From Acidaminococcus massiliensis (GTDB lineage: Bacteria > Bacillota > Negativicutes > Acidaminococcales > Acidaminococcaceae), in the NCBI RefSeq assembly GCF_900095825.1, contig NZ_LT608315.1, forward strand, positions 1,786,311 to 1,850,310: a stretch of DNA of 64,000 nucleotides, in the 5' to 3' direction. Below, piece by piece: positions 1-64,000 of the stretch (position 1 is the stretch's first letter; each line of letters begins with the position of its first letter). Under the pieces are notes generated by a model that was not told the DNA's origin, ran no database searches, and saw only the letters and a program-made list of their open reading frames with translations. Both the position numbers and the translations under genes were made by a program.

Positions 1-421
1 ACAGCTCCCCAGGGTAACGGTCGGCCAGTTCCGTCAGGCCCATGCTTTCCAGGGCCTGTTCCACGGCTTTTTCCTTCTCCTCTTCGCTGAGTCCTTTCTG
101 CCGACGGCTCTTCATGGGGAATTCCACATGCTGCCGGACCGTCATATGGGGCCACAGGGCAAAAGACTGGAAAACCATGCCCAGATCCCGTTTCTCCACG
201 GGCACCATGGTCCCCTCTCCGGAATAGACCTGCTGATCCAGGCGGACAACGCCGCTGGTGGGCTCCAGGAAGCCGCCGATGATCCGCAGCAGGGTGGATT
301 TTCCGCAGCCGGAAGGCCCCAGGATGGCGATGAATTCTCCTGTCTTGATTTCCAGGCTGATGTCTTTAAGCGCCTGTGTCTTCCCGAACCGCTGATTGAT
401 GTGTTCCAGATACAAACTCAT
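1..421 (-). CDS. ABC transporter ATP-binding protein (partial, 3' end outside window)
   Basis: Nucleotide-binding subunit that would power the transporter encoded upstream. Translation on the minus strand starts MSLYLEHINQRFGKTQALKD at 421 and runs off the window after about 140 residues. The Walker A motif GPSGCGKST is near residue 35 and the Q-loop region MVFQSFALWP near residue 85. The signature, Walker B and any regulatory domain lie beyond base 1. The FbpC/PotA/CysA type of ATPase shows this N-terminal pattern. It starts inside the permease gene (56-base overlap), which suggests coupled translation. Substrate is inferred only from its neighbours. Confidence 0.9.
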   Translation of the reverse strand, partial: MSLYLEHINQRFGKTQALKDISLEIKTGEFIAILGPSGCGKSTLLRIIGGFLEPTSGVVRLDQQVYSGEGTMVPVEKRDLGMVFQSFALWPHMTVRQHVEFPMKSRRQKGLSEEEKEKAVEQALESMGLTELADRYPGEL

Positions 422-2093
422 ATTTTCGGTTTCCTTTCTTATGCAGATTCTCCAGCCAGGTGAGCCCATAGCCGCCCAGGATCAGTGCCGTGATCAGGGT
501 GGAAAGGGCGGCGGCCAGGTTGTAGTCCCCGGCCTGCTGGAAATTGAAGATGGCAAGGCCGATGGTCCGGGTCCCGGCACTGGCCAGCATGGAGGAGAGG
601 GTCAGTTCCGTAAGGGCGGAAATGAAGATCAGGGCAGTGCTGGCCACACAAGGCCGCAGCAGAAGGGGCAGCAGCACCTGGCGCCAAAGGGTCCGCCAGT
701 CTCTCCCAGAGGCCAACACCGCGTCTTCCAGTTCCGGATTGATGGCCAGGAGGGCGTTGGTGCTCCCTTTGATCTGGAGGATCATGTACCGGGTCACGTA
801 GGCGATGAGAAGGAGCCCCATGGTGCCGTAGATCCCCGGTTTGATGCCGGGCAGGGGTTCCGTCCAGTGGAAGATTTCCGCCAGGGCCAGGACGATGCCG
901 GGCAGGGCATAGGCCAGGGCTGCCCCCCGTTCTGCCAGCAGGGCGGCCAGGCTGTGCCGGCGCAGTTTCCAATAGGCAATCAGCGTCCCTGCCACTAGGC
1001 AAATGGCCCCTGCCGCCGAAGCCAGCAGCAGGCTGGTTTCCAGGGCATCCATCACCCCGGTGCTGGAAAAGACGAACTGGAAATTCTCCCAGGAGAAATT
1101 GTCAGCCGTGGCTGGGAGTCCATAATTCTTCAGGAAGGCATTGATCATCATGTCCAATAGCGGGACCAGGTCCAGGAGGCCTAGCACCAGGAAAAGACCT
1201 CCTTCCACACCGGTCCGTACTGCCGGACGGAAATAAATCCGAGGTTCCCGGCTTTCTTGGATGCTTTCCAAGGCGCTCTGGCTGGAGACCAGCCCGCTTT
1301 CCAGCAGGGTCCCGCCCAGAGCCAGACAGGAAAGGACCACGGAAAGACCGGCGGCTGCCGGGAACGCTCCAGGGCCCATGCCGATGGCTTTTTCATAGAT
1401 CATGGTACTGAGTACGGTGATGTTGGAAGAAATCCCCAAAAAGGCGGGGACTGCAAAATTGTCCATGGCCGCCAGGAACGCCAGGAGCCCCCCAGCGGCA
1501 ATGGCTGGGAGGGCTTCCTTCAGGTCGATGCGGCACCAGGTCTCCCAGCTGGAAAAGCCGCAGGAACGGGCGGCCAGGTCCAGATCCACCGGGATCTTCC
1601 GCAGGAAATGGATGACGCTCAGGTAGACCACGGGCATATTCACAATCCCCAGGACAAACAGGATCCCGCCCCGGGTGTACAGGTTGACCCCTGCAAAGCC
1701 CAATCCCCGCAGGAAAAGATTGATCCTGCCGTCCTGAAGGAACAGGCCGCTCCAGCTTAGGGTGATGATGTAGGAGGGGATGATGAAGGGCAGGAGGATC
1801 AGGAGTTCCAAGAGCTTCTTATGCCGGAGATCCGTATAGGCCATCAAAAAGCCCAGGGCCGTGCCCAAAAGAGTGGAAAGCCCAGCGGAACAAAGAGCGA
1901 TGAACAGGGTGTTGCGGACCGCTTCCAGGGTCCGGGGGTCTTGGAAAAGGACTTGGAAATTGGCCAATCCCCAGCCTCCAGGGATCCGGAGGCTCATGGA
2001 GATCAGCCGCAGCACAGGCGCTGCGAAAAAAAGGAACAGCAGCAGATAGAACAGAAGAGCGCCGCCCCTTTTCAGGAACGATGGTCGTTGCAT
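366..2093 (-). CDS. ABC transporter permease, double-domain (FbpB/AfuB type)
   Basis: Membrane subunit of a binding-protein-dependent importer, 575 residues. It contains two consecutive permease domains, each about six membrane segments, the arrangement seen in the ferric-iron/phosphosugar FbpB-AfuB family. Two EAA-like cytoplasmic loops are visible: LDLAARSCGFSSWETW in the first half and LEDAVLASGRDWRTLW in the second. The start at 2093 is preferred because AAGGAGG lies 10 bases upstream; an in-frame GTG at 2102 lies too close to it. It follows the binding protein by 15 bases and overlaps the ATPase gene by 56 bases. The transported substrate cannot be read from the permease. Confidence 0.9.
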   Translation of the reverse strand: MQRPSFLKRGGALLFYLLLFLFFAAPVLRLISMSLRIPGGWGLANFQVLFQDPRTLEAVRNTLFIALCSAGLSTLLGTALGFLMAYTDLRHKKLLELLILLPFIIPSYIITLSWSGLFLQDGRINLFLRGLGFAGVNLYTRGGILFVLGIVNMPVVYLSVIHFLRKIPVDLDLAARSCGFSSWETWCRIDLKEALPAIAAGGLLAFLAAMDNFAVPAFLGISSNITVLSTMIYEKAIGMGPGAFPAAAGLSVVLSCLALGGTLLESGLVSSQSALESIQESREPRIYFRPAVRTGVEGGLFLVLGLLDLVPLLDMMINAFLKNYGLPATADNFSWENFQFVFSSTGVMDALETSLLLASAAGAICLVAGTLIAYWKLRRHSLAALLAERGAALAYALPGIVLALAEIFHWTEPLPGIKPGIYGTMGLLLIAYVTRYMILQIKGSTNALLAINPELEDAVLASGRDWRTLWRQVLLPLLLRPCVASTALIFISALTELTLSSMLASAGTRTIGLAIFNFQQAGDYNLAAALSTLITALILGGYGLTWLENLHKKGNRKYEFVSGTHQSAVREDTGA

Positions 2094-2108
2094 GGATCCC
2101 ACGCCTCC

Positions 2109-3128
2109 TTATTTCTGGAACAGCGTGGTGAAACGTTCTTTGTCAGCGGCCCGATTCTGGAACAGGTCGGCGACACTGACGGTCAGGGCCTTGAAATCGG
2201 TGATGGCTTTCAGCCCTTCCGGCGGCTGGACCCCTTCTTTCACCGGGGTATAGCCCATCTTGGCAGCGGTTTCCTGGCCTTTCTTGGACAGGACGAAATC
2301 GATGAAGGCTTTGGCGGCCTCTTTATTCTTAGAAGTCTTCAGGAGACCGATGGGTTCGGTCACGGCAGGAGACCCTTCTGCCGGGTAGATGAACTTCACC
2401 GGAGCGCCTTTTTTCCGGGAGTTGTTGGCCATGTAATCAGCAATCAGCCCATAGGCTTTTTCACCGGCCACCACTGCCTTCTGGACGGCCCCGTTGCCTT
2501 TGGTGACGGTCATGCCGTTCTTCTTCAGGGCTTCGTAATAGGGCCAGCCCATGCCCTGGGTGCGGGTGATGACGCCCAAGTTGTAGGCGGCGGCCCCGGA
2601 ATACAGGGGAGAAGGCATGATGGCACTGGCGGCAAATTCAGGTTTGGCCAGGTCGGCAAAGGTTTTGGGATCTCCTTTGGCTTTGGAAGTATTCACGATG
2701 ATCCCAGTGGTGATGACTTTCGTCCCAGTATAGGTGTGGTCCTTGTCGATGTATGCTTCTGGGATCCCTTTCAGTTCTGGAGAAGCATATTTTTCCAGCA
2801 TGTCCTTCTGTTTCAGCTGTTCGAAGGTGACGTTGTCCGCCACCAGCAGCACATCTGCCTGGACGGTGCCGGCGGTCTGTTCTGCCAGGACTTTGCTGAC
2901 CACTTCTTCCGTACCGGAACGGAAGACTTTCACCTTGATATCCGGGTGATCCTGGTTGAAGGCTGCAATGAGCTTCTGGGCATCCGCTTCCGGCTGGGAG
3001 GTATAAAGGACGATCTCTCCGCCTTTCCCGGCTCCTTTTTTGTCCGCAGAACCGCCGCAGCCTGCTGCAGAGAACAGGGCCAAACCAGCCAGAGCCAAAA
3101 CCAGCGCTTTCTTTTTCCAATTACACAT
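2109..3128 (-). CDS. ABC transporter substrate-binding lipoprotein (FbpA/AfuA-like)
   Basis: Extracytoplasmic binding protein, 339 residues. A basic and hydrophobic leader ends in the lipobox SAAGC with the acylated cysteine at residue 24. After a linker the mature part begins EIVLYTSQPEADAQKLI, the typical start of family-1 extracellular binding proteins (iron, thiamine, phosphosugar or aminoethylphosphonate types). Start 3128 has GGAGG 11 bases upstream; an upstream in-frame ATG at 3185 would place non-signal sequence before the leader. The gene start overlaps the stop of the TIM-barrel gene by 8 bases. Iron is the usual automatic label, but the neighbour makes a phosphorylated sugar equally possible. 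Confidence 0.88.
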   Translation of the reverse strand: MCNWKKKALVLALAGLALFSAAGCGGSADKKGAGKGGEIVLYTSQPEADAQKLIAAFNQDHPDIKVKVFRSGTEEVVSKVLAEQTAGTVQADVLLVADNVTFEQLKQKDMLEKYASPELKGIPEAYIDKDHTYTGTKVITTGIIVNTSKAKGDPKTFADLAKPEFAASAIMPSPLYSGAAAYNLGVITRTQGMGWPYYEALKKNGMTVTKGNGAVQKAVVAGEKAYGLIADYMANNSRKKGAPVKFIYPAEGSPAVTEPIGLLKTSKNKEAAKAFIDFVLSKKGQETAAKMGYTPVKEGVQPPEGLKAITDFKALTVSVADLFQNRAADKERFTTLFQK

Positions 3129-3909
3129 GTTCAATGATGCCTCCTTGTTCTTGTAAAAAATGGATATTTTTGGTAAAGACTTCATGGGCTGTCGTACTGT
3201 CGTAGCCTTCCACCACCATGGGAAGATCCCAGGCTTTCAGCAGGGGCAGCAGGGCCCGGAAGTCGTAATCCCCGTCCGGGAGAGGGGTATGGTATTGCGG
3301 GCCCACCCGGTTGCTGATGTGGAGCTTGGAAATCCGGGGAAGGGCGCGGTGGAATGTTTCCATTTCTTCCGTGCTGTCACAGTGGGCTAGATCCAGGGTA
3401 TAGAAGAAGAATGAGAAAAGGGGACCGGTGACTTCCTCCATGGAAGCCGGATCCGTCACGAATTCTTTTTTGATCTTCTCCATGATTTCCAGGGAAACCG
3501 GCATCTGGAGGGAACGGGCAGTAGCGGCGATCCGGCGGAGGGAGTGCTGCAGGAGCTGGACGCTTTCTTCCCGCCAGCAGACCATGGTCATATGCCCTGG
3601 GTGGACCGTGACCTCCCGGGCCCCGATGCGGGAAGCCAGTTCCAGGGAACGGATCACCTGCTGGACGGAAGCTTCCCGGATGCCCGCATTGGCGGAAGCC
3701 AGGTTCAGATCCCAGCTGCAGGCGTGGACGGTGCTTTCCAAACCATATTTCTCCACATAACGGAGATATTCAGCTTCCTGGAAGTTTTCCAGGAAGAACT
3801 GCTGGGCCCAGAGTTCCAGTCCGGCCAATCCGTTCTGGCGGACCAGCCGGAGAGTTTCCGGAAGGGGCGTCCCCCAGAAAAGCGTCGATGATACAAAAAC
3901 TTTACTCAT
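3121..3909 (-). CDS. sugar phosphate isomerase/epimerase family protein (xylose-isomerase-like TIM barrel)
   Basis: 262-residue protein of the AP-endonuclease-2/xylose-isomerase-like barrel family. Likely metal-binding positions include VTVHPGH, SLEIMEK, LDLAHCD, HISN and VVEGYDS, spaced as in that family. These proteins isomerise or epimerise sugars or sugar phosphates, but the exact reaction is not visible. The start at 3909 has AAGGAGG six bases upstream; a longer reading frame from 3981 lacks a site. It is the first gene of the transporter operon and overlaps the binding-protein start by 8 bases, so the two are probably translationally coupled. Confidence 0.8.
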   Translation of the reverse strand: MSKVFVSSTLFWGTPLPETLRLVRQNGLAGLELWAQQFFLENFQEAEYLRYVEKYGLESTVHACSWDLNLASANAGIREASVQQVIRSLELASRIGAREVTVHPGHMTMVCWREESVQLLQHSLRRIAATARSLQMPVSLEIMEKIKKEFVTDPASMEEVTGPLFSFFFYTLDLAHCDSTEEMETFHRALPRISKLHISNRVGPQYHTPLPDGDYDFRALLPLLKAWDLPMVVEGYDSTTAHEVFTKNIHFLQEQGGIIEHV

Positions 3910-4078
3910 GAAAAGCCTCCTTGCTGATGGAACTTCTGTCCTCCATTGTAAAAGAGAAATGTAAAAGGTTTGACAGAACAAAGTAAAGAATGGGAAAAAG
4001 CAGGCAAACCGCTTGTCTTAGGAACAGCAGCTATTGAACAGCTGTGCAGATAACAATAGCGGCATATTCTGCAATGTC

Positions 4079-4118
4079 TTGTCACAAACAATCAATTGTG
4101 CTATGATATTCAATATCA
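4079..4118 (+). promoter_or_regulatory. adhesin promoter overlapped by a Fur-box-like palindrome
   Basis: TTGTCA (4079-4084), 17 bases, then TATGAT (4102-4107) preceded by TGC, an extended -10. The perfect 15-base palindrome TGATATTCAATATCA (4104-4118) starts inside the -10 and covers the likely transcription start. It matches the 7-1-7 Fur consensus TGATAATNATTATCA at 12 of 14 fixed positions. The transcript leader would be about 225 bases. The region 3910-4078 also serves the divergent transporter operon, for which I see no convincing promoter. Confidence 0.65.
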
Positions 4119-4219
4119 TCAAAAGTTATATATATACTGTGAAATACAACAAACAGAGAGGAGTTCCGGGGGCTTCTTCTGGTTGCGGTAGGCGGCTCCG
4201 GCTGCTTTTGAAAAAAACA

Positions 4220-4305
4220 CTGACTATACAGTCAGTTACAGTCATTTGATCCGGATACTTATGAAAAGCCTCCTTCTGGTCCCCTAGGACCGGAAAGGGG
4301 CTTTT
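4220..4305 (+). promoter_or_regulatory. structured leader of the adhesin mRNA
   Basis: Two inverted repeats lie in the untranslated leader. CTGACT-ATAC-AGTCAG occupies 4220-4235. A larger hairpin occupies 4264-4305 with 19-base arms (AAAAGCC... and ...GGGGCTTTT), 16 Watson-Crick pairs, two wobbles and one mismatch around a CCTA loop. It ends 33 bases before the start codon and only a short, interrupted U-stretch follows, so it may be an attenuator or an mRNA-stabilising stem rather than a simple terminator. The rest of 3910-4338 shows no gene. Confidence 0.5.
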
Positions 4306-4338
4306 CTGCATTTTACACGGGGAAGGGGATTTCCAAGC

Positions 4339-7300
4339 ATGAACAAAATCTACAAAGTCATTTGGAGCAAGGTCCGGTGCGCCTGGGTGGTGGTCTCGGA
4401 AATTGCCAGGAACCATGGGGCCAAAGGCAGATCCGTCCATGAGGGAAGAAAAGGAGCCTCGCTGTTGGCCGGGGCCCTGTTGTTGGGGATGCTGACGGGG
4501 AACACAGGCATAATACCTGCCTATGCTGCTACGTCAAGTAAAAATCTGGGTTATGGCAATAATTATTTCTGGCTGTCTTGGGATAACGAGGGCCATTCTT
4601 TTAATTTTGGTTCGACTTCCGGATTGAATAATCTTCCGCAATATTCGATTACCCTTGGAAATATTGATACAGGACATATAGGCGATTACAGTATCATTGC
4701 TGGTGACAGGGCTCAGGGCAGTGCCAATAGCATTGTCTTTGGGTATAACGCCCAGGCCGTCAACGGGAACAGCATCGTATTCGGGAATAATACTTCAGCA
4801 GCGGCCAATGGCATCATTATCGGTTCAGGAGCGAAGACATGGAATGCGAATGGCATTGCCATCGGTGCCGCTTCAGCCGATACAGCAGCCGCCTTGGCCG
4901 GGGATACGTACAGCATAGCCATTGGGACGGGCAGTGAAACCAATCAAGGGGGTTCCGGCAATATTGCCATCGGGTACAGAGCCCATAGTTCAGGGGGCGG
5001 AGATGGGGTTGCGTTAGGGGCTTTTTCAGCTGAAGATTGGCACTTAAATTCTGGGAAAATCGGTTATGTTCCATTTTTAACCGATCAATATGGTAATACG
5101 GATAAAACCCAAGCCGGGAACAGCAATCTCCAAAGCGCCCTGGATACGCCGATCTGGAATTCCACTTATGGGGGAGTTTCCATCGGCGATGTAACAAGTC
5201 AAGATAAATCTCAATGGGTGACCCGCCGTCTGGGAGGCCTTGCTGCAGGTACTGATGACACGGATGCCGTGAACCTGGCCCAGCTGAAGGCTTCCATGAC
5301 CAAAATTGAAGCCGGGGACAATATCAGTGTGAACACCACCGTGAACGACGACGGTTCCCGGACCTATAAGCTCAGCTCCACCGGAGACTCTTCCGGCGGG
5401 GGAGTCCATTATGTGGGGTTCAAAAAGAATTCTCAGTGGGATGATGATTCCACCCAGTATGGAAACTATAATGGAGAAGGGGCTTCTGCTTATAAGTCTT
5501 CTGCCATGGGCATCAATGCGACCGCCACGCAGGAAGGTGCCACAGCGGTGGGCAACAACGCCACGGCCAATGGGGTCAGCAGTGTGGCCCTGGGGCAAGG
5601 TGCCAACACCCAGCAGGATGGGACGGTGGCTGTGGGCCACGGGGCACAAGCAACGGCTGCCAAGGCCATTTCCATCGGCTCTTATGCCAAAGCAGATGGA
5701 GAAAATTCTGTCCATATTGGAGCTTTTACGGATCCGTATGGACAATATTATCTACCTTCACAAGTCACTGGTAAAAATGCCGTGAGCATCGGGAATAATT
5801 CTACCGCCACCGGCGAAGGCGCCGCGGCATATGGAGCTGGGACTACCGCTTCCGGCAAGGACGCCATAGCCTTGGGCCAGGAAAGCCAGAGCACCAGCGA
5901 CGGGACGGTGGCCATCGGCTACCAGGCCAAAGCTGGGGCCAACAATGCCCTCCACAGCACCGCCATCGGTACGTCTGCCGAAACCAATGCCCTGGAAGGG
6001 ACGGCCTTGGGGTATCTGTCAAAAGTCACGGCCAACAAAGGGCTGGCCCTGGGCAGCGGGGCTTCTGCTGGTGCCGAAAACAGCGTGGCCCTGGGGGCAG
6101 GTTCTCAGGTGGAAAGCGGAGATACGGTAGGTACGGCATCCATGTCTATCAAGGATACCTATGGGGAAACATCCGATTCCACTACCTATCAGTTTGCCGG
6201 GTCCAACCCGGAGGGGACCGTCAGCGTAGGCCATACCCAGGATGGGGTGGATCATACCCGGACCATCACCCATGTGGCAGCCGGCCGGGTGAGCAGCACT
6301 TCCACTGATGCAATCAACGGCAGCCAACTCTATGGGGTGACCCAATCCATCGAAAAAGTGGAACAGAACGTAGCCAAGACGGCCACCCGCTATTACAGCG
6401 TCAATGCAACGGATACGGGCACTGGCAGCAATTATCTGAACGACGGGGCCCACGGGCTCAATTCTCTGGCAGCCGGGAATAAGGCCCAGGCTTATGGAGT
6501 GGGCTCCCTGGCTATCGGCTATTCTTCTTTGGCAGGAAGTGCAGCGAATGATGATACGCTCTTTAGTTCAATGGCCATAGGTCCCTATGCCAAAGCGCAA
6601 GGGACGGGAGCCATTGCCTTTGGCAACAGTTCCAGTTCCACTGGTTTCGGCGGTGTGGCTTTGGGCGGCGGTGCCAATGTCTCCAGCTATGGCGGCGTGG
6701 CGTTGGGCGGTACTTCCAGTGTTACGGTTACCGGCGGCGTGGCCTTGGGAACTGGCTCCCAGGCCAGTACAGCTGCTGGCCTAGCTGGATATCTCAGTGG
6801 CAGTAAAAAAGCGGACCAGGCTGATTCCGTATGGACTTCTACCATAGGAGCTGTTTCTCTGGGAGGGGGAACGTTTAAGACAGATTCTGGGGAGAAAATA
6901 TATACCCGGCAGATCACCAACCTGGCTGCCGGCACCAAGGATACGGACGCAGTGAACGTGGCCCAATTGAAAGCCCTGGAACAGGAAGGGCTTTCCCTGA
7001 CAGGCAACGATAACCAGAAAGTCACCCAATCTTTGGGCGGCAATTTCAACCTCACAGGCGGCCTCACTGGGGATGCCCTGAAAGACGGAGCAGCCAGCAC
7101 TGCCAACTTGGGCGTGCGGAAAAATGCCAACGGCGACGGCCTGGAAGTGGTCATGACCACGACACCTTCCTTTGATTCTGTGACAGCCAAAAACAGCATT
7201 ACCGTAAAGAATGCTTCCACGGCAGACGGGACTTCAGATATTTCCCTCAACGGCAATGGGCTTTTCATGGGGAGCAAGAAGATCACCGGGCTGGCTGCTG

Positions 7301-10300
7301 GGACGGAGAATACAGATGCGGTGAATTTCGGTCAGTTGAGCAAGGTTTCCAACGAGCTGACTGCTTTCGAAAATAAGACCATCCAGGTGGGAGGCAATGG
7401 CGGCGGCACCATTGCCCGGAAACTGGGAGAAAATCCCATCCTGATCCAAGGTACCGGGACCAAAGACAATGCGAATTACTCCGGCACCAATCTGAAGACC
7501 TACGTGGATGAAAACGGCGTGCTCCAGATCTTGTTGGATAAGGAACTGGTGGAAGACCGGATCGATGTGGGTTCAGCCCTGGCCGAACCTAAGGACAGCC
7601 GGGTGAATTATCCCGTGGTCCTGGGAACGGACAAAAACGATGCCACCATCGGGTACGTGGGCATCAACGGCAAGAATGGGACATCAGCAGTCATCACTTC
7701 TTATGCTGGGTCCCCTATCCCGGGCAGTGATTTTAACTATACGGACAGCGAAGGCAAATCCCGGATGACCCGTCTGGAATATACGGATCAGGAAGGCCAT
7801 GCCCACCATCTGGCTACCTTGACGGACGGTCTGTCTTTTGGCGGGGATAATTCCCAGGTACAGATCGACAGCGATTCGGATACAGTTTCCGGGACCAATG
7901 TCATTTCCCGGAAGCTCCGGGCTACGGAACCGGGAAAAAATGCTACCGCCAATTATCTCCAGATCAAAGGCGGGGCTGATGCCACCAAACTCAGCGACAG
8001 CAATATCGGGGTCCAGGCCAGCAGTGAGGACGGCTCTTTGACCATCAAGCTGAGCCAGGAACTGAAAGGCCTGACCAGCGCCCAGTTCGGGACCACTACC
8101 ATCGATGGCAGCGGCCTGACCCTGGGGACCACAGGGATTTCTCTTACCGCCAGCGGCTTGAACAATGGAGGAAAGAAAATCACCAATGTGAAAGCGGGGG
8201 ATATTTCCAGCACCTCCACTGATGCCATCATCGGCAGCCAGCTGACGAATATCCTGAACGCAGATGGTTCGGCCAAGGGGATTTCCTTCGGGGCTGAAAG
8301 CGCGGCGGGCTCCCATACGAACCCCACCAGTGTGGCCATCGGCGGCACCGTGACCCTGAAAGGGGCCGGCGGGGACAGCAGTCACAAGAACCTGAGCACC
8401 CAGGTCACCGAAAAGGGCGAACTGACCGTAACCATGGCGCCGGAAATCCAGGAAAACAAGATTTACGTGGGAACGCAAATTCCTAAGGAAAACAGTCCTA
8501 CAGGAAAGGTGAATTATCCCATTATCCTGGGTGAAAATACGGTGGGGACAGATACTTATGGCTATGTGGGCATCAAGGGGAAGAATAATTCCCAGCTCTA
8601 CCTGACGGCCGATCAGGATGCCAGCGGCAGCACCCGTCTGGATTATCTGGATACCCAGAACAACGCCCATTTGGTGGCTCTGACCAGTGACGGCTATACC
8701 TTTGCCGGGGATACAGGTACGGCCAACACCTTGGCTTTGAACAGTACCCTGAGCATCACTGGGGGCATCGACCAAACGGAAAATCTGACTCCAGGCAACA
8801 TCGGCGTGGTCTCCAGCGGCAACGGCGGCCTGACGGTCCAGCTGGCCAAGAGCTTGAAGGGCCTGACAGATGCCACCTTCAACAGCGGGAGTGCCCAGAC
8901 GAAGATCGATGCCAGCGGGGTGACGGCCCCTGCCTATAAAGTGGGAACGAAGATCTACATCGACAGCCAAGGCCTCCATGCCAACGGCCAGAAAGTAACG
9001 GCTGTCCAGGCTGGGGATCTCAGCGCAGACAGCACCGATGCCGTGAATGGCAGCCAGCTCTTTGCCACCAACCAGAATGTGACGAAGAATGCGGGTGACA
9101 TTACGGATCTGACCACTCGGCTGGATGGTGCGGGCATGACCTTTGCCGGGGACAGCGGCACACCGGTGACCAAAAAGCTCAACGAAACATTGACCCTCAC
9201 GGGGGGAGAAACCAGCGTCGACAGCCTGACCCAGCTCAGTGACAAGAACATCGGGCTGGTGGCAGACGGTAATGGAAAGCTGGAAGTCCGGCTGGCCAAG
9301 GATCTTACCGGCCTTACCGGCGCTGCTTTCAGCAATGGGAACTTTACCACCCAGCTCACCGGGAATGGGCTGACCATCACCCCCACTTCCAGCGGGAATG
9401 CCGTGAACCTGACGGCCCAGAATCTGGACCTGGGCGGCCGGCAGCTCCACGGGGTACAGGCGGGAGAGGTCACTGCCACTTCTACGGATGCGGTGAACGG
9501 CAGCCAGCTCCATACGGTGAAAGAAACTGCCGAAAATGCCCAGAAGGAAGCCCAGAAACATTCTACCGTCAGCGGATCCGGGAATGTGGACGTGGCGCAT
9601 TCGGACAATACGGACGGCTCCAAGAACTACACCGTGAGCCTGAAAGATACGGTGACACTGGGCAGCAACGGAACGGCCATCACCCTGGATGGAACGAAGG
9701 GGAACGCTTCCTTTGGCTCTGGGACCACTGCGGTGACCGTGGACGGGACAACTGGTGCCATCACCGGTTCTTCCCTCCTGGTCAGCGGCAATGTACAGGC
9801 TGGGAGCGTAGCTGTAGGGAATATCCATCTGAACAGTACGGCGGATGCAGCCCATAATATTGCAGCTGACACCATCACCGGCCTTTCCAACACCAGCTAT
9901 ACCAGCACTACCCAGCTGGTGGACAGCCGGGCAGCTACGGAAGGGGAACTGGGGGATGTGATCGCCAGCATCCAGAACGGAAGCATCGTCAAGGGCCTTT
10001 TGACCACCGTGAAGGAAGGCTCCAACATCAGCGTGGTGGCCGATGACAAGTCGGATCCTTCCAAGACCCAATATACCATTGGCCTGAGCCCTGTGCTCAC
10101 TGGGCTCACCCGCGCAGAATTCACCAACGGCAAGACTGGGACCGAGGCCCAGACGGCTGTGCTGTCTTCTGACGGGATCAGCCTGGGCAGCGAGGATACC
10201 TCCGCCCAGTTCACCCGGACGAAAGTCAGCGCCGGGAACCAGCAGATCCAGCATGTGGCCAGCGGACTCAACGGGAAGATGTATACGGACAGCGTGGACA

Positions 10301-13300
10301 ACAATGCGGCCACCGTGGGAGACTTGAAGGCCCAGAGCCAGACCCTGACGGATACGGGGATCGTTTTCGCCGGAAATACAGGGAAAGAGACCCTGGCCCT
10401 GGGGAAGACGGCCAAGATCCAAGGGGCCGATTTGGCTGATGGGACGACCCTGGCAGAGGACTATACTACGGCCAACCTGACCACCGTGACGGCAAAAGCC
10501 GCTGACGGGACGGTCACCACGACGATTTACGGGAAAAAAGATATGGCGGGCCGGTCCCTCTCTTTGGGGACCCAGGATGCAAATGGGGCCATCGCCAATC
10601 CCGTGGCTGTGCTGAAAGCCCAGGCGGCCAGCAGCACCGATACCACCCAGACCGGCCATTTGGTCCTGAAAGGGACCAAGCCGACAGATACGGTGACAGC
10701 GGCTGACCAGACCAGTGCGGATATCTACGTCCAGGATGGCAGCGATGAACTGCAGCCGGCGGACAGCAAGAAGATGACCCGGGTGATGTATGCCGATGAA
10801 AGCACCGGCACCCATGAACTGGCAACCTTAGAAGACGGTCTGAAGTTCAAAGGGGATGACGGGAACACTTCGGCTGTGCTGCTGAACGGTACGTTGGATG
10901 TGACCGGAGGAGCGGATACCGGCAAGCTCACTGCCGGGAATATCGGGGTGACCAGCGACGGGAAACAGGGCCTGACCATTGCCCTGGCCAAGGAACTGAA
11001 AGATCTGACCAGCGTTGCCGTCACAGGAGAGAAATTCACCACCACCCTTACCGGTGAGGGGCTGACTATTGCCCCTGCAGCAGGAAATTCCGGGGGCGAT
11101 TCCCTGGTGATCAATGCCAGCACAGGCATCAATCTGGGGAACCGGAAGGTCACCGGCCTCGCCGCCGGCATCATTGGGGCTGATTCCACCGACGCGGTGA
11201 ACGGCAGCCAGCTCCATACAGTCCAGGAAGCGGCTAACCAGGCCCAGATAGAAGCCAAGAAACATTCCACCGTCAGTGTGGGAGACAACAACTTGGTGCT
11301 GACGACCACGGCCGAAAACGAGACCAAGGGGGCCGACTATGCCCTGAAACTGAACAACAAGATCACCCTGGGCACCGGGGACAACCAGGTGGTCCTGGAC
11401 GGCAGTGATACGGGGATTTCTTCTTTCGGAAAGCAGATTACCTTGCATGGCGCCACCGGGGCTGTGGGCGTCACTTCATTGACGGCCAGCGGTGCGGTCA
11501 GTGCTTCCAGTGTGACTGTTGGAGATATCATCCTCCACAGCGCAGCTGACAGCACGGCCGATCCCAACGTCATGAAAGACACCATTACTGGTTTGGGGAA
11601 TACCACCTATGATGACAAGAATATCGTCAGCAACCGGGCAGCTACAGAAGGTCAGCTCCAGAGCCTGGTTTCCCAGATCAATGCAGGACAGATTTCAGCT
11701 GGGTCCACAGTGGTTGCCGGCAGCAGCAACATCTCCATCAGCAGCAGCAAGGATGATACGGGGAAAATCACTACGTATACGGCTTCCTTGACACCGGAAC
11801 TGACCGGATTGACCAGTGCTGTATTCACCAATGGCAAAACGGGACAGGAGGAAGAGACGAATACCCTGACAGCGAATGGCCTAACCCTGGGAACCGATGA
11901 TGGGGCAGCCCGGTTCACCCGCAGCGGCATCAGCGCCGGTTCCCAGCAGATCAAGCAGCTGGGCAGCGGCATCACCGGTACGGATGGGACGGTCAGCACC
12001 TATGACACCACAGTCACCGGCCAGGCAGACTACAACAATGCGGCCAGCATCGGGGATGTGCACAAACTGGTCCAAGAAAAGGCGGACATCGGCACCTATG
12101 TGGCCGGCAACAACAGCACCAAATCCAATCTGGCCTTGGGCGGGACCATTTCCATCCAGGGATCGGAAGTGGGCCTGTCCGCTACGGATACCCTGGCAGA
12201 CAAGCTGGCCAATGACTATTCTTCTGCCAATGTGACCACCCAGGTCAGCGGCAGTGACGGCAATGTGACCACTACGGTGTACCTGAAGAAAGACCTGGTG
12301 GGCCGTTCCCTGACCTTGGGGACCATCGGCACCGACGGGAACGTAGCGGCAAGCGACCGGATCGCTTCCCTGTATCAGGCCCAGTCCAAGGCGGACAGTG
12401 ATACGGCCATGACCGGCCACCTGTTCCTGGCCGGGGAAAAACGCACGGCCTATGCGGACAATTCCACGGTGACCCATACTTCTGCGGACATCTTCGTGAA
12501 AGACGGTTCGGAAGGGGACAACAGCAAAGGCTACCTGACCAATCCGGATCTGCCGGTCACCCGGATCTACTATACCGATGAAGGGAACTACACCTATGCC
12601 TTGGCCACCATGGAAGATGGCTTCCATGCGGCTGGAGACAGCGGCAAAGCGGATATCCTGCTGAACCATACCCTGAACCTGAAGGGTGGCGTCACCCTTG
12701 ATGCTGACCATCCGGCGGATTCCCTGCTCACCAGCGGGAATATCGGGGTGGTGGCCGACAGCAGCACCAATACTCTGAACCTGCGTCTGGCCAAAGAGCT
12801 TACGGGCCTGACTTCTGCCGCCTTTACCGGAGATACCACTTCCCTGACGGTGGATGGGACGGGGCTGAAGCTGACACCAAATGCGGGCTCTTCCGCCAAA
12901 GCCTTGACCCTGACTTCGGATCAGATCGACTTGGGCGGCCGGAAAATCCAGAACGTAGGCTCCGGCACCGTGGCGGAAGGTTCCACGGACGGAGTCAACG
13001 GGGGCGATGTGTACAAAGTCCAGCAGAAAGCGGAAGCTGCTCAGACGGAAGCGGCCAAACATACCACTGTTACCGTCAGCGGCGGCAATCTGGGCTTGGA
13101 GTCTACTGCGAACGCCAATGGTTCCACCAATTACGCGCTGAAACTGAATGACAAGGTGACTCTGGGCACGGAAACGGCCAAACAGATCACCCTGGATGGG
13201 GCAAATGGGACCGCTGCCATTGGCCAGCAGATCACTCTGGATAGCACAACCGGCAAAGTGACCGCTGGGTCCTTCAGCACCACGGGGAACGTGGCTGCCG

Positions 13301-16300
13301 GGTCTGTCTCCGTGGGCGGCATGACCCTGAACAGTGCGGAAAGCCATCCGGCGGACAAGGACAAGACCCAGTGGGTGGATAAGGATACCATCACCGGTCT
13401 TTCCAATGTGACCTATAAAGCAGATGAGATCCACGAATCCCGGGCAGCCACCGAAGGACAGCTCCAGGACGTGGTCAGCAAGATCAAGAGCGGAGATATT
13501 TCCGGCGGGGCTTTGAGTTCCGTCAGTGCAGGCTCCAATATCACTGTATCCAGTACGCCCAGTGCGGATGGGAAGAAAACCGAGTACCAGGTGGGTCTGG
13601 CCAAGGATCTTAGCGGCCTTACCAGTGCGTCCTTCACCAACGGGAAAACCGGAAGCGACGAGCAAACAGCCCTGGTGAGTGCCGGGGGCCTGAGCCTGGG
13701 AGAAGGTGATGCTGCGGCCCGGTTCACCCGCAGCGGCATCAGTGCCGGCGGCCAGCAGGTGACGAAAGTGGGCAGCGGCCTGCAGAAGGTGACAGACACT
13801 TCCTATCTCTACGATGATACCGTGGCGGGACAGGAAAATTACAACCATGCCGCCAACATCGGGGATGTGCGCACCATGCTCAGCGATGCCAGGGATGTGT
13901 TTGCCGGGAACAACGGCACCACTGCTACCCTGACCCTGGGGAAAACGGCTGCCTTCCAAGGTGCGGATGTAGCACTGACGGGCAGCCAGACCCTGGAGGA
14001 AGCTTTGGCCTCTGACTATTCCAAAGCCAATCTGACAGCCCGGACCGTGGGGAACAGTGACGGTTCCGTGACCACCAGTCTGTACATGAAGCAGGATATG
14101 GTGGGCCGTTCTCTGAACTTGGGGAACATCGGTACTGACGGCACGGTAGCAGATCCGGCCGCTCGGCTGTACACCCAGGCTGCCAGCGATACGGACAGTA
14201 CCCTGACCGGCCATCTGAAGCTGACCGGAATCAAGGAGGCCCAGGACGGGCAGACCAGCTCTGCTTCTGCGGACATCTATGTGAAGAATGCCCTGGGATC
14301 CGACCTGACTGATAAAAATCGGGCCGTGACCCGGCTGATGTACCGGGATGGGGTGGACCAGCGGGATCACACTGTGGCCACCCTGGATGACGGGTTCTAC
14401 GTCCAAGGGGATGCCAACCAGGGGAACACCCTGAACCTGCCTCTCACCAGCACCCTGAAGATCCAGGGGAACACCGCGGCCGGATCCGGCCTCACAGCCG
14501 GGAACATCGGGGTGGTTTCCGATGGGAAAGATACCTTGAAGGTACAGCTGGCGGACACTCTGACGGGGCTGAAGCAGATCAGCTTCGCAGATTCTGCCGT
14601 CAGCCTCGGCCAGGAAGGGATCGATGCCGGCGGCAAGGCCATCAGCGGTGTAGCGGCTGGCACGGCGGAAACCGATGCGGTGAACGTGAAACAGCTGGAC
14701 GAGGCCAAGGCAGCCGCTTCTGCGGAAGTGAAAGCCGGAAAGAACGTGACCGTGAGCAAAGACACTGCCAGTGCCAAAGACGGCCATACCATCTATACGG
14801 TGGCAGCCGACTTCCAGGGAGCCGATGTGAGCGGATCCAACGCGGTGGTCTATGACAGTGAGGCCAAAGACCAGGTGACCCTGGGGGGCAGCACTTCTGC
14901 CACCCCGGTCAAACTGACCAATCTGGCAGACGGGACCATCAGTTCCACCTCCACCGATGCGGTCACGGGCAGACAGCTGAACGAAGTGATCACCTATCGG
15001 AACCAGGCCATCAATGTGGCCGGGGACAGAGGGTCTGCGGTGAAGCTGAACCACGGAAATACCCTGACCATCTCTGGGGATTCCAACATCAGCACCAGTT
15101 CTTCTGGCAGCGATACGGCCAAAGATGGCAGTCTGCAGGTTTCCCTGGCGGATAACGTGTACGTGAAAGGCATCCACATCGGCAGCACCTATCCCACCCA
15201 CAGCGATACCAGTGTGGACAGCGTGGCCTTGACGGCAGATGCGGAAAACCAGACGGGGATCCTGACCCTGCGGGGCGATGCTACCCATGTCAGCGACACC
15301 TATCCCCGGGCCCAGGCGGATATTTCCGTCCTCAGCGCCGCTCCGGATCAGACGTATATGGCGGCTCCTTTCCTGCAGGAAGTGTACCAGACCAACGGTT
15401 CCGGAACCATCACGAAGAACCAGCCTGTACGCCTTGCCTATCGGGATAACTACAACACGGCCCACCAGATCGCTACCCTGGATGACGGATATGTCTTCTC
15501 CGGCGACAACGGGGACAAGAACCTGACAGAGAAATTGAACGGCACCGTGGCATTGCGCGGTATGGATAACACACATGCGTCCCAAATCACATCGGATACG
15601 GCCAATACGTATCTGACGAAAAACAATATCGGTGTGGTGACGAAGCCCAAGGTGCTGAACGAAGACGGTTCTACCCAGGGCGGGGAAGTGGAAATCCGGC
15701 TGGCCAAGGACCTGACGGGCCTGTCCAGTGCTACCTTCACCAACGATAACGGGGATACGGCGGTCCTTAGCAGCACAGCCCTGACCCTGACTCCAGAAAA
15801 TGCGGCCCAGAAGCCGGTATCTCTGACCAATCAGGGCTTGGACAACGGGAACAATCGGATCACCAACGTGGCTGCTGGGACCAGCGATACTGATGCAGTG
15901 AACTACGGCCAGATCAAGTCCATCATCAATGCTGGTGATGGGAAAATCAAGGGACTGACCTTCGCGGCCGGAGACAATACATCGGCTACGGTCCATCTGG
16001 GGGATACCTTGAAGATCGCCGGTGCCACGGATCAGGATGGAGCCCAGAATATCCATACTACGGTGAAGGATGGGACCATGACCCTCCAGCTGGACCGGAA
16101 GGTGCAGGTGGATGAACTCCACGTGGGTCAGAAGGGCAGCGATGCCGCTTCCCTGACTGCTGTGAAGCTGGAGGGGGAAGCTGGTTCCATCGGCCAGCTG
16201 CATCTGCAAGGGATGGAAAATGCCCAGGCCAACATCATGACCAAGATGGGGACCGCTTCCCTGGCCAGCACCGATGCGGCCACCACCCGGCTGACCTACA

Positions 16301-19086
16301 ACAACGGCAATGTGGGTAATACCCATGAAATCGCCATCCTGGAAGATGGTCTGCGGTTCACTGGGGACAACTATGCAGCGGCCAGCGGAGACAAGGCCGA
16401 ACAGAATGTCCTGAAAAAACAGTTGAACCAGACCCTCTCCATCACCGGCGGCCAGACCGATACCCAGCAGCTCACTGCTCTGACCGACAAGAACATCGGT
16501 GTAGTGGCGGAAAATGGCGGCCTCAGCGTCCGCCTGTCCAAAGTCCTGGATGGGATGACGGACATCTATATGGGGGACAGCCGGGAAAATGCGTCCCATT
16601 TGACCAAGACCGGCCTCTATCTGAGCCCCAAGAGCAGCACGGAATACCTGGCCAAATTCACCGCCGATGACGGGATCTCTGCGGGGAGCCAGACCATCAG
16701 CGATGTAGCTGATGGGGTGAAGGACAGCGATGCGGCCACCTACGGCCAGCTGAAAAATGTGGAAGCCAAGGCCAACAATGCCACCAAGCTGACGGTGAAC
16801 CATAACCAGGCAGAGGGCAATCTGACCTTGACGGATACCCTGGAAGCGGACGGCATCCACCACACCTATGATGTGGCGCTCAGCGACAAAATCAAGCTGG
16901 GCAGCGGAGGCGCAGGCAGTTCCATTACCTTGGACGGCAACGCCAATACCATCAACGGCGGCAGCTATGTACAGTTTGGCGGCGACGGGGACAGCAAGAC
17001 AAGTCCTCTTGCCATCGGCTGGCAGTCGGCGTCCTTGCAGAATGTGATCACGGAGGAGGCCAAGGGTTCCCAGACCGGGAACTACCTGACGGGCCTCAGC
17101 AATACCAGCTGGGATCCCGTCAATGTGGGCTACAGCCCCAACCGGGCCGCTACAGAAGGCCAGCTGCGGGATTTGGAAAAACAGGTCTGGGAGAATCCCA
17201 TCACCTTCCTGGGGAACCATGATGCGGATAAGACGGCGGAAGAAAGCAAGGGCATCACGGCCCAGCTGGGTTCCAAAGTGCGGATCGTGGGGACGGGCAT
17301 CGGAGATGGGGATACCTTCGACGGATCCAATCTCAGCGTGGTGGCCGGCAAGACCAGTGACGGACAGGAAGACGCCCTGATCATCCAGATGAAGAAGGCT
17401 CCTTCTTTCGAAGCAGTCCATGTGGGGGCTCCCAACAACCAGGGGGTATACCCGGTGAACGTGGATGGGACGGGCCTGCGGATCACCAACGGACCCAGCA
17501 TCACGTCCAGCGGCATCATGGCCGGAGATCAGCGGATCACGTCCCTGGCCAGCGGTGGCGGTAAAGATGCGGAAGGCAAACCCATTTATGACTTGGACAA
17601 ATACGGTCAGAATGCAGCCAATATCCAGGATGTGCGGAATATTGCCAATGACGCAGTGAACACAGCAGTCGGTTCCTTTACCATCGGCGGCGGGAAGAAC
17701 ATCGATGTGGTCCATCCTCAGGGTACCAATCAGTACACAGTGGCTTTGAAGGACCATGTGGCCTTAGGGACGGATGAGCGGGGTGTAGATTTGGACGGAA
17801 CCAAAGGGACCATCCAGGCCGGAAGCAGCACCAGTGGCGTCCGGATCGACGGGAATGTTGGGACCATCCGAGCTGGGGAAAGCCTGACCCTGGACGGCAA
17901 CAACGGTACCCTCAGCGGCCTTACCAACACCACCATCACGGCCCCGGACTTTGCAACCAAGGGACGGGCCGCCACGGAAGAACAACTGAAGCAGGTGGCT
18001 GACAATGTCAGCGAAATCAAGAAGAACAATTCCGACTTCCAGCTGGTGGGAGAAAAGGACCAGGAGGGGAACTACACCGGGGACTACAAGGTTTCCGATG
18101 ACAATCAGGTGAAGCTCCATGTCCAGGATAAGATGCATCCGGATCAAGTGAAGGACATTACCATCGACAACGTTGCCAAGGCTTCGGATCTGGGAGATGT
18201 TTCCAAGATCAGCGAAGACATCCAAAACAAGGAGAACAACAATGTGGTGGATGCCCTGAACAACCTGAACCAGAAGGTGAAGGATGCAGCCAACGGCAGC
18301 TGGGAAAGCCAGATCAATGGGGAAACCGTGAAGAAGGTCAAGGCGGGCGATGTCCAGAACTTCACCAGCGGGGACAACATCGAACTGTCCAACGACAACG
18401 GCGCCATCAAGATTGCCACCAAGAAGGATGTCTCCTTCGACAAGGTGACCATCGGCAGCGGGGACAGCAAGATGACCCTGGACAAAGACGGTCTCCAGGC
18501 TGGAAAGGTGAAAGTCTCCAGTGAAGAGATCAACGCCGGGGGCAATCGGATCCAAGGCGTGGCTGATGGGAAGGAAAAGGATGACGCGGCTACGATGGGC
18601 CAGCTGCAGAAGATCGCCGGCTCTGCCGGGCAGGCCATCAACGAGCTGGGGAACCATCTGAACCGGATGGATACCCGGATCAACCGGGTAGGGGCCGGAG
18701 CCGCTGCCCTGGCAGCTCTCCATCCAGTGGAGACTGACGGCCGGTGGAGCCTTTCCGCCGGGTTCGGCAGCTACCGGAATGCCAACTCCCTGGCCTTCGG
18801 GACCTTCTACCGGGCTTCGGACAACGTCCTGTTCAACATGGGCGCCACCGTGGGCAACGGAGAGAACATGATCAATGCAGGGTTCAGCATTGCCCTGGAT
18901 CGGAATCCGGCGGTGACGGGGATGACCAAAGCGGCCATGGCTCGGGAAATCCGGACCTTGAAACAGGACAACCAGGCCAAAGACGCCCAGGTCAAGGACC
19001 TCCAGAATCAGGTCGATGCCCTGAAGAAGGAAAATGACGATACCAAGGCCAAATTGGCCCTGATCATGGCGAAGTTGGGGATGTAA
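4339..19086 (+). CDS. giant trimeric autotransporter adhesin (YadA-like), 4915 residues
   Basis: Outer-membrane adhesin predicted to form a long homotrimeric fibre. The N-terminus MNKIYKVIWSKVRCAWVVVSE is the extended signal peptide region of type Vc secretion; the hydrophobic core follows and cleavage is likely after AYA at residue 63. Three head blocks of YadA/Hep_Hag-type repeats (SxAxG, AIGxxA words) lie near residues 115-240, 385-595 and 700-815. Neck/stalk modules with the motif DAVNxxQL recur at least a dozen times from about residue 305 to 4750. The four-stranded barrel anchor is near 4800-4857 (RWSLSAGFGSY to INAGFSIAL). A coiled-coil tail of about 55 residues follows the barrel, which is unusual. 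The start has a weak GGGGAAGGGG site. The first 0.9 kb is clearly AT-richer than the rest. Binding target unknown. Confidence 0.95.
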   Translation: MNKIYKVIWSKVRCAWVVVSEIARNHGAKGRSVHEGRKGASLLAGALLLGMLTGNTGIIPAYAATSSKNLGYGNNYFWLSWDNEGHSFNFGSTSGLNNLPQYSITLGNIDTGHIGDYSIIAGDRAQGSANSIVFGYNAQAVNGNSIVFGNNTSAAANGIIIGSGAKTWNANGIAIGAASADTAAALAGDTYSIAIGTGSETNQGGSGNIAIGYRAHSSGGGDGVALGAFSAEDWHLNSGKIGYVPFLTDQYGNTDKTQAGNSNLQSALDTPIWNSTYGGVSIGDVTSQDKSQWVTRRLGGLAAGTDDTDAVNLAQLKASMTKIEAGDNISVNTTVNDDGSRTYKLSSTGDSSGGGVHYVGFKKNSQWDDDSTQYGNYNGEGASAYKSSAMGINATATQEGATAVGNNATANGVSSVALGQGANTQQDGTVAVGHGAQATAAKAISIGSYAKADGENSVHIGAFTDPYGQYYLPSQVTGKNAVSIGNNSTATGEGAAAYGAGTTASGKDAIALGQESQSTSDGTVAIGYQAKAGANNALHSTAIGTSAETNALEGTALGYLSKVTANKGLALGSGASAGAENSVALGAGSQVESGDTVGTASMSIKDTYGETSDSTTYQFAGSNPEGTVSVGHTQDGVDHTRTITHVAAGRVSSTSTDAINGSQLYGVTQSIEKVEQNVAKTATRYYSVNATDTGTGSNYLNDGAHGLNSLAAGNKAQAYGVGSLAIGYSSLAGSAANDDTLFSSMAIGPYAKAQGTGAIAFGNSSSSTGFGGVALGGGANVSSYGGVALGGTSSVTVTGGVALGTGSQASTAAGLAGYLSGSKKADQADSVWTSTIGAVSLGGGTFKTDSGEKIYTRQITNLAAGTKDTDAVNVAQLKALEQEGLSLTGNDNQKVTQSLGGNFNLTGGLTGDALKDGAASTANLGVRKNANGDGLEVVMTTTPSFDSVTAKNSITVKNASTADGTSDISLNGNGLFMGSKKITGLAAGTENTDAVNFGQLSKVSNELTAFENKTIQVGGNGGGTIARKLGENPILIQGTGTKDNANYSGTNLKTYVDENGVLQILLDKELVEDRIDVGSALAEPKDSRVNYPVVLGTDKNDATIGYVGINGKNGTSAVITSYAGSPIPGSDFNYTDSEGKSRMTRLEYTDQEGHAHHLATLTDGLSFGGDNSQVQIDSDSDTVSGTNVISRKLRATEPGKNATANYLQIKGGADATKLSDSNIGVQASSEDGSLTIKLSQELKGLTSAQFGTTTIDGSGLTLGTTGISLTASGLNNGGKKITNVKAGDISSTSTDAIIGSQLTNILNADGSAKGISFGAESAAGSHTNPTSVAIGGTVTLKGAGGDSSHKNLSTQVTEKGELTVTMAPEIQENKIYVGTQIPKENSPTGKVNYPIILGENTVGTDTYGYVGIKGKNNSQLYLTADQDASGSTRLDYLDTQNNAHLVALTSDGYTFAGDTGTANTLALNSTLSITGGIDQTENLTPGNIGVVSSGNGGLTVQLAKSLKGLTDATFNSGSAQTKIDASGVTAPAYKVGTKIYIDSQGLHANGQKVTAVQAGDLSADSTDAVNGSQLFATNQNVTKNAGDITDLTTRLDGAGMTFAGDSGTPVTKKLNETLTLTGGETSVDSLTQLSDKNIGLVADGNGKLEVRLAKDLTGLTGAAFSNGNFTTQLTGNGLTITPTSSGNAVNLTAQNLDLGGRQLHGVQAGEVTATSTDAVNGSQLHTVKETAENAQKEAQKHSTVSGSGNVDVAHSDNTDGSKNYTVSLKDTVTLGSNGTAITLDGTKGNASFGSGTTAVTVDGTTGAITGSSLLVSGNVQAGSVAVGNIHLNSTADAAHNIAADTITGLSNTSYTSTTQLVDSRAATEGELGDVIASIQNGSIVKGLLTTVKEGSNISVVADDKSDPSKTQYTIGLSPVLTGLTRAEFTNGKTGTEAQTAVLSSDGISLGSEDTSAQFTRTKVSAGNQQIQHVASGLNGKMYTDSVDNNAATVGDLKAQSQTLTDTGIVFAGNTGKETLALGKTAKIQGADLADGTTLAEDYTTANLTTVTAKAADGTVTTTIYGKKDMAGRSLSLGTQDANGAIANPVAVLKAQAASSTDTTQTGHLVLKGTKPTDTVTAADQTSADIYVQDGSDELQPADSKKMTRVMYADESTGTHELATLEDGLKFKGDDGNTSAVLLNGTLDVTGGADTGKLTAGNIGVTSDGKQGLTIALAKELKDLTSVAVTGEKFTTTLTGEGLTIAPAAGNSGGDSLVINASTGINLGNRKVTGLAAGIIGADSTDAVNGSQLHTVQEAANQAQIEAKKHSTVSVGDNNLVLTTTAENETKGADYALKLNNKITLGTGDNQVVLDGSDTGISSFGKQITLHGATGAVGVTSLTASGAVSASSVTVGDIILHSAADSTADPNVMKDTITGLGNTTYDDKNIVSNRAATEGQLQSLVSQINAGQISAGSTVVAGSSNISISSSKDDTGKITTYTASLTPELTGLTSAVFTNGKTGQEEETNTLTANGLTLGTDDGAARFTRSGISAGSQQIKQLGSGITGTDGTVSTYDTTVTGQADYNNAASIGDVHKLVQEKADIGTYVAGNNSTKSNLALGGTISIQGSEVGLSATDTLADKLANDYSSANVTTQVSGSDGNVTTTVYLKKDLVGRSLTLGTIGTDGNVAASDRIASLYQAQSKADSDTAMTGHLFLAGEKRTAYADNSTVTHTSADIFVKDGSEGDNSKGYLTNPDLPVTRIYYTDEGNYTYALATMEDGFHAAGDSGKADILLNHTLNLKGGVTLDADHPADSLLTSGNIGVVADSSTNTLNLRLAKELTGLTSAAFTGDTTSLTVDGTGLKLTPNAGSSAKALTLTSDQIDLGGRKIQNVGSGTVAEGSTDGVNGGDVYKVQQKAEAAQTEAAKHTTVTVSGGNLGLESTANANGSTNYALKLNDKVTLGTETAKQITLDGANGTAAIGQQITLDSTTGKVTAGSFSTTGNVAAGSVSVGGMTLNSAESHPADKDKTQWVDKDTITGLSNVTYKADEIHESRAATEGQLQDVVSKIKSGDISGGALSSVSAGSNITVSSTPSADGKKTEYQVGLAKDLSGLTSASFTNGKTGSDEQTALVSAGGLSLGEGDAAARFTRSGISAGGQQVTKVGSGLQKVTDTSYLYDDTVAGQENYNHAANIGDVRTMLSDARDVFAGNNGTTATLTLGKTAAFQGADVALTGSQTLEEALASDYSKANLTARTVGNSDGSVTTSLYMKQDMVGRSLNLGNIGTDGTVADPAARLYTQAASDTDSTLTGHLKLTGIKEAQDGQTSSASADIYVKNALGSDLTDKNRAVTRLMYRDGVDQRDHTVATLDDGFYVQGDANQGNTLNLPLTSTLKIQGNTAAGSGLTAGNIGVVSDGKDTLKVQLADTLTGLKQISFADSAVSLGQEGIDAGGKAISGVAAGTAETDAVNVKQLDEAKAAASAEVKAGKNVTVSKDTASAKDGHTIYTVAADFQGADVSGSNAVVYDSEAKDQVTLGGSTSATPVKLTNLADGTISSTSTDAVTGRQLNEVITYRNQAINVAGDRGSAVKLNHGNTLTISGDSNISTSSSGSDTAKDGSLQVSLADNVYVKGIHIGSTYPTHSDTSVDSVALTADAENQTGILTLRGDATHVSDTYPRAQADISVLSAAPDQTYMAAPFLQEVYQTNGSGTITKNQPVRLAYRDNYNTAHQIATLDDGYVFSGDNGDKNLTEKLNGTVALRGMDNTHASQITSDTANTYLTKNNIGVVTKPKVLNEDGSTQGGEVEIRLAKDLTGLSSATFTNDNGDTAVLSSTALTLTPENAAQKPVSLTNQGLDNGNNRITNVAAGTSDTDAVNYGQIKSIINAGDGKIKGLTFAAGDNTSATVHLGDTLKIAGATDQDGAQNIHTTVKDGTMTLQLDRKVQVDELHVGQKGSDAASLTAVKLEGEAGSIGQLHLQGMENAQANIMTKMGTASLASTDAATTRLTYNNGNVGNTHEIAILEDGLRFTGDNYAAASGDKAEQNVLKKQLNQTLSITGGQTDTQQLTALTDKNIGVVAENGGLSVRLSKVLDGMTDIYMGDSRENASHLTKTGLYLSPKSSTEYLAKFTADDGISAGSQTISDVADGVKDSDAATYGQLKNVEAKANNATKLTVNHNQAEGNLTLTDTLEADGIHHTYDVALSDKIKLGSGGAGSSITLDGNANTINGGSYVQFGGDGDSKTSPLAIGWQSASLQNVITEEAKGSQTGNYLTGLSNTSWDPVNVGYSPNRAATEGQLRDLEKQVWENPITFLGNHDADKTAEESKGITAQLGSKVRIVGTGIGDGDTFDGSNLSVVAGKTSDGQEDALIIQMKKAPSFEAVHVGAPNNQGVYPVNVDGTGLRITNGPSITSSGIMAGDQRITSLASGGGKDAEGKPIYDLDKYGQNAANIQDVRNIANDAVNTAVGSFTIGGGKNIDVVHPQGTNQYTVALKDHVALGTDERGVDLDGTKGTIQAGSSTSGVRIDGNVGTIRAGESLTLDGNNGTLSGLTNTTITAPDFATKGRAATEEQLKQVADNVSEIKKNNSDFQLVGEKDQEGNYTGDYKVSDDNQVKLHVQDKMHPDQVKDITIDNVAKASDLGDVSKISEDIQNKENNNVVDALNNLNQKVKDAANGSWESQINGETVKKVKAGDVQNFTSGDNIELSNDNGAIKIATKKDVSFDKVTIGSGDSKMTLDKDGLQAGKVKVSSEEINAGGNRIQGVADGKEKDDAATMGQLQKIAGSAGQAINELGNHLNRMDTRINRVGAGAAALAALHPVETDGRWSLSAGFGSYRNANSLAFGTFYRASDNVLFNMGATVGNGENMINAGFSIALDRNPAVTGMTKAAMAREIRTLKQDNQAKDAQVKDLQNQVDALKKENDDTKAKLALIMAKLGM
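10120..14670 (+). repeat. three long imperfect internal repeats of the adhesin stalk
   Basis: A block beginning at FTNGKTG recurs at 10120, 11824 and 13632, giving periods of about 1704 and 1808 bases. Each copy runs through the same ordered words: a FTNGKTG start, a QFTR/RFTRSGISAG segment, a DV/DL neck, IQGAD or FQGAD, a GRSL-LG segment, a TGHL-L segment, TSADI-V, a LTAGNIGV segment and a DAVNGSQL-type neck. The third copy ends near the ETDAVNVKQL neck at about 14670. The copies differ at many codons, so the duplications are old or have diversified. Confidence 0.75.
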
Positions 19087-19092
19087 AAAAAC

Positions 19093-19130
19093 AAGGGGCT
19101 GTTGCACGTTCTATGCAACAGCCCCTTTCT
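19093..19130 (+). terminator. rho-independent terminator of the adhesin gene
   Basis: Perfect 12-base stem GGGGCTGTTGCA (19095-19106) and TGCAACAGCCCC (19114-19125) with a 7-base loop, followed by TTTCTT and preceded by an A-run. It lies 6 bases after the stop codon. The same stem sequence recurs after the next gene. Confidence 0.9.
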
Positions 19131-19143
19131 TCATTTCTCCCCC

Positions 19144-19209
19144 TTGCTTTTCCTGGAAAACCTGCTATAATTGACAATGTAAGAAGTTTTTAATAAAAAT
19201 TATTAAAAA
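19144..19209 (+). promoter_or_regulatory. rubrerythrin promoter and AT-rich palindrome
   Basis: TTGCTT (19144-19149), 16 bases, TATAAT (19166-19171) preceded by TGC. Just downstream, TTTTTAATA (19187-19195) and TATTAAAAA (19201-19209) form a perfect 9-base inverted repeat around 5 bases. Its position at about +10 to +30 suits an operator. In clostridia rubrerythrins are commonly PerR-controlled, but this palindrome does not match the PerR box well, so the regulator is unknown. Confidence 0.55.
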
Positions 19210-19264
19210 GTAGCCTTTTCAGAACAATATTCTGGAAAGGCCAGCAACAAGGGGAGGCTTTTTT

Positions 19265-19813
19265 ATGAAAAAGTTCATTTGCAGAGTGTGCGGTTATGTG
19301 TATGAAGGAGAAGAAGCTCCGGAAAAATGCCCTCAATGCGGTGCTCCGAAAGATAAATTCGATGAACTGAAAGAAGGCGTCAAGGAATACGCCGATGAAC
19401 ATGTGGTCGGGGTTGCCAAAGGTGTAGATGCCCGGGTCCTGGAAGGCCTGCATCAGAACTTCACCGGCGAATGCTCCGAAGTGGGGATGTACCTGGCCAT
19501 GAGCCGTGTAGCAGACCGGGAAGGGTATCCGGAAGTGGCAGAAGCCTACAAACGGATCGCGTTCGAAGAAGCCGAACACGCTGCCAAGTTTGCGGAACTG
19601 CTGGGTGAAGTGGTCACCGACAGCACCAAGAAGAACCTGGAAATGCGGGCAGCCGCAGAACAGGGCGCCTGCGCTGGCAAGAAAGAAATCGCTACTCTGG
19701 CCAAACAGCTGGGCTACGATGCCATCCATGACACCGTCCATGAAATGGCCAAGGACGAAGCCCGTCACGGCCGTGTATTCGACGGACTGCTGGCTCGGTA
19801 TTTTGCAAAATGA
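19265..19813 (+). CDS. reverse-type rubrerythrin (rubredoxin domain first)
   Basis: Non-haem iron protein that reduces hydrogen peroxide in anaerobes, cytoplasmic, 182 residues. The rubredoxin-like iron site is at the N-terminus: CRVC at residues 6-9 and CPQCG at 22-26. The ferritin-like di-iron helices follow, with the motif EEAEHAAKF and a later DEARHGR. In classical rubrerythrin the order is the opposite, so this is the reverse form described in clostridia. GGGGAGG stands 7 bases before the ATG. It is monocistronic, with a terminator on each side. Confidence 0.93.
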
Positions 19814-19820
19814 TTCCTTC

Positions 19821-19856
19821 AAAAAGGGGCTGTTGCATGGGCAACAGCCCCTTTTT
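19821..19856 (+). terminator. rho-independent terminator of the rubrerythrin gene
   Basis: Perfect 16-base stem AAAAAGGGGCTGTTGC (19821-19836) / GCAACAGCCCCTTTTT (19841-19856) with loop ATGG. The core is the same GGGGCTGTTGC found after the adhesin gene. Confidence 0.92.
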
Positions 19857-20022
19857 CATACTGCCAGTTTGCTGATTTTTGTAAATTATGGTACTCTATT
19901 GCGGAACGATATACTCGATTCTTTTACGGAAACCAGGAATTTTGTGAAGAATGAAGTAAATTATGGCGAAAAGATGATATAATATATGACAAGACAGTAC
20001 GAATTTGGAGGAACAGGCAGGT

Positions 20023-20706
20023 ATGATGAAAATCAATTCTTCTCTTTCCAAGGAAAAAAGGATCCTGAAAGCCGCGGAAAAAGTATTCTCTCATAAAGGC
20101 TATTCCCAAGCGACCCTGGATGAAATCATCCAGATCGCAGATACGGGCAAGGGGACGGTCTACAAATATTACCAGAACAAGGAAAATCTCTTCTACACCT
20201 TGGTGGAAGCCAAGAATCGGAAACTGGTGAAAGACTTGCAGCAGGCGGTCAAAGGCAGCCAGCATTTTGCAGAACAGTTCCAAGCCTATGTCTTTACCTT
20301 TTTGCGTTTCCTCCACAAGAACGAGACCCTGTGGGCCGTCATCCTTTTTGAACTGCTGAACGAACAGGCCGGCTGGCGGCTGATCTGGGATGAGGAAAAG
20401 CAGGACTGGAAGCTGGAAGTCCGGTGGGGGAAGAAACCGGCGGAAAAGGATATTGCGGTGAAACGCCGGTATGCGGAACTGATCCGTTCGGAAATCGTCA
20501 TCCTCCGGGAAATCTTCCAGGAAGCCATGGACGATTCCTTCATCCAGCCCATTTACGATCTGCCCCTGATGACCCAGAATTTCTACTTCAGCATCTTCAT
20601 GCTGAGCAACCAGGGAGCATTGAATGTAGATAATATGGAAGAATCGGTCAAAGGGATGATCGACCGCTTCCTATACGGCCATATAAAAAGAACTGCCGCC
20701 CAATAA
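20023..20706 (+). CDS. TetR family transcriptional regulator
   Basis: 227-residue DNA-binding repressor-like protein. The N-terminal helix-turn-helix reads ILKAAEKVFSHKGYSQATLD then IIQIADTGKGTVYKYYQNKE, the standard TetR pattern. The C-terminal ligand domain has no recognisable specificity. Start 20023 is chosen because GGAGGAA lies 9 bases upstream; an in-frame TTG at 20005 precedes that site, and ATG 20026 is also possible. A TATAAT at 19978-19983 may be its -10. No adjacent co-directional target gene exists; the gene ends at a shared terminator opposite fba. Confidence 0.88.
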   Translation: MMKINSSLSKEKRILKAAEKVFSHKGYSQATLDEIIQIADTGKGTVYKYYQNKENLFYTLVEAKNRKLVKDLQQAVKGSQHFAEQFQAYVFTFLRFLHKNETLWAVILFELLNEQAGWRLIWDEEKQDWKLEVRWGKKPAEKDIAVKRRYAELIRSEIVILREIFQEAMDDSFIQPIYDLPLMTQNFYFSIFMLSNQGALNVDNMEESVKGMIDRFLYGHIKRTAAQ

Positions 20707-20725
20707 GGGAGGCAGTTCTTTTTTT
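20685..20725. terminator. bidirectional terminator between the TetR gene and fba
   Basis: AAAAAGAACTGCC (20685-20697) pairs with GGCAGTTCTTTTT (20711-20723). The A-run on the left and the T-run on the right allow it to end transcripts from both sides. It contains the stop codon of the TetR gene. Confidence 0.85.
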
Positions 20726-20730
20726 CTGTT

Positions 20731-21690
<960 letters not shown>

Positions 21691-21705
21691 TCATTATATC
21701 ATATC

Positions 21706-22596
21706 TCATCCCAACATGGGGGGATCCTGGGCGAGAATGTTGAAGAGGCCGCCCCAGGCTGCTTGGAAATCCCGGGGGACAGGTGCAATGATCTCTGCGG
21801 TCCGTTCCGTAAACGGTTCCCGGAAGCGGATCTTCCCGGCATGGAGATAGTGACGTCCCGGGGCACCGGGAGGGCCGTAGAGGGTGTCCCCCAGCAAGGG
21901 ATGGCCGGCGGCTGCTGCGTGGACCCGGATCTGATGGGTCCGCCCGGTCTCCAGCTGGAACCGGACCAGGGAAAGGCCTTCCCGTTCAGCCAGGATCTGG
22001 TACCGGGTCCTGGCCGGGAGACCTTCCAGGGAAACCTGCCGTTCCACGATGGAACCGGGCCGGCGGCCGATGGGTCCATCCAGGAGTCCGGCTTTTTTTG
22101 GCCAGGTGCCCAGGGTGATCCCCAGATAAGTCTTTTCCAGCTTCCCCTGGGCCAGCATATGGTGGAGGCAGGCGTTCTTGGCGAAAAGGACCACTCCGGA
22201 AGTTTCCCGGTCCAGCCGGGAGACAGGATGGATGGCGCTGGGGATCCCCTGCTGCTGGAAATACCAGGCCACCTGCCGGCTCAGGGCCGGGGTCCGTTCT
22301 TTTCCTGCATTATGGGTCACAAGACCCGCCGGTTTATCTACGGCCAGGTAGAGTTCCGTTTCGGCCAGGATGGCGGGCATTACTTTTTCCGGTTCCAGGG
22401 TACAGGCTTCCGGCAGGAAATCCCAGCAAATCCGGTCCCCCGGTTGGAGCAGCAGGTCCCGCTGGATGGCTGCTCCATTCACTTGGAGGGCGCCGGCAGC
22501 TTTCAATTTCTTCCAGTAGGTTCCGGAAAGACCCCGGCTCTGGAGAAAGGTCTTCAGCCGCTGGGGCCCTTCTGTAAAGGGAAGCTGGAGTTCCAT
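21706..22596 (-). CDS. RluA family pseudouridine synthase
   Basis: Enzyme converting specific uridines in rRNA or tRNA to pseudouridine, 296 residues. An S4-like RNA-binding segment occupies about residues 10-60 (RLKTFLQSRGLSGTYWKKLK). The catalytic motif is HPVSRLDRETSGVVLFAK, where the aspartate of RLDR is the nucleophile. GRTHQIRVH and the HPLLGDTLYG segment complete the RluA/RluD pattern. The target base cannot be told. Its start codon overlaps the crcB stop codon by one base (TGATG). Confidence 0.92.
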   Translation of the reverse strand: MELQLPFTEGPQRLKTFLQSRGLSGTYWKKLKAAGALQVNGAAIQRDLLLQPGDRICWDFLPEACTLEPEKVMPAILAETELYLAVDKPAGLVTHNAGKERTPALSRQVAWYFQQQGIPSAIHPVSRLDRETSGVVLFAKNACLHHMLAQGKLEKTYLGITLGTWPKKAGLLDGPIGRRPGSIVERQVSLEGLPARTRYQILAEREGLSLVRFQLETGRTHQIRVHAAAAGHPLLGDTLYGPPGAPGRHYLHAGKIRFREPFTERTAEIIAPVPRDFQAAWGGLFNILAQDPPMLG

Positions 22597-22955
22597 CAGA
22601 CGGCCTTCTGGCCCAGGACGGCTGCCAGGACTCCGAAGAAGAGGCTCAGGACCATGTACAGGGCGGCGGTCACTGGGGCTCCTTTGTCCACCAGCTGCTG
22701 GCTTTCCAAGGCGAAGGAGGAAAAGGTGGTGAACCCGCCGCAGATGCCCACCTTCAAGAACAGGGCCAGCCGGGGATGGAGGCTGTTCCGGGCAGCCAGG
22801 GCTGCTACCAGGCCGATCAGGAAGGCACCGATGATATTGATGAAAAAGGTCTTGAGAGGGAACCCGCTGCTGTGTTCATAGGGAACCAGTCCGATCAGGT
22901 ACCGGCAGACGGAACCGATGAACCCTCCTACTCCTACAATCAAACATTCTGTCAT
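22596..22955 (-). CDS. crcB: fluoride ion channel/exporter CrcB
   Basis: Small inner-membrane fluoride channel of 119 residues with four hydrophobic segments. Diagnostic words are GGFIGSVCRY near the N-terminus, NIIGAFLIGL, and GGFTTFSSFALES, which holds the pore residues. The start at 22955 has AAAGGAG 8 bases upstream; the longer frame from 23024 has no site. It is one gene, so a homodimeric channel is expected. No fluoride-riboswitch sequence is apparent upstream. Confidence 0.93.
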   Translation of the reverse strand: MTECLIVGVGGFIGSVCRYLIGLVPYEHSSGFPLKTFFINIIGAFLIGLVAALAARNSLHPRLALFLKVGICGGFTTFSSFALESQQLVDKGAPVTAALYMVLSLFFGVLAAVLGQKAV

Positions 22956-23099
22956 AGAAAATCTCCTTTCTGTCCAACTAGGGAGTATTATACCATATCT
23001 CTGCCTGTCCTTTTGGGAAAACACCTGTACGGTCCTGCTTTTGCTGTGCTACAATATATAAGGAAAGAAAAAAACATGGATACAGAAGGAGCAGAACGT

Positions 23100-23783
23100 A
23101 TGGCAGCCAAAAAGATCTACGCAGTACGCAAGGGACGGAAAACGGGACTGTTCAGCACCTGGGCAGAATGCCAGGAACAGGTGAGCGGGTACCCTGGAGC
23201 CCGTTTCAAGGGATTCACCAGCCGGGAGGAAGCAGAAGCCTGGCTCCAGGGAGAGGAGGGGGCAGGGAATCCTTCTCCGGCACCTTCGCCCAAGCACCCG
23301 GCAGGAAAGGATACTGCCGGGGAGCCGCCTGCCCTGGAAGGGGAAGAGTATGTGATCTATACCGACGGGTCCTGCCTGCGGAATCCCAATGGACCGGGGG
23401 GCTGGGCCTTCGTAGCGGAAGAAGCAGCCACCGGGGAAGTGACGGAACGCTCCGGCGGAGACCCTTCCACCACCAACAACCGGATGGAGATGACCGCTGC
23501 CATCGAGGCTCTGGCCTTTGCCCCGGAAGGCAGCCGGGTGGCCCTCTTCACAGACAGCCAGTACCTGCAGAACGGGATCACCCGGTGGGTGGCCGGCTGG
23601 AAGCGGAGAGGCTGGAAAAAGGCGGATGGGACGCCGGTGCTCAACCAGGAACTGTGGGTGGAACTGGACCGGCTCTACGGCAGCCGGAAAGTCACCTTCC
23701 ACTGGGTACGGGGCCATGTGGGGATCGCCTTGAACGAACGGTGCGATGAACTGGCCCGGCAGGAAGCGGCCAAAGCCAAATAA
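23100..23783 (+). CDS. rnhA: ribonuclease HI with N-terminal RNase H1-type RNA/DNA-binding domain
   Basis: Degrades RNA in RNA-DNA hybrids; 227 residues. Residues 1-50 form the viroplasmin-like hybrid-binding domain (KKIYAVRKGRKTGLFSTWAE, GARFKGFTSREEAEAWL), joined by a proline-rich linker to the catalytic domain. Active-site acids are in YTDGSCLRNP, NNRMEMTAAIE and LFTDSQYL, with RGHVG and NERCDELA at the end. Start 23100 has AAGGAG 8 bases upstream; ATG 23076 is in frame but has a poorer site. The hybrid-binding domain is common in Firmicutes and eukaryotes and absent in E. coli RnhA. Confidence 0.92.
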   Translation: MAAKKIYAVRKGRKTGLFSTWAECQEQVSGYPGARFKGFTSREEAEAWLQGEEGAGNPSPAPSPKHPAGKDTAGEPPALEGEEYVIYTDGSCLRNPNGPGGWAFVAEEAATGEVTERSGGDPSTTNNRMEMTAAIEALAFAPEGSRVALFTDSQYLQNGITRWVAGWKRRGWKKADGTPVLNQELWVELDRLYGSRKVTFHWVRGHVGIALNERCDELARQEAAKAK

Positions 23784-23920
23784 GACAGAGAAGAAGCGGG
23801 GGCGCAGGGGACAGCGTCAACCGCCTCTTTCTTTTTTGTTATTTCTAGCGTATAATGAAGTATTGAGACTTTTCACTGTCGTTTGCTTAAATATTAGGAT
23901 AGAAGGGAAACAGAGAACCA

Positions 23921-25249
23921 ATGACCAAGAGTTACACCATTCTGAATTACGGCTGTCAGATGAATGAAAGTGATTCAGAACATTATGCCGGGCAGCTTTC
24001 CGACCTGGGCTACCATTATACCGAAGATTATCACCATGCAGACGTGATCCTGATCAATACCTGCTGCGTCCGGGAAAGCGCGGAAAAGAAGATCCTGGGC
24101 AAAATCGGGGAGATGAAGCAGATCAAGCGGGAAGATCCTTCCAAAGTCCTCTGTGTCACCGGCTGCATGGCCCAGAAAGACGGGGAAGACTTCCTGAAGA
24201 AGTATTCTCAGGTGGACCTGCTCATTGGTACGGCTCATGTGAACAATTTCAGCGCCATCCTCCAGGATTATCTGCACCAGGACCAGCGGAAGGCCGGCAT
24301 GTACAATGACCTGACCGTCATGCCCCGGGAATTCGAGGGCCATTTCGTGCGGAAGAGCAGCTATGCGGCCTGGGTGCCCATCATGTATGGCTGCAATAAC
24401 TTCTGCACCTACTGTATCGTGCCCTATGTCCGGGGACGGGAACGGAGCCGCAGCGCCGAAGCCATCTGTGAAGAGATCCGGAAGGCGGTGGAACTGGGCT
24501 ACCGGGAATTCACCCTCTTGGGACAGAATGTGAATTCTTATGGAAAGGACCGGGGAGAAAAGGATGCCTTTGCCGCCCTCTTGCGCCAGGTGGATGCCAT
24601 CCCTGGGGTGGAACGGGTCCGGTATATGACCAGCCATCCCCGGGACATGAGCGAGGAACTGATCCGCACCGTGGCAGAAAGCAAACATGTGTGCAAACAT
24701 TTCCACATCCCCGTCCAAAGCGGCAGCACCCGGATCATGCAGGCCATGAACCGGGGCTATACCCGGGAGACCTATCTCCAGCTGGTGGATACCATCCGGC
24801 GGTATGTTCCGGAGGCGGTCCTGACCACGGACATCATCGTGGGTTTCCCGGGGGAGACGGAAGAAGACTTCCAGGAGACCCTGAGTCTTTTCGAAGAAGT
24901 CAGCTACGATGCGGCCTATACCTTCATCTATTCCAAACGGTCCGGGACTCCGGCTGCGGCCATGGAAGAGCAAATCCCGGAAGCAGTGAAGAAAGACCGG
25001 CTGAACCGGCTCATGGAGCTCCAGAACCGGCACAGCCTGAAACACAACCAGAAACTGGTGGGGCGTACGCTGCCTGTGATGGTGGAGGGCCTCAGCCACA
25101 ACAACAAAAAAATGTGGAGCGGCCGGACCGACGGCAACAAGCTGGTGCTCTGGCCTGTGGGCGAGAGGATCTTCAATCCGGGGGACATCGTCCCGGTAGC
25201 CATTGAAACCGCTCAGACCTGGCTGCTCAAAGGACGTGCTGCTTTATGA
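23921..25249 (+). CDS. miaB: tRNA-2-methylthio-N6-dimethylallyladenosine synthase MiaB
   Basis: Radical-SAM methylthiotransferase acting on A37 of tRNAs reading UNN codons, 442 residues. The N-terminal iron-sulfur domain has the cysteines in YGCQMN, NTCCVRE and VTGCMAQ. The radical-SAM cluster motif CNNFCTYC is near residue 157. A TRAM-like RNA-binding segment closes the protein. It starts a run with mutS and mutL, overlapping mutS by 4 bases (ATGA). MiaA, which makes its substrate, is encoded further down the same run. A TATAAT at 23851-23856 with a weak TTTCTT 17 bases upstream may be the operon promoter. Confidence 0.96.
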   Translation: MTKSYTILNYGCQMNESDSEHYAGQLSDLGYHYTEDYHHADVILINTCCVRESAEKKILGKIGEMKQIKREDPSKVLCVTGCMAQKDGEDFLKKYSQVDLLIGTAHVNNFSAILQDYLHQDQRKAGMYNDLTVMPREFEGHFVRKSSYAAWVPIMYGCNNFCTYCIVPYVRGRERSRSAEAICEEIRKAVELGYREFTLLGQNVNSYGKDRGEKDAFAALLRQVDAIPGVERVRYMTSHPRDMSEELIRTVAESKHVCKHFHIPVQSGSTRIMQAMNRGYTRETYLQLVDTIRRYVPEAVLTTDIIVGFPGETEEDFQETLSLFEEVSYDAAYTFIYSKRSGTPAAAMEEQIPEAVKKDRLNRLMELQNRHSLKHNQKLVGRTLPVMVEGLSHNNKKMWSGRTDGNKLVLWPVGERIFNPGDIVPVAIETAQTWLLKGRAAL

Positions 25250-27858
25250 CTACATTGACTCCGATGCTGCAGCAGTATCTGGAAATCAAGGAACAACATA
25301 AGAATGAACTGCTCTTCTTCCGCCTGGGAGATTTCTATGAGCTGTTCAATGAAGATGCCATCACGGCTTCCCGGGAACTGAACCTGACCTTGACCAAACG
25401 GGCAGGGGGGAAGGCGGGGGCTTCCAGCACCATGCCCATGTGCGGAGTGCCCTTCCATTCGGTGGACGGCTATCTGGCCAAACTGATCAAAAAAGGCTAT
25501 AAGATCGCCATCTGCGACCAGATGGAAGACCCGAAAAAGGCCGTGGGCATCGTGAAGCGGGAAGTGACCAAGATCCTGACCCCGGGGACGGTGCTCAGCG
25601 ATGCGGTGCTGGAAGAGAGCCACAACCAGTACCTGGCCTGCCTGGAACAGGATGGCAAGGGGCTCTGCCTGGCCTTTGCCGATGTGTCCACTGGGGAATG
25701 CGCCTGGTACCTGGCCCGGGGCAAGGACCGGGAAGAAGCGGTGCTGGATCAGCTGTACCGGCTGCAGCCCGCAGAACTGATACTGACAGAATCCAATGAA
25801 AATTTCGGAGAACTGCTGGACAAGGTGAACCAGAAACTGCCGGACTGTATGCTGAACCATTATGATCCGGTGCCAGGTCTGGATTATTTCAGCCAGCATT
25901 TCGGCCAGGATCATCCGGCGGGCCAAGAACCCTTGGTCCATGGGACTGTGGAGCATATGCTCCAGTACATCCATGAAAATGTCAAGAGCGACCTGGCCCA
26001 GATCAACCGTCTCCGGGAGATCACCACTGATGCGGTGATGAACCTGGACGCCACCGCCATCCGGAACCTGGAACTGGTGAAGAACATGAAGGACGGCACC
26101 CGGCACGGGACCCTTCTGGAAGTGCTGGATTACACCCGGACGGCCATGGGGGCCCGGCAACTCCGCCAGTGGGTGGAAGGGCCGCTCTTGGATACCGCCC
26201 GGATCCGCCTCCGCCAGCAGGCCATCGGCTGCATGGTGGACCAGGCCCGGTTCCGTACGGACCTGGGGGATGCCCTGGGAGAGATCACCGACTTGGAGCG
26301 GATCCTTTCCCGGATCGAAGTGGGTTCTGCCAATGCCCGTGACTTGGCCGCTCTGCGGACCGCCCTTCGGGCCCTGCCCCAGGTGAAGCGGCTGCTTTCC
26401 GGGATTCCGGAAGGACTGCTCCATACCCTGGACGGCCGGATCAGCCTCCATGAGGATATCCTGGACGAACTGGAACGGGGAATCGTGGATGATCCCCCCT
26501 TCACCGTCCGGGAAGGGGGCATGATCCGCAGGGGCTTCAATCCGGAGCTGGACGAAGTCCACGACATTGCGGAAAATAACAACCAGTGGATGCTGCACTT
26601 CGAACAGAAAATCAAAGACCAGACCGGCATCAAGAACCTGAAGGTGGGCTACAACAAAGTCTTCGGCTACTACATCGAAGTGTCCAAAGGACAGATCTCC
26701 CAGGTGCCGGATACCTTCATCCGGAAGCAGACACTGGTCAACGGGGAACGGTACATCGTGCCGGAACTGAAGGATTTCGAGAACAAGATCCTCAGCGCCA
26801 AAGAAAAGATCCAGCAGCTGGAATACTACCTGTTCGACGGCATCCGCCAGGATATCCGCCGGCATCTGGTGGAAGTCCAGGAAACAGCCCGGGCCCTGGG
26901 GGTGCTGGATGTGCTCTATTCCCTGGCCATGGCAGCCTTCAAGGGGAACTATGTATGCCCCCAGCTCAATGACCGGCAGGAGATCATCATCAAGGACGGC
27001 CGGCATCCGGTGGTGGAAAAGCTGCTGGAACGGGAACTCTTCGTGCCCAACGATGTGCATTTGAACAACACCGATGAACGGCTGATCATCCTGACAGGGC
27101 CCAATATGGCCGGGAAATCCACCTATATGCGCCAGGTGGCCCTTTTGACCCTGATGACCCAGATGGGCAGCTTCATCCCGGCCCGGGAAGCGGATGTTTG
27201 TCCGGTGGACCGGATTTTCACCCGGGTAGGGGCCAGCGATGATTTGGCCACCGGCCAGAGCACCTTCATGGTGGAAATGAATGAAGTGGCCAACATCCTG
27301 AAATACGCCACCAGCCGCAGCCTGATCATCCTGGATGAAGTAGGCAGGGGCACCAGCACCTATGACGGCATGAGCATCGCCCGGGCGGTGGTGGAATACA
27401 TCAACGACAAGATCCGGGCCAAGACCCTGTTCGCCACCCATTACCACGAGCTGATCGAACTGGAACAGCTGGATCCGGGGATCAAGAATTATTCGGTGGC
27501 GGTCAAAGAAAAAGGCCGGGAAGTGGTCTTCCTCCGGCGGATCGTACCGGGAGGCACCGACAAGAGTTACGGGATCCATGTGGCAAGACTGGCCGGCCTG
27601 CCGGAAAAAGTGGTGAAGCGGGCCGATGAGCTGCTGGAAGAATACACCGACCAGGGCAGCCATGGAAAAACGGCAGTACCGGCGCCTCAAAAGCCGGCCA
27701 GCTCCAAAGAGGAAGCCCTGCAGCCCAGTCTCTTTGCGGATGTGATCGGGGATACCCTGCGGAAATTGGATGTGATGACCATGACACCCCTGGAAGCCCT
27801 GAATACCCTGTACAAACTCCAGGAAGAAGCCAAACGGGAGGGAGGTCAGAACTTATGA
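25246..27858 (+). CDS. mutS: DNA mismatch repair protein MutS
   Basis: Mismatch-recognition ATPase, 870 residues, normal length. The mismatch-contacting FYE motif is at residues 30-32 (RLGDFYELF). The ATPase Walker A GPNMAGKST starts at residue 618, Walker B is in LIILDEVGRGTST near 690, and the switch histidines are in TLFATHYHEL near 728. Clamp and lever domains lie between. The start overlaps the miaB stop and its stop overlaps the mutL start by ATGA, so the three are translationally coupled. Confidence 0.97.
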   Translation: MTTLTPMLQQYLEIKEQHKNELLFFRLGDFYELFNEDAITASRELNLTLTKRAGGKAGASSTMPMCGVPFHSVDGYLAKLIKKGYKIAICDQMEDPKKAVGIVKREVTKILTPGTVLSDAVLEESHNQYLACLEQDGKGLCLAFADVSTGECAWYLARGKDREEAVLDQLYRLQPAELILTESNENFGELLDKVNQKLPDCMLNHYDPVPGLDYFSQHFGQDHPAGQEPLVHGTVEHMLQYIHENVKSDLAQINRLREITTDAVMNLDATAIRNLELVKNMKDGTRHGTLLEVLDYTRTAMGARQLRQWVEGPLLDTARIRLRQQAIGCMVDQARFRTDLGDALGEITDLERILSRIEVGSANARDLAALRTALRALPQVKRLLSGIPEGLLHTLDGRISLHEDILDELERGIVDDPPFTVREGGMIRRGFNPELDEVHDIAENNNQWMLHFEQKIKDQTGIKNLKVGYNKVFGYYIEVSKGQISQVPDTFIRKQTLVNGERYIVPELKDFENKILSAKEKIQQLEYYLFDGIRQDIRRHLVEVQETARALGVLDVLYSLAMAAFKGNYVCPQLNDRQEIIIKDGRHPVVEKLLERELFVPNDVHLNNTDERLIILTGPNMAGKSTYMRQVALLTLMTQMGSFIPAREADVCPVDRIFTRVGASDDLATGQSTFMVEMNEVANILKYATSRSLIILDEVGRGTSTYDGMSIARAVVEYINDKIRAKTLFATHYHELIELEQLDPGIKNYSVAVKEKGREVVFLRRIVPGGTDKSYGIHVARLAGLPEKVVKRADELLEEYTDQGSHGKTAVPAPQKPASSKEEALQPSLFADVIGDTLRKLDVMTMTPLEALNTLYKLQEEAKREGGQNL

Positions 27859-29816
27859 GCGCTAAAGTACAGCTGCTGGACCAGAACACTTCCAACCAGA
27901 TCGCAGCCGGGGAAGTGGTGGAAAAACCCGCTTCCGTGGTGAAGGAACTGGTGGAGAATTCCCTGGATGCCGGCGCCAGCCAGATCGAAGTGGATATTTT
28001 TGCCGGGGGGACGGAATTCATCCGGGTCCGGGACAACGGATCTGGGATGGACGAAGCCAATGCCCGGATGGCCATCCTGCGCCATGCCACCAGCAAGATC
28101 GTAAAGGCGGATGACCTTTTGACCCTCCGTACCTTGGGCTTCCGGGGAGAAGCCCTGCCCAGCATCGCCTCTGTTTCCCATTTCACCCTGCTGACCCGGG
28201 AAGCGGGCTCGGAATTTGCCACCCGGATCGCCATCGACGGGGGTGAAGAGATGGACGTGGAATCCATGGGGGGCGATGTAGGCACCACCATCACCGTGAA
28301 AGACCTGTTCTATAATGTCCCTGCCCGGCGGAAATTCCTCCGGACAACGAATACAGAAGGCCGGTACATCAGCGAGATCCTATCCAAAATCGCTCTGTCC
28401 CGGCCGGACGTCCATCTGACCCTCACCCGGGATGACAAAGAAGTGATCAATACCCCGGGCAGCGGGGATATCCTGGACACCATCGGCTCCCTCTATGGGA
28501 AAGAAGTGACCCGGGAACTCTTGACGGTGGATTATACCCAGGAGGGGATCTCCGTCAAAGGATACATCAGCCGGCCCACCCTGCTGAAAGGGACCCGGCA
28601 GTGGCAGACCCTTTTTGTGAACGGCCGCTGCATCAACAACCGGATGGTGAGCAAGGCCATCGACCATGCCTACCAGTCCCAGATACCCAAGGCCGGGTTC
28701 CCCTTTGCGGTGCTGAACATCGGCATCGATACCCATCTCATCGACATCAATGTCCATCCCCAGAAAAGCGAGATCAAATTCGGGGATGAAAGTGCGGTCT
28801 ACCGGGCGGTGTATCATGGGCTTTGCCAGGCCTTGACCCAGCCCATGGCGGGCCGAGAGACCCGGGATGGTTCCGTTGCCTTGGCCCAGCCCGGCACTGG
28901 ATCCGGCGGGGCAGGCACGGGGAACTTGCAAAAGGTTTCCCCGGCCCCGGAAACCCGTCCTCTTTTCCAGGGGGGGGACCGGGGGTGGCAGCCCCGCAGC
29001 ACTGCCTTCGGACGGAGCTATGCCTCCAGCCCCAGCGGCAGCTACGGACAGCCTGTCTGGAAAGTCCCGGATGCGGTTTCGGAAGAGACCACGGAAAAAT
29101 TCTTTGCGGCTCAGCGGGCAGATGGAGCTCCAGGAGAGATCCAGGAGGCCGGAAAGGAACCGGAGCAGCCGGCGGCAACCCAGGAAACGGGCACCAGCGA
29201 TGAGGCCCTGACAGAAGACGCCCGGGACGCGGCCCTGAACAGCGGCGTGGATATGATCTGGCCCTTGGGCCAGGTGGACCGGGTGTTCATCGTGGCCCAA
29301 TCGGAAACGGCCCTTTATTTGATCGACCAGCATGCAGCCCACGAACGGGTCATGTATGACAAATTCGTCCGGCAGCAGCAGAAGATCCCTTCCCAGCAGC
29401 TGCTCCTGCCCCTGTTCCTCAATGTGACCAAGCCCGAAGTGGAGCTCATCGAAGCCTACCGGCAGGAATTCCTGGAGCTGGGGGTGGATGTGGAACCGGC
29501 GGGGGAAACCGCCCTGCGGGTCTCGGCCCTGCCGGCAGATGTGGAAAACGGCCAGGCAGAAGGCTTCATCGACGACATCCTGAAGCTGTTGTCGGAAAAC
29601 AAAAAAATCAAGACCAGCGATCTGCGGGAGGGCGTGCTCCATTATGCCGCCTGCCACAGTGCCATCCGGGCCGGGGAAGTGCTGAACATCCGCCAGATGC
29701 GCCAGCTGATCCTGGAACTGCTGAACACGGAACATCCCTTCACCTGTCCCCATGGCCGGCCCTGCATGATCCAGCTTTCCAGCGAAGAATTGTACCATAT
29801 GTTCAAACGGACATAA
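27855..29816 (+). CDS. mutL: DNA mismatch repair protein MutL
   Basis: Matchmaker ATPase of mismatch repair, 653 residues. GHKL ATPase motifs are ELVENSLDAG, DNGSGM, RHATSKI and GFRGEALPS. After a variable linker (about 345-465) comes the C-terminal dimer domain with endonuclease-type motifs: DQHAAHERVMYD near residue 491, ACHSAIRAGE and CPHGRPC near 631. Species with such motifs nick DNA by MutL itself rather than MutH. The last acidic residue of the first motif is Asp where Glu is usual. Four-base overlap with mutS. Confidence 0.96.
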   Translation: MSAKVQLLDQNTSNQIAAGEVVEKPASVVKELVENSLDAGASQIEVDIFAGGTEFIRVRDNGSGMDEANARMAILRHATSKIVKADDLLTLRTLGFRGEALPSIASVSHFTLLTREAGSEFATRIAIDGGEEMDVESMGGDVGTTITVKDLFYNVPARRKFLRTTNTEGRYISEILSKIALSRPDVHLTLTRDDKEVINTPGSGDILDTIGSLYGKEVTRELLTVDYTQEGISVKGYISRPTLLKGTRQWQTLFVNGRCINNRMVSKAIDHAYQSQIPKAGFPFAVLNIGIDTHLIDINVHPQKSEIKFGDESAVYRAVYHGLCQALTQPMAGRETRDGSVALAQPGTGSGGAGTGNLQKVSPAPETRPLFQGGDRGWQPRSTAFGRSYASSPSGSYGQPVWKVPDAVSEETTEKFFAAQRADGAPGEIQEAGKEPEQPAATQETGTSDEALTEDARDAALNSGVDMIWPLGQVDRVFIVAQSETALYLIDQHAAHERVMYDKFVRQQQKIPSQQLLLPLFLNVTKPEVELIEAYRQEFLELGVDVEPAGETALRVSALPADVENGQAEGFIDDILKLLSENKKIKTSDLREGVLHYAACHSAIRAGEVLNIRQMRQLILELLNTEHPFTCPHGRPCMIQLSSEELYHMFKRT

Positions 29817-29838
29817 GCACGAAAGGAGAATCCAACCC

Positions 29839-30630
29839 ATGTCCATTTACGGGGTCACCGTCATCCGCAAAAGCGGGACGGAACTGTACCAAGAGGCCCG
29901 GTCCTGGGCGGCTGCCCTGGATCTGCCCTTCCTTCCCCGGCCCCTCCACGGCACCTTGGACCAACTGCTCCGGGAAAAGGGGATGAAGGCGGTGCTGGTG
30001 GCCACCCACCAGGGCCCCCAGGTCTATACAGAGGAAGGGATCCTGAAATACCATCCTTCCATGGGAGTCCCCCGGATCCGGAACCTAAAACGGGGCGGCA
30101 CGGACCATCTGGTCCAGGCCTGTCGGCTCCGGCCGGGGATGCGGGTCTTGGACTGCACCCTGGGGCTGGCTGCCGATGCAGCGGTGGCTTCTTTTATCAC
30201 CGGGCCGGAAGGGAAAGTGGTGGGGCTGGAGGCCTCCCCAGTCCTGTATCTGGCGGTTTCCCAGGGCCTCCAGCAGTATGCCATCGACGATCCGGATATC
30301 ACTGCCAGCCTCCGCCGGATCGAAGCCCGGCTGGGCAAGGCAGAAGAACTGCTGCCCACCTTGCCGGCAGATTCCTTCGATGTGGTCTATTTCGATCCCA
30401 TGTTCAAGAAACCGGTGGGGAATTCTGCCAGCATGCAGCCCCTGCGCCCGGCTTCCTACCACAAATCCCTGGATGGTTCCATGGTCCGGGCGGCCCTGCG
30501 CCTGGCCCCCCGGGTGGTGGTGAAAGAACGGGAGGAAGCCTTCCTGAAGAGCCTGGGAGCCCAGGAAATCCAAGGCGGGAAATACAGCCGGATCAAGTAC
30601 GGGATCATCGGAAGGGAGGGAGCCCAGTGA
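29839..30630 (+). CDS. class I SAM-dependent methyltransferase, RsmJ-like
   Basis: 263-residue predicted methyltransferase related to the RsmJ/DUF548 group. After an N-terminal domain, GGTDHLVQACRL is followed by the SAM-binding stretch RVLDCTLGLAADAA and the acidic GLEASPVLYL. The catalytic-type motif is VVYFDPMFKKPVG. In E. coli RsmJ methylates G1516 of 16S rRNA; the same target is possible here but not shown. AGGAG precedes the ATG and the stop overlaps the miaA start by four bases. Confidence 0.8.
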   Translation: MSIYGVTVIRKSGTELYQEARSWAAALDLPFLPRPLHGTLDQLLREKGMKAVLVATHQGPQVYTEEGILKYHPSMGVPRIRNLKRGGTDHLVQACRLRPGMRVLDCTLGLAADAAVASFITGPEGKVVGLEASPVLYLAVSQGLQQYAIDDPDITASLRRIEARLGKAEELLPTLPADSFDVVYFDPMFKKPVGNSASMQPLRPASYHKSLDGSMVRAALRLAPRVVVKEREEAFLKSLGAQEIQGGKYSRIKYGIIGREGAQ

Positions 30631-31586
30631 CCAGCGGCAGAACTGACAAACCGAAAGTCCTGGCCATCATCGGTCCTACGGCCACCGGCAAGAGCCACTG
30701 CGGCATCGCCCTGGCCCGGATCCTGGACGGAGAGATCATTTCCGGGGATTCCATGCTGGTGTTCCGCCACATGGACATTGCTACGGCCAAACCCACGGCG
30801 GAAGAACTGGCCTTGGTGCCCCATCATCTGGTGGATATCCTGGAACCCGGTGAGAAGTTTTCTGTAGTGGATTTCCAGCAGCAGGCCGGGCAATGGATCC
30901 GGGACTGCAACTGCCGGGGAAAACTGCCCATCCTGGTGGGTGGGACCGGCCTTTACGTCAAGGCCCTCTTGGAGGGTTACGATTTTTCCCAGGTGGACGA
31001 ATCGGCTTCCCTGCGCCGGGAACTTGCTGCTTATGCAGACCGGGAAGGGAATGCGGCCCTCCACCGGAAATTGGAGGCCTTGGATCCGGCCAAGGCCATG
31101 GAATTGAAGATTAATGACAGAAGGCGTATAATAAGAGCCATCGAAACGACCCTGGGTGGGGAACGAGTATCTGCGGCCAAGGCAGCAGAAAGTCCCTACG
31201 ACGCGGTTGTTTTTGGATTGAGTATGCCTCGGGCTTCTTTATACGAGAGGATCAACCTGCGGGTGGATCAAATGGTGGAACAGGGGCTTTTCGAAGAGAC
31301 CAGGAAGCTGATGGCCATGGGCGTGCCGGAAACGGCCCAGTCCATGAAGAGCATCGGGTACCGGCAGGTGCTGCAGTATTTCCATGGAGAGTGGACACGG
31401 GAAGAATGCATCGCCAAGCTGAAACAGGCTACCAGGAATTTTGCCAAGCGCCAGGTTACCTGGTACAAGAAAATGCCCTATATCCAGTGGTTCCAGCTGG
31501 AGAATCCTCCAGATTATCAGCGATGTGTTGCAGAAATGCTGGCCGCGTTGCAAAAACAGAATTTCATCCCAAAGCAAGAACCCTGA
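30627..31586 (+). CDS. miaA: tRNA dimethylallyltransferase MiaA
   Basis: Transfers a dimethylallyl group to N6 of A37 in tRNA, the step before MiaB; 319 residues. The P-loop is [12 protein letters not shown] near residue 15. Other family motifs are [26 protein letters not shown] and [15 protein letters not shown]. The start is GTG within GTGA, overlapping the upstream stop. The presence of miaA and miaB in one run is consistent with a shared tRNA modification pathway. Confidence 0.96.
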
Positions 31587-31680
31587 GGCGCTAAGTATCC
31601 CATTCCGGGCACTGAAGCTCAAGGCGGGAACTCCTTTCCGGAATTCCCCGCAGCACTTACATGACAAGGAGAGAAAGATC

Positions 31681-31950
31681 ATGACAACAGGCACAAACAA
31701 ACCACTGAATCTGCAGGACAGTTTCCTGAACCGGGTGCGCAGTGAAAAAAAGACCATTGTAGTCTATCTGCTCAATGGCTTCCAGGTCCGCGGCAAGGTC
31801 TGGGGCTTTGACAATTTCACTGTGATCATGGAAAGTGAAGGCAAACAGCAGCTGATCTACAAACATGCCATTTCTACCATTGCTCCCTTGGAAGCAGAGA
31901 CAATCCTAGTCTTAAAAAAAGGGAATGATCAGGGTGTCAATAAGGAATAA
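31681..31950 (+). CDS. hfq: RNA chaperone Hfq
   Basis: Sm-like hexameric RNA chaperone for small RNAs, 89 residues. Sm1 reads [18 protein letters not shown] and Sm2 contains the YKHAIST signature. The N-terminus [12 protein letters not shown] is typical. AAGGAG lies about 6 bases before the ATG. The 94-base gap after miaA contains an imperfect stem (GCGGGAA with TTCCCCGC near 31625-31655) that could be a regulatory site. The stop lies 26 bases inside the following recombinase gene. Confidence 0.96.
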
Positions 31951-32830
31951 ACTGGAAAAGGAAATCAATCTGTTTTTGGAATACTTGACGGTGGAAATGG
32001 GATTGGCCTATAATACCCGGGAATCTTACGGCAGGGACCTCCGGCTTTTTGCCGGATGGATCAAGAAACCCCTGACAGAAGTGGACCGGGAGGATATCCT
32101 GGCTTACATGAAGATGCTCCGGCAGCACCAGTATGCGCCTACTTCCGCTTCCCGGAAGCTGGCCGCCCTGAAAGCCTTTTTCCGTTTCATGACGGCGGAG
32201 GGCTTCCTGGAGGAAGACCCTTCGGAAGTGGTGGAAGCCGGGAACCGAGGCGTGGTCCTGCCGAAAGTGATGAGCTTGGAAGAGGTGAAACAGCTTTTTG
32301 CCGCTCCGGATCTCCATCAGCCGGAAGGCTTCCGGGACCGGACCATGCTGGAAGTGATGTATGCCACCGGGATGCGGGTATCAGAACTGCTGACCTTGAA
32401 ACGGGCCAGCGTGAACCTGGAGACCCGGTATGTGATCGCCTATGGGAAAGGGGCCAAGGAACGGCTGATCCCCCTGGGCCAGATCGCAGTCCAGTTCTTG
32501 AGGAAATATCTTACCGATGTGAGGCCGCTGTTCGTGAAGAACGGCCGGGAGGACGACAGCCTGTTCCTGACCATCCGGGGCACCGGGATGACCCGCCAGC
32601 GGTTCTGGCAGATCATCAAAGCCTACGGGGTGAAGGCCGGGATCCAGAAGCCGCTGACTCCTCATATCCTGCGCCATTCCTTTGCCACCCACATGCTGGA
32701 CAACGGGGCGGACCTCCGGACTGTCCAGGAACTTTTGGGCCATGCGGACATCTCCACCACCCAGATCTATACCCATCTGACCAACAACCGCCTGAAGACG
32801 GTCTTCGACAAGAGCCATCCTCGGGCGTAA
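31925..32830 (+). CDS. tyrosine recombinase, XerC/XerD type
   Basis: Site-specific recombinase of 301 residues, the size of chromosome-dimer resolution recombinases. An N-terminal SAM-like domain ([20 protein letters not shown]) is followed by the catalytic domain. The catalytic set is visible: Arg in [10 protein letters not shown], Lys in [10 protein letters not shown], HxxR in [12 protein letters not shown], the [11 protein letters not shown] histidine, and nucleophile Tyr282 in QIYTHL. XerD is the closer impression but XerC is not excluded. ATG 31925 overlaps hfq by 26 bases and has only a close GGGA site, so the start is not certain. Confidence 0.88.
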
Positions 32831-32852
32831 AGAGAATGCGAGGTGAATGACC

Positions 32853-33714
32853 ATGTTCAAAACGACTTTGCTCATGGGCCTGATGACGGGGCTGATGCTC
32901 CTGATCGGCGATTATATCGGGGGGCAGCAGCGGCATGACCGTGATGCTGGCTTTTTCTCTGATTTCCAACGCTGTGATTTATTGGTACAGCGACAAGCTG
33001 GTGATTTCCCAGTACAACGCACAGCCAGTGGATGCCAAGAGCGCCCCCATGCTGTACGGGATCGTCCAGGGCCTGGCCCAGAGAGCCCAGCTGCCCATGC
33101 CCCGGATCTATGTGATCGATACGGTACTGCCCAATGCCTTTGCCACCGGACGGAACCCGGAACATGCGGCAGTGTGCGTCACTACCGGCTTGATGGAACT
33201 GCTGGAACCCAGGGAAATCGCCGGGGTGCTTGGCCATGAGATGAGCCATGTGAAGCATGACGACATCCTGATCAGCACCATTGCTGCCGGGATGGCCGGG
33301 ATCATTTCTGTGATGGCCCGGTTCGCTTTTTGGTTCGGTGGGGACCGGGACGACCGGCGGAACAATCCCATCGCTGGGGTGCTGATGTTGGTGCTGACTC
33401 CTTTGGCAGCGGCCATCATCCAATTGGCCATTTCCCGGACCCGGGAATACATGGCGGACTATACCGGCGGCCAGCTCAGCGGGGACCCCGATGCCCTGGC
33501 GGACGCTTTGGCCAAGATCGAAAGCTATGCCCGGACCCGGACCATGCCCCGGGCCACAGAAGCCACGGCCCATATGTTCATCATTTCTCCTTTTTCCGCC
33601 AAGGATGCCCAGGCTCTCTTCAGCACCCATCCTGCCACGGAAAAACGGATTGAACGGCTCCGGGCAGAAGCCCAGCAGATGCGCCAGGCTGGAACCATAC
33701 AGCCATTGGTTTAA
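32853..33714 (+). CDS. htpX: zinc metalloprotease HtpX, interrupted by an apparent frameshift
   Basis: Membrane zinc protease of the M48 family involved in membrane-protein quality control. The catalytic motif is VLGHEMSHVKHDD and the third zinc ligand is the Glu in SRTREYMADY. The normal HtpX N-terminus, MFKTTLLMGLMTGLML, is encoded from 32853 in one frame, and the remainder in the next frame. The join falls at six consecutive G (32919-32924). Reading five G restores LIGDYIGGSSGMTVML, as expected for the family. As written, only a form starting at ATG 32935 without the first membrane segment could be made. It may be a real mutation, transcript slippage or a sequencing error. AGGTGA precedes ATG 32853. 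Confidence 0.85.
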
Positions 33715-33770
33715 AATTTGCAGTTTACAGATGACCACGCTCCACTGACATTTTAGACGGAAATATTGAC

Positions 33771-33824
33771 AAAAAGAGAGGATTGCACGGGAAAGGGTTA
33801 CAAGCGTGTAATCCTCTCTTTTTC
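33771..33824 (+). terminator. rho-independent terminator after htpX
   Basis: AAAAAGAGAGGATTGCACG (33771-33789) pairs with CGTGTAATCCTCTCTTTTT (33805-33823) with one mismatch, around a 15-base loop. The T-run follows directly. It ends the long miaB-to-htpX run. Confidence 0.85.
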
Positions 33825-33869
33825 ATTACGATGTCCATGCATTGTCATAACTTTATAGAAATTTATCCT

Positions 33870-33989
33870 GGATTTTGTTAATTTGTATACAAAATCCAAC
33901 ACAAAATTTTGTGTAAAAAATAAGATAACAATTACTGGTGATAATTTTCAGACAGTTATCTTGTTATTCAAATTTGCCTATGATAAAAT
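33870..33989 (+). promoter_or_regulatory. gltS control region: promoter with a cluster of palindromes
   Basis: Candidate promoter TTGTTA (33961-33966), 17 bases, TAAAAT (33984-33989); TTATCT (33956) with TATGAT (33979) is an alternative at the same spacing. Upstream are GGATTTTG (33870-33877) with CAAAATCC (33890-33897), the palindrome TTTGTATACAAA inside it (33882-33893), the perfect 16-base palindrome ACACAAAATTTTGTGT (33899-33914), and GATAAC (33922) with GTTATC (33955-33960). The TTTTGT/ACAAAA half-site recurs. Regulator unknown. The rest of the 366-base gap is the terminator above and a GC-rich leader hairpin near 34005-34030. Confidence 0.55.
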
Positions 33990-34080
33990 GTTTTCGTAAC
34001 GAAGGCTGTCGGGGCTGGAGCCTGGCAGCACGCTTTACGCACTATATTCTATTTTTTCTTTCATTGGAGGAGGATCTTAA

Positions 34081-35322
34081 ATGGAGAGGATGATTATCAA
34101 ATTATCCATGTTCCACACCCTGGCTTTGGGGGTACTTTCCATCTGGTTCGGTGACTGGCTGCGGGCCAAATTCCCGTTCCTGAAGAAGTACTGCCTGCCT
34201 GGCGCAGTTGTCGGCGGTACGATTTTTGCTATCATCAGCTTACTGCTTTACAATGCCGGTATCTGTGAACTGCAATTCGATTACAAAGTGGCCAACAGCC
34301 TGTTCTACTGCATCTTCTTTGCAGCCAGCGGTGCTGCTGCCAGCTTGAGCCTGCTGAAGACTGGCGGGAAATACGTGGTGCTGTTCTGTATTTCTGCTGC
34401 TGTCCTGGCGGCCATCCAGAACGTAATCGCTCTGGGCCTGGGCAAGGTCCTGGCCGTGCCGCCTCTCTTGGCCATGATGACCGGTTCCATCCCTATGACC
34501 GGCGGACACGGCAACGCGGCAGCTTTTGCTCCTATCGCCGTCCAGTTCGGACAGGGGAACGCCATGGAAGCAGCCATCGCAGCAGCTACCTTTGGTCTGA
34601 TTTCCGGTGCCATCATCGGCGGTCCTTTCGGTCGTTTCATCGTCCGGAAACATCACCTGGAAGATCCTGCCCTGGATGGGAAGGGTGAAATGGAAGAAGA
34701 ATCCGGGAAATCCACCCTGGGCACCCAGATGCACAAAGGTGATATCGTCCAAGCCATGTACCTGATGTGCTTCGCCCTGGGGCTGGGCGGTGCCTTCTTC
34801 ACTGTACTGAAAGCCCTGAACATTTCCTTCCCGATCCACGTATGCTGCATGTTCGCCGGCATCCTGATCCGTCTGTTCTTCGACGCCAAGAAGGGCGCTG
34901 ACCATACCACCCTGTACGAAGGCATCGATACCGTCGGGGACTTCTCTCTGGGCCTGTTCGTTTCCATGTCCATCATTTCCATGAAACTGTGGACTCTGGC
35001 CGGCATGGGCCTCCAGCTGTTCATCCTGTGCATGGCGCAGGCCGTGTTCATCATCTTCTACGCTTACTTCGTGGACTTCTTCGGCATGGGCAAGAACTAC
35101 GATGCTGCCGTGATTGCCGTTGGCCATACCGGGTTCGGCCTGGGTGCTGTGCCTGTATCCATGGTAACCATGACTGCCGTCTGCAAGAAGTACCGTTATT
35201 CCAAACTGGCCTTCTTCGTCGTGCCGGTGATCGGCGGGTTCCTGAGCAACATCACCAACGCCATCATCATCAGTAAGTTCCTGGATATCGCACATGCCAT
35301 GCAGATGGCCATGGGCCTGTAA
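34081..35322 (+). CDS. gltS: sodium/glutamate symporter GltS
   Basis: Sodium-coupled glutamate uptake protein of the inner membrane, 413 residues, family-typical length. About ten to twelve hydrophobic segments form two inverted halves. Recognisable stretches are LPGAVVGGTIFA near residue 40, TGSIPMTGGHGNAAAFAP near 135 and GHTGFGLGAVPVSM near 345, the re-entrant-loop motifs of the family. GGAGGAGG stands about 9 bases before the ATG. It is transcribed alone, between two terminators, from a palindrome-rich control region. Glutamate is the main energy substrate of Acidaminococcus, so high-level expression would be expected. Confidence 0.95.
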   Translation: MERMIIKLSMFHTLALGVLSIWFGDWLRAKFPFLKKYCLPGAVVGGTIFAIISLLLYNAGICELQFDYKVANSLFYCIFFAASGAAASLSLLKTGGKYVVLFCISAAVLAAIQNVIALGLGKVLAVPPLLAMMTGSIPMTGGHGNAAAFAPIAVQFGQGNAMEAAIAAATFGLISGAIIGGPFGRFIVRKHHLEDPALDGKGEMEEESGKSTLGTQMHKGDIVQAMYLMCFALGLGGAFFTVLKALNISFPIHVCCMFAGILIRLFFDAKKGADHTTLYEGIDTVGDFSLGLFVSMSIISMKLWTLAGMGLQLFILCMAQAVFIIFYAYFVDFFGMGKNYDAAVIAVGHTGFGLGAVPVSMVTMTAVCKKYRYSKLAFFVVPVIGGFLSNITNAIIISKFLDIAHAMQMAMGL

Positions 35323-35368
35323 GCTGGGGCGACCCGAGGGGAAGACCGAAGCTGTCCAGCTAATCCGG

Positions 35369-35400
35369 AAGAGGATCCTGCTCCAGGGGATCCTCTTTTT
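35369..35400 (+). terminator. rho-independent terminator of gltS
   Basis: Perfect stem AGAGGATCC (35370-35378) / GGATCCTCT (35388-35396), followed by TTTT. Confidence 0.88.
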
Positions 35401-35533
35401 GCATGCCTGAAAAAATAAAAGGCGGCGAAGGGCTCCCTGTCTCAGGTTTCTTGAACATACGTTTTGTCAAGTCTTTATTATTTTTTGGGCCATGATATAA
35501 TAGGTACGATTTTGCAGGAAGGGAGGGATGGAT

Positions 35534-36244
35534 ATGCACATTGCCGGCTGGCAGAAAGTATCCCTGGTGGATTATCCAGGAAAAGTGGCCTGCACCCTTT
35601 TTACCGGCGGCTGCAATCTCCGCTGTCCGTACTGCCACAACAGTGAACTCCTGGAGGGCCCGCTCCCTTCCCAGGATATCCAGGAAGTGTTTGCCTATTT
35701 GGAGGCCCGCAGGGGCATCCTGGACGCTGTGGTGGTCAGCGGCGGCGAACCCTGCCTCCAGCCGGATCTGCCTGCTTTCCTGGAACGGCTGAAAAGAGAG
35801 GGTCTCTTGGTGAAATTGGATACCAACGGCTGTTTCCCCCTTCTCCTGGAACGGATCCTCCAGGAAGAGCTGGTAGATTATGTGGCCATGGATTGGAAAA
35901 ATGCCCCGGACCAGTATGGGGTCACCACCGGCCGGGAGGATGTCCCGGTGGCCGCTGTGGCCCGGAGCCTGGAACTGCTGCTGGAGGGGAAGGTTCCGTT
36001 TGAACTTCGTACAACGGTTGTGGAACAGCTGCATAATGAACGTTCGTTCGAAAAAATCAGGGACTTCCTGGAACCTCTGGCTGCCAAAACTGGGAAAAAA
36101 ATCCCGGCCTTTTACCTCCAGGCCTTCAAAGATCGGGAGACGGTCCCTTTTGCCGGCTTCACTGCACCGGACCGGAAGACCTTGGAACGGTATGGGGCCT
36201 TATTGGAACCCATTGCGGACCGTGTCATGATACGTGGCGTTTAG
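35534..36244 (+). CDS. nrdG: anaerobic ribonucleotide reductase activating protein NrdG (radical SAM)
   Basis: Radical-SAM enzyme that installs the glycyl radical on NrdD; 236 residues. The 4Fe-4S motif CNLRCPYC lies in LFTGGCNLRCPYCHNSEL near residue 28, followed by VVVSGGEPCLQ. It resembles the longer, NrdG2-like activases rather than the 155-residue E. coli form. Start 35534 has GGGAGGG 6 bases upstream; ATG 35528 is in frame but directly abuts that site. A TATAAT at 35496-35501 gives a possible -10. It precedes nrdD by 121 bases, and that gap holds a separate promoter. Confidence 0.9.
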   Translation: MHIAGWQKVSLVDYPGKVACTLFTGGCNLRCPYCHNSELLEGPLPSQDIQEVFAYLEARRGILDAVVVSGGEPCLQPDLPAFLERLKREGLLVKLDTNGCFPLLLERILQEELVDYVAMDWKNAPDQYGVTTGREDVPVAAVARSLELLLEGKVPFELRTTVVEQLHNERSFEKIRDFLEPLAAKTGKKIPAFYLQAFKDRETVPFAGFTAPDRKTLERYGALLEPIADRVMIRGV

Positions 36245-36315
36245 ACACAACATTTAGTATACAACGTTGTATATAACCACTACATGTTGACAATCTGTAG
36301 ATTCCGTTCTACAAT
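36245..36315 (+). promoter_or_regulatory. nrdD promoter with two NrdR-like boxes
   Basis: ACACAACATTTAGTAT (36245-36260) agrees with the NrdR consensus ACACWATATATWGTGT at about 13 of 16 positions. CCACTACATGTTGACA (36277-36292) agrees at about 10. The two start exactly 32 bases apart, the tandem spacing known for NrdR boxes. A perfect 16-base palindrome TATACAACGTTGTATA (36258-36273) lies between. The second box ends in the -35 TTGACA (36287-36292), which is followed after 17 bases by TACAAT (36310-36315). Confidence 0.7.
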
Positions 36316-36365
36316 GAAGGAGCAATTACGGAAAAGCAATTTTGAGAGAAAGAGGGAATGAAGCC

Positions 36366-38780
36366 ATGTATTCCGTGGTAAAACGCGATGGCCAGATCGT
36401 TGATTTTGACGTGACCAAGATCAGCAGCGCCATTACGAAGGCATTCGAAGCACTGCACAAAAACTATCATCCCAGCATCATCAATATGCTGGCACTGCAG
36501 GTGACGGCTGACTTCGATTCCAAGATCAAAGATGATCTGATCAGTGTGGAAAGCATCCAGGACAGTGTGGAAAAAGTCCTGTCCGATTCCGGCTATGCCG
36601 ATGTGGCAAAAGCCTATATCCTGTACCGGAAGCAGCGGGAACAGATTCGGAACGTCAATTCTTCCCTTTTGAACTACAAGGATCTGGTGGACAACTACCT
36701 GCGGGTGAATGACTGGCGGGTGAAGGAAAATTCCACCGTCACCTATTCTGTAGGCGGGCTGATCCTTTCCAACAGCGGGGCCATCACCGCCAACTACTGG
36801 CTCAATGAGATCTACGACAAAGAAGTGGCCGACGCCCACAAAAGCGCAGCCATGCACATCCACGATCTGAGCATGCTCACTGGCTACTGTGCCGGCTGGA
36901 GCCTGAAACAGCTGATCCAGGAAGGGCTGGGGGGGATTCCTGGGAAAATCACTTCTTCTCCTGCCAGCCACCTTTCTACCCTGTGCAACCAGATGGTGAA
37001 CTTCCTGGGGATCATGCAGAACGAATGGGCCGGAGCCCAGGCTTTCTCTTCCTTCGATACTTACCTGGCGCCTTTTGTGAAGAAGGACAACCTGAGCTAC
37101 AAAGAAGTGAAACAGTGCGTCCAATCCTTCATCTACGGCGTGAACACTCCCAGCCGGTGGGGCACCCAGGCGCCTTTTTCCAACATCACCTTGGACTGGA
37201 CCTGCCCGGAGGATCTGAAGGATGTGCCCGCCATCGTAGGGGGCAAAGAGCAGGATTTCACCTATGGGGACTGCAAGAAGGAAATGGATATGGTGAACAA
37301 GGCCTTCATCGAGAACATGATCGAAGGGGACGCCAACGGGAGAGGGTTCCAGTATCCCATCCCCACCTATTCCATCACCAAGGATTTCGACTGGAGCGAA
37401 ACGGAAAACAACCGGCTGCTCTTTGAAATGACCGCCAAATACGGCACGCCTTATTTCTCCAACTATATCAATTCCGATATGAAGCCCAGCGATGTGCGGA
37501 GCATGTGCTGCCGGCTGCGGCTGGATCTCCGGGAACTGCGGAAAAAATCCGGGGGCTTCTTCGGGTCCGGGGAATCCACCGGTTCTGTAGGGGTGGTCAC
37601 CATCAACATGCCCCGGATCGCCTATCTGGCCAAGGACAAGCCGGATTTCTATGACCGGCTGGACCACATGATGGACATTGCTGCCCGGAGCCTGAAGACC
37701 AAACGGACGGTGATCACCAAGCTGCTGGATGCAGGGCTGTATCCTTATACCAAACGGTATCTGGGGACCTTCAAGAACCATTTCAGCACCATCGGCCTCA
37801 TCGGCATGAACGAAGTGGGGCTCAACGCCAATTGGCTGCGGAAGAACCTGACCCATCCGGAAACCCTGGCCTTCACCAAAGAAGTGCTGATCCATATGCG
37901 GGAACGGCTGAAGGATTACCAGGAAAAATACGGCGACCTGTACAACCTGGAAGCCACTCCGGCGGAATCCACCACCTACCGGCTGGCCAAGCATGACAAG
38001 GAACAGTATCCGGACATCATCACGGCCAATGAACATGGGACCCCGTACTACACCAATTCTTCCCATCTGCCGGTGGGCTATACCCAGGATCTGTTCACGG
38101 CCCTGGATATGGAAGACGATCTCCAGACCCTGTACACCTCCGGTACCGTGTTCCATGCCTTCCTGGGCGAAAAATTGCCGGATTGGCAGTCCGCCGCCGG
38201 ACTGGTGCGGAAGATTGCCAACAATTACAAGCTGCCGTACTTTACCCTGTCTCCCACTTACAGCATCTGCCGGGAACACGGGTACCTGACGGGTGAGCAG
38301 TATACCTGCCCCTACTGCGGTGAGAAGACGGAAGTCTACAGCCGGATCACCGGGTATTACCGGCCGGTGCAGAACTGGAACGATGGGAAAGTCCAGGAAT
38401 TCAAGGACCGGAAAGTCTATGATCTGGGCCAGTCCCACCTGCACAAGGGGGAAGCTCCGCAAGAACGGCCGGTGTTCCAGAAGCCGGCGGTGAAACCGGT
38501 TCCGGCAGATGCGAAACATCTGGCCAAGACCGGGACGGAACAGGAGAACACCTGGATCCTTTTCGGGACCCATACCTGCCCCAACTGCAAGATGGCCGTC
38601 CGGGAACTGGAAAAACACGGTGCGGCTTTTAGGGAAATCTTTGCGGAGGAACATCCGGAACTGGCCGAGAAATACCAGGTCCAGAGTGCACCGACCCTGT
38701 TGGTGAACCAGGGAGATACCCTGAACAAAATCGAAGGGTTCGGACCCATCCGGGCCTTCATCAAGAAGCAGGGGATGTAA
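36366..38780 (+). CDS. nrdD: anaerobic ribonucleoside-triphosphate reductase NrdD with fused C-terminal redoxin domain
   Basis: Class III ribonucleotide reductase making deoxynucleotides without oxygen, 804 residues. Residues 1-95 are an ATP-cone (MYSVVKRDGQIVDFD), the allosteric activity domain. The catalytic barrel follows. A zinc-site region with SICREHG and CPYCGEK lies near 636-651, and the radical glycine is Gly663 in RITGYYRPVQNW. After a short linker, residues about 727-804 form an extra thioredoxin/glutaredoxin-like domain with CPNC at 738-741 and SAPTLLVNQGD. NrdD normally ends soon after the glycine, so this looks like a natural fusion with its electron donor. Start 36366 is the normal family N-terminus; a TTG at 36342 is in frame. 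Confidence 0.95.
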   Translation: MYSVVKRDGQIVDFDVTKISSAITKAFEALHKNYHPSIINMLALQVTADFDSKIKDDLISVESIQDSVEKVLSDSGYADVAKAYILYRKQREQIRNVNSSLLNYKDLVDNYLRVNDWRVKENSTVTYSVGGLILSNSGAITANYWLNEIYDKEVADAHKSAAMHIHDLSMLTGYCAGWSLKQLIQEGLGGIPGKITSSPASHLSTLCNQMVNFLGIMQNEWAGAQAFSSFDTYLAPFVKKDNLSYKEVKQCVQSFIYGVNTPSRWGTQAPFSNITLDWTCPEDLKDVPAIVGGKEQDFTYGDCKKEMDMVNKAFIENMIEGDANGRGFQYPIPTYSITKDFDWSETENNRLLFEMTAKYGTPYFSNYINSDMKPSDVRSMCCRLRLDLRELRKKSGGFFGSGESTGSVGVVTINMPRIAYLAKDKPDFYDRLDHMMDIAARSLKTKRTVITKLLDAGLYPYTKRYLGTFKNHFSTIGLIGMNEVGLNANWLRKNLTHPETLAFTKEVLIHMRERLKDYQEKYGDLYNLEATPAESTTYRLAKHDKEQYPDIITANEHGTPYYTNSSHLPVGYTQDLFTALDMEDDLQTLYTSGTVFHAFLGEKLPDWQSAAGLVRKIANNYKLPYFTLSPTYSICREHGYLTGEQYTCPYCGEKTEVYSRITGYYRPVQNWNDGKVQEFKDRKVYDLGQSHLHKGEAPQERPVFQKPAVKPVPADAKHLAKTGTEQENTWILFGTHTCPNCKMAVRELEKHGAAFREIFAEEHPELAEKYQVQSAPTLLVNQGDTLNKIEGFGPIRAFIKKQGM

Positions 38781-38795
38781 AGAGGTAAAAAGGAA

Positions 38796-38828
38796 AGGAC
38801 CCGCCCTTTTGGAGGACGGGTTCTTTTT
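38796..38828 (+). terminator. rho-independent terminator of nrdD
   Basis: GGACCCG pairs with CGGGTTC (one wobble) around a T-rich and G-rich loop, followed by TTTTTT. Confidence 0.7.
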
Positions 38829-38864
38829 TATGGAAAAAACGGTGCGCCAGTTCCTGATCTGCCT

Positions 38865-39428
38865 TCATTTACAACAGGTATAGGTAAAAGCCGGCGGCAG
38901 GTTCAGCGGTGTGAATCCCAACTTTACCTTCCGGAAGATCCGGTGGAAGGTGCAGTACATCTGGAACGAATATTGGAAAGCCACGAATTTCCCGTGGCTG
39001 GAAAGGGACCGGTCTATACCGGCCAAGATCTTCAGACGGTCCTTTTTTTCGATGACGGCAAAAGGCAGTCCGGAAATGATGCAGTCTGCTTTCGGGAGAT
39101 TGTGCAGCCGCATCAGGGCGGGGAGGTCTTCTGCCTGGGAACCGAAAAGGACCTGGGGGAACCTTGCTTTCAGTGCTTTCTGCATCTGGGGATCCTGTTC
39201 AATGACCAAGAATACGCTGTCAGGCCGTTTGTGGGCTGCAGCATACTCCGTGAATACGCCAGTCCCTGCTCCCAATTCCACAATCACATTGAATCTTTCC
39301 CAGGGAAGGGAAGCCAGCAGCTTCTCTGTCAGATAAGAAGAGCTGGGAGTGATGCTGCCGATCTTCGCTGGGTTCAGGAGGAAATCTTTCAAGAATAAAA
39401 TTTTTTCTGCTGCCAATTCCTGGGTCAT
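38865..39428 (-). CDS. class I SAM-dependent methyltransferase, phospholipid/rRNA-adenine methylase-like
   Basis: 187-residue predicted methyltransferase. The N-terminal FLLNPAKIGSITPSSSYLTE precedes the SAM motif VIVELGAGTGVFTEY near residue 50, an acidic strand-2 end (VIEQDP), and ISGLPFAVIEKKDR in the catalytic position. This combination is typical of the phosphatidylethanolamine N-methyltransferase (PmtA)-like group and of small KsgA-like proteins. The substrate is not evident. GGGGGAG precedes the ATG. It is the second gene of a minus-strand pair with the PAP2 phosphatase, 19 bases downstream, which mildly favours a lipid role. Confidence 0.8.
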   Translation of the reverse strand: MTQELAAEKILFLKDFLLNPAKIGSITPSSSYLTEKLLASLPWERFNVIVELGAGTGVFTEYAAAHKRPDSVFLVIEQDPQMQKALKARFPQVLFGSQAEDLPALMRLHNLPKADCIISGLPFAVIEKKDRLKILAGIDRSLSSHGKFVAFQYSFQMYCTFHRIFRKVKLGFTPLNLPPAFTYTCCK

Positions 39429-39447
39429 GGTGCTCCCCCTTTCTTTT

Positions 39448-40032
39448 TCAGTACAGTTTGGCAGAATGCCATTGAGAAGCCGATATCCGGCGGGCTTCCC
39501 ATTTTTTCACGGCCCACACGGCCATCTTGGCCACTCCATACCCGATCAGCACCCCGGTCAGCACATCCGTAGGGTAATGGACCCCCAGATACAGCCGGGA
39601 CAGGCTGATCAGAGCGGCGGTCACCAGCGCCCCTACGCCCCAGCGTCTGGGCAGCAGCGCAAAGAGCACGAAGGCAACGGCAAAGGAACTGGACGTATGG
39701 CCGGACGGGAAGGAAAAATCCACAGGGGGCGTTATCAGCGGAATGATTTCCGTAAACGTAGAGAAGGGCCGGGGCCGGGCGACCCAGAGTTTCAAGATCC
39801 CATTGGAAATCACCGTGTTCAACACGATGGCCAGGGCAGCGGTGAGACCGATGGAACGGGTTTTGCTGCGGATCAAGAGACCAACGGTGATGAGGATCCA
39901 CAGGAAGCCCATATTGCCCAAGTCTGTCATAAATTCCCAGAATACGGTGGCCGCGTCGCTGCGAAGATTCTGCTGGATCCACAGGAGGAGCTGGGCATCC
40001 AGGAAGGTCATTGTCTGCATCATAGAAATCAT
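39448..40032 (-). CDS. PAP2 family phosphatase
   Basis: Membrane phosphatase of the phosphatidic-acid phosphatase type 2 superfamily, about 194 residues. The three catalytic motifs are visible: KLWVARPRP, FSFPSGHTSS and SLSRLYLGVHYPTDV. Four to six hydrophobic segments surround them, with the active site expected on the outer face. Candidate substrates are undecaprenyl pyrophosphate or lipid phosphates. Start 40032 follows AAAGGAAAAGAG; ATG 40023 is also possible. It is the first gene of a two-gene minus-strand unit divergent from the MATE gene. Confidence 0.87.
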   Translation of the reverse strand: MISMMQTMTFLDAQLLLWIQQNLRSDAATVFWEFMTDLGNMGFLWILITVGLLIRSKTRSIGLTAALAIVLNTVISNGILKLWVARPRPFSTFTEIIPLITPPVDFSFPSGHTSSSFAVAFVLFALLPRRWGVGALVTAALISLSRLYLGVHYPTDVLTGVLIGYGVAKMAVWAVKKWEARRISASQWHSAKLY

Positions 40033-40221
40033 CTCTTTTCCTTTTGTTGTCCGTATCATAAGCCTCAAATGTAAACGAAATTTAACCGGGATTTAAAGCA
40101 ATCTCCAAAAAACTGTGAAAAAACAGAGCGGCTGGGGGAGCGGGAAAAGAAGGCGTGTGCTTTTTTCCGGCAGCGTGTATAATAGATTTATTCAAACCAT
40201 TGGAAAGAGAGGGATCATTCC

Positions 40222-41571
40222 TTGGCTGCATCTCAAATCAATATGCTGGAAGGCTCTCTGACGAAGCCTTTGTTTCAATTTGCCATTCCGGTGGCCCTGA
40301 TCGGGATCCTGCAGCAGATGTTCAATACGGCGGACATCATGGTCCTGGGGCGGTACGTGGGGACGGAAGCCCTGGCGGCAGTCGGGAACAACGCCCCGGT
40401 GATCGGGGTCATGGTCAATCTCTTTTTGGGGATTTCTCTGGGAGCCAATGTGCTCATCGCCCGCCGGCTGGGAGGCCGGCAGCTGAAAGAGGCGTCAGGA
40501 GCCGTCCACACTACGGTGCTCATGGCCCTTTTGACCGGCCTTTTCATCTTGGTGGCGGGGGAAATCTTGGCGGGGCCTCTCATGGTGTGGATGGGGGTCC
40601 CTGAAGAAGTGCGGGCTGCCTCCGAATTCTATCTGCGGATCTACCTGTTGGGCATGCCGGGGATGACGCTGTACGATTTCCTTTCCGCCATTTACCGCAG
40701 CCATGGCAATGTGCGTACTCCGCTGCTTTCCCTAATCACTGCCAGCCTGGTCAATATTACAGGGAATTTCCTGGCGGTCTTTCTGGGGTTCGGCTTGGCC
40801 GGCGTAGTAGTGGCTACGGCGGTGGCCAATTATGTGAGTTCCGGGCTCCTGCTCCGGATGCTCCGCTATGAACATGGGGTGCTCCATTTTTACCCGGGAG
40901 CCGTCCGGATCCGCTGGGAAGACATCCGGGAAATCCTTCGGGTGGGGGTGCCTGCCGGGATCCAGGGCATGGTGTTCAACCTGTCCAATATGGTGATCCA
41001 GTCCGCCATCAACAGCGAAGGGGCCTTGGCCATGGCGGCTTCGGCAGCAGCCTATGTGCTGGAAATCAACAGCTATCCTTTCATCATCGCATTCGGCCAG
41101 GCCATCACCACCTTCACCAGCCAGAATTTCGGGGCTGGGAACCTGAAGCGCTGCCGGGAAGTGGTGCGCCGGGGGCTGTGCCTGAACTTCCTGTTCACCT
41201 GCGGACTGATCGGGCTGGTGTTCCTGGCGGCCCGACCTTTCCTGGAAATCTTTGGACTCCAGGAAGAAGCCGTGGATCTGGGGGTCATGCGGATCCATCT
41301 GATCATCGGGTTCTATTTCCTGTCCACTATCTACGAAAGCCTGTCCGCCTCCCTGCGGGGGTTCGGGAATTCCCTGGCACCGGCCCTGGCCATGCTGGTG
41401 AGCATCGTGGGCACTCGGCTCCTGTGGCTGGCCACCGCCTACGCCGCCAACCCCACCTATCGGAACATCATGTACTGCTACCCTCTGAGCTGGCTGGCCG
41501 CCGATGTGCTGATCGGGGCCCTGTTCTGGCGGGAGATGCGGAAACAGCGGCTGACCCCCGGTTCCCCTTGA
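40222..41571 (+). CDS. MATE family efflux transporter
   Basis: Multidrug/toxin extrusion-type antiporter with about twelve membrane segments in two similar halves, 449 residues. The N-terminus NMLEGSLTKPLFQFAIPVAL and the early NTADIMVLGRYVGTEALAAVG are hallmarks of the DinF/NorM-like clade. The substrate is unknown. TTG 40222 is preferred as start because GAGAGGG lies about 9 bases upstream; ATG 40243 has no good site. A TATAAT at 40178-40183 with a preceding TG may be the -10. The stop codon overlaps the -35 of the next promoter. Confidence 0.9.
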   Translation: MAASQINMLEGSLTKPLFQFAIPVALIGILQQMFNTADIMVLGRYVGTEALAAVGNNAPVIGVMVNLFLGISLGANVLIARRLGGRQLKEASGAVHTTVLMALLTGLFILVAGEILAGPLMVWMGVPEEVRAASEFYLRIYLLGMPGMTLYDFLSAIYRSHGNVRTPLLSLITASLVNITGNFLAVFLGFGLAGVVVATAVANYVSSGLLLRMLRYEHGVLHFYPGAVRIRWEDIREILRVGVPAGIQGMVFNLSNMVIQSAINSEGALAMAASAAAYVLEINSYPFIIAFGQAITTFTSQNFGAGNLKRCREVVRRGLCLNFLFTCGLIGLVFLAARPFLEIFGLQEEAVDLGVMRIHLIIGFYFLSTIYESLSASLRGFGNSLAPALAMLVSIVGTRLLWLATAYAANPTYRNIMYCYPLSWLAADVLIGALFWREMRKQRLTPGSP

Positions 41572-41596
41572 ATAATCTCTCCCAATCTGCTATACT
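41568..41596 (+). promoter_or_regulatory. promoter of the thiW-thiM leader
   Basis: TTGAAT (41568-41573), 17 bases, TATACT (41591-41596). The -35 includes the stop codon of the MATE gene. Transcription should start near 41604, just before the riboswitch. Confidence 0.7.
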
Positions 41597-41603
41597 AAAT
41601 GCG

Positions 41604-41801
41604 ATCGAGGGGGAGCGCCCTGGATCGGTATTCATTTTGCAGCGAGGGAGCCCGTGTGCCGGGTTGAGAGGGTACCACAGTACCGACCGTTACGACTGGC
41701 TTTTGCCGTCTTTCCGGCGCTGGGGAATGGGTACGGAAAATGGAATCGACTCCACGCCTGAAGGATCGGCCCGCCGGTCCATAAAGGAGTGGAGTTTTTT
41801 T
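41604..41801 (+). promoter_or_regulatory. probable TPP riboswitch with terminator, upstream of thiW-thiM
   Basis: An outer stem can form between CATT..CAGCG (41633-41645 region) and CGCTGGGGAATG (41718-41729 region). Inside are GAGCCCG, CCGGGTTGAGAG (the thi-box UGAGA), the hairpin GGTAC-CACA-GTACC, and CTGG...CCGGCG before CTGGGGAA, comparable to the conserved CCxGCGnAGGGA end. The central ACCUGA segment is poorly conserved, so the match is imperfect. An extra hairpin precedes it (41602-41628). Downstream, CTCCAC and GTGGAG enclose another stem and are followed by seven T, forming a terminator that covers the AAGGAG site of thiW. The thiamine genes behind it support the call. Confidence 0.65.
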
Positions 41802-42389
41802 ATGGAAAGCAAACAGCAAAAAGTCCTGCGTCTGGTGTTTTTGTCCATGATGATTGGCCTGGGGGTCGTGATCTCGCCCATCCTGCGGGTGGAAGGCATG
41901 TGCCCCATGGCCCATCTGATCAACATCACCTGTTCGGTGATGCTGGGACCCTGGTATTCTCTTTTGTGCGCCACCTTGATCGGCATCATCCGGATGACGG
42001 TGATGGGGATCCCGCCGCTGGCCCTTACTGGGGCCGTGTTCGGGGCGGTGCTCTCCGGGATCTTCTACCGGGCCAGCGGGGGCCAGATCATCGCCGCCTG
42101 CCTGGGTGAAGTGATTGGTACCGGGATCATCGGGGCCATGGTTTCTTACCCTGTGATGGAAATCCTCATGGGCCGCACCGGGCTTTCCTGGATGTTCTAC
42201 GTGCCCAGCTTCATTGCCGGCACCCTGATCGGCGGTTCCATTGCCTTTGGGCTCCTCACCATCCTGTCCCGGAACGGGACTTTGTTGGAATTCCAGAGAA
42301 AATTGGGAGTGAATATCTATGACCGGGGAAGTCATCAGCAAGCTGCCCAGGACCTTTATGGACATCATGTCCAAGGTGCGGGAAAATGA
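41802..42389 (+). CDS. thiW: energy-coupling factor transporter S component ThiW
   Basis: Membrane substrate-binding subunit of an ECF-type vitamin transporter, 195 residues with five to six hydrophobic segments. It is predicted to import the thiazole precursor of thiamine. Features include LVFLSMMIGLGVVISPILRV at the N-terminus and GMCPMAHLINITCSVMLGP. The shared ECF ATPases and T component are not in the window. AAGGAG lies 12 bases before the ATG, inside the leader terminator. The last 71 bases overlap thiM in another frame, so the C-terminal tail beyond LEFQRKLG may not be conserved. Confidence 0.85.
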   Translation: MESKQQKVLRLVFLSMMIGLGVVISPILRVEGMCPMAHLINITCSVMLGPWYSLLCATLIGIIRMTVMGIPPLALTGAVFGAVLSGIFYRASGGQIIAACLGEVIGTGIIGAMVSYPVMEILMGRTGLSWMFYVPSFIAGTLIGGSIAFGLLTILSRNGTLLEFQRKLGVNIYDRGSHQQAAQDLYGHHVQGAGK

Positions 42390-43161
42390 ACCGCTGATCC
42401 ACTGCATGACCCATGCCATCACCATGAATGACAGCGCCAACGCCATTTTGGCAGTAGGGGGGAGTCCCACCATGGCCTCCCATCCCCAGGAAGTGGAAGA
42501 AATCGTGGAGGCGGCGGATTCTTTGGTAGTGAATTTAGGGAACATCAATGCAGAAAGGCTGGAAGCCATGAAAATCGCTGGGGAGAAGGCCCATGAAAAG
42601 GGCATCCCCATCCTGCTGGATGCGGTGGGGGTGGCCTGCAGCACTTTGCGTCTGGTGTACGCCCAGCAGTTCATCGAGCACAACCGGCCTCAAATTATCA
42701 AAGGGAACAGCTCGGAAATCCGGACTCTGTGCGGCCTTTCCGCCCATGCTCACGGGGTAGATGCGGGAGCGGCAGATGCAGTGACCCAGGAGAATTTGGC
42801 TGCCGATGCCCGGCTGTTCGGCTCCTACGCCCGGCAGCATGGGGCGGTGCTCTTGGTCACCGGGCCGGTGGACTTGGTGACGGACGGGGAGACCGCCCTG
42901 GGCATTGCCAACGGGACCCCGCTTTTGGGCCGTCTCACCGGCACCGGCTGCATGGTAGGGGCTTTGGCCGGCACCTGGCACGCCTGTGGACCTTCCCTGG
43001 CGGCGGCAGCCCTGGGGACGGCTGTCCTGGGGATCGCCGGGGAAGAAGCTGCCCAAGACTGCCCGGGCCTGGGGACCTTCCACATCCGCCTGCTGGATGT
43101 CCTGTCCAATCTGACGGGAGAGCAGGTGGCCGGACGGGTGAAGCTGCTGGCAGCCGGATAA
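42319..43161 (+). CDS. thiM: hydroxyethylthiazole kinase ThiM
   Basis: Phosphorylates 4-methyl-5-(2-hydroxyethyl)thiazole in thiamine salvage, 280 residues. Family motifs are PLIHCMTHAITMNDSAN near residue 25, LDAVGVACSTLR near 95, IIKGNSSEIRTLCG near 122 and GRLTGTGCMVGALAG near 200, which includes the catalytic Cys. Works with ThiW, which would import its substrate. It starts 71 bases before the thiW stop, with GGGAGTG about 9 bases upstream. No thiE-like partner is directly adjacent, but a ThiE/TenI-like gene lies at 50132. Confidence 0.95.
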   Translation: MTGEVISKLPRTFMDIMSKVRENEPLIHCMTHAITMNDSANAILAVGGSPTMASHPQEVEEIVEAADSLVVNLGNINAERLEAMKIAGEKAHEKGIPILLDAVGVACSTLRLVYAQQFIEHNRPQIIKGNSSEIRTLCGLSAHAHGVDAGAADAVTQENLAADARLFGSYARQHGAVLLVTGPVDLVTDGETALGIANGTPLLGRLTGTGCMVGALAGTWHACGPSLAAAALGTAVLGIAGEEAAQDCPGLGTFHIRLLDVLSNLTGEQVAGRVKLLAAG

Positions 43162-43177
43162 AGAAGAAAAACAGGAA

Positions 43178-43210
43178 GAGGAGGACACCGCTTGCAGGGT
43201 CCTCCTTTTT
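43178..43210 (+). terminator. rho-independent terminator of thiM
   Basis: Stem AGGAGGAC (43179-43186) / GTCCTCCT (43199-43206), loop of 12 bases, then TTTT. Confidence 0.85.
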
Positions 43211-43243
43211 GTGTTATGATAACAACAAACACGTGTTCATAAT
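43192..43243 (+). promoter_or_regulatory. Y-family polymerase promoter with LexA-like site
   Basis: TTGCAG (43192-43197, in the loop of the preceding terminator), 17 bases, TATGAT (43215-43220). AAACACGTGTTC (43227-43238) lies at the expected transcription start and matches the Gram-positive LexA core GAAC-N4-GTTC at seven of eight positions. This fits SOS control of an error-prone polymerase. Confidence 0.6.
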
Positions 43244-43267
43244 ACAAACAAAACAGGAGGCAAACAA

Positions 43268-44749
43268 ATGGAACAACAGCGGATCTATGCTGCCATTGAT
43301 TTGAAGTCGTTCTATGCCTCGGTGGAATGTGTGGAACGGGGGCTGGATCCTTTGGATACCTGCCTGGTGGTGGCTGACAAAAGCCGGACGGACAAGACCA
43401 TCTGCCTGGCGGTCTCGCCGGCGCTGAAGGCCTTCGGCATCCCCGGCCGGCCCCGTCTCTTCGAAGTGATCCGCCAGGTGGAGGATCTCAACGCTCTGCG
43501 CCGGGCCCTGCGCCCGGGAAGGCACTTCACCGGCCGTTCCCATCTGTATTCCCAGCTGGAGGCGGACCCAGGGCTGGAACTGGATTATATCACCGCCGTC
43601 CCCCACATGAAGCGGTATATGGAAAAAAGTGCCCTGGTGGTAGGAATCTATCTCCAGTATATGGCACCGGAAGATATCCATGTGTATTCAGTGGATGAGG
43701 TCCTGCTGGATCTGACGCCTTATTTGAAAAGTTATGGGTGGAGCGCCCGTACCATGGTCCAGAAGATGATCCGCAGCGTGCTCCGGGAAACCGGGATCAC
43801 TGCCACCGCCGGCATCGGGACCAACCTGTATCTGTGCAAGGTAGCCATGGATATCGTGGCCAAGCATATGGCACCGGATGCGGACGGGGTGCGGATCGCT
43901 TCCCTGACGGAACAGTCTTATCGGGAGAAGCTGTGGAACCACTGCCCTTTGACGGATTTTTGGCGCATCGGGCCGGGGATCACCCGGAAGCTCCAGCGGT
44001 ATGGGATGTATACCATGGGGGCTGTAGCCCGGATGTCCCTCCAGGACCCGGATCTTCTGTACCATCTGTTCGGGGTGAATGCAGAGCTCTTGATCGACCA
44101 TGCCTGGGGCTGGGAACCCTGCACCCTCCAGGATATCCGGGCCTACCGCCCCCAAAGCAGCAGCCTGGGGTCCGGCCAGGTGCTCCAGCAGCCCTGCAGC
44201 GCAGAAAAGACCCGGCTCATCGTCTGGGAGATGGCGGATCTTTTGGCCCTGGACTTGGTGAAGAAGCAGCGGGTGACGGACCAGCTGGTCTTGACTCTGG
44301 GCTATGACCGGTGCAGCTTGGAAGATCCGGATCGGCGCCGGTCCTACCGGGGAAAGGTGGTCACCGATCATTACGGACGGCTGCTCCCGGCCCATGCCCA
44401 CGGCTCCTGCCGGCTGCCGGAAGGGTATACGGATTCGGGAGAGATCATCCGGAAAGAAGTCTTGGCACTTTTCGACCGGATCTGCGACCCTCATCTCCTG
44501 GTGCGGAAAGTGACCTTGACGGCGGAACATGTCCAGCTGGCCCGTTCCCAAGCCCTTCCTTTCCGGGAAGCCAGCCTCTTTGAGGAAGCTGCCGGCCTGC
44601 CCTGCCGAGGACGGGAAGCAGGACTCCAGCAGACCATCCTGCGCATCCAAGAACTGTATGGGAAAAACGCTCTGCTCCGGGGCAGCAACCTGCTCCAGGG
44701 GGCCATGACCCGGGAACGGAACCGGCAGGTAGGGGGGCATCGGGCATGA
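43268..44749 (+). CDS. Y-family DNA polymerase (UvrX/UmuC-like translesion polymerase)
   Basis: Error-prone lesion-bypass polymerase, 493 residues. The catalytic acids are in AAIDLKSFYASVECVERG (residue 10 region) and HVYSVDEVLLDL (near 140). The helix-hairpin-helix region includes DFWRIGPGITRKLQRYGMYT. The little-finger domain follows and the tail is longer than in DinB, typical of the UvrX/YqjW group carried by Firmicute mobile elements. AGGAGG is 7 bases upstream. A LexA-like site covers the promoter. The stop overlaps the next gene by ATGA, whose N-terminus is the usual YolD-like partner of these polymerases. Confidence 0.92.
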   Translation: MEQQRIYAAIDLKSFYASVECVERGLDPLDTCLVVADKSRTDKTICLAVSPALKAFGIPGRPRLFEVIRQVEDLNALRRALRPGRHFTGRSHLYSQLEADPGLELDYITAVPHMKRYMEKSALVVGIYLQYMAPEDIHVYSVDEVLLDLTPYLKSYGWSARTMVQKMIRSVLRETGITATAGIGTNLYLCKVAMDIVAKHMAPDADGVRIASLTEQSYREKLWNHCPLTDFWRIGPGITRKLQRYGMYTMGAVARMSLQDPDLLYHLFGVNAELLIDHAWGWEPCTLQDIRAYRPQSSSLGSGQVLQQPCSAEKTRLIVWEMADLLALDLVKKQRVTDQLVLTLGYDRCSLEDPDRRRSYRGKVVTDHYGRLLPAHAHGSCRLPEGYTDSGEIIRKEVLALFDRICDPHLLVRKVTLTAEHVQLARSQALPFREASLFEEAAGLPCRGREAGLQQTILRIQELYGKNALLRGSNLLQGAMTRERNRQVGGHRA

Positions 44750-45309
44750 AGAGCTATGGGGATATCCTCCATCTGCCCCGCCCGGAGATCCCAGCCCATC
44801 TCCGGATGCTGCGGAAGCTGCGGGCTGCCCAGTTCGCGCCTTTTGCCGCCCTTGCCGGGTATGGAGAACTGGTGGAAGAAGCACTCCGCCAGGCCGAAGC
44901 CAGGGCCCAGGAAGCAGAAGCCGGTGTGGCGGAACCGGAAAGACCGGATGAAATGACGGAAAATTTGCATTTAATGACGGAAGGGGGTTCCCAAAACAGG
45001 AAACTCCGTTATAATGGAAGCAAACAGCAAAAAACAATCGAACAAGGAGGATGCAAAATGGCAGGCAGGAACAATTCGGATTTTAGCTACGAACTGGTGG
45101 AAGAACTGGGAGTACTTTCCACCAGCAAAAGCGGCTGGCAGAAAGAAATCAACCGGGTTTCCTACAATGGGACCAAACCCAAATTCGATCTGCGGGAATG
45201 GGCCCCAGGACGGGAAAAGATGGGAAAGGGGATCACCCTCAACGAAGAGGAAGCCAAGGAACTGTGCAGGATCCTGTTCCAGTATTTCAAGAAACAAGCA
45301 GAAAGGTGA
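44746..45309 (+). CDS. YolD-like N-terminus fused in frame to a YdbC/PC4-like ssDNA-binding domain
   Basis: 187-residue open frame with no internal stop. Residues 1-45 (YGDILHLPRPEIPAHLRM, AAQFAPFAALAGYGEL) match YolD-like proteins that sit next to UvrX-type polymerases. A short acidic helix follows and then the frame runs through promoter-like DNA (about residues 69-104). From residue 105 (MAGRNNSDFSYELVEELGV) it is a complete small PC4-type protein of the YdbC family, which binds single-stranded DNA. Either the YolD gene lost its stop and became fused, or two products are made, the second from ATG 45058. The overlap with the polymerase implies co-expression and a role in lesion bypass. Confidence 0.7.
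   Translation: MKSYGDILHLPRPEIPAHLRMLRKLRAAQFAPFAALAGYGELVEEALRQAEARAQEAEAGVAEPERPDEMTENLHLMTEGGSQNRKLRYNGSKQQKTIEQGGCKMAGRNNSDFSYELVEELGVLSTSKSGWQKEINRVSYNGTKPKFDLREWAPGREKMGKGITLNEEEAKELCRILFQYFKKQAER
44953..45057 (+). promoter_or_regulatory. internal promoter with ATGACGG direct repeat, before the YdbC start
   Basis: ATGACGG occurs at 44953-44959 and 44974-44980, exactly 21 bases apart, the second copy preceded by TTA. CAAAACAGG follows at 44992-45000, then TATAATGG (TATAAT 45010-45015) and AAGGAGG seven bases before ATG 45058. The -35 is weak (TTCCCA 44988, 16 bases), which would suit an activator binding the repeats. The same arrangement precedes the Rpn-family gene at 57043. Confidence 0.6.
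45058..45309 (+). CDS. YdbC/PC4-family ssDNA-binding protein (internal start)
   Basis: 83-residue product starting MAGRNNSDFSYELVEELGVL, ending FQYFKKQAER. The PC4-like fold is indicated by WQKEINRVSYNGTKPKFDLREW followed by the basic stretch and GITLNEEEAKELCRIL. It would bind single-stranded DNA as a dimer. The start has AAGGAGG at ideal spacing and its own -10, so it is probably made separately from, or as well as, the longer fusion frame 44746-45309. Followed by a terminator-like stem. Confidence 0.7.
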   Translation: MAGRNNSDFSYELVEELGVLSTSKSGWQKEINRVSYNGTKPKFDLREWAPGREKMGKGITLNEEEAKELCRILFQYFKKQAER

Positions 45310-45310
45310 A

Positions 45311-45346
45311 AAAAGGGGGTGCTGCGTGGGCGGCATCCCCATTTCC
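45311..45346 (+). terminator. terminator-like hairpin after the YdbC gene
   Basis: GGGGGTGCTGC (45315-45325) / GCGGCATCCCC (45330-45340), 11 pairs with two wobbles and loop GTGG, preceded by six A and followed by ATTTCC. The T-stretch is short, so termination may be partial. Confidence 0.6.
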
Positions 45347-45423
45347 ATTGCAATGGAAACGCAGCCAGGGACTGCTTTTTCGCAATCTCTCCATTTGCCG
45401 AAACGGCTTCCCTGTGGTATCCT
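45342..45423 (+). promoter_or_regulatory. 18-base perfect palindrome and candidate promoter
   Basis: TTTCCATTGCAATGGAAA (45342-45359) is a perfect palindrome just after the terminator stem. Downstream, TTGCCG (45395-45400), 17 bases, TATCCT (45418-45423) may serve the following secreted-protein gene. Function of the palindrome unknown; operator is the simplest reading. Confidence 0.45.
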
Positions 45424-45451
45424 CAAAGGAGAAAGAAAGGGAGGGATCTTT

Positions 45452-46144
45452 ATGCACGAAAACAAGTTTTCCATTTCCCTGAAAAAAGCGGCGGCAGCCA
45501 GTCTTTGCCTGGGGCTGCTGTGGGGGCTGCCTTTGGAGACGGTCCAGGCCCGGGTGAAGGAACAGCGGGCCGAAGCGGTCAGTTACACCATGGAATACCC
45601 GGAAGTCAAGGTGCCAAACAGCCGAGCTGAAAAGGCCATCAATGAGGATATCCTCCGCTATGTCTCCGATTTCCAGAAAGCATACCAGGCCGGGAAATTC
45701 TACCAGGGAGATTTTTCCTACAAAGTGCGGTACGAAGATGACAACGTGGTGTCCCTGACCCTGGCAGACTACCGGTATCACATGGGGGCCGCCCATGGCT
45801 TCACCCGTACCCGGGGGCTTACCTACCGCAAGACGGATGGGAAGAAACTGCCCCTGTCCCATTTTGTGAAGCTGGCCCCGGATGACAAGTTTATCGTCCT
45901 GAGCCAGCCCATCCTGGACAGCCGGAAGCAGCGGGTGCCCTGGCAGAAGACCTTCCTCACAGATTCCATCGGCTGGACACATGCGGAAGTGACGGACAAT
46001 TACTGCCTGGAAAAAGGGGGACGGGTGGAATTGATCTACCAGCCCTATGACTTGGGCTGCTATGCCTTGGGGACCCTGTACGTGGATCTCTCCCCCCAGG
46101 TGGTGGATTATCTGAATCGGAAGAATCAACAGGAGCAGGGCTAA
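45452..46144 (+). CDS. secreted DUF3298/DUF4163 (RsiV-like) domain protein
   Basis: 230-residue exported protein. Residues 1-33 form a signal peptide (basic start, hydrophobic AAAASLCLGLLWGLPL, AxA-type end near VQARV). The mature part has the DUF4163-like beginning (VSYTMEYPEVKVPNS) and the DUF3298-like centre with DYRYHMGAAHGFTRTRGLTY and LPLSHFVK. Homologous domains occur in the lysozyme-sensing anti-sigma factor RsiV, but no membrane anchor or sigma-binding part is seen here. GGGAGG is 7 bases before the ATG. Biological role unknown. Confidence 0.8.
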   Translation: MHENKFSISLKKAAAASLCLGLLWGLPLETVQARVKEQRAEAVSYTMEYPEVKVPNSRAEKAINEDILRYVSDFQKAYQAGKFYQGDFSYKVRYEDDNVVSLTLADYRYHMGAAHGFTRTRGLTYRKTDGKKLPLSHFVKLAPDDKFIVLSQPILDSRKQRVPWQKTFLTDSIGWTHAEVTDNYCLEKGGRVELIYQPYDLGCYALGTLYVDLSPQVVDYLNRKNQQEQG

Positions 46145-46196
46145 AAGGAAAATGGCAGGAACCGAAGGACAGCAAAAACCAGAGGAGGAACCTCGT

Positions 46197-47831
46197 ATGT
46201 TTCGCAGGATCAACCGTTGGTGCCGGGAAATCTGGGAACGGAACCAGCGTTTCAAGACAGCTTTTCTCGGCAGCTGGGGAATCTTTTTGGTAACCCTGGG
46301 GCTCACCGTCCTGGGAAAGGGAGAACAATGGATGAGATGGACGGCGGCCAGCCAGGGGATCCTGGCTGGGCAGCTGGTGATGCTTTTTTCCGTGCCCTGG
46401 CGGCTGTACAACGAACGGTACGGCCGGACCGGACCCCGGCGGGAAGCGGTCAATTTCCTGCTTTTCCTCCTGCTCTGGCGGAGCCTGGAACAGCTTCCCT
46501 CCTTCAACGACTATCTATTCATGGGTCTTTGCGGAACCGCGGCTCTGTCGGCTGCCCTGACTCTCTTTTTCTGCGATGACCCGGATGGCAGGAAGGGGCT
46601 TTTTCCCGCTTTTCTCCTGGCCCTTGGCAAAAGCCTGCTCCTGGGAGGGCTGGTCCTTATCCTTTTGGGCCTCACCCTGTCCGGGATCAAGATGCTCCTG
46701 TACCCGCTGCTGTCCCTGGAATGGCTGTGGCTGTCCTGTATCCTGTCCTTGGCAGCGGCTTGGCAGGTGCTTTTGGCCCAGATCCCCCGGCAAGACGAAC
46801 CTTTGGCGCTGCCGGGCTGGTACCCTTCTCTCTGCCGGAACCTGCTGCTGCCGGCGGCGGTGTTCCTTTTGGCCATCCTTTATGTCTATCTGGGCAAAAG
46901 CCTGCTGGCAGGAGCCCTGCCGGTGGGCGTCATGAACCCCTATGGATCCTGTGCCCTGGCCTTTTATGCCCTGTTCTACTTTTCCTATCCGGAACAGGAA
47001 CTGCCCTGGGTGCGGAAAGTACTGAAATGGGGAGCGCTCCTGCTGGTCCCTGTGGCGGCGGCCCAGCTTTGGGGCGTCTGGATCCGTCTGGAAGCCTACG
47101 GGCTCACCAGCCTCCGGTATCTGTCCCTTTGCTGCACCTGCGTGGGGCTTAGTGTCCTGATCTGGGGCATCACCAAGCAAAAGCCCCGGAAGCTGTACCT
47201 GCTGTGCGGGATCCTCAGCGGGATCCTGGCCTTTACTCCCCTGAACCTGGTGGATCTGCCCGCCTGGTTCCAGTTCCGGCGCCTGGAAGAAGCCATCACC
47301 CGGAACCACCTGCTCCAAGAGGGGAGTTTGGTCAGTGCCAAAGGGATCCCACCAGAAGACGGGGAAAGGATCCTCAGCAGCTATGTGTACCTGGGCCGTT
47401 CTGCCGGCCGGTGGCGGTATCCTTTGGTGGCGCAGATCAAGGGCTCTCCGTTCCTGGCCACCCTGCCGCTGCCGCCCAAAGAAAAAAGCCGTGCCGGTTC
47501 CCGGTATTTCAACTACCGCCAGGAACTGACGACACTGCCGGTCAGCGGCTATTCCCGGGTGGTGATCCTGAAAGGAGCGGTCATCCAACAGAACCGCCTG
47601 CATGTTTCCGGAAAAGGGAATACTGGGTACGATCTGCCCATAGACCCTGGGTACCTGCAGATGCTGCGGGAAAAATATCCCTCCGGGGGACAGATCGAGG
47701 AAAAAGACCTCCAGTACCAGCCGGAAGAAGGGAAGCTGCTGCTCTTTACCCAGCTGCTGGGGACCGGTGACGGTTATGACCAGAAGGGGAAGAGCACCGT
47801 CAGCGTCCATGGCTACCTGCTGGAGCGCTGA
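46197..47831 (+). CDS. DUF4153 multi-pass membrane protein
   Basis: 544-residue protein with about ten to twelve hydrophobic segments in the first 370 residues, then a soluble C-terminal part of about 170 residues. The segment LYVYLGKSLLAGALPVGVMN followed by GLTSLRYLSL and AFTPLNLVD matches the DUF4153 pattern. Function of the family is not established. GAGGAGGAA lies about 6 bases before ATG 46197; an in-frame ATG at 46152 has no site. Closely follows the DUF3298 gene (52 bases) and may be co-transcribed. Confidence 0.72.
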   Translation: MFRRINRWCREIWERNQRFKTAFLGSWGIFLVTLGLTVLGKGEQWMRWTAASQGILAGQLVMLFSVPWRLYNERYGRTGPRREAVNFLLFLLLWRSLEQLPSFNDYLFMGLCGTAALSAALTLFFCDDPDGRKGLFPAFLLALGKSLLLGGLVLILLGLTLSGIKMLLYPLLSLEWLWLSCILSLAAAWQVLLAQIPRQDEPLALPGWYPSLCRNLLLPAAVFLLAILYVYLGKSLLAGALPVGVMNPYGSCALAFYALFYFSYPEQELPWVRKVLKWGALLLVPVAAAQLWGVWIRLEAYGLTSLRYLSLCCTCVGLSVLIWGITKQKPRKLYLLCGILSGILAFTPLNLVDLPAWFQFRRLEEAITRNHLLQEGSLVSAKGIPPEDGERILSSYVYLGRSAGRWRYPLVAQIKGSPFLATLPLPPKEKSRAGSRYFNYRQELTTLPVSGYSRVVILKGAVIQQNRLHVSGKGNTGYDLPIDPGYLQMLREKYPSGGQIEEKDLQYQPEEGKLLLFTQLLGTGDGYDQKGKSTVSVHGYLLER

Positions 47832-47862
47832 AATCTCAAATCGAAGGAAGGGAATGCCGCCT

Positions 47863-48783
47863 ATGACCAAACGCCAAGAAGCCATCCTCTGCATGCTGGT
47901 GGCTGCCTTGTTCTTTTGCCTGACGGAAATCTGTATGAAGAAGATCAATGGGGATCTGAACGGGATCCAGGCCAATGCCACCCGCTATCTCCTGGCCGGC
48001 CTCTGCCTCCTGCCCTGGAGCCGGAAGCAGCTGGCCGCCCGCCATACCCGGATCACTTGGGCCCAGCAGAAATTCTGTTTCCTCCTGGGATTCGTAGGCA
48101 TCACCATCGTAGGGCCGCTGTACCAGATGGCCTCGGTGGTCCTGGGGGCCAGCCATACGGCGGTGATCTTTTCCAGCACGCCGCTTTTCATCACGGTGCT
48201 GGCCGCGCTCCTTTTGGGGACGCCCATCACCCGGCGGGAGATCCTTGCCCTGGCCCTCCAGGTGCTGGCCATCGGGGTGCTGGTGGATCCCTTCCACATG
48301 ACCATGGATCCCCTGGGGCTCCTGGCCCTTTTGATCTGCGTCCTGGGGTACAGCCTCTATGCCGTGGGAGGCAAGAAACTGATGCCGGCCCTGGGCAGTG
48401 TGACGGTGACCGCTTGGACCTTCTTCTGGAGCGGGCTCCAGCTGACGGCCCTCGCTCTTTTCTCCCATGTGCCGGCTGCAGCCCAGTTCCTGACGGCTCA
48501 TGGGCTGGCACGGTATGCCCGGATCTCCCTTTTGACCGGGTATACCTGGGCCAATCTGCCCTGGGTACTGGTGCTGTACCTGGGGGTCACCCTCACCGCC
48601 GTCCTCTGCTGGTTCCACGCCATGGAATACGGCTCCATCACCCTGGGGAGCCTGACCTATTTCATCAAACCGGCCCTGAGCCCGGTGTTTGCCTGGCTGC
48701 TGCTGGGAGAGGCCATCACCCTTTCCATGGCAGCGGGTATGGCACTGATGTTGCTGGGCGCTGGGATTGCCCTGAAAAAATAG
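47863..48783 (+). CDS. DMT family (EamA) transporter
   Basis: Drug/metabolite transporter of 306 residues with ten predicted membrane helices in two EamA repeats. Typical stretches are GIQANATRYLLAGLCLLPW in the first repeat and YGSITLGSLTYFIKPALSPVFAWLLLGEAITL at the end of the second, seen in part as LGSLTYFIKPALSP. The exported compound is unknown; amino acids or metabolites are usual. Start 47863 has AAGGAAGGGA about 9 bases upstream; ATG 47854 lies too near that site. Confidence 0.87.
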   Translation: MTKRQEAILCMLVAALFFCLTEICMKKINGDLNGIQANATRYLLAGLCLLPWSRKQLAARHTRITWAQQKFCFLLGFVGITIVGPLYQMASVVLGASHTAVIFSSTPLFITVLAALLLGTPITRREILALALQVLAIGVLVDPFHMTMDPLGLLALLICVLGYSLYAVGGKKLMPALGSVTVTAWTFFWSGLQLTALALFSHVPAAAQFLTAHGLARYARISLLTGYTWANLPWVLVLYLGVTLTAVLCWFHAMEYGSITLGSLTYFIKPALSPVFAWLLLGEAITLSMAAGMALMLLGAGIALKK

Positions 48784-48828
48784 GATTCGCTTGAAAATAT
48801 CATGCTTTGAGAAAGGAAATGGACTGTT

Positions 48829-50139
48829 ATGAAAGAAATCGACGATGCGCTTTTGCAGGAATTCCGTTCTGCCTATGAAAAAGACCGGGAAGCCCAGACC
48901 CTGAACAGCGCCCTGGCCAAGACCGATCTGGCCGACTTGGCCTTCGTGCCCATGAAAGCGGCCCTCCACCAGGGACCTTTTGCGGTGGAAGTGAAGACCC
49001 GGGGCATCACCGCCCAGCAGAAATCCGGCCGGTGCTGGCTTTTTGCGGCTCTCAACATCCTCCGGGAAATCGTGGCGGAAAAATGCGGACTGGAACAGTT
49101 CCAGTTGTCCCAGAACCACCTCAGCTTCTATGACAAGCTGGAAAAAGCCAACAACTTTTTGGAAATGGTGATCCAGCAGGCCGGGGAACCGGTGAAGGGC
49201 CAGAGCATGCAGTACGTGCTCCGGGGCATGGTGGACGGGGGCTACTGGAGCGAAGCCGCCCATCTGGTGGAAAAATACGGGGTGATGCCCCAAACGGCCT
49301 GGCCGGAATCTTACCAATCGGAACATACGGACCGTTTCCTGGCTGCCATGAACCGGCTGCTGCGGAAGGATGCCCTGGAACTGCGGGAACTGGTCCAGGC
49401 CGGGGAAGATCCCTATCCCCGGAAAAAGGAAATGCTGGCCGAAGTCTATAAAGCGGAGTGCATCGCCTTCGGGGCCCCTGTGGAGACCTTCGATTTCGCC
49501 TGGCGGGACAAGGAGAAGCAGTACCACTGCGACAGGAACCTGACGCCCAAGGAGTTCTATGAGAAATATGTGGGGCTGGCCCTGGAGGAGTATCTGCCGG
49601 TGATCAACGAACCGACGCCGGACAAGGAACTGGATACCCCCATCGTGTTCCATGCTGTGGAAAATATGGTGGGCCGGGATATGGCCGCTCTGAACCTGTC
49701 CCAGGAAGCTCTGGAAGACCTGTGCATCCGCCAGCTCCAGGCCGGAGAGCCGGTGTGGTTCGCCTGCGATGCCGGGGCCTACGGGGCCCGGAAGGAAGGC
49801 ATCTGGGATCCGGACAGCGTCCAAGTGGAAAGACTCCTGGGCGGGTTCTCCCTGGAGATGCCCAAAGGGAAACGGCTGGAATACGGAGCCAGTTCCGCCA
49901 CCCATGCCATGCTCCTTACCGGAGTGGATTTCGATGGCAATGGCCGGCCCACCCGGTGGAAAATCGAGAACTCCTGGGGCAAGGAGGTAGGGAAGGACGG
50001 GTATTTCGTCTGCTCGGAAAAATACTTCCGGGAATTCGTCTATGAAGCGGTGATCCGCCGGAGCCACTTCACGCCGGAACAGCGGACCATGCTCCAGAAA
50101 GAACCCATCCGGATCAATCCCTGGGACGAAGATGTGTAA
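48829..50139 (+). CDS. pepC: C1-family aminopeptidase (PepC/bleomycin hydrolase)
   Basis: Cytoplasmic cysteine aminopeptidase, 436 residues, family length. The papain-like triad is visible: Cys69 in QKSGRCWLFAALN, His359 in SSATHAMLLTGV and Asn381 in KIENSWGKEVG. The family forms a hexameric barrel with the C-terminus in the active site. Such peptidases supply amino acids to an amino-acid fermenter. AAAGGAAATGG precedes the ATG. The stop lies 8 bases inside the next gene. Confidence 0.93.
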   Translation: MKEIDDALLQEFRSAYEKDREAQTLNSALAKTDLADLAFVPMKAALHQGPFAVEVKTRGITAQQKSGRCWLFAALNILREIVAEKCGLEQFQLSQNHLSFYDKLEKANNFLEMVIQQAGEPVKGQSMQYVLRGMVDGGYWSEAAHLVEKYGVMPQTAWPESYQSEHTDRFLAAMNRLLRKDALELRELVQAGEDPYPRKKEMLAEVYKAECIAFGAPVETFDFAWRDKEKQYHCDRNLTPKEFYEKYVGLALEEYLPVINEPTPDKELDTPIVFHAVENMVGRDMAALNLSQEALEDLCIRQLQAGEPVWFACDAGAYGARKEGIWDPDSVQVERLLGGFSLEMPKGKRLEYGASSATHAMLLTGVDFDGNGRPTRWKIENSWGKEVGKDGYFVCSEKYFREFVYEAVIRRSHFTPEQRTMLQKEPIRINPWDEDV

Positions 50140-50707
50140 GGCTTTCCCCGCGTTCTGCATCACCAACCGCCGGCTGTGCCGGATCCCCTTCCTGGACCAG
50201 CTGGACCGGATCCTGGCCAAACGCCCGGCAGGGGTGATCCTGCGGGAAAAAGACCTGTCCCTGGAAGCCTATCTGGCCATGGGCCGGGAAGTCCTGGCCC
50301 GCTGCCGGGCGGCCGGGGTCCCCTGCTGGTTCCACAGTTTCCCGGAAGCGGCCTGCCGGCTCCAGCCGGACGGGCTCCAGCTGCCCATGGCTGCACTGCG
50401 GGACCTGACGCCGGAAGAGCGCCGGAAGTTCCAAGGGAAACTGGGAGCATCCTGCCACAGCCTGGCAGAAGTCCAGGAAGCGGCCCGGCTGGGGGCATCC
50501 TGCTGCACCTTCAGCCATATCTATCCCACCCAGTGCAAGCCGGGCCTGCCGCCCCGGGGCTTGGAGCGGCTCCGGGAAGTCTGTGCCCACAGCCCCCTCC
50601 CGGTCTATGCCCTGGGGGGAGTGACCCCGGAACGTTTCCCAGAACTCCAAGCAGCCGGGGCAGCCGGAGCCGTGATGATGGGGTGGTGGATCCGGGAAAC
50701 TGCATGA
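50132..50707 (+). CDS. thiamine phosphate synthase/TenI-like TIM-barrel protein
   Basis: 191-residue protein of the ThiE/TenI superfamily. The N-terminal FCITNRRL, the central LGASCHSLAEVQEAARLGA, SHIYPTQCKPGLPPRGL and the phosphate-binding ALGGVTPERFPELQAAGAAG follow the family order. The pyrimidine-binding residues of true ThiE are not clearly kept, so a TenI-type thiazole tautomerase or a divergent ThiE are both possible. It starts 8 bases before the pepC stop with little ribosome binding site, suggesting coupling. Thiamine salvage genes lie 7 kb away. Confidence 0.7.
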   Translation: MCKAFPAFCITNRRLCRIPFLDQLDRILAKRPAGVILREKDLSLEAYLAMGREVLARCRAAGVPCWFHSFPEAACRLQPDGLQLPMAALRDLTPEERRKFQGKLGASCHSLAEVQEAARLGASCCTFSHIYPTQCKPGLPPRGLERLREVCAHSPLPVYALGGVTPERFPELQAAGAAGAVMMGWWIRETA

Positions 50708-50745
50708 AGGCCGGCCCAGGGGTGTTCTGAGGAAGGAGATCGATG

Positions 50746-51015
50746 ATGGGCTTTTTTTCCAAGAAAATCACCGTTTACAAAGAAAAAGGCTGCAAAGAAG
50801 ACTGGCAAAAAGCCAAGGCAAGGCTGAAGGAAGCAGGGATCCCCTTTGCCTCCACGTCTCTGCCCAGTGAGGCACCTGCCTGCGGCTGCGGAGCCAAGCT
50901 GGATATCCGGGATTTCGGGCCCCGGGGAAAGATCGACCGGGACCTGTATTACATCGACGTGGAAGAAAAATATGCAGCACGGGCCCGTGCCATCCTGGAA
51001 GATAAAGAACGGTGA
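50746..51015 (+). CDS. small hypothetical protein with cysteine pair
   Basis: 89 residues, not recognised. It starts MGFFSKKITVYKEKG, has a helical segment (DWQKAKARLKEAGIPF), a short CGCGAK motif in the middle, and ends in a charged helix. Length and the early VYKEKG-helix-strand pattern vaguely recall small signal-transducing or DUF2007-like proteins, but no assignment is justified. AAGGAG is 7 bases before ATG 50746; ATG 50743 is also possible. Confidence 0.7.
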   Translation: MGFFSKKITVYKEKGCKEDWQKAKARLKEAGIPFASTSLPSEAPACGCGAKLDIRDFGPRGKIDRDLYYIDVEEKYAARARAILEDKER

Positions 51016-51083
51016 CAGGCCCTTGACTTGTCCCGGGGGATTTTATAATATGAAGAGATGAAAAAATGTGAAGGAGTGGGCCT

Positions 51084-51560
51084 ATGAAAAAACAACTGCT
51101 GGCCTTGGCTTTTTCCTGCCTGACACTGTGGGGCACCGGAGAAGCGCTGGCTGCCAAACCCACCGAATGGAGCCTTCTGGGAGAAAACACTTCCGGCTCC
51201 TATTATACGGACCTGGCCTCGTTCCGGCGGGATTCCCGGGATCAGTCCCTGACCCAGGCTTCTGCCCGGGCGGTACTGAAGAACCCTTCTTTCATCCGCC
51301 TGCTGGACCATCTGTATGAAAAAGAACTGAAAGAGGCCGATTCGGCCAAAGAATGCCTCATGACGGTAGAAATCAATGAAAAAGACCATACCTACCGGAT
51401 CAACCAGATCCAGGTGCTGACCCGGAAAGGGAAGAGCCTGGAAAAGAAAAAGATCAAAGAAGAATTCGGCCCCATCCCTCCCAAGACCTTCGTGGCCGTC
51501 CTGGAAAAAGAGATCCAGGCCTGGGGTATGGAGCAAACAAAGGAGCCTGTCCAGAAATGA
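51084..51560 (+). CDS. hypothetical secreted protein
   Basis: 158 residues. Residues 1-24 are a clear signal peptide ending ALAAK (cleavage probably after ALA). The mature protein begins TEWSLLGENTSGSYYTDLAS, the kind of opening seen in small exported proteins that carry a surface-stress or DUF-type fold; I do not recognise a family. GAAGGAG precedes the ATG. TTGACT (51023) and TATAAT (51044-51049) give a possible promoter with a short 15-base spacer. The stop overlaps the dut start by ATGA. Confidence 0.75.
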   Translation: MKKQLLALAFSCLTLWGTGEALAAKPTEWSLLGENTSGSYYTDLASFRRDSRDQSLTQASARAVLKNPSFIRLLDHLYEKELKEADSAKECLMTVEINEKDHTYRINQIQVLTRKGKSLEKKKIKEEFGPIPPKTFVAVLEKEIQAWGMEQTKEPVQK

Positions 51561-52009
51561 AAATCCGCGGTTTTGAAAAAATCTCTTCCTATAAAAATAT
51601 GGACTTCCCCCTGCCCAGCCGGCAGACGGCCCGGAGCGCCGGGTACGATATCTACCTGCCGGAAACGGTGACCCTTCCGGCCCATACCCAGAAAATGGTC
51701 CCCACCGGGGTGAAAGCCTATATGCAGGACAATGAATACCTGGGCATCCACATCCGCTCCAGCATGGCTGTGAAGCGCCATCTGCGCCTGGTGAACAACG
51801 AGGGCATCGTGGATGCAGATTACTACAACAATCCCGACAATGAAGGCCATCTGCTGCTGGCCCTGGCCAACGACGGGGATGTACCTGTGACCCTGGAAAA
51901 GGGAGAACGGGTGGCCCAAGGGATCTTTTATACCTACCTATTGGCTGACGATGACGCCAAAGCTCCCAAACAGGAACGGAGCGGCGGCTTCGGCAGCACC
52001 ACGAAATGA
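51557..52009 (+). CDS. dut: dUTP diphosphatase
   Basis: Hydrolyses dUTP to dUMP, preventing uracil incorporation and feeding thymidylate synthesis; trimeric, 150 residues. The five dUTPase motifs can be followed: SAGYDIYLPE, HIRSSMAVK, NNEGIVDADYYNNPDNEG, KGERVAQGIF and RSGGFGSTTK. Motif 3 carries DADYY where classical trimeric enzymes have a similar GxIDxxY. Coupled by a 4-base overlap to an unrelated secreted-protein gene. Confidence 0.9.
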   Translation: MKIRGFEKISSYKNMDFPLPSRQTARSAGYDIYLPETVTLPAHTQKMVPTGVKAYMQDNEYLGIHIRSSMAVKRHLRLVNNEGIVDADYYNNPDNEGHLLLALANDGDVPVTLEKGERVAQGIFYTYLLADDDAKAPKQERSGGFGSTTK

Positions 52010-52017
52010 GGCAGACC

Positions 52018-52458
52018 ATGGAAAATAAATGGAAGAAAATGATCAGCGCCGTGGACACAATGGGAGACTGGGGCGGCTATCAGCTCTATGAATGGTTCAA
52101 ATTGTTCCCGGAACAACGGGAAACGGCCCTGCGGGAATACATCTATCTGAAGGCCCATCTAGTCCGGGGCTGTATGGCGGCACTCCAGAAGCAGCTGACC
52201 CCGGAAGAATGGAACGCTTTCTACCTGGCCTTGGGCCGCCAGATGGAAAGCACTCCGGATTACAGCTACGGCGCCACCTACGAAGGATTGGTGGAGGCCC
52301 TCCACAGCTATGAAGGCCAATCTCTGGCCCAGCAGAAAGCCATCTTTGCCAAGCGGAGCACCATCGACAGCACGGTGTATTCCCAGCAGTTTGTAAAAGA
52401 TTTAACAAATTTCTTCAGCCGGACACAGGCAGAACTCCGGAAAAACCTCCGGGACTGA
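52018..52458 (+). CDS. hypothetical helical protein
   Basis: 146 residues, not recognised; mostly predicted helix, no signal peptide or membrane segment. It contains many aromatic residues (WGGYQLYEWFKLFPEQ). Start 52018 has GAGG 6 bases upstream; ATG 52006 overlaps the dut stop but lacks a site. Located just before the lysine riboswitch promoter, without an obvious terminator. Confidence 0.65.
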   Translation: MENKWKKMISAVDTMGDWGGYQLYEWFKLFPEQRETALREYIYLKAHLVRGCMAALQKQLTPEEWNAFYLALGRQMESTPDYSYGATYEGLVEALHSYEGQSLAQQKAIFAKRSTIDSTVYSQQFVKDLTNFFSRTQAELRKNLRD

Positions 52459-52487
52459 AAGAAATTGCCAAAGTGGCGGAATAAAGG

Positions 52488-52516
52488 TTGACAAGATAGG
52501 CAGAAACTCCTATACT
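52488..52516 (+). promoter_or_regulatory. promoter of the dapB-asd-lysC-dapA operon
   Basis: TTGACA (52488-52493), 17 bases, TATACT (52511-52516). Close to consensus; transcription should start near 52523 and run into the lysine riboswitch. Confidence 0.85.
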
Positions 52517-52534
52517 GTAACCATAATTGAACAA

Positions 52535-52776
52535 AAAGATAGAGGCGCGGAAAACATCAGTAATTCCCAGAGGGACACCGAAGAAGGGAACGAAAGGGGA
52601 ACCGCCGAAGCAGAGCTGCGGGTGCGCGCTTATGCTGGGATGCAGGTGAAGAACCTGCAGACTGTCGCCTTTGGGTGGAGAGCTATCAATGGGAACGGAA
52701 CCAAGTCCCCTGCGGGAGCAGGAGCGGCTTCTTTTCTTGCAGGTCATTGGGCTCACCTCGATGACCTGCTTTTTTG
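52535..52776 (+). promoter_or_regulatory. lysine riboswitch (L-box) with terminator
   Basis: L-box landmarks appear in order: AGATAGAGGCGCG (52538), ATCAGTAATTCCCAGAGGG, GGGAACGAAAGGGGAA and CCGCCGAAGC, then a GCTGG/CCTGCAG arm and the closing CTGTCGCC. A strong terminator follows: GCAGGTCAT (52739-52747) / ATGACCTGC (52761-52769) and six T. Lysine binding is expected to favour this terminator and switch off the lysine/diaminopimelate operon behind it. Confidence 0.93.
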
Positions 52777-52810
52777 TCTCCCAAAGGAATTCAAAGGAGA
52801 GATGCAGAAA

Positions 52811-53584
52811 ATGATCAGAGTAATGGTAAACGGTGCCTTGGGCAGAATGGGGCATACGGTGGTGCAGACGGTCCTGCAGCAGAAAGATATGGAACTGGTG
52901 GGCGCCGTGGATGTGTTCGGCAAAGACAAGACCGTGGAGGGCTGCCCGGTGGATACGGACCTGGCCCAGGCCCTGGAAACCCGGAAACCCGATGTGGTGG
53001 TGGATTTCACCCGGCCGGACGTGGTCATGGGGAACCTGCGGACCGTCCTGAATGCCGGTGTCAATGCGGTAGTAGGGACCACCGGGTTCACCAAAGAGAA
53101 CCTGGAAGAACTGAAGGGCCTGGCAGAAAAGAACGGCGTGGGCATCCTGGTGTGCCCCAACTTCTCCATGGGGGCCGTCCTGATGATGAAGATTGCTGCA
53201 GAAGTGGCCAAATACTTCCCCCAGGTGGAAATCATCGAAATGCATCATGACAAGAAGTTGGATGCTCCCAGCGGCACAGCCATCCTCACCGCCCAGAAAC
53301 TGGCGGAAGTCCGGGGCGGCTTCGTCCAGCAGGGGAACCCGGATGAAGAAGAGAAACTGCCCCATGCCAGAGGCAGCGAATATGAAGGGATGCGGATCCA
53401 TAGCGTGCGGCTGCCCGGGTTCGTGGCTAGCCAGGAAATCATCTTCGGCAGCATGGGCGAGACCCTTACCGTGCGCAACGACCCGGTGAGCCGAGAATGC
53501 TACATGCCCGGGGTGATGCTGGGCTGCCGGACCATGGTGAACCGCAAAGGCCTGGTGTACGGGCTGGATCAGATTTTGGACTAA
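52811..53584 (+). CDS. dapB: 4-hydroxy-tetrahydrodipicolinate reductase DapB
   Basis: NAD(P)H-dependent second committed step of lysine and diaminopimelate synthesis, 257 residues. The nucleotide-binding GALGRMG is at the N-terminus, VVGTTGF near residue 90, and the substrate motif HHDKKLDAPSGTA near 150. Start 52811 has AGGAG 11 bases upstream; ATG 52802 is in frame but only 2 bases from the site. First gene after the lysine riboswitch. Confidence 0.95.
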   Translation: MIRVMVNGALGRMGHTVVQTVLQQKDMELVGAVDVFGKDKTVEGCPVDTDLAQALETRKPDVVVDFTRPDVVMGNLRTVLNAGVNAVVGTTGFTKENLEELKGLAEKNGVGILVCPNFSMGAVLMMKIAAEVAKYFPQVEIIEMHHDKKLDAPSGTAILTAQKLAEVRGGFVQQGNPDEEEKLPHARGSEYEGMRIHSVRLPGFVASQEIIFGSMGETLTVRNDPVSRECYMPGVMLGCRTMVNRKGLVYGLDQILD

Positions 53585-53604
53585 GGACAAAGGAGACGAA
53601 TACC

Positions 53605-54636
53605 ATGAAAGAATACAATTTGGCCATCCTGGGTGCTACGGGCGCCGTTGGACAGGAATTCATCAATCTGCTGAACGAACGGGATTTCCCCTTCAAGAAC
53701 CTGAAACTGCTGGCATCTGCCCGCAGCGCCGGCAAGGAACTCACCGTCCGGGGCAAGACTTATAAAGTGGAAGAAGCCAAGGCCGATTCCTTCAATGGAG
53801 TGGATGTGGCCCTGTTCGCCGGCGGCAGCATCTCCAAGACCTTTGCTCCCATCGCTGTCAAGGCCGGGGCCGTGGTCATCGACAACTCCAGCACCTACCG
53901 GATGGACCCGGATGTGCCCCTGATCGTCCCGGAAGTGAATCCCCAGGACATCACCAAACATCATGGGATCATCGCCAACCCCAACTGCTCCACCATCATC
54001 ATGGTGATGGCCCTGAAACCCATCTATGACCTGGCCCGGATCAAACGGATCATCGTCTCCACCTACCAGGCTGCTTCCGGTGCCGGCAAGGACGGCCTGG
54101 ACGAACTGGAAAACCAGATCAAACAGGCAGCCCGGGGCGAAGAAATGACCGCCAAGATCTTCCCCAGCGCCAGCGCCCAAAAACATTTCCCTCTGGCCCT
54201 GAACCTGGTGCCCCAGATCGATATTTTCCTGGACAACCTGTACACCAAGGAAGAAATGAAGATGGTCAACGAGACCAAGAAAATCTTCTCCGATCCGGAA
54301 CTGCGGGTCACCGCGACCACCGTCCGGGTCCCTGTCTACCGGAGCCACAGTGAATCCGTCAACGTGGAACTGGAACATGATGTGGAATTGGAAGACATCC
54401 GCAAGGCCCTGGCCAACTTCCCGGGCGTTGTGCTCCAAGATGATCCCTCCCAGCAGATCTATCCCATGCCCCTCTACACCTCCGGAAAGAACGATGTGTA
54501 TGTGGGCCGTCTGAGAAGGGATGAATCCGCCGCCAACAGCTTCAACTTCTGGTGCGTAGGAGACCAGATCCGCAAAGGGGCCGCTCTCAACACCCTGCAG
54601 ATCGCAGAAACCATGGTGAAGAACGGCTGGCTGTAA
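53605..54636 (+). CDS. asd: aspartate-semialdehyde dehydrogenase
   Basis: Reduces aspartyl phosphate to aspartate semialdehyde, 343 residues. NADP-binding GATGAVGQEF is at the N-terminus, the catalytic cysteine is Cys128 in IIANPNCSTII, and STYQAASGAGKDG follows. AAAGGAGACG precedes the ATG. Second gene of the lysine operon, 20 bases after dapB. Confidence 0.95.
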   Translation: MKEYNLAILGATGAVGQEFINLLNERDFPFKNLKLLASARSAGKELTVRGKTYKVEEAKADSFNGVDVALFAGGSISKTFAPIAVKAGAVVIDNSSTYRMDPDVPLIVPEVNPQDITKHHGIIANPNCSTIIMVMALKPIYDLARIKRIIVSTYQAASGAGKDGLDELENQIKQAARGEEMTAKIFPSASAQKHFPLALNLVPQIDIFLDNLYTKEEMKMVNETKKIFSDPELRVTATTVRVPVYRSHSESVNVELEHDVELEDIRKALANFPGVVLQDDPSQQIYPMPLYTSGKNDVYVGRLRRDESAANSFNFWCVGDQIRKGAALNTLQIAETMVKNGWL

Positions 54637-54674
54637 GAGAAAAGAAGAGAATTTGAGGGGAGCCTGAGTGTAAA

Positions 54675-55886
54675 ATGAAAATCATTGTACAAAAATTCGG
54701 AGGAACGTCCGTAGCTACGCCTGTATCCCGTGAAAAAGTGGTGGGCAAAGTCCAGGAAGCCATTGCCCAAGGGTATGCCCCCATTGTGGTGGTCTCTGCC
54801 ATGGGGCGGAGAGGGGACCCCTTTGCCACGGATACCATGATCGATATGCTGAAAAGTGTGAACCCGAATCCGGCTCCCCATGAACTGGATCTCTTGATGG
54901 CCTGCGGGGAAATCATTTCTTCCACCGTCATGGCTGCCACCCTCCAGGAAAGAGGCCTGAAGGCCAAAGCCCTCACCGGCGGCCAGGCCGGCATGATCAC
55001 CGACGAAGAATACGGCAATGCCAAGATCCGCACCGTAGAACCGGACAACCTGCTGGAACTGGTGGAACAGGGGATCATCCCTGTGGTCTGCGGCTTCCAG
55101 GGGGTGACCCCGGACCACAAGAATGTGACCACCCTAGGCCGGGGCGGGAGCGATACTTCGGCGGCTGCCTTTGGTGTGGCTGTCCATGCGGAAAAAGTGG
55201 AAATCTATACGGACGTGGACGGCGTCATGACCGCCGATCCCCGGATTGTGAAAGATGCCCACATCATCAAGCAGATCTCTTACGATGAAATCCGGGAAAT
55301 GGCCCATCAGGGCGCCAAAGTGATCCATCCCCGGGCGGTAGAGATCGTCATGCGCTACGGAGTCCCCATGGTGGTGAAGAGCACTTTCTCCGAAGCCCCT
55401 GGGACCCTGATCAGCAAAGAAGACCAGCCCAAGGAAATGGAAGAGACCGATTCCCTGGAACAGAACCATGCCTGCGGGGTGGCCAGCAAGAACAACATCG
55501 CCTTCTTCTCCGTGAACCTGGAAAGCAAAGATGGTGCGGAATTGTTCGACACCCTGGCCAAAAACGGGGTGAGCATCGGCACCATGAGCCTCCAGCCCCA
55601 TTCTTTGATGTTCGCCGTCTACAGTGCCGCTACGGCAGATGCGGAAAAAGTCCTGCAGGCGGAGAACTGCAAGTACACCAAAGTGGAAAACTGCGCCAAA
55701 GTCACGGTGGTGGGCTCCCATATGGGCGGGGTCCCCGGCATCATGGCCCGTTTCATCAATGCCCTGGCCAAGGCTGGCATCGAAATCCTTCAAACGACAG
55801 ATTCAGACAACCTGATTTCCGCCATCGTACGGGAAGAACAGGTAAAAGAAGCAGTCAATGCCCTGCACGCTGCTTTCCAATCTTAA
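54675..55886 (+). CDS. lysC: aspartate kinase
   Basis: Phosphorylates aspartate, first step of the aspartate pathway, 403 residues. The kinase domain opens with IVQKFGGTSVATPVSREKVV and contains GRGGSDTSAAAFG and YTDVDGVMTADPR. Two C-terminal ACT domains (about 265-403) imply feedback inhibition, probably by lysine given the riboswitch. 38 bases after asd, with GAGGGG upstream but rather distant. Confidence 0.94.
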   Translation: MKIIVQKFGGTSVATPVSREKVVGKVQEAIAQGYAPIVVVSAMGRRGDPFATDTMIDMLKSVNPNPAPHELDLLMACGEIISSTVMAATLQERGLKAKALTGGQAGMITDEEYGNAKIRTVEPDNLLELVEQGIIPVVCGFQGVTPDHKNVTTLGRGGSDTSAAAFGVAVHAEKVEIYTDVDGVMTADPRIVKDAHIIKQISYDEIREMAHQGAKVIHPRAVEIVMRYGVPMVVKSTFSEAPGTLISKEDQPKEMEETDSLEQNHACGVASKNNIAFFSVNLESKDGAELFDTLAKNGVSIGTMSLQPHSLMFAVYSAATADAEKVLQAENCKYTKVENCAKVTVVGSHMGGVPGIMARFINALAKAGIEILQTTDSDNLISAIVREEQVKEAVNALHAAFQS

Positions 55887-55899
55887 AAAGGTGGTTAGC

Positions 55900-56799
55900 A
55901 TGAATAAGAAACCTTATTTCGGTAGACTCATTACAGCCATGGTGACCTTCTTCCATGAAGACGGGTCCCTGAATGCGGACGGGACGGCAGAATTCGCCTC
56001 CTGGCTGCTGGATCACGGCTCCGACGCCATCCTGGTCAGCGGGACCAGCGGTGAAGCCCCCACCATGACCTATGCAGAAAAAGAAGAACTCTTTACGAAA
56101 GTCATCGCCAAAGTCAACGGCAGAGGGCCTGTGATCGTAGGTACCGGCTCCAACAATACGGCGGATGTACTGGAGATGAACAAGCTGGCAGAAAAAGTGG
56201 GCGCCGACGGGGTCCTGGTCGTAGGGCCCTATTACAACAAACCCTCCCAGGAAGGTTTCTACCGGCATTTCAAGACCATCGCCGATCAGACCCGTCTGCC
56301 CATCGTGATCTACAACGTGCCTGGACGGACCGGCAGCAATATCCAGCCGGCTACTATCGCCCGGCTGGCCCGGGACTGCAAGAACATCGTGGCCATCAAG
56401 GAAGCTGCCGGCAATGTAGCCCAGACCGCAGAACTGTACCGTCTGGTGCCGGAAGATTTCTCCATTTACAGCGGCGACGACGGCCTGATCCTGCCCTTCA
56501 TGAGCGTGGGGGCCGTGGGGCTGATCTCCGTCCTCAGCAACGTGAACGGCCAGCTGCTCCAGGATCTGATGCAGAGCTACGAACGGGGCGATGTGCAAAG
56601 AGCCCGGGACCTGAACAAAATCATGGTGCCCCAGGCCCGGAGCATGTTCCTGGTGAGCAACCCCATCCCCATCAAAGAAGCCGTCACCAAGATGACCCCC
56701 TTCGATGCAGGTGTCTACCGGCTGCCCCTGTGCCCCATGACCGACGAAGAAAGAGAAAAAGTGACCCGGGCTTGGAAAGAAAGCGGGTTGTTGAAGTAA
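55900..56799 (+). CDS. dapA: 4-hydroxy-tetrahydrodipicolinate synthase DapA
   Basis: Condenses pyruvate with aspartate semialdehyde, 299 residues. The Schiff-base lysine is Lys167 in IVAIKEAAGN; the active-site tyrosine lies in IVIYNVPGRTG, and GTSGEAPTM is the family motif near residue 45. Start 55900 has AAAAGGTGG upstream; an in-frame ATG at 55858 lies within lysC. Last gene of the lysine operon, which thus lists enzymes in the order dapB-asd-lysC-dapA. Confidence 0.95.
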   Translation: MNKKPYFGRLITAMVTFFHEDGSLNADGTAEFASWLLDHGSDAILVSGTSGEAPTMTYAEKEELFTKVIAKVNGRGPVIVGTGSNNTADVLEMNKLAEKVGADGVLVVGPYYNKPSQEGFYRHFKTIADQTRLPIVIYNVPGRTGSNIQPATIARLARDCKNIVAIKEAAGNVAQTAELYRLVPEDFSIYSGDDGLILPFMSVGAVGLISVLSNVNGQLLQDLMQSYERGDVQRARDLNKIMVPQARSMFLVSNPIPIKEAVTKMTPFDAGVYRLPLCPMTDEEREKVTRAWKESGLLK

Positions 56800-56838
56800 A
56801 AAAACGTCTCGCGCTGGGCGTCTCACGTCTCACGCCAA

Positions 56839-56880
56839 AGGAAAGGATCCGCCCCCTTGCTGGGGACGGATCCTTTCCTA
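56839..56880 (+). terminator. terminator of the lysine operon
   Basis: Perfect 13-base stem AGGAAAGGATCCG (56839-56851) / CGGATCCTTTCCT (56867-56879), with inner CCCC/GGGG. Only a weak T-stretch follows. The 350-base gap to the next gene also holds short repeated words and the elements listed next. Confidence 0.75.
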
Positions 56881-56894
56881 TATTGCAGGGACTG

Positions 56895-57009
56895 ATAAGA
56901 AGTCAGATGCGGCCCAAGGGGCCTTGAAATGTCAGACTTCAGTTTTTGTTCGGTTAAGCAGTAGATCCGATTTGCTTTATCACGAACAATCTGACGTCTG
57001 ACTTCTTAT
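56895..57009. repeat. 115-base element with 13-base perfect terminal inverted repeats
   Basis: ATAAGAAGTCAGA (56895-56907) is the exact inverse complement of TCTGACTTCTTAT (56997-57009). The interior is AT-rich in its right half and has no open frame of note. The arrangement resembles a miniature inverted-repeat element or a long imperfect stem. No target-site duplication is evident. Confidence 0.5.
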
Positions 57010-57042
57010 TAAGGATCCGGTTTTTGACGTCTTTTGCCATTC

Positions 57043-57126
57043 ATGACGGTTTTTTTCCACTTAATGACGGTCTATTTCAAAACAGGGAGGGATTTTCTGT
57101 TTCCCGTAGAATGGGTTCACTATATA
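57043..57126 (+). promoter_or_regulatory. promoter region of the Rpn gene with ATGACGG direct repeat
   Basis: ATGACGG at 57043-57049 and 57064-57070, exactly 21 bases apart and the second preceded by TTA, then CAAAACAGG at 57078-57086, then TAGAATGG (57107) or TATATA (57121) as possible -10, and AAGGAGG before the ATG. The order matches the element at 44953. Confidence 0.55.
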
Positions 57127-57150
57127 CCCATTCTATAAGGAGGCAGATCA

Positions 57151-58056
57151 ATGGAAAAAATCAAGACTTTTGACGAACTCACTATCCGAGACAACTTTCT
57201 CTTCCAACATGTCATGCGTAATGAAAGGCTTTGCACCCATCTTATCGAAAAAATCTTGGACATCAAAGTCCGTTCTCTCCGCTATCAGGATTTCGAAAAG
57301 ACCATCGACCTCCGCTTGGATGGGAAAAGCGTCCGTCTGGACGTTTATGTAGAAGATGATGAGGGACGAGTCTACGATATCGAGATGCAGTGCTCCAATT
57401 CCCCCAAGAACGACCTGGCCAAACGCAGCCGTTTCTACCAGAGCCTGATCGATGGGGAACTATTGGACAAAGGCAAGCCGTACGAAGAACTGAATCCGTC
57501 TTATGTAATCTTCATCTGCACTTTCGATCCGTTCCATCGAAATCTGCCGATTTACACATTTACCCATTGCTGTCAGGAGGATAACAGGGTAAAATTAAAG
57601 GACGAGGAAGCCAGGGTATTCCTGAACAGTAAAGGCAGCGAAAATGCAGCCGATCCTGACATTGCAGCTTTCCTCCGTTACGTGGAAGGAAAAGCGGCAA
57701 AGGGAAAATTCGTGGAAAGCTTGGATCAGGAAGTCCATCTTGTGAAAAGCATGGATAAAGTGAGGCGAGAATATATGATTTTAAGTGACGAAATCAGAAG
57801 ACGCCAGAGAGAAGCCGCAGAAGAAGGCAGAAAAGAAGGACTGGAAAAAGGCATACAACAGGGTATACAACAAGGTATGCAGCAAGGCATACAGCAAGGT
57901 ATGCAGCAAGGTATGCAGCAAGGCATGCAGCAAGAACGGGAAGCCAACGTCCTTGGCATGCTAAAAGAGAAAATCCCGATGGAAACTATTTCCCGGATCA
58001 CTCATTATTCTTTGGAACAAATCCAAAAACTGGGAAAACTGCATGGATTGCTTTGA
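57151..58056 (+). CDS. Rpn family recombination-promoting nuclease / PD-(D/E)XK transposase-like protein
   Basis: 301-residue protein of the Rpn/YhgA-like family, DNA endonucleases that raise RecA-independent recombination. The N-terminus LTIRDNFLFQHVMRNERLC and the core VRLDVYVEDDEGRVYDIEMQ, with the acidic and DIEMQ residues of the PD-(D/E)XK fold, are diagnostic. NDLAKRSRFYQSLIDGELLDKG is also typical. A charged helix carries seven G(I/M)QQ tetrapeptides at about residues 234-261. AAGGAGG precedes the ATG. AT-richer than its neighbours, which together with its nature suggests acquisition by transfer. No transposon ends were identified with certainty. Confidence 0.9.
   Translation: MEKIKTFDELTIRDNFLFQHVMRNERLCTHLIEKILDIKVRSLRYQDFEKTIDLRLDGKSVRLDVYVEDDEGRVYDIEMQCSNSPKNDLAKRSRFYQSLIDGELLDKGKPYEELNPSYVIFICTFDPFHRNLPIYTFTHCCQEDNRVKLKDEEARVFLNSKGSENAADPDIAAFLRYVEGKAAKGKFVESLDQEVHLVKSMDKVRREYMILSDEIRRRQREAAEEGRKEGLEKGIQQGIQQGMQQGIQQGMQQGMQQGMQQEREANVLGMLKEKIPMETISRITHYSLEQIQKLGKLHGLL
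57850..57933 (+). repeat. seven tandem 12-base repeats within the Rpn gene
   Basis: Units of the form GGTATGCAGCAA (variants with C/T and A/G changes) run head to tail from 57850, each encoding GMQQ or GIQQ. The 12-base period keeps frame, so copy-number change would alter helix length without breaking the gene. Confidence 0.9.
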
Positions 58057-58061
58057 TGTGG

Positions 58062-58092
58062 AAAAGGCCGCCGAAAATTCGGCGGCCTTTTT
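58062..58092 (+). terminator. terminator of the Rpn gene
   Basis: Perfect stem AAAGGCCGCCGAA / TTCGGCGGCCTTT with a two-base centre (58063-58090), then TT. The palindromic stem could act in both directions. Confidence 0.88.
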
Positions 58093-58142
58093 GACCGTTG
58101 ACAGCTGACCGTTGACCGGGGCTGCCCGGAGGAAGCCCCCAG

Positions 58143-58176
58143 TAGACAATCCCTCTGTAATTGATTATAATTACAA
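58143..58176 (+). promoter_or_regulatory. feoAB promoter with Fur-box-like site
   Basis: TAGACA (58143-58148), 17 bases, TATAAT (58166-58171). TGATTATAATTACAA (58162-58176) overlaps the -10 and matches the 7-1-7 Fur consensus at 11 of 14 positions. The wider TGTAATT (58156-58162) / AATTACA (58169-58175) is an exact inverted repeat. Iron-dependent repression of feoAB by Fur is the usual arrangement. Confidence 0.7.
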
Positions 58177-58267
58177 ATGCGGTTAGTTTTGCGTAAATGG
58201 AACTTTGGCTGCAGCAGATGCGGCCTTTTTCTTTGCGCCTGAATTTACTTACAGGGGGAAAGATTTC

Positions 58268-58504
58268 ATGCTTTTAAAGGATTTGCAGACGGGGGAGTCT
58301 GCAGTCGTTACGAAAATCGACCTGCCGTTCCAGATCGAGCGGCGGCTCCAGGCCCTGGGGATGACCCTGGGGACCCGGATCCATTGCATCACCCGAAAGG
58401 GGAAGGGCATCATGGTGATCCTGCTCCGGGGCACCCGGTTTGCCCTGGGCTACAATATGACCCGGAACATCACGGTGGATAAGGTGGAGGTGGACCATGA
58501 CTGA
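58268..58504 (+). CDS. feoA: ferrous iron transport protein FeoA
   Basis: Small SH3-like cytoplasmic partner of FeoB, 78 residues. LLKDLQTGESAVVTKI, LQALGMTLGTRIHCI and the VILLRGTRFALGYNMTRNI end match the FeoA pattern. GGGGGAAAG is about 5 bases before ATG 58268; a longer frame from 58205 has no site. Overlaps feoB by 8 bases. Confidence 0.92.
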   Translation: MLLKDLQTGESAVVTKIDLPFQIERRLQALGMTLGTRIHCITRKGKGIMVILLRGTRFALGYNMTRNITVDKVEVDHD

Positions 58505-60575
58505 GCAGCAGCCTGAAAAGCATCTCCACGATGCCCAGAATCTCACCATCGGCTTCATCGGCAACCCCAACTGCGGGAAGACCACCCTGTTCAATGCCTT
58601 TACCGGGGCCAACCTGAAGGTGGCCAACTGGCCCGGGGTCACGGTGGAAAAGGTGGAAGGGGCCATCCGGCGCCACAACATGAACATCCATCTGGTGGAC
58701 CTGCCCGGCACCTACAGCCTCACCTCCTACACCATGGAAGAAATCGTCTCCCGGGACTTCATCCTCAGCGATGAAGTGGATGTGATCATCAACGTAGTGG
58801 ATGCTTCCGCCCTGGAACGGAGCCTGTATCTGACCCTCCAGCTGCTGGAACTGGGGAAGCCGGTGGTCATGGCCCTCAATATGATGGATATCGTGGAAAA
58901 ACGGGGGATGGAAATCGACCTGCACCGGCTGCCGGAAATGCTGGGGATCCCGGTGATCCCTGTTTCCGCCCGGAAACGCCGGGGCTTGGATGTTTTACTC
59001 CATGCGGCCATCCATCATCGGGATGCCAAACACACGGACCCGCTGATCCACGACCACAAGGCCATCGGAGCCCATCGGCTGGACCACAAAATGTACGCCA
59101 TGGTCTATTCCGACCCCATCGAGGACCGGATCGACCAGTTGATCGCGGAACTGGAAGTGAAATACCCGGACATTATCAATCCCCGGTGGCACGCTATCAA
59201 GCTGCTGGAACAGGACCAGGAAGTGATGAAGAAGCACCCGGTGGACCGGCCGGACATCCTGGACAAGAACTATGAGACCCAGATTATCCGGGAAAAATAC
59301 GACTTTATCGAAGAAATCATCCACGAAGTGCTGCTCCACAAGGAGGAAAGCGACAAGATCACCGACCGGCTGGACAAGGTGCTCACGGACCGGGTCTGGG
59401 GCATTCCGGTGTTCCTGCTGATCATGGCGGTGGTGTTCTTCCTGACCTTTACGGTAGGGGATGTGCTGAAGGGATACATGGAAGATTTCATCGGCTGGTT
59501 CGGGGACGGGCTGGAAGGGCTGCTCACTGCTTGGGCTGTCAGTGACGGGCTGAAATCCCTGATCATCGACGGGGTCCTGGGCGGGGTGGGGACCATCATC
59601 ACCTTCCTGCCCAACATCCTGATCCTGTTCCTGACCCTGGGCTTCCTGGAAGATTCCGGGTACATGGCTCGGGTGGCCTATGTCATGGAAGACATCATGA
59701 GCTGCCTGGGTCTTTCTGGCAAGGCTTTCATCCCCCTGCTCCTGGGTTTTGGGTGCACGGTGCCGGCTGTCATGGCGTCCCGGGCCCTGGAACACAAACG
59801 GGACCGGTTCAAGGTCATGCTGATCACTCCGTTCATGAGTTGCAATGCACGGCTCACCATCTACATCCTATTTTCGGAAATGTTCTTCGGCAGCCACGCC
59901 ATGGTGGTGGCCTATTCCATGTACCTGATCGGTCTTGTGGTGGCCATCCTGGTGGCCCTGCTGCTCCACGGCATCGAAAAAGCCCAGAACCGGCAGACGG
60001 AAGATTACCTCTTGATTGAGCTGCCGGAATACAAGATGCCCGATCTCCATACCGTAGGCATCTATATGTGGGAAAAGGTGAAGAGCTACTTGGAAAAGGC
60101 CGGGACCACTATTTTCGTGGCTACCATCCTGATCTGGTTCTTGCTGAACTTCGGCCCCAGCGGCTATACCACGGACGCAGGAGAAAGCTTTGGCGCCATA
60201 CTGGGCCATGTACTAGTGCCTGTGTTCCGGCCCATCGGCCTAGGCTTCTGGCAGATCTGCCTGGCTCTTCTGGCCGGGATCTCCGCCAAGGAAGTGGTGG
60301 TCTCCAGCTGCGCCGTGCTCTTTGGCATCACCAACGCCAGCTCCGGCGCCGGCATGACGGAATTTACCGCGGCTTTGGAAGCCATCGGGTTTACCAGCCT
60401 CAATGCCCTATGCCTGATGGTGTTCTGCCTGCTGTATGTGCCTTGTGCTGCCGCTCTGGCCACCATCCACAAGGAAAGCGGAAGCTGGAAATGGACCTTC
60501 TTTGAGGCCTTCTTCCAGTTGGCTACGGCGTGGGTGGTCACCTTCGCGGCCTACCATCTTTTAAGCAGTTTGTAA
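58497..60575 (+). CDS. feoB: ferrous iron transporter FeoB
   Basis: Fe(II) uptake permease with a cytoplasmic G-protein domain, 692 residues. GTPase motifs: G1 GNPNCGKTT at residues 21-29, G2 in NWPGVTVEKVEG, G3 DLPGTYSLTS and G4 NMMD. The membrane part from about residue 300 has eight or so helices including two Gate-type repeats, with GFGCTVPAVMASRALE and GISAKEVVVSS. GGAGGTGG precedes the start. No feoC follows. A separate terminator ends the operon. Confidence 0.96.
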   Translation: MTEQQPEKHLHDAQNLTIGFIGNPNCGKTTLFNAFTGANLKVANWPGVTVEKVEGAIRRHNMNIHLVDLPGTYSLTSYTMEEIVSRDFILSDEVDVIINVVDASALERSLYLTLQLLELGKPVVMALNMMDIVEKRGMEIDLHRLPEMLGIPVIPVSARKRRGLDVLLHAAIHHRDAKHTDPLIHDHKAIGAHRLDHKMYAMVYSDPIEDRIDQLIAELEVKYPDIINPRWHAIKLLEQDQEVMKKHPVDRPDILDKNYETQIIREKYDFIEEIIHEVLLHKEESDKITDRLDKVLTDRVWGIPVFLLIMAVVFFLTFTVGDVLKGYMEDFIGWFGDGLEGLLTAWAVSDGLKSLIIDGVLGGVGTIITFLPNILILFLTLGFLEDSGYMARVAYVMEDIMSCLGLSGKAFIPLLLGFGCTVPAVMASRALEHKRDRFKVMLITPFMSCNARLTIYILFSEMFFGSHAMVVAYSMYLIGLVVAILVALLLHGIEKAQNRQTEDYLLIELPEYKMPDLHTVGIYMWEKVKSYLEKAGTTIFVATILIWFLLNFGPSGYTTDAGESFGAILGHVLVPVFRPIGLGFWQICLALLAGISAKEVVVSSCAVLFGITNASSGAGMTEFTAALEAIGFTSLNALCLMVFCLLYVPCAAALATIHKESGSWKWTFFEAFFQLATAWVVTFAAYHLLSSL

Positions 60576-60593
60576 ACAAGGAAACAGTTTTTG

Positions 60594-60646
60594 AAGCAAG
60601 AGAAAGCGGAAAAAGAAAAATTCCCCTTCCTCTTGCTTATTTTTTG
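60594..60646 (+). terminator. terminator of feoAB, overlapping the next promoter
   Basis: AAGCAAGAG (60594-60602) pairs with CTCTTGCTT (60630-60638), with an inner GGAA/TTCC, and is followed by ATTTTTT. The 3' arm contains the -35 of the downstream promoter. Confidence 0.75.
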
Positions 60647-60694
60647 GGTTTGTAGTATAAATAATGCAGGAAATCAATTAAATAAATGTTTAAT
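60633..60694 (+). promoter_or_regulatory. promoter and inverted repeat before the metallochaperone gene
   Basis: TTGCTT (60633-60638), 17 bases, TATAAA (60656-60661). ATTAAA (60677-60682) and TTTAAT (60689-60694) form an inverted repeat in the leader, a plausible site for an ArsR/CzrA-type metal sensor, though none is encoded here. Confidence 0.5.
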
Positions 60695-60722
60695 CGTTAT
60701 AAAACAAATGGAGGGATGGATC

Positions 60723-60941
60723 ATGAAAAAAAGCTACAAAGTGGATGTGGATTGCGCCAACTGTGCCGCCAAGATGGAAGCAGCGGTGAAAGCCACCCCG
60801 GGCGTCCAGGATGCCGTTTTGAACTTCATGCTGCTGAAGCTGAAGGTGACCTTTGAAGAGGGAGCGGATCCCCAGGAAGTCATGGGTCGGTGCCAGGCTG
60901 CCGTGGCCAAACTGGACGATGATTTCAAGATTTACTGTTAA
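60723..60941 (+). CDS. heavy-metal-associated (HMA) domain protein, metallochaperone
   Basis: 72-residue ferredoxin-like HMA protein. The metal site is DCANCAAKMEAAV with CxxC at residues 12-15; the C-terminus ends FKIYC with an additional cysteine. It would carry a soft metal ion to the P-type ATPase encoded 36 bases downstream. GGAGG is about 8 bases before the ATG. Confidence 0.9.
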   Translation: MKKSYKVDVDCANCAAKMEAAVKATPGVQDAVLNFMLLKLKVTFEEGADPQEVMGRCQAAVAKLDDDFKIYC

Positions 60942-60977
60942 AATGCTGCTGAATCGTAACCGGAGAGGGAGAGGGCC

Positions 60978-62888
60978 ATGGAAAAAGAAGACAAAGTGAT
61001 GATCGGACGGATCGCCGTATCTTTCATCCTGACAGTGGCCGCGGCGTTCCTGCCAGAAGCCTGGAAAGGAGAGGGAGTTTCCCTGGAATACCGGATCTTC
61101 CATCTGCTGCCCTACCTGGCGGCCTACTTGATCGTTTCCTGGGACATCCTGCTGAAGGCGGTGAAGAACATCCGGAAAGGCCAGGTACTGGATGAGAATT
61201 TCCTGATGGCAGTGGCTAGTTTGGGGGCTTTCGGCCTGGGCATCTACCAGAACGGGGACTATGCGGAAGCCGTGGCCGTCATGCTGTTCTACCAGGTGGG
61301 GGAACTGTTCGAAGACTACGCCGTGGGCAAAAGCCGCCGGAACATCAGCGAGCTCATGGATATCCGCCCGGACTACGCCAATGTGGAGCAGGACGGGAAA
61401 CTGGTCCAGGTGGATCCGGATGAAGTGGCCATCGGCACCCAGATCATCGTCCAGCCTGGGGAAAAGGTCCCCATCGACGGACGGGTGGTGGAAGGACGGT
61501 CCAATCTGGATACGGCGGCCCTCACGGGAGAGAGCCTGCCCCGGGAAGTGGGGGCGGGGGATGAAGTGATCAGCGGCTGCATCAACTTGAACGGAGTCCT
61601 GACCATTGAGACTACCAAAGAGTTCGGGGAATCCACCGTTTCTAAGATCCTGGAACTGGTGGAAGATGCCAGTTCCAGGAAAGCCAAATCTGAAGTGTTC
61701 ATCACCAAATTCGCTCGGGTCTATACGCCCGCCGTGTGCAGTGCGGCCCTGGCCCTGTTCCTATTGCCTCCCTTGGTGCGGCTGGCCATGGGGGAAGCCC
61801 CTCTGTGGCATATGTGGTTGTACCGGAGCCTGTTGTTTTTGGTGGTCAGCTGCCCCTGCGCCTTGGTGCTGTCCATTCCCCTCAGCTTCTTCGCGGGGAT
61901 CGGCGGGGCCAGCCGGCAGGGGATCTTGATCAAAGGCTCCAACTACATGGAGACCCTGGCCCATACCGCCTATGTGGTGATGGATAAGACGGGGACCTTG
62001 ACCCAGGGCGTATTCGAGGTTTCGGCGGTCCATCACAATAAATTGGAAGAAAAGAAAGTGCTGGAAATGGCTGCTCTGGCGGAATGTGCTTCCAGCCATC
62101 CCATCAGCAAGAGCCTCCAGCGGGCCTATGGCAAGCCCATTGATCGGAACCGAGTGACGGATATCCAGGAATACGGAGGCAAAGGGGTGGTGGCCCAGGT
62201 GGACGGCCATACCGTCGCTGCCGGGAACGCCAAGCTCATGGACATGCTCCACATCCCCTATGTAAACTGCCATATGGTGGGGACCTTGGTCCACGTGGCC
62301 ATCGACGGGGCATACCACGGGCACATTTTGATTGCGGACCGGATCAAGACCCATTCCCAAGAAGCCGTCCAGGCTCTGAAGGCCAACGGGGTGAAGAAAG
62401 TGATCATGCTCACCGGGGATGAAAAACGGACTGCTGAAGCGGTGGCCAAGGAACTGGCCATCGACGAAGTCCACAGCGAACTGCTGCCCCAGGGAAAAGT
62501 GGAGCAGGTGGAAGCCCTGATCCGCCGGAAGGATCCCAAGGAGAAAGTGGCCTTTGTGGGAGACGGGATCAACGATGCCCCTGTGCTGTCCCTGGCAGAT
62601 ATCGGGATTGCCATGGGGGCCCTGGGCAGCGATGCGGCCATCGAAGCGGCGGATGTGGTGCTCATGGATGACGACCCATTGAAAATCAGCAAAGCCATCC
62701 GGATTGCCCGGAAATGCGTGGGCATCGTGTACCAGAATATCGTTTTCGCCATCGGCATCAAGGGCATCAGTCTGGTGCTGGGGGCCCTTGGGTTCATCAA
62801 CATGTGGTTCGCCATTTTTGCCGATACCGGGGTGCTGATCCTCTGTGTGCTGAATTCCATGCGGTGTTTATTCAATAAAAAAGGATAA
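60978..62888 (+). CDS. heavy-metal translocating P-type ATPase (Zn/Cd/Co type)
   Basis: Metal efflux pump of class P1B, 636 residues. The ion-binding CPC is at residues 292-294 in VVSCPCALVLSIP; the phosphorylated Asp336 is in DKTGTLTQG; the P1B-specific SSHPI histidine-proline pair, TALTGESLP and GDGINDAPV are all present. Asp in the last helix (FADTGVLILCVLNSMR) indicates the Zn2+/Cd2+ group rather than copper. It lacks the usual N-terminal HMA domain, which is encoded separately just upstream. GGAGAGGGAGAGGG precedes the start. Confidence 0.93.
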   Translation: MEKEDKVMIGRIAVSFILTVAAAFLPEAWKGEGVSLEYRIFHLLPYLAAYLIVSWDILLKAVKNIRKGQVLDENFLMAVASLGAFGLGIYQNGDYAEAVAVMLFYQVGELFEDYAVGKSRRNISELMDIRPDYANVEQDGKLVQVDPDEVAIGTQIIVQPGEKVPIDGRVVEGRSNLDTAALTGESLPREVGAGDEVISGCINLNGVLTIETTKEFGESTVSKILELVEDASSRKAKSEVFITKFARVYTPAVCSAALALFLLPPLVRLAMGEAPLWHMWLYRSLLFLVVSCPCALVLSIPLSFFAGIGGASRQGILIKGSNYMETLAHTAYVVMDKTGTLTQGVFEVSAVHHNKLEEKKVLEMAALAECASSHPISKSLQRAYGKPIDRNRVTDIQEYGGKGVVAQVDGHTVAAGNAKLMDMLHIPYVNCHMVGTLVHVAIDGAYHGHILIADRIKTHSQEAVQALKANGVKKVIMLTGDEKRTAEAVAKELAIDEVHSELLPQGKVEQVEALIRRKDPKEKVAFVGDGINDAPVLSLADIGIAMGALGSDAAIEAADVVLMDDDPLKISKAIRIARKCVGIVYQNIVFAIGIKGISLVLGALGFINMWFAIFADTGVLILCVLNSMRCLFNKKG

Positions 62889-62896
62889 ATATGAGA

Positions 62897-62935
62897 AGAG
62901 ACTAGGGAATGCCCCCTGGTCTCTTTGCATTTTTA
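62897..62935 (+). terminator. terminator after the P-type ATPase gene
   Basis: AGAGAC (62897-62902) with GTCTCT (62919-62924) and inner AGGG/CCCC, followed by TTGCATTTTT, which itself forms a small repeat with ATGCAAA. Confidence 0.65.
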
Positions 62936-62977
62936 TGCAAAAATCTCAAAAAGTATCTGTCCCTCTCCCTCCAACTG

Positions 62978-62986
62978 TGCTATAAT
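62978..62986 (+). promoter_or_regulatory. argC extended -10 promoter
   Basis: TGC followed by TATAAT (62981-62986); no good -35. It is the only promoter-like sequence between the upstream terminator and argC. Confidence 0.5.
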
Positions 62987-63035
62987 GGTCCTACTTCTAA
63001 TTTTACAAAGTACCTGAGAATGAGGGGTGGTCATG

Positions 63036-63959
63036 ATGTTTAAAGTGTTTATCGATGGCGGTGAAGGGACGACGGGGCTGCGGCTGGCCCAGCGCCTGAA
63101 GCAGCGGGAGGATATCGAACTGCTGTCCATCAGCAGCGACCTGCGGAAGAACCTGGACGCCCGGCTGGAAAAGATCGACCAGGCCGATGTGGCTTTCCTG
63201 TGCCTGCCGGATGCAGCTTCTCGGGAAGTGGCTGAAGCTGCCAAAGACTGCGAAACCAAGATCATCGACACCTCTACAGCTTTCCGCTGCGACCCGGGCT
63301 GGGCTTACGGGTTCCCAGAACTGGGCCCCAGCTATTTCCATGCCATCCAGGAAAGCAGCCGGATCGCCAATCCGGGCTGCCATGCCACCGGCTCCATTGC
63401 CGTCCTGGCTCCCTTGGTGAAGGCCCAGCTGATCCCGGCAGACGGGCTCTATACCCTGACTTCCCTGACCGGATATTCCGGCGGGGGCAAGAAGATGATC
63501 GCTTCTTATGAAAATCTCCATGATCAGGAACTGGATGCGCCCCGGATCTATGCCTTGGGCCAGCAGCACAAACATCTGCCGGAAATCTTGAAATATGCTG
63601 GGCTGGAACAGGCACCGATCTTCCTGCCCATCGTGGCGCCCTATTATGCCGGGATGCTGGTGACGGCGGGCTTCCGGATGCCGGCAGATCTGAGCCTGGC
63701 CGCCATCCGGAAACTGTATGCGGACTTTTTCAAGGATCAGGCTTTCATCACCGTGGTCCAATCGGAGGAAATGCCCAAGATGTTGGGGTCCAATACCCTG
63801 GCCGGGAAAGATTCCCTGCGGATCTTCATCTGCGGCAACGAGGAACGGTTCACCGTCTCCGCCCAGTTCGACAACTTGGGCAAAGGAGCCAGCGGCGCGG
63901 CCATCGAAAACATGAATATCGCCATGGGTCTGGACCCGGCAACGGGACTGGAACTGTGA
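63036..63959 (+). CDS. argC: N-acetyl-gamma-glutamyl-phosphate reductase ArgC (type 2)
   Basis: NADPH-dependent third step of arginine synthesis, 307 residues, the short type-2 form. FKVFIDGGEGTTGLRLAQRL at the N-terminus is characteristic, with the glycine-rich nucleotide site GGEGTTG. The catalytic cysteine is Cys115 in IANPGCHATGS, and YSGGGKKMIASYE and HKHLPEI follow. Start 63036 is 8 bases after GAGGGG; ATG 63033 and GTG 63027 are in frame. It stands alone before a strong terminator; no other arg gene is in the window. Confidence 0.94.
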   Translation: MFKVFIDGGEGTTGLRLAQRLKQREDIELLSISSDLRKNLDARLEKIDQADVAFLCLPDAASREVAEAAKDCETKIIDTSTAFRCDPGWAYGFPELGPSYFHAIQESSRIANPGCHATGSIAVLAPLVKAQLIPADGLYTLTSLTGYSGGGKKMIASYENLHDQELDAPRIYALGQQHKHLPEILKYAGLEQAPIFLPIVAPYYAGMLVTAGFRMPADLSLAAIRKLYADFFKDQAFITVVQSEEMPKMLGSNTLAGKDSLRIFICGNEERFTVSAQFDNLGKGASGAAIENMNIAMGLDPATGLEL

Positions 63960-63963
63960 GGAG

Positions 63964-64000
63964 AGGGGGTGTTGCACGCAACGTGCAACACCCTTTTTTT
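63964..64000 (+). terminator. terminator of argC
   Basis: Perfect stem GGGTGTTGCACG (63967-63978) / CGTGCAACACCC (63982-63993) with loop CAA and seven T. Shares the TGTTGCA core with the terminators at 19093 and 19821. Confidence 0.92.

Follow-up and report, generated by a model that had tools for sequence, protein, structure and literature searches.

A class III ribonucleotide reductase with a redoxin attached to its C-terminus as a probable tethered reductant

Class III ribonucleotide reductases are oxygen-sensitive enzymes that produce the building blocks of DNA. In the window (the whole 64,000-nucleotide stretch of Acidaminococcus massiliensis contig NZ_LT608315.1 analysed here), such an enzyme, NrdD, shares a reading frame with a small redoxin, which raises the question of what the attached domain does and whether it could supply the electrons for nucleotide reduction. 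The frame is open from an ATG at 36366 to a stop ending at 38780, with 804 codons before the stop (Table 1). Its product has the marks of a class III NrdD: an NRDD domain, a glycyl-radical segment and a partner NrdG2-type activase gene. The key residues of the NRDD domain, located by alignment, are Cys175, MCCR 380–383, Glu529 and Gly663; the last lies within SRITGYYRP and is a glycine in every one of the 158 fused rows. The NCBIfam family PRK08270 (NF006126) matches residues 2–686 with 1150.4 bits (cut-off 548), and since this model of 684 positions stops at residue 686 the redoxin tail lies outside it. The open reading frame is, in short, a class III ribonucleotide reductase with a redoxin covalently attached. 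The original prediction of a redoxin fused behind the glycyl-radical Gly663, with CPNC at 738–741, is borne out by the frame itself, by the Pfam domains and by the invariance of C738, C741 and P776. Its estimate of a tail of about 78 residues is right for the redoxin (about 77 residues, 728–804) but not for its position directly after Gly663, which is followed by 141 residues: the NRDD domain first runs on to about 686, and a linker (about 687–727) separates it from the redoxin.

Table 1. Position of the fusion gene, its parts and its upstream neighbours in the window.
Feature	Coordinates	Strand	Details
nrdG2-type activase gene, 238 aa	35528..36244	+	TIGR02495, 194.7 bits, cut-off 131.15
NrdR-box-like pair between nrdG and nrdD	36245..36292	+	boxes 36245-36260 and 36277-36292, 16 bp apart
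nrdD-redoxin fusion gene	36366..38780	+	one ORF, 804 aa, stop within coordinates
ATP-cone, residues 3-92	36372..36641	+	Pfam PF03477, E 5.9e-23
NRDD catalytic domain, residues 121-685	36726..38420	+	Pfam PF13597, E 3.4e-192
MCCR motif, residues 380-383	37503..37514	+	
Linker, residues 687-727	38424..38546	+	poorly conserved (dN/dS, pLDDT)
Redoxin domain, residues 728-804	38547..38777	+	CPNC 738-741 (38577-38588), Pro776

Within the whole protein, residues 731–770 match the Pfam Glutaredoxin family (E = 1.4e-6, 28.9 bits, cut-off 22.9). The proposed search of the tail against Pfam redoxin families was positive when the last 98 residues were searched alone, with Glutaredoxin (6e-8), Thioredoxin_2 (3.6e-7) and Thioredoxin (8.2e-6) all above their Pfam cut-offs. 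For the same 98 residues all 18 listed NCBIfam families stayed below their own cut-offs, the NrdH model TIGR02194 scoring 25.2 bits against 85.75, so that the tail belongs to no named NCBIfam subfamily. Its closest sequence relatives in the PDB are a glutaredoxin-like protein (9.5e-8) and a protein disulfide oxidoreductase (8.1e-7), followed by thioredoxins. An AlphaFold2 model built from 87 sequences (mean pLDDT 88.6), which superseded an earlier model from 14 sequences (mean pLDDT 69.9), predicts a beta-alpha-beta-alpha-beta-beta-alpha arrangement for residues 730–801, in which CPNC opens the first helix (739–750) and Pro776, which we take to be the cis-proline of the thioredoxin/glutaredoxin family, precedes strand 777–782. 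The tail thereby has both sequence features of that family, a CxxC opening helix 1 and a conserved proline ahead of strand 3. The linker is modelled with pLDDT below 50 over residues 698–725. Fold searches of the PDB with the whole model returned, among the matches listed, only NrdDs, other ribonucleotide reductases and glycyl radical enzymes, and so they are no test of the redoxin.

Both redoxin cysteines are retained in all 158 distinct fused sequences (the window's own protein included) among the 282 distinct sequences sampled. In the tail alignment of 159 rows, where the window's own sequence is present twice, C738, C741 and P776 are invariant, P739 is found in 158 rows and N740 in 146, a degree of conservation that, judged from the alignment, is well beyond chance. 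Comparison of the window's gene with four close relatives gave dN/dS values of 0.048–0.099 for the redoxin (synonymous sites being near saturation in the pair with L007, dS 1.95) and 0.030–0.053 for the core, and of 0.363–0.382 for the linker in the three pairs where it was computable. The low redoxin values indicate that this domain is constrained almost as strongly as the enzyme, and that the linker is not: the redoxin is under purifying selection and the linker is fast-evolving. Linker length also varies, the median being 30 residues as measured from motifs, a method that is unreliable at the extremes. It is extremely improbable that the tail is functionless, whether through degeneration or as a chance extension. 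We found no support for this idea, fast evolution being confined to the linker, and it is contradicted by the three residues that never vary in the 159 rows, by the redoxin dN/dS of 0.05–0.10 and by retention of the fusion across two classes. Cys207 and Cys303 were considered as relay cysteines specific to the fusion (frequencies of 0.99 and 1.00 in fused sequences, 0.10 and 0.28 in unfused ones) and rejected; unfused members near the fused clade retain them, so these cysteines mark the lineage rather than the fusion.

Whether the catalytic half is of a kind that would use a redoxin can be judged from its active-site signature. In a phmmer alignment to the T. maritima NrdD, Cys175, Cys381, Cys382 and Glu529 pair with Cys125, Cys329, Cys330 and Glu495, and the tip of the finger loop is without cysteine in both proteins (Phe398 here, Ile359 in T. 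maritima). The Cys-Cys of MCCR is present in all rows with letters there, 156 fused and 122 unfused. According to PMC4493059, the SCCR motif is confined to NrdDh, MCCR is its NrdDh4 variant, and the NrdD2 group (Wei et al. 2014) is marked by an active-site glutamate. The present protein has the NrdD2 glutamate in Glu529 and the NrdDh4 motif in MCCR 380–383, the placement in this RNRdb2 subgroup being by motif only. NrdD2 is also defined by a third active-site cysteine. The present protein has an extra cysteine, Cys381 of MCCR, but Ser407 at the beta-strand position that PMC11226230 names for the third one; the T. maritima enzyme, filed as NrdD2 in PMC4493059, likewise has Ser at the strand position in the phmmer alignment. 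Among 87 aligned NrdDs, 81 combine CC at 381–382 with Ser407 and Glu529, and on this basis the fused protein carries the signature of the redoxin-dependent group. The other six (L019, L021, L022, L193, L195 and L202) have GC, Asn and either Ile or Tyr at those positions; GC and Asn also occur in the formate-dependent P. copri enzyme, as given in PMC11226230. The alignments support assignment of the catalytic half to the NrdDh/NrdD2 group pattern, unlike the formate-type NrdDs. For that group, PMC4493059 reports that both SCCR cysteines are essential in the T. maritima and N. bacilliformis enzymes, that the N. bacilliformis NrdD can use thioredoxin, and that the T. maritima NrdD requires a protein from cell extract for which E. 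coli thioredoxin is no substitute.

We consider it quite likely that the protein is an NrdDh4 (NrdD2-like) class III reductase whose dithiol reductant is tethered at the C-terminus and serves turnover. In such a scheme NrdG would install the radical on Gly663, from where it would move to a cysteine of MCCR, most likely Cys382, and start the reaction on the nucleotide. Reduction of the nucleotide would leave a disulfide among Cys175, Cys381 and Cys382, which the tethered CPNC redoxin could reduce by thiol-disulfide exchange, either in cis or across the dimer, before being re-reduced itself by the thioredoxin system, that is, by TrxB directly or via thioredoxin. The data establish the anatomy of the protein and its conservation; all of these redox steps, turnover by way of the redoxin and recycling through TrxB among them, are inferred, as are the independence from formate and the coupling to thioredoxin reductase.

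The gene neighbourhood bears on a different role for the redoxin. Among 146 loci with sufficient flanking sequence, the fused nrdD has an NrdG2-like ORF upstream in 100 and downstream in one. Between the two genes of the window is the pair of NrdR-box-like sequences, which agrees with the NrdR-box consensus at 25 of 32 positions; when the window was scanned in 250-bp steps, the top scores were 24 (in one step), 22 (also in one) and 20 (in twelve). NrdR boxes are usually separated by 15–16 bp, according to PMC12051234. The position of the redoxin directly behind the glycyl-radical segment, together with the frequent upstream activase ORF, would suit a function in activation or repair, in which the redoxin would maintain the thiols of NrdG or of the glycyl-radical/zinc region so that the radical can be installed, and free thioredoxin would feed turnover. 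This is the main rival for the redoxin's role, and we regard it as unlikely, given that the fused enzymes have the MCCR/Glu pattern and that nrdD has a redoxin ORF beside it also in a virus-contig clade sharing that pattern (see below).

The rest of the genome provides for more than one source of electrons. It contains two NRDD matches, the fused NrdD and a PRK09263-type NrdD (961.3 bits, cut-off 657), presumably formate-dependent like the E. coli enzyme. A 177-aa ORF that resembles NrdG by eye follows the latter. A second NRDD match, or more than one, was also present in all five other fused genomes examined. A single thioredoxin reductase scores above cut-off, with a thioredoxin-like ORF adjoining it (84 bits, cut-off 96.8), and pyruvate formate-lyase is present (TIGR01255, 1140.8 bits, cut-off 994.2). 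Pyruvate formate-lyase and the PRK09263-type NrdD give the cell a formate route and, with thioredoxin reductase also encoded, both electron routes are available to it; each NrdD may use its own. A shortage of formate was considered as an obvious reason for the fusion and discarded, in view of the above-cut-off pyruvate formate-lyase and the second NrdD.

Two genome surveys were carried out with a 14-row alignment (A1) as query, scoring two candidates per genome and counting as fused any match that reached profile position 785 or beyond; some rows end at contig ends (e.g. in G473). Of 350 genomes sampled from the window's class, 32 encode this NrdD (E up to 1e-120), 27 of them with a fused copy; of 391 genomes (completeness at least 80) from the class to which a Butyrivibrio genome, G061, belongs, 128 encode it, 63 of these with a fused copy (64 of 133 match rows). 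Record titles suggest Negativicutes for the first class (L042 Phascolarctobacterium, L066 Acidaminococcaceae) and Clostridia for the second (L048 Butyrivibrio). The fusion that the original prediction proposed to seek in other NrdDs thus recurs in 27/350 and 63/391 genomes; it is widespread, and common in two classes of anaerobes. All of the best 80 loci of the genome collection, as ranked with a mostly fused query, have a CPNC or CPKC tail, and many named relatives of the fused protein come from animal guts according to their record titles. The phage record MT835493.1 (human faeces) matches P0001 over 1–800 with 74.5% identity, which places a fused copy in a deposited phage too; no near match was found in a plasmid collection searched for a plasmid location.

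Fused sequences make up 158 of the 282 distinct sequences, and they are over-represented both there and in the tree because the locus sets were found with a mostly fused alignment and the best 80 kept. A phylogeny of 267 sequences built with FastTree (core residues 110–686, midpoint root, several inner supports low) places all 153 fused tips within one clade of 162 with support 0.849, which also holds nine tips that are unfused in their reading frames as deposited. Parsimony places seven changes of fusion state on this tree, and the history fits one gain of the redoxin with several later losses. The nine unfused members within the fused clade show that the tether can be lost, and such losses suggest that it can be replaced.

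Stand-alone redoxin-like genes were also sought beside nrdD, with a fused-tail profile widened by the 11 solo redoxins that it had found first. The flank counts covered same-strand frames of up to 160 aa, in flanks ranging from none (at contig ends) to about 4 kb. In a separate virus-contig clade (support 0.999), whose nrdD shares the MCCR/Glu pattern of the fused enzymes, a redoxin-like ORF lies directly upstream of the unfused nrdD in 11 of 11 members; ten were detected with the tail profile alone and one (L184) only with the widened profile. L132, a virus contig within the fused clade, has a redoxin-like ORF upstream that is without a Pfam match at 0.01. In G005, of the window's genus, the nrdD stop is followed after 19 nt by the start of a CRRC-containing ORF of the Glutaredoxin family (28.8 bits, cut-off 22.9), an arrangement that looks like fission of the fused gene, on a short contig where only the end of nrdD is present. 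A neighbouring redoxin gene is not the general rule for unfused enzymes, being found at only 16 of 134 loci (duplicates included); the flanks of the other 118, among them G002 (L322) of the same genus, contain no redoxin-like ORF, and none lies within 3 kb of the related nrdD of Oceanotoga phage vB_OteS-UFV02. As a separate observation, a C-terminal CxxC that might substitute for the redoxin occurs in only one of the unfused tails printed, that of L260 (CTLC).

The nine unfused members of the fused clade, the 118 unfused loci with no redoxin-like ORF in their flanks and the thioredoxin-like ORF adjoining trxB could all be read to mean that the tether is a mere convenience, free thioredoxin or another redoxin being equally effective and the fused domain only raising the local concentration. 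We find this rather doubtful in the face of purifying selection on the redoxin domain and a cysteine pair kept in 158 of 158 fused sequences. The reading in which the tethered redoxin serves turnover can be taken a step further: the reductase may be self-reducing, with the redoxin docking at or entering its own barrel in each turnover and the MCCR pair alternating between radical cysteine and redox relay. This extension we offer tentatively, as a possibility that falls somewhat short of even chances. Were it true, dNTP synthesis would need only a reductase for the tether and no diffusible redoxin or formate, and it would identify both the reductant of this NrdDh subgroup and the way in which the SCCR/MCCR loop reaches the active site, a point left unsettled in PMC4493059. 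With the redoxin attached, the source of the enzyme's electrons lends itself to simple tests, and a one-chain system is well suited to trapping the redoxin-enzyme disulfide and solving the structure of the complex.

Redoxin fusions to ribonucleotide reductases are not new. The paper of Rozman Grinberg et al. 2018 (PMC6187632) records Grx fusions in all ribonucleotide reductase components, including one grx::nrdD in Lachnospiraceae bacterium TWA4, and describes the Grx fused to NrdB of Facklamia ignava as an efficient reductant. Among the literature searched, that paper is the only place where a grx::nrdD fusion is named. The original prediction is supported in part: a complete redoxin is joined to an NrdD with the NrdDh/NrdD2 motif and glutamate, and the formate independence and thioredoxin-reductase coupling that it foresaw stay predictions. 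With this one listed case, the fusion is not without precedent. Our literature search, which had most subscription papers outside its scope, turned up neither an account of a widespread NrdD family with a C-terminal redoxin nor any biochemistry on this protein or a fused relative. What was known, then, is that redoxins can be fused to ribonucleotide reductases, with one grx::nrdD listed in 2018; what is new is a widespread NrdDh4 enzyme with its presumed reductant in cis.

Among characterised enzymes, the NrdDh/NrdD2 proteins of T. maritima and N. bacilliformis have the same fold (T. maritima chains, Z 29–33), equivalent residues for Cys125, SCCR and Glu495, a finger-loop tip that lacks cysteine, and an expected reductant of the redoxin type; unlike them, the present protein has MCCR (NrdDh4), an N-terminal ATP-cone and a C-terminal fused redoxin. 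The ribonucleoside triphosphate reductase family PRK08270 (NF006126) is the same over residues 2–686, although its model omits the redoxin tail. The PRK09263-type NrdD of the same genome (L001) is also a class III enzyme with an N-terminal ATP-cone-like region, but has GCRS for CCRL, Tyr for Glu529 and no tail. The Grx::NrdB of F. ignava, as described in PMC6187632, resembles the fused NrdD in that a redoxin is covalently joined to a ribonucleotide reductase component. There, however, the redoxin is N-terminal on the radical subunit of a class I enzyme and was assayed with glutathione, whereas here it is C-terminal on the catalytic subunit of a class III enzyme.

Gene order around nrdD varies with fusion state. 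Among those related loci that had 1.2 kb or more of sequence to either side, an NrdG2-like activase ORF lay upstream of the fused nrdD in 100 of 146 loci, and downstream of the unfused gene, which lacks the redoxin tail, in 70 of 116 (upstream in 4). Both nrdD genes of the window's genome, the fused gene and a second of the PRK09263 type, are preceded by paired NrdR-box-like sites, scored here against an NrdR-box consensus.

NrdR-box-like pairs at the two nrdD genes, with matches to the consensus
Gene	Location	Distance apart	Matches
Fused nrdD	36245-36292	16 bp	25/32
PRK09263-type nrdD	L001 (locus of this gene), upstream of position 1162	26 bp	28/32

Fused NrdDs are also encoded on virus contigs. 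A phage record from human faeces (MT835493.1, unannotated) encodes at 47428-49815 (-) a relative that spans residues 1-800 of P0001, the fused NrdD of the window, at 74.5% identity with the redoxin covered. The fused NrdDs on virus contigs L123-L128 have no ATP-cone, and hence would carry the redoxin tail but lack the dATP switch that normally goes with it.

In a further virus contig (L190) the fused NrdD is split by an intein-like insert at about residues 384-759 of a 1174-aa frame, placed exactly ahead of the first Cys of the catalytic MCCR motif (AM/CLHPDTEV...LTGN/CCRL, slashes marking the boundaries). Two other related loci (L141 and L142) have an intein-like insert in the N-terminal half of an 856-aa frame, immediately ahead of the counterpart of catalytic Cys175 (GGY/CFTGDTRV...VVHN/CAGWS). 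Two catalytic cysteine sites of this NrdD group have been colonised by such inserts.

Elsewhere in the window's genome, locus L335 encodes at 1495-2352 another flavoprotein that resembles thioredoxin reductase; it is the shorter of the two, contains a CATC motif and scores 128.3 bits, below the cut-off of 343.45. An unfused tip within the fused clade, L260, ends at its C-terminus in CTLC, which is similar to the paired cysteines at the C-termini of class I and class II reductases.
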